DNA of 7,577 nucleotides from Chloroflexota bacterium. GTDB taxonomy: Bacteria; Chloroflexota; Anaerolineae; Promineifilales; Promineifilaceae. The notes under the pieces were generated by a model, which did not search any database, was not told the origin of the DNA, and saw only the letters and a program-made list of their open reading frames with translations. Position numbers and translations under genes: made by a program. The stretch is from NCBI GenBank assembly GCA_008501785.1, contig QQUD01000935.1, forward strand, positions 1-7,577, in the 5' to 3' direction. The first letter of the stretch is position 1. Each line of letters starts with the position of its first letter. Of the stretch, positions 1 through 7,577 are shown piece by piece.

Positions 1-671
1 TCTTCTAGATAAAGTTTCTCTACTTCAGATGGTGCGACACGGCTGATTTCTGTTACTTTGTACACAAATAGGTTTCCGTTGGTTTCGTAATGCACTTCTG
101 TTTCGTAAGTTGCGTATTGCAAGTTGGCAAATGCGCCGGTTTCAAGGGTGGTTGAGGTGGGGAATGTCATGTGTCCAGCAAAGACGGGGGCAAGTGTTCC
201 GCCTGGGTGGTTGCCTGTGCTGGTGAGGTGGCCGATGCGTTCGCCAAGCTGGGAGACATCCCAACGGCCGTTTTCCAATGGCAGGTTAACGATTGGCTGC
301 GAAATGTCCAATTCTGGGATATGCAAAAAGGCATGTTGTGTTGTGGTGTTGGTTGGTTTGTTGGCTGGTGGTTGAGCGGGGGTTGCCAGGATGAACACGC
401 TAGGTGGTGCAAGGGTGGGCGGTATGGACGTTGGGGATGTGACAACGGCCGTTTCTACATCAATGTTGAGTGGTGTAGATTGCTGCCAAACAGGATGCCG
501 ATTGGCAACAAGAAACAATCCAACGGATAGAAGTGAGGTGAAAACGGCCGTTCCTTGCAGCAAGCGTGCCGTAAATACTTGAGATTGCATCAGCCGGTGG
601 CGGCTTTCTAACCAGCAGGTTAGTGCTAGTCCACCAGCCAGTGCGCTCAGAACGATGCGCCACTCGATCAT
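1..671 (-). CDS. Sortase family transpeptidase, 3' end beyond the window
   Basis: Reading the minus strand from the ATG at 671-669 gives an open frame with no stop to the left edge: 223 complete codons, partial at the C-terminus. Residues 6-20 and 43-56 are hydrophobic, probable membrane segments. A Pro/Thr-rich linker (about 76-112) follows, then a sortase-like domain starting LHIPELDISQPIV. It contains FAGHMTF, whose H167 fits the conserved sortase catalytic His, and continues with the typical GAFANLQYATYETEV strand region. The catalytic Cys and Arg would lie outside the window. Sortases cleave an LPxTG-like signal between Thr and Gly and attach the protein to the envelope. The start codon overlaps the stop of the upstream DUF11 gene (ATGA), and that gene ends in FPETG, so it is the likely substrate. 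The class (D/E/F-like) is not resolved. Three ACGGCCGT copies lie inside. Confidence 0.82.
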   Translation of the reverse strand, partial: MIEWRIVLSALAGGLALTCWLESRHRLMQSQVFTARLLQGTAVFTSLLSVGLFLVANRHPVWQQSTPLNIDVETAVVTSPTSIPPTLAPPSVFILATPAQPPANKPTNTTTQHAFLHIPELDISQPIVNLPLENGRWDVSQLGERIGHLTSTGNHPGGTLAPVFAGHMTFPTSTTLETGAFANLQYATYETEVHYETNGNLFVYKVTEISRVAPSEVEKLYLE

Positions 672-1846
672 TCGAGTGAACGGCGACGCTGTCGCCACAG
701 CCAGATGGCTACTGGTGTGGTGGCGGCGATGAGGGCGAAAACGGCCGTTAGTGGCGAAACACCTGCTGGTGGAATGCCTGTTTCTGGAAATGCTGCGGCG
801 GGAACGGCAGTTGCGGTTGCGGTTGCCGTTGCGGTTGGGATGGGTGTTTCTGTTGGTGATGGTTCTGAAGGAGATGAAGGCTTTGGTGTTTTGGTTGGAA
901 TGGGCGCAGGCGTGTCAGTTGGTGCTGGCGTACTTGTTGGCGTTGGTGCATCAATGATGGTGATGGGTACATCGTCCTTCCCTCCGTCCATATCATTGCT
1001 GTACCAGTCAACTGCGCCAGAAATAGAGGCTTCGTTAACTGTATTGATGGTTGACATCAGTGCGGTGAAGACTACTGTCACATCGACACTACCAAATGCG
1101 GGGATGTCGCCAAACCAGGTGGTGAGGTCTGTCCAGGTTAAAACACCTGTCATTGTGTCGATGAAGTCTGGGGGCGGAACGGCCGTGTTAAATTGAATCG
1201 CCAGCGGATCGTAATTCTCGGTAAGTGGCACAATGGTTGTGGTGACTGCGCCATCATTGGTAATCGAAATTGTGAAGGTGATGGGCAAACCAGCGGTTGG
1301 CGTGATGCCATCATTGATACGTTTATCAAGTGGCATACTGCCACCAATCGATTCGCCAGATTGGTCTGTATCATCGCTGCCCCCTAACGCACCGCCCGAG
1401 CCAATCGCATCGTGAACTTCTGCTCGATTGACAATCGCTGTTTCAGGGTGTTCGGCAATAAAACCGACAACAACAACGACTGTCTGCCCTGGTGCCAGAT
1501 CGCCAAATTGGGTGGTCAAGTCTGTCCAATCAATCTGACCAGTTGTGGTAACGACTGAATCGGGCGCAGGGGTGGCATCGACGTAAGCTAAAACGGCCGT
1601 GTTAAACGTATCTGATAATGGCAGTGTGGTGACCGTAAAAGCAGAGTTGTTTGTTATTTCAATTGTAAATGTGAGGTATTCACCGACACGAACCACCGGG
1701 TTTGTGCGTCCTAGACGCTTGTCAACGGTGATGTCACCTGATTGGGCTTGTACGGTTTGGGTGGTTGCTGAAAAGATCGGCAAAGAAAATAAGAAATATA
1801 CTGGTAACAATACAGTGAGAATAATTAGTAAAATACGCTTCTTCAT
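668..1846 (-). CDS. Secreted DUF11-repeat surface protein with FPETG sorting signal
   Basis: The protein has 392 residues. A Lys/Arg start and hydrophobic stretch (about 4-27) form a signal peptide, with a likely cut after VQA (residue 34). Two DUF11-like modules follow (about 38-147 and 172-298). They share the near-identical strings IDWTDLTTQFGD and LTWTDLTTWFGD, so the second looks like an internal duplication. A Pro/Thr linker (300-350) contains an in-frame Thr-Ala run. The C-terminus is a textbook cell-wall sorting signal: FPETG at 353-357, a hydrophobic helix (about 365-385), and RQRRRSLE. DUF11 modules are beta-sandwich units of exported surface proteins; the ligand is unknown. The sequence GGGGA lies 7 bases before the ATG. 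The gene is first in an operon with the overlapping sortase, which suggests dedicated anchoring. Confidence 0.85.
   Translation of the reverse strand: MKKRILLIILTVLLPVYFLFSLPIFSATTQTVQAQSGDITVDKRLGRTNPVVRVGEYLTFTIEITNNSAFTVTTLPLSDTFNTAVLAYVDATPAPDSVVTTTGQIDWTDLTTQFGDLAPGQTVVVVVGFIAEHPETAIVNRAEVHDAIGSGGALGGSDDTDQSGESIGGSMPLDKRINDGITPTAGLPITFTISITNDGAVTTTIVPLTENYDPLAIQFNTAVPPPDFIDTMTGVLTWTDLTTWFGDIPAFGSVDVTVVFTALMSTINTVNEASISGAVDWYSNDMDGGKDDVPITIIDAPTPTSTPAPTDTPAPIPTKTPKPSSPSEPSPTETPIPTATATATATAVPAAAFPETGIPPAGVSPLTAVFALIAATTPVAIWLWRQRRRSLE
811..834. repeat. Hexanucleotide tandem repeat in the DUF11 linker
   Basis: Four successive TTGCSG hexamers (three TTGCGG, one TTGCCG) encode alternating Thr-Ala on the minus strand. 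The unit is six bases, so slippage would lengthen or shorten the linker before FPETG without breaking the frame. Confidence 0.6.
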
Positions 1847-1898
1847 ATCAATTCCCCATTAATATCTAGCTTGATACTTGAACCAACGATCAGGTTGA

Positions 1899-1927
1899 AT
1901 TATAGGTTGTTCTTGAGAAATTGTTAA
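1899..1927 (-). promoter_or_regulatory. Sigma70-type promoter of the DUF11-sortase operon
   Basis: On the minus strand, TTAACA (1927-1922) is followed by exactly 17 bases and then a perfect TATAAT (1904-1899). The start of transcription would be near 1892, leaving a leader of about 45 bases before the ATG at 1846. No other promoter-like pair this good was seen in the window. Confidence 0.7.
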
Positions 1928-1977
1928 CGTCCTAGGACCAGCGGGGAAAATTGGGGGCGAGTTACGGCCGTTTCCGA

Positions 1978-1983
1978 TACAAT
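1978..1983 (+). promoter_or_regulatory. Possible -10 box for a leaderless yciH transcript
   Basis: TACAAT ends 7 bases before the ATG at 1991, so transcription would begin at or next to the start codon. No Shine-Dalgarno sequence is visible in the 20 bases before the ATG. No convincing -35 box was found at 16-18 bases; TTGGGG at 1951 is too far away. Confidence 0.35.
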
Positions 1984-1990
1984 CATACGC

Positions 1991-2350
1991 ATGTCAAGAC
2001 GAAGAAAACGAAACGTTGTTTACTCCACCGATTCCGCATTTGCCAAACGCTGCCAGCGATGTGGCAGCTATCCTTGTCGCTGCCCCAAGCCAAAAAGTTT
2101 GCCCCCAGAAAAACAAACAGCAGGTATTCGACATGAGAAGAAGGGTCGTCGCGGTAAAACTGTGACGGTGATTATGGATTTGCAGCTAACGCCAGATGAT
2201 TTGAAGGCGCTAGGCAAAATGCTGAAGCAAAAATGTGGTACGGGCGGTGCAATTAAAGATGGAAATATCGAAATCCAGGGCGAACACCGTGAGAAAGTTG
2301 CCGCAGAATTAAACAAGTTGGGTTATAAAACGAAATTTGTCGGGGGGTAG
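1991..2350 (+). CDS. yciH: YciH/SUI1 family translation factor (eIF1-like)
   Basis: The protein has 119 residues, close to the 108 of E. coli YciH. The SUI1 domain fills the C-terminal half: RRGKTVTVI (53-61), KCGTGGAIKDGNIEIQG (81-97), and an end at GYKTKFVGG. These match the family signature (K-CG-GG--K-G-IEIQG). The N-terminus has VYSTD, as in YciH, then four cysteines in CQRCGSYPCRC (C21, C24, C29, C31). That spacing could bind zinc and E. coli YciH lacks it. Eukaryotic eIF1 and archaeal aIF1 monitor start-codon choice on the small ribosomal subunit; the bacterial role is less clear and is assigned by homology. The gene stands alone, divergent from the surface operon. It has no visible ribosome binding site. 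Confidence 0.9.
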   Translation: MSRRRKRNVVYSTDSAFAKRCQRCGSYPCRCPKPKSLPPEKQTAGIRHEKKGRRGKTVTVIMDLQLTPDDLKALGKMLKQKCGTGGAIKDGNIEIQGEHREKVAAELNKLGYKTKFVGG

Positions 2351-2387
2351 AAAAAAGCAGCAATGCAAAATTATGGCGCATTGCTGC
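2351..2387 (-). terminator. Intrinsic terminator of the deaminase transcript
   Basis: A perfect 10-base-pair stem, GCAGCAATGC (2357-2366) with GCATTGCTGC (2378-2387), encloses an 11-base loop. On the minus strand the stem is followed directly by six T's (2356-2351), the classic terminator form. It lies 93 bases past the deaminase stop and abuts the yciH stop on the other strand. For yciH the same hairpin lacks a T tract, so it would work poorly in that direction. Confidence 0.75.
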
Positions 2388-2480
2388 AATGAGGAAATTA
2401 ATTATCCAGGCAACCGTTCAGGTGCGATGCACTTTTCCTAGAGTAATGCACTACCGTATTCTTCAAAATAGATTTATCAA

Positions 2481-2924
2481 CTAAATTCTATTTGCTACTA
2501 GGTAGTTATCGATTTCCTTACATTCTTCTTCTAATAAAGGACCCGTACAGCTAACCCCTTGTCTAGAGAAAAAATCCTTCATATCTTCATCATCCTTCCA
2601 CTGATGACTTGATGGCACTCCGTAATAAACTGCATCAATTCCACTCCAGACAATAGCTGATGCACACATTGGACACGGTTGCTGGGTGGTGAAGATTTGG
2701 CATGTTTCTAAACTCCCTTCCATTTTCGCTAAAGCTCCGCGAATTGCCTTAAGTTCTGCATGTGCCAATGGGTCCTTATCTTTCTCAATCGAAGTCATTT
2801 CACGCCAAATAACTTCTCTCCCTTTTACAATATATGTTCCAGTGAACGTTTTGTATTCCAATGCTCTTTCTCGTGTAAATTGGATTAAATCATTCATTAT
2901 CCGATACACTCGTTCCTCTTGCAT
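2481..2924 (-). CDS. Zinc-dependent nucleoside/cytidine deaminase family protein (GuaD/TadA-like)
   Basis: The protein has 147 residues and carries the deaminase signature. HAE at 55-57 gives the zinc ligand H55 and the proton-shuttling E57; PCPMC at 83-87 gives zinc ligands C84 and C87. The family hydrolytically removes an amino group from a base in a nucleoside, free base or tRNA. Length and the PCPMC form fit the guanine deaminase / TadA group, but the substrate cannot be told from sequence, and residues 30-50 do not match the usual TadA core closely. GGAGGA 6 bases before the ATG is the best ribosome binding site in the window and fixes the start. The gene looks more AT-rich than its neighbours and lacks ACGGCCGT, which could mean transfer. 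It lies 113 bases after DUF456 on the same strand and has its own terminator. Confidence 0.8.
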   Translation of the reverse strand: MQEERVYRIMNDLIQFTRERALEYKTFTGTYIVKGREVIWREMTSIEKDKDPLAHAELKAIRGALAKMEGSLETCQIFTTQQPCPMCASAIVWSGIDAVYYGVPSSHQWKDDEDMKDFFSRQGVSCTGPLLEEECKEIDNYLVANRI

Positions 2925-2944
2925 TCACTTTCCTCCATATCTCA

Positions 2945-2961
2945 TCATTTTTATTTGTCAA
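2945..2961 (-). promoter_or_regulatory. Possible -35 box for the deaminase gene
   Basis: A consensus TTGACA occurs on the minus strand at 2961-2956, in the gap between DUF456 and the deaminase. The best -10 at 16 bases is only TATGGA and would overlap the ribosome binding site. The assignment is therefore weak. Confidence 0.25.
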
Positions 2962-3004
2962 GCTGCTCAACGCAATGTTCATTGGTGAGTGAGAAAACCA
3001 ATTT

Positions 3005-3035
3005 CTTTCAAAGTTATTGAACTTGTTGTTGAAAG
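3005..3035 (-). terminator. Imperfect hairpin after DUF456
   Basis: Just past the DUF456 stop, CTTTCA/TGAAAG arms enclose a second short stem, AAGTT/AACTT, with a CAAT loop and a 5-base bulge on one side. The T tract after it is poor (TTGGTTTT). It may be a weak terminator or a processing site. Confidence 0.25.
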
Positions 3036-3037
3036 GG

Positions 3038-3538
3038 CTAACTTGCTGAGAAGTAGCCTATAAAAAATATCATGCACATTAGCAACCCTCCAACAAATTG
3101 GATTGCTGTCGCAATACCCCAACCTGCAATACCCCCCATGCCTGCCTTTTTGGCAGTTTCCCAGTCACCATGCTTTTTATATTCACCATAAAGAAGCCCA
3201 GCAGCATAACCAATAATCGTCCCCAACAGTGGCAGTATAAACGTGCCTAAAATAGCACCTCCAGCCCCATATAAAAGGGCTTCCTTAGAAGCACCTCCCT
3301 TTTTAGCGCCAAGATATGACATCCAGTAATCGGCCGTGCCAGTTATTAATGCGATGAGCGTGATCCAAATGATGCGGCCGCCGGAGAGCGTATCAAAGCC
3401 TGTAAGCAAGCCATACCCGATCACCGCCAGCCAAATAATAAAAACACCTGGAATCAGGGGCACAATCGTTCCGATGATTCCAATGAACAAAAATACAACT
3501 GTTAAAGCAAATGCAATCGACTGTAGTAATTCAATCAT
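3038..3538 (-). CDS. DUF456 family integral membrane protein
   Basis: The protein has 166 residues and is strongly hydrophobic throughout. Probable membrane segments are about 7-42 (kinked at the conserved PLIPG, 27-31), 55-75, 88-118 and 134-162. The VPLIPGVFIIWLAVIGYGLL stretch, the Gly-rich AKKGGASKEALLYGAGGAILG loop and the TIIGYAAGLLYGEY segment are typical of DUF456, a family without an established function. It has no signal peptide beyond its first helix. It reads toward the deaminase but is separated by 113 bases. The ATG lacks a Shine-Dalgarno sequence and lies 11 bases after a TATAAT. It contains TCGGCCGT and GCGGCCGC, near-misses of the window's repeated octamer. Confidence 0.8.
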   Translation of the reverse strand: MIELLQSIAFALTVVFLFIGIIGTIVPLIPGVFIIWLAVIGYGLLTGFDTLSGGRIIWITLIALITGTADYWMSYLGAKKGGASKEALLYGAGGAILGTFILPLLGTIIGYAAGLLYGEYKKHGDWETAKKAGMGGIAGWGIATAIQFVGGLLMCMIFFIGYFSAS

Positions 3539-3549
3539 AATGATTTGGG

Positions 3550-3578
3550 ATTATAACATGACTAATAAGCTATGCAGA
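3550..3578 (-). promoter_or_regulatory. Promoter with TATAAT just before DUF456
   Basis: A perfect TATAAT lies at 3555-3550 on the minus strand, 11 bases before the ATG at 3538. Transcription would start about 5 bases ahead of the codon, leaving no room for a ribosome binding site. The -35 region (TCTGCA at 17 bases) is poor. Confidence 0.45.
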
Positions 3579-3673
3579 ATGAGGGTAATTGCGTTAAATG
3601 GACGTAAATTCCTAAAGTCACGCAATACTTGCTCATGATATAGTCGAAGCAATAAAAAATTTAAGGTTGAATG

Positions 3674-3690
3674 TTTGTATCTGATACAAA
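3674..3690 (+). promoter_or_regulatory. Inverted repeat over an extended -10 promoter of the pilin unit
   Basis: TTTGTATC (3674-3681) and GATACAAA (3683-3690) are perfect inverted arms around one central T. The right arm holds TGATACAAA, an extended -10 box (TG-N-TACAAA), ending 15 bases before the ATG at 3706. A dimeric regulator bound here would cover the polymerase site, so this is a candidate operator. No regulator gene is in the window. Confidence 0.5.
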
Positions 3691-3705
3691 ATTGAGCGGG
3701 GAATA

Positions 3706-4884
3706 ATGAACAAAGCAATAAATTGTCTTAAAAACAAAATATTGAGAAGTAATCCAGGTCAAAGTTTTGCAGAGTATGCGCTAATTTTGGGGTTGGTTGC
3801 AGCTGGGGCTATTTTATCTTTAGCGGTTATTGGTGTCGATACAAAAGAACTGTACCAACGGATTTATGACGCTTTTGGTCTTGTTGCTGATGATTTGCCA
3901 CCGGGCACAATTCAAGTCACGGTTTTGGATTCTGAGGGAAATGGTGCCAAAGACATCTGGGTCTATGCATTTGATGACAAAGGAGGCTGGACTGGCAGCT
4001 ATAAAAAAACAGATGAAAGTGGAAGCGTACTCTTTGAGGATATGAAAGATGGCGGCTATCAATTTTTAGCCTACCAAAGCAAATATTACTGGTCCAATGT
4101 GATTTCATTCCCTAGACAAAATTCTGTCACCATCGAAATGGAAAGTAATGACTTTACGGTGAAGGTGGTTGATGGAGATGGTAATGGTGTTAGCGGCGTG
4201 TATGTGTATACTTACACCGCGAATGAACGCTATTGGCTGGGTGTTTATGATCAAACTGGCAAGGATGGCACAGTCACATTAAACGTGCCAAATGGTGATT
4301 ACAAATTCCGAGCGTATCATCGTAACCATTGGTATTGGTCCCCAGCCGTCAATTCACCTGCTCAAAACTCAACAGTTATTGATTTGAAAGAAGAGGAGAT
4401 GATGGTAACAGTTGTCGATGAGGCAGGTAATGGTGTGAAGGCAGCAAACTTGTATGTATATGCGTACACGGAAAGTGGCTCTTACACGGGGGTTTATGGT
4501 ACGACCAATGGAAACGGCCGTGTTCAACTCACAGTGCCCGCAGGTGATTACAAATTCCGCGTTTATTACCGCGCAAACAATTATTGGTCTGATCTTGTTA
4601 ATTCACCTGATAAAGATGAAGCAGTGATTGAGACAGGAGAACGGCCGTTTACCGTCACCATCGTCGATGAAAGTGGACAGCCTGTTAAAAATGCGTGGGT
4701 CTATCCATATTCTGGCAACAACGTGTATACCGGTTTAAGTGGACGCACCAACAATCAGGGTCAGATTGTTTTCAACATTCCCGAAGGGAACTTTACATTC
4801 CGCGCTGATTACAAAGGCACTTCTTATTGGTCAGCGGCAATCAGCAATCCACCGGCTACAAACACAACCGTAACGGTGAAATAA
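3706..4884 (+). CDS. Flp/type IVb pilin-like N-terminus fused to four beta-sandwich repeats
   Basis: The protein has 392 residues. It begins with a short basic leader, then NPGQSFAEYALILGLVAAGA. This matches the Flp pilin pattern: a prepilin peptidase cut after G18, Glu at +5 (E23), Tyr at +6 (Y24), and a hydrophobic helix to about residue 43. A usual Flp pilin ends soon after (50-70 residues). Here four repeats of about 80 residues follow (68-147, 148-229, 230-311, 312-392), each with VTVVD--GNGV, a YVYAY strand, TG-DG, GDYKFRAY and YWS--VNSP. They resemble carboxypeptidase-regulatory or CnaB-like beta-sandwich folds. The protein is probably exported and membrane- or pilus-associated, with an adhesive stalk. 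GGGGA precedes the ATG. No Tad assembly genes are visible. Functional role is inferred. Confidence 0.75.
   Translation: MNKAINCLKNKILRSNPGQSFAEYALILGLVAAGAILSLAVIGVDTKELYQRIYDAFGLVADDLPPGTIQVTVLDSEGNGAKDIWVYAFDDKGGWTGSYKKTDESGSVLFEDMKDGGYQFLAYQSKYYWSNVISFPRQNSVTIEMESNDFTVKVVDGDGNGVSGVYVYTYTANERYWLGVYDQTGKDGTVTLNVPNGDYKFRAYHRNHWYWSPAVNSPAQNSTVIDLKEEEMMVTVVDEAGNGVKAANLYVYAYTESGSYTGVYGTTNGNGRVQLTVPAGDYKFRVYYRANNYWSDLVNSPDKDEAVIETGERPFTVTIVDESGQPVKNAWVYPYSGNNVYTGLSGRTNNQGQIVFNIPEGNFTFRADYKGTSYWSAAISNPPATNTTVTVK
3907..4881 (+). repeat. Four tandem protein-repeat units in the pilin-like gene
   Basis: Units start near 3907, 4147, 4393 and 4639 and are about 240-246 bases each. Units 2 and 3 are most alike at the protein level (GDYKFRAY and GDYKFRVYY, VNSP in both). 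Units 1 and 4 are more diverged. DNA identity is low enough that recent recombination is not evident. Confidence 0.7.
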
Positions 4885-4897
4885 GAAGGGGAATAAG

Positions 4898-5317
4898 ATG
4901 ACAGATGACATGAAACCAAAACGTGACATGGATAACGCATTGCAATCATTGCGTACAGGTTATGAGCAAACAGTCGATATTCAAGAAAGCCAGCCAGAAC
5001 CTATCGAAGGGAAAGAGTTGCGCGAACGCCGTTTTCCCAAAATGATGTCTTATTTTGTAGGTGGCTTGGCTGTGGGCATGTTGGTAATGGCCGTTTTCCT
5101 CTTCAGCGTTCAGTCTCGGCCTGTAACCGAACCGACAATTGTTGAATTGGATGCGACAGTTGAAGATGAAACGGCCGTTGTGGTTGATGACGTGAACATA
5201 CCACCTCCGCCGACTCCCCCCATTTTTAACCAATCAGCAGTACCACCTATTCCCGACGATGCAATTCCACTGCCCCCAGAACCGACGCCCTGGCCGACGC
5301 CAGCAATTGAACCGTAA
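4898..5317 (+). CDS. Single-pass membrane protein with Pro-rich tail, function unknown
   Basis: The protein has 139 residues and matches no family that I recognise. A polar, charged N-terminal part (1-49, ending RERRFPK) is followed by one membrane helix (about 51-71). The outer part is acidic and Pro-rich (IPPPPTPP, IPLPPEPTPWPTP). The positive cluster before the helix predicts a cytoplasmic N-terminus and an external tail. It starts 13 bases after the pilin-like gene with AAGGGGA in good position, so the two are surely one transcript. A partner role in display, anchoring or assembly of the pilin-like protein is a guess from position alone. Confidence 0.7.
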   Translation: MTDDMKPKRDMDNALQSLRTGYEQTVDIQESQPEPIEGKELRERRFPKMMSYFVGGLAVGMLVMAVFLFSVQSRPVTEPTIVELDATVEDETAVVVDDVNIPPPPTPPIFNQSAVPPIPDDAIPLPPEPTPWPTPAIEP

Positions 5318-5324
5318 CAATCTA

Positions 5325-5378
5325 GGTATCAGGTAATCAGGTTTCAGCAATCTGGGCTGAAACCTGATACCTGATACC
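5325..5378. terminator. Long hairpin between converging units
   Basis: Arms 5325-5347 and 5357-5378 pair over 22 base pairs with a single bulged A, around a 9-base loop. Each arm is itself built from the repeated unit GGTATCA-GGTATCA-GGTTTCA. It sits between the stops of the plus-strand unit (5317) and the muramidase (5382). It could end transcription from both sides, although neither side has a good T tract. It may also belong to a REP-like dispersed family. Confidence 0.55.
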
Positions 5379-5381
5379 TTC

Positions 5382-6635
5382 CTACCCTTTAATTCTCTGA
5401 AAAGCTTCAAACAAATTGCGGATGATTGTTGAATAGGTTGCCGCTTGTCCTGGGCCGTTGTAAAGCGAGGCAAATGTCTCGTAATCATTGCGCTGTAAAG
5501 CAACGAGACGACGTGTGTCAGAAACAGGCCCCTTCACAAAGTCAAAAAAGCCGGTAATTTGACTGGCGTCATCTTTGCTAAACGCATCAAACATTTGATG
5601 GACTGATTCGTAACCAATTGTGGCATAGTTGAACCCCATAATTTGTGGACCGCCCATGCTAATTGAAAGTCGTGCTGACGTGCGGCTTAAGGATTCTGCA
5701 AATTGCAGCACATCCCATTCTTTGTTCTGATTGCCGTGAAAACTACTCCAGGGTGTGCTGGCATTTGGCCGCCACTCGTGCCCTTGCCACGGACGGCTGT
5801 CCTGATGGCGAAAATGGTTATTGAATTGGTCTTGATGCGTTTTGCCCCAATAGTTTTTGAATATATGGTTTTCGAAACGAATCACCATACGGCCGTTTCG
5901 AAAACCAGACCCGCCAGCTTCTGCCACAAAAACGGCTGCTGCTACACCCGGTCCGATGTCTAGTCGGTTCGCTAGCACGGTGAATAAGCCGCCAAATTTA
6001 TTCCAGATGCGCCCCAGGCTTTTCTCGGTGCCGCTCATGCTTGAAAAAATGGTAATTTTTTCGCTATCAACTGGGGAAAGTGGCGTGTCTGCAATGGCTG
6101 GTTCTTCCTCTTTCTCTTTGGTTTCAATAAAACCGGCCGCCCCACCTTCCTGATCAAGCTTGATAAAGCCGCTGTGAACAAATCCTTCTTGTCCATTGGC
6201 ATTAACGCGGAACCAGTCGCCTTGACGTTCTAAAATCGTAACCTGTGCGCCCAATGGCAATACGCTAATGATCGAATTACCTGTGCTCGGGCCTGATCTA
6301 AAATTGAGAATGTCTGTTGTTTTGCCGGTCGCTTTTTTAGAAGCAACCAGAATTGGCGTTTCCATCTCTTCGGCATCCAATGATACAGGCCCGGCCATTG
6401 CTGCGGGCGCAGCAGCTTCCACCCCAGCTGCAGCAGTTCCAGTTTCATCTAGCACAATGTAATCATTGCGCAGCCATCCATCTACACCATCTGCCTGAAC
6501 GTTAAACCAGCTGCCATCTTCAAATTTGATGCTGACGGGCGTCATGGGACGCAGCACTTGCACACGATTGTGTTCTGAGCCGGGGCCTGAGCGGAGAATA
6601 ACGGCCGTTTTCGTCTTACCAGTTCGAGTTGTCAT
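5382..6635 (-). CDS. SH3b-SH3b N-acetylmuramidase (DUF3380-type lysozyme)
   Basis: The protein has 417 residues from the second of two adjacent ATGs. GGAGG lies 4 bases before that ATG but only 1 base before the first (6638), so the second is preferred. Two bacterial SH3 domains (about 9-62 and 102-160, each with a RSGPS/RSGPG core) are separated by an Ala-rich linker, with a Glu-rich linker after the second. The last 205 residues match the N-acetylmuramidase (DUF3380) family: AEAGGSGF with the probable catalytic Glu (E240, numbered from the first ATG), RFENHIF, GGPQIMGFNYATIGY, FFDFVKG and YNGPGQA. It should cut the glycan of peptidoglycan, with the SH3b units binding the wall. No signal peptide or membrane helix is seen, so export needs lysis or another route. 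Endolysin origin is possible. Confidence 0.85.
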   Translation of the reverse strand: MTTRTGKTKTAVILRSGPGSEHNRVQVLRPMTPVSIKFEDGSWFNVQADGVDGWLRNDYIVLDETGTAAAGVEAAAPAAMAGPVSLDAEEMETPILVASKKATGKTTDILNFRSGPSTGNSIISVLPLGAQVTILERQGDWFRVNANGQEGFVHSGFIKLDQEGGAAGFIETKEKEEEPAIADTPLSPVDSEKITIFSSMSGTEKSLGRIWNKFGGLFTVLANRLDIGPGVAAAVFVAEAGGSGFRNGRMVIRFENHIFKNYWGKTHQDQFNNHFRHQDSRPWQGHEWRPNASTPWSSFHGNQNKEWDVLQFAESLSRTSARLSISMGGPQIMGFNYATIGYESVHQMFDAFSKDDASQITGFFDFVKGPVSDTRRLVALQRNDYETFASLYNGPGQAATYSTIIRNLFEAFQRIKG

Positions 6636-6655
6636 CATACCTCCATAATTGAAAT

Positions 6656-6740
6656 GGGACGCGGAGTGACGCAGAAATGCCGTAGCGACACACGGAGTAT
6701 TGAGAGAGAAAATTATCCGTGCTCAATCCTATCCGTGCCA
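6656..6740. repeat. Degenerate short direct repeats upstream of the muramidase
   Basis: TATCCGTGC occurs at 6714-6722 and again at 6730-6738, 16 bases apart. The adjacent stretch has GACGCGGAGTGACGCAGA and ACACGGAG, variants of the same theme. The stretch from 6639 to 6795 has no gene. Confidence 0.4.
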
Positions 6741-6743
6741 CAT

Positions 6744-6772
6744 TTTATATACTGTGATAGGCAGTTGAGTAA
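6744..6772 (-). promoter_or_regulatory. Possible muramidase promoter
   Basis: TATAAA on the minus strand at 6749-6744, with TTACTC 17 bases upstream (6772-6767). The -35 match is poor. The leader would be about 100 bases and would include the TATCCGTGC repeats. Confidence 0.25.
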
Positions 6773-6795
6773 AATTGAATTGTTCAGTTCGTAAT

Positions 6796-7293
6796 TTAAA
6801 CAGAGCGATGGCTGCTTTCACTGCCCGAATCGCCTACAATGAGTTCAAGCGCATGGGGCAGCACCGGCAGCAGCACATCCATATTTTCTTTAACAGCTTT
6901 GGGATTTCCCGGCATGTTGATAATCAGCGTTTGCTCCCGAATACCGGTAACAGCACGAGACAACATGGCATGTTTGGTGATTTTTAAACTTTCAGCACGA
7001 ATCGCTTCCGCCATGCCTGGGGCTTCTCGTTCAATGACGCGGCGTGTCGCTTCCGGGGTAATATCACGAGGTGAGAAGCCTGTACCACCACTGGTGAGCA
7101 GCAAGTTCACCCCTTCATCGCACCACTTTATTAGTGTATTGACAATGGTTTCAAAATCATCAGGCACAATAGATTGATGGGTCTCTTGCCAGTGAGTGCG
7201 GTCAGCAATAATTTTCGCCATCAGCGGCCCACTGCGGTCTTCATATTCCCCCAACGCACCCCTGTCACTAATTGTGAGTAACCCAATTTTCAT
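6796..7293 (-). CDS. mogA: Molybdopterin adenylyltransferase, MogA/MoaB family
   Basis: The protein has 165 residues from the ATG at 7293, where MKIGLLTISDRG aligns with the family start. An upstream in-frame ATG (7359) would add 22 residues of unrelated sequence and overlap the previous gene. The family motifs are present: TSGGTG (67-72) and SPRDITPEAT (74-83) for pterin binding, PGMAEAIR (92-99), and NMPGNPKAV (126-134). The enzyme activates molybdopterin with ATP to adenylyl-molybdopterin, before metal insertion. The length fits MoaB-type or short MogA members (E. coli MogA has 195 residues). No other cofactor gene is in the window. It follows the right-edge gene by 55 bases on the same strand and may be co-transcribed. 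Confidence 0.88.
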   Translation of the reverse strand: MKIGLLTISDRGALGEYEDRSGPLMAKIIADRTHWQETHQSIVPDDFETIVNTLIKWCDEGVNLLLTSGGTGFSPRDITPEATRRVIEREAPGMAEAIRAESLKITKHAMLSRAVTGIREQTLIINMPGNPKAVKENMDVLLPVLPHALELIVGDSGSESSHRSV

Positions 7294-7348
7294 ACCCTGC
7301 ACCTTGCCCCAGTTGCTGTAGCCGGTCTCCTGACCGTGCCACTTCTGG

Positions 7349-7577
7349 TTATTGCCCAATTAACTTCAGCCAATCATCATTAAGACCACTGTCTGTCACG
7401 CCATAATAAAAATGGATCGTACCGTTTTCGCGTTGAGCCAGGTCGTACCAGGCGGTATCATCACGCTTGCGCTGGTCAAGAATAGCGATGTCACCTTTCC
7501 ACTGAATATCTTTGGCTTTAGGCACACCGGATTCAACTTGTGTAATGGCATAATGCCATAATTTACGCGCAGAAGAG
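7349..7577 (-). CDS. C-terminal end of an unrecognised protein, 5' end beyond the window
   Basis: On the minus strand a frame is open from the right edge (first full codon at 7576) to the TAA at 7351-7349, giving 75 residues. It begins SSARKLWHYAI and includes QWKGDIAILDQRKRDDTAWYDL and GTIHFYYGVTDSGL, ending DDWLKLIGQ. The composition (Trp, Tyr, charged residues, no low complexity) is that of a real folded domain. I do not recognise the family with confidence. The upstream part is missing. Confidence 0.65.
   Translation of the reverse strand, partial: SSARKLWHYAITQVESGVPKAKDIQWKGDIAILDQRKRDDTAWYDLAQRENGTIHFYYGVTDSGLNDDWLKLIGQ

What the first reader, a model, noticed from the sequence alone, without database searches (positions are those of the whole stretch)
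264..6608. HIP1-like overrepresented palindrome ACGGCCGT
Twelve exact copies of an 8-base palindrome occur in 7.6 kb, where about 0.1 is expected for random sequence. The copies fall in all three reading frames and one intergenic site. This points to selection or a process acting on DNA rather than protein. Cyanobacterial HIP1 (GCGATCGC) is the known parallel. The core CGGCCG suggests a methylation, repair or nucleoid-protein site.
Basis: partly seen in the sequence, partly recalled or inferred. Interest (0 to 1): 0.75.

Follow-up and report, generated by a model that had tools for sequence, protein, structure and literature searches.

The report
Saturating genome-wide palindrome in Chloroflexota
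An eight-base palindrome has been written thousands of times into the genomes of a group of uncultured Chloroflexota bacteria, at most places where the encoded proteins allow it; related species use different versions of the word, and what writes it is unknown.

Summary
In detail: 12 exact ACGGCCGT in 7,577 bases, 0.06 expected. The window's genome is not held; its SUI1 protein points to the Chloroflexota order around Promineifilaceae/Ardenticatenaceae. There ACGGCCGT reaches 15,176 copies per genome, and 27 of 56 genomes carry at least 0.9 per kb. Of amino-acid contexts able to encode it synonymously, 75-97% by frame do, whatever the distance to the next copy; at unchanged amino acids sites persist across species. 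Relatives carry other words: TCGGCCGA, GCGGCCGC, CGGCCG, TGCCGGCA. Cyanobacterial HIP1 fills its contexts similarly in two plasmid stretches, so this works like HIP1 in another phylum. HIP1's methyltransferase link is not reproduced: G229, with CGGCCG fourfold above codon-use expectation, matches neither methylase family searched. An orphan methyltransferase-like gene is kept in 29 of 31 octamer genomes and 0 of 8 hexamer or TGCCGGCA genomes, but also in 14 of 17 others. The writer is unknown; I favour a site-local bias over uptake, spaced repair marks or codon effects; weak per-site selection stays open.

The parts
264..271 (.). ACGGCCGT copy 1, in open frame 3-698 (-), sortase-like by my reading; reads Asn-Gly-Arg
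445..452 (.). ACGGCCGT copy 2, same frame; Thr-Ala-Val
544..551 (.). ACGGCCGT copy 3, same frame; Thr-Ala-Val
741..748 (.). ACGGCCGT copy 4, in open frame 668-1846 (-); Thr-Ala-Val
1179..1186 (.). ACGGCCGT copy 5, same frame; Thr-Ala-Val
1593..1600 (.). ACGGCCGT copy 6, same frame; Thr-Ala-Val
1964..1971 (.). ACGGCCGT copy 7, intergenic, 19 bases before the SUI1/YciH-like gene at 1991
4514..4521 (.). ACGGCCGT copy 8, in open frame 3706-4884 (+); Asn-Gly-Arg
4641..4648 (.). ACGGCCGT copy 9, same frame; Arg-Pro
5171..5178 (.). ACGGCCGT copy 10, in open frame 4898-5317 (+); Thr-Ala-Val
5889..5896 (.). ACGGCCGT copy 11, in open frame 5382-6638 (-); Asn-Gly-Arg
6601..6608 (.). ACGGCCGT copy 12, same frame; Thr-Ala-Val
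804..811 (.). one-mismatch neighbour ACGGCAGT: the one Thr-Ala-Val context of the called frames not written as ACGGCCGT (7 of 8 are), and the only one of the five one-mismatch neighbours whose change would be synonymous
1991..2350 (+). SUI1/YciH-like gene, used to place the window and to fetch relatives

Best explanation
ACGGCCGT is the highly iterated palindrome of this Chloroflexota clade, the same kind of thing as cyanobacterial HIP1. A sequence-reading factor with a shared CGGCCG core and lineage-specific flanking preference exerts a force at each site. That force turns sequences one or two steps away into the perfect palindrome and keeps them there wherever the encoded protein tolerates it. 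Shown: genome-wide excess and saturation in relatives, conservation at unchanged amino acids, loss of synonymous near-sites, independence from neighbouring copies, different words in related lineages. Inferred: that one family of recognition proteins lies behind the CGGCCG dialects, and that the force is a biased conversion (ratchet) rather than many tiny fitness gains; the data do not separate these two. A lead only: an orphan methyltransferase-like protein (P0121) tracks the octamer dialects and may set the outer base.
For: Copies per genome up to 15,176. 511 observed against 11 expected in 19 pooled loci. Saturation 393/406, 310/352, 153/204 of synonymous contexts by frame; window itself 7/8, 3/4, 1/2. 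Synonymous one-mismatch near-sites 19 per 100,000 codons against 94 in 12 relatives. At same amino acids kept 78/78, 58/61, 134/137, 136/159, 1650/1846 in rising divergence bins, controls 0.55 to 0.17; without that restriction 82/84, 64/70, 154/163, 144/217, 1866/3038, controls 0.53 to 0.10. Occupancy 0.86 to 0.91 whatever the distance to the next copy, n = 1,342. Thr-Ala-Val contexts 406 in 178,008 codons against 18 in 46,833 in relatives, so the force reaches into protein sequence. Other words fill their contexts too: TCGGCCGA 48/63 and 43/60, GCGGCCGC 81/91, TGCCGGCA 43/81, CGGCCG 137/171 in G176. Five plasmid-like contigs 65/67, 52/64, 15/26 (chosen for density, see Tried and rejected). 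HIP1 in two cyanobacterial plasmid stretches 14/18, 8/13, 1/9 and 16/18, 7/16, 3/8. P0121 in 29/31 octamer genomes and 0/8 bare-hexamer or TGCCGGCA genomes.
Against: No writer is identified and no methylation, binding or mutation-rate data exist here. G015 and G286 have ACGGCCGT but no strong P0121 match; G286 is clearly incomplete, G015 is not obviously so. P0121 is also present in 14 of 17 genomes without a saturated word, so it is not sufficient. The P0121 test ignores shared ancestry: its absences fall into eight separate places on the rpoB tree, four of them among bare-hexamer or TGCCGGCA genomes. In relatives without the octamer dialect the word is not absent: 12 of 18 Thr-Ala-Val contexts are ACGGCCGT in seven such genomes (7/69 and 1/59 in the other frames) and 10 of 15 in the six hexamer genomes, and CGGCCG is about 1.3-2.6 times codon-use expectation in those seven, so the boundary is gradual. 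Weak selection with 2Ns near 6 would give the same saturation as a ratchet. The excess of transitions among inner one-mismatch alleles (11 of 13 against 0.54 expected, P = 0.02) is small and does not name a process.
Confidence: 0.6

Rival explanations
1. Methylation-coupled mismatch repair (Elhai's model for HIP1): a methyltransferase marks the palindrome, and repair guided by the mark favours mutations that create sites, until there is about one per kilobase.
For: Deviations fall mostly on the outer base, as reported for HIP1. The CGGCCG core would carry the G-methylC that the model needs (my inference). MutL is over cut-off in 41 of 43 genomes and MutS1 in 44 of 57. P0121 is a methyltransferase-like orphan kept in 29 of 31 octamer genomes.
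Against: CGGCCG has no A, so only a cytosine methylase could mark the hexamer itself; G229 (CGGCCG at 132 of 245 places, 4.1 times codon-use expectation) has no match to PF00145 or PF01555 and no P0121, though its rpoB, mutS1, mutL and comEC are all found. Nine ACGGCCGT genomes have no PF00145 match. The set point of about one site per 1,000 bases predicts weaker force next to an existing copy; overall none is seen, and densities reach 2.1 per kb genome-wide.
Confidence: 0.17
2. Per-site weak selection for a bound protein (nucleoid-associated or other): each copy gives a very small benefit of its own.
For: Saturation of Thr-Ala-Val contexts implies odds of about 450 to 1 against uniform codon choice (2Ns about 6), reachable by weak selection in large populations. 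Intergenic copies show an extended preference GGAA before and TTCC after the octamer, and in the TCGGCCGA dialect the neighbouring base is A or T in 95%, as for a protein footprint. Distance-independence fits.
Against: Related species have another word instead of thousands of copies of this one (0 ACGGCCGT among 22, 12, 32 and 35 contexts in the sampled stretches of G272, G120, G206 and G279), which is hard if each copy matters. No such protein is known here.
Confidence: 0.3
3. DNA uptake sequence: biased uptake during natural transformation spreads the word by molecular drive, with dialects as in Neisseriaceae.
For: Dialects with a shared core are known for Neisseriaceae uptake sequences (abstract of PMC3630211). 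ComEC is over cut-off in 40 of 43 genomes.
Against: The word is a perfect palindrome; known uptake sequences are not (recalled). Uptake of kilobase fragments predicts weaker drive for a site close to another; occupancy is 0.86 within 100 bp and 0.86 beyond 800 bp. ComEC is equally present in genomes without the octamer (G275, G276, G004, G009).
Confidence: 0.04
4. Composition, codon or peptide artefact, or spread with one gene family.
For: The commonest frame reads Thr-Ala-Val, codons frequent at this GC; the hexamer is mildly enriched across much of the order.
Against: All frames and intergenic DNA (84 against 0.95 expected), two control words at 0.00-0.23 occupancy, copies in unrelated frames, and other words in relatives with similar GC.
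Confidence: 0.01

Closest known systems
HIP1 (GCGATCGC) and alternate HIPs of cyanobacteria (Elhai 2015, PMC4390886; abstract, sections 2.3 and 2.5, parts 1-2 of 3 of the discussion, and found passages read)
   Same: GC-rich perfect palindrome at about 0.5-2.5 copies per kb, deviations concentrated on the outermost bases, palindromic extensions in some genomes, other palindromes in some relatives; synonymous saturation measured here for HIP1 in two plasmid stretches.
   Different: Different word, different phylum; one core persists while outer bases differ by lineage in one order; the alternate cyanobacterial HIPs are described as sporadic, whereas ACGGCCGT marks a clade; a CGGCCG-rich genome lacks both methylase families searched; occupancy independent of distance to the next copy, against the set point in Elhai's model.
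DNA uptake sequence dialects of Neisseriaceae (Frye 2013, PMC3630211; abstract and outline read)
   Same: Thousands of copies; lineage-specific dialects around a shared core; distribution follows the species tree.
   Different: Here a perfect palindrome; force local to each site; uptake gene comEC does not discriminate.
Type II restriction/modification sites CGGCCG, GCGGCCGC and GCCGGC (EagI-, NotI- and NgoMIV-like; names recalled)
   Same: The same palindromic cores.
   Different: Restriction systems usually deplete their sites (recalled); here they are in large excess, and no order-wide cytosine methylase was found.
DUF1156-type DNA methyltransferases (PF06634, NF042963)
   Same: P0121 has weak matches to PF06634 and to part of NF042963, and PF01555 and PF01170 over cut-off; its model is a methyltransferase fold.
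   Different: Scores below the family cut-offs (75.5 against 1,000 bits for NF042963; 18.1 against 24 for PF06634); no fixed neighbour in 19 loci; target unknown. VIA-align's best matches are tRNA methyltransferases, so even DNA as substrate is unproven.

Membership tests
Highly iterated palindromes (HIP class as described by Elhai 2015) | GC-rich palindrome of 5-8 bases, 50-100% GC | tested here: met
   ACGGCCGT is a perfect palindrome, 75% GC.
Highly iterated palindromes (HIP class as described by Elhai 2015) | Gross overrepresentation, about 500-2,500 copies per million bases | tested here: met
   27 of 56 genomes of the order at 0.9-2.1 per kb; 1.58 per kb in the window. The window's own genome is not held.
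Highly iterated palindromes (HIP class as described by Elhai 2015) | Dispersed in coding and intergenic DNA | tested here: met
   877 coding (1.61 per kb; frames 409, 311, 157) and 75 intergenic (1.06 per kb) of 955 sites.
Highly iterated palindromes (HIP class as described by Elhai 2015) | One-base deviations biased to the first and last base | tested here: met
   Outer 626 observed / 258 expected, inner 254 / 428; 22 of 35 distinct one-mismatch alleles are outer.
Highly iterated palindromes (HIP class as described by Elhai 2015) | A methyltransferase able to mark some part of the palindrome is present in every such genome (reported correlation) | tested here: inconclusive
   For the CGGCCG-rich G229 no match to PF00145 or PF01555; for ACGGCCGT genomes P0121 is a candidate of unknown specificity. 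Genomes are drafts; other methylase families were not searched.
HIP1 proper | Sequence GCGATCGC in a cyanobacterium | tested here: not met
   Different word; Chloroflexota. Works like HIP1, is not HIP1.
DNA uptake sequences | Non-palindromic, oriented word | tested here: not met
   Perfect palindrome; the defining feature itself is recalled.
DNA uptake sequences | Raises DNA uptake or transformation | not testable with these tools
   Needs a competent host; ComEC presence does not discriminate.

The most novel reading that the evidence does not exclude
A genome-writing process, not coupled to cytosine methylation, converts near-matches into a perfect palindrome at every site that proteins tolerate. 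It arose separately in Cyanobacteria and Chloroflexota, and its word can change between related species while the core stays, so each genome is overwritten again in the new dialect.
Probability: 0.35. Interest if true: 0.92.

Novelty: new variant of a known kind. Interest (0 to 1): 0.78.

Why it matters
HIP1 has stayed unexplained for decades (recalled), partly because it was known from one phylum in which motif, methylase and ancestry are confounded. Here is a second phylum with five words inside one order, several word differences on one tree, a CGGCCG-rich genome without a match to the expected methylase families, and related species that differ in word. That makes the question of what writes highly iterated palindromes open to comparative genomics and to native-DNA sequencing of relatives such as Candidatus Leptofilum. 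The word also changes proteins and may serve as a marker for assigning plasmids and viruses to these hosts.

Tried and rejected
Cytosine-5 methylase PF00145 as order-wide writer: over cut-off in 11 of 26 and 18 of 37 genomes (the two sets overlap), absent from many ACGGCCGT genomes. Four of the matches (L303, L304, L305, L318) look like CCWGG (Dcm-type) enzymes by recalled motif. PF01555: E <= 0.001 in 25 of 26 and 16 of 20 genomes (24 and 12 over cut-off), not one shared enzyme as far as seen, and none in G229, G288, G004 and G276.

P0121 as sufficient cause: rejected, because it is present without a saturated word in 14 of 17 genomes. A strong match means E of 3e-85 or better; several are partial, at contig ends. 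The 31 octamer genomes count G274, which has only 0.44 copies per kb and 3 of 6 contexts. A fixed partner gene beside P0121: none in 19 loci (in the 20th, L346, the script found no anchor). MutS1, MutL and ComEC do not separate genomes with and without the word; MutS1 is below cut-off in 13 of 57, probably partly missing contigs. In the fold comparison Foldseek put no match below E 0.001; its best are CcrM and archaeal tRNA methyltransferases, and VIA-align's are tRNA methyltransferases, so no specificity can be read off.

Their high density is therefore partly chosen, and I do not use it as evidence that mobile DNA carries more than chromosomes.

One search printed flank positions under wrong labels; one search replaces it. 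Literature: no report of this word or of a highly iterated palindrome in Chloroflexota was seen in the listings; listings were cut (20 of 196; 15 of 210; 10 of 20). The library holds open-licence papers only, so this is no proof of absence. PMC12772301, PMC6329791 and PMC4060949 were read in passages only.

Rows dropped: loci L179-L208 were left out; G274 and G286 were left out of the 26-genome clade set for thin data; windows with N or gaps were skipped. Gene calls are longest open frames, not curated. The six codon families include rpoB and fusA; the others were not verified. The confidences are not exclusive: ratchet and weak selection overlap.
Full report
OBSERVATION. The window holds 12 exact copies of ACGGCCGT; 200 dinucleotide-preserving shuffles average 0.06 and none reaches 12. 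It is the commonest palindromic 8-mer of the window, the next having 2 copies. Seven copies read Thr-Ala-Val, three Asn-Gly-Arg, one Arg-Pro, one is intergenic. Of 8 Thr-Ala-Val contexts in the called frames 7 are ACGGCCGT; the one-mismatch site at 804 is the other, and the remaining four one-mismatch sites would change an amino acid if turned into the palindrome.

WHERE IT COMES FROM. No whole genome is held for the window. The SUI1/YciH-like protein (1991-2350) has its nearest named relatives in Anaerolineales, Ardenticatenaceae and Promineifilaceae bacteria; the nearest genome locus is L001 at 85% identity, whose genome G001 belongs to the order searched below. NCBI places Candidatus Leptofilum, a source of P0121 homologues, in Promineifilales, Chloroflexota.

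GENOME-WIDE. Of 26 Chloroflexota loci (L001-L026), 18 have ACGGCCGT as top palindrome (0.66-2.8 per kb) and 8 have 0-3 copies; 8 unrelated control loci (L027-L034) have 0-1 (the other 46 of 80 loci were not counted). In 26 whole genomes counts run from 2 to 15,176. In the order of G005, 27 of 56 genomes have at least 0.9 per kb (genome sizes are rounded). In a sample of 249 genomes of the class, 8 have at least 0.4 per kb, and all 8 are also in the order list.

DIALECTS. DNA from order members poor in ACGGCCGT showed other words: TCGGCCGA in G272 and G120, GCGGCCGC in G206, bare CGGCCG in G176, G229 and G290-G293, TGCCGGCA in G279 and weakly in G004 (7 of 46). On an rpoB tree of 54 genomes (quick method; one row is the outgroup G019; G002, G282 and G286 have no row), the ACGGCCGT genomes form one clade (support 81), with G004 nested inside it and without the word (0 of 17 places). 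In G279 CGGCCG itself is depleted (5 of 417). The octamer has an extended preference (GGAA before, TTCC after) even between genes; beside TCGGCCGA the base is A or T in 95%; the bare hexamer has flat flanks.

SATURATION. For every amino-acid context that could encode ACGGCCGT without changing the protein, I asked whether it does. In 26 genomes of the clade the answer is yes in 393/406, 310/352 and 153/204 cases by frame; two control words give 0.00-0.23. In seven relatives without the dialect the same count gives 12/18, 7/69 and 1/59, so the Thr-Ala-Val frame is partly filled there too. One-mismatch sites whose conversion would be synonymous occur 19 times per 100,000 codons against 94 in 12 relatives, while those that would change an amino acid are reduced less, 217 against 310. 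Between genes, inner near-sites are 4 against 16.9 expected; in relatives 13 against 12. In orthologous codon alignments sites with unchanged amino acids are kept in 78/78, 58/61, 134/137, 136/159 and 1650/1846 cases with rising divergence, controls 0.55 to 0.17; counted whether or not the amino acids changed they are kept in 82/84, 64/70, 154/163, 144/217 and 1866/3038, controls 0.53 to 0.10 (pairs of genomes are not independent). Thr-Ala-Val contexts are about six times as frequent as in relatives (406 in 178,008 codons against 18 in 46,833), so the word pushes into proteins. Five contigs of viral contigs that look like plasmids or integrative elements by my reading, picked for density, are filled likewise (65/67, 52/64, 15/26).

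SITE-LOCAL FORCE. Among 1,342 contexts occupancy is 0.86, 0.88, 0.90, 0.91 and 0.86 for the next other copy at under 100, 100-200, 200-400, 400-800 and over 800 bp. Spacing has a coefficient of variation of 1.01, as for random placement, with fewer pairs under 20 bp (2 against 18.9) and small departures between 50 and 400 bp. A system that needs a site every so often (uptake, strand marking at one per kilobase, Chi) should weaken near an existing copy; no such effect is seen overall, except perhaps in the Arg-Pro frame (0.65 under 100 bp, 0.80 beyond 200 bp).

WRITER. Elhai reports that every cyanobacterial genome with a highly iterated palindrome has a methylase predicted to recognise some part of it. 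Here m5C methylases (PF00145) have no match in many ACGGCCGT genomes. G229, with CGGCCG at 132 of 245 places (4.1 times codon-use expectation; ACGGCCGT genomes 1.9-4.9, other hexamer genomes 6.8-9.8), has no match to PF00145, PF01555 or P0121, though rpoB, mutS1, mutL and comEC are found in it. P0121, a solitary 659-residue methyltransferase-like protein, is strongly matched in 29 of 31 genomes with an octamer on the CGGCCG core, in 0 of 6 with the enriched bare hexamer, 0 of 2 with TGCCGGCA and 14 of 17 of the rest (Fisher P = 7e-7 for 29/31 against 0/8, ignoring ancestry). Its model (pLDDT 87) is a methyltransferase fold split by a long insert, nearest to CcrM by Foldseek and to tRNA methyltransferases by VIA-align. 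It is a lead for what sets the outer base, not a proven writer.

COMPARISON WITH HIP1. In two cyanobacterial plasmid stretches HIP1 fills 14/18, 8/13, 1/9 and 16/18, 7/16, 3/8 of its synonymous contexts. So saturation is shared, less complete in the third frame, and the Chloroflexota words work like HIP1. Differences are the phylum, the clade-wide dialects on one core, and the failure of the methylase rule as far as it could be tested.

LIMITS. The genomes come without completeness values and most are fragmented drafts; gene calls are open frames; no methylation, binding or population data. Ratchet and weak per-site selection predict the same static pattern and are not separated.

Noticed in passing
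window 1972-4513: A 2.5 kb stretch without any copy (chance 0.018 for a single gap at the window's density; not unusual for the largest of 11 gaps), mostly of lower GC (0.41-0.44), holding a deaminase-like and a DUF456-like frame: possibly recently acquired DNA.
   Followed up: partly
window 5324-5379: Inverted repeat (aggtatcaggtaatcaggtttcag ... ctgaaacctgatacctgatacct, one extra base in the left arm) between two convergent open frames; looks like a shared terminator (read).
   Followed up: no
window 3-1846 (-): A sortase-like frame lies beside a protein with a proline-rich C-terminal stretch and PETG-like anchor motif; reads as a sortase and its substrate (my reading of the translations).
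   Followed up: no
pooled loci of G206, G176, G290, G021, G023: GCCGGC is strongly avoided in several CGGCCG-rich genomes (0/221, 0/108, 1/106, 3/169, 3/168 places), the mirror of CGGCCG avoidance in G279; other such genomes (for example G007, 39/195) do not avoid it.
   Followed up: partly
L364, L423 (IMGVR_UViG_3300033417_000002), L402 (IMGVR_UViG_3300048592_001391): Contigs filed as viral carry 2.8-3.7 copies per kb (found by a pattern that favours dense contigs) and encode ParA-, FtsK- and RadC-like (L364) or ParB-like (L402) proteins by my reading; they look like plasmids or integrative elements of these hosts. The word could serve as a host marker.
   Followed up: partly
G120:C1:577110-579030 (in L345): The P0121 homologue is split into two overlapping frames; gene broken or sequencing error. 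TCGGCCGA nevertheless fills 43 of 60 contexts there.
   Followed up: no
L346 (G056, same class, not in the order list): A genome outside the order with a P0121 homologue (50% identity) shows a twofold excess of GCCGGC (68 against 34) and a mild one of CGGCCG (50 against 34).
   Followed up: no
order genomes: MutS1 below cut-off in 13 of 57 genomes, among them large ACGGCCGT genomes (G007, G021, G003); missing contigs or real loss.
   Followed up: partly
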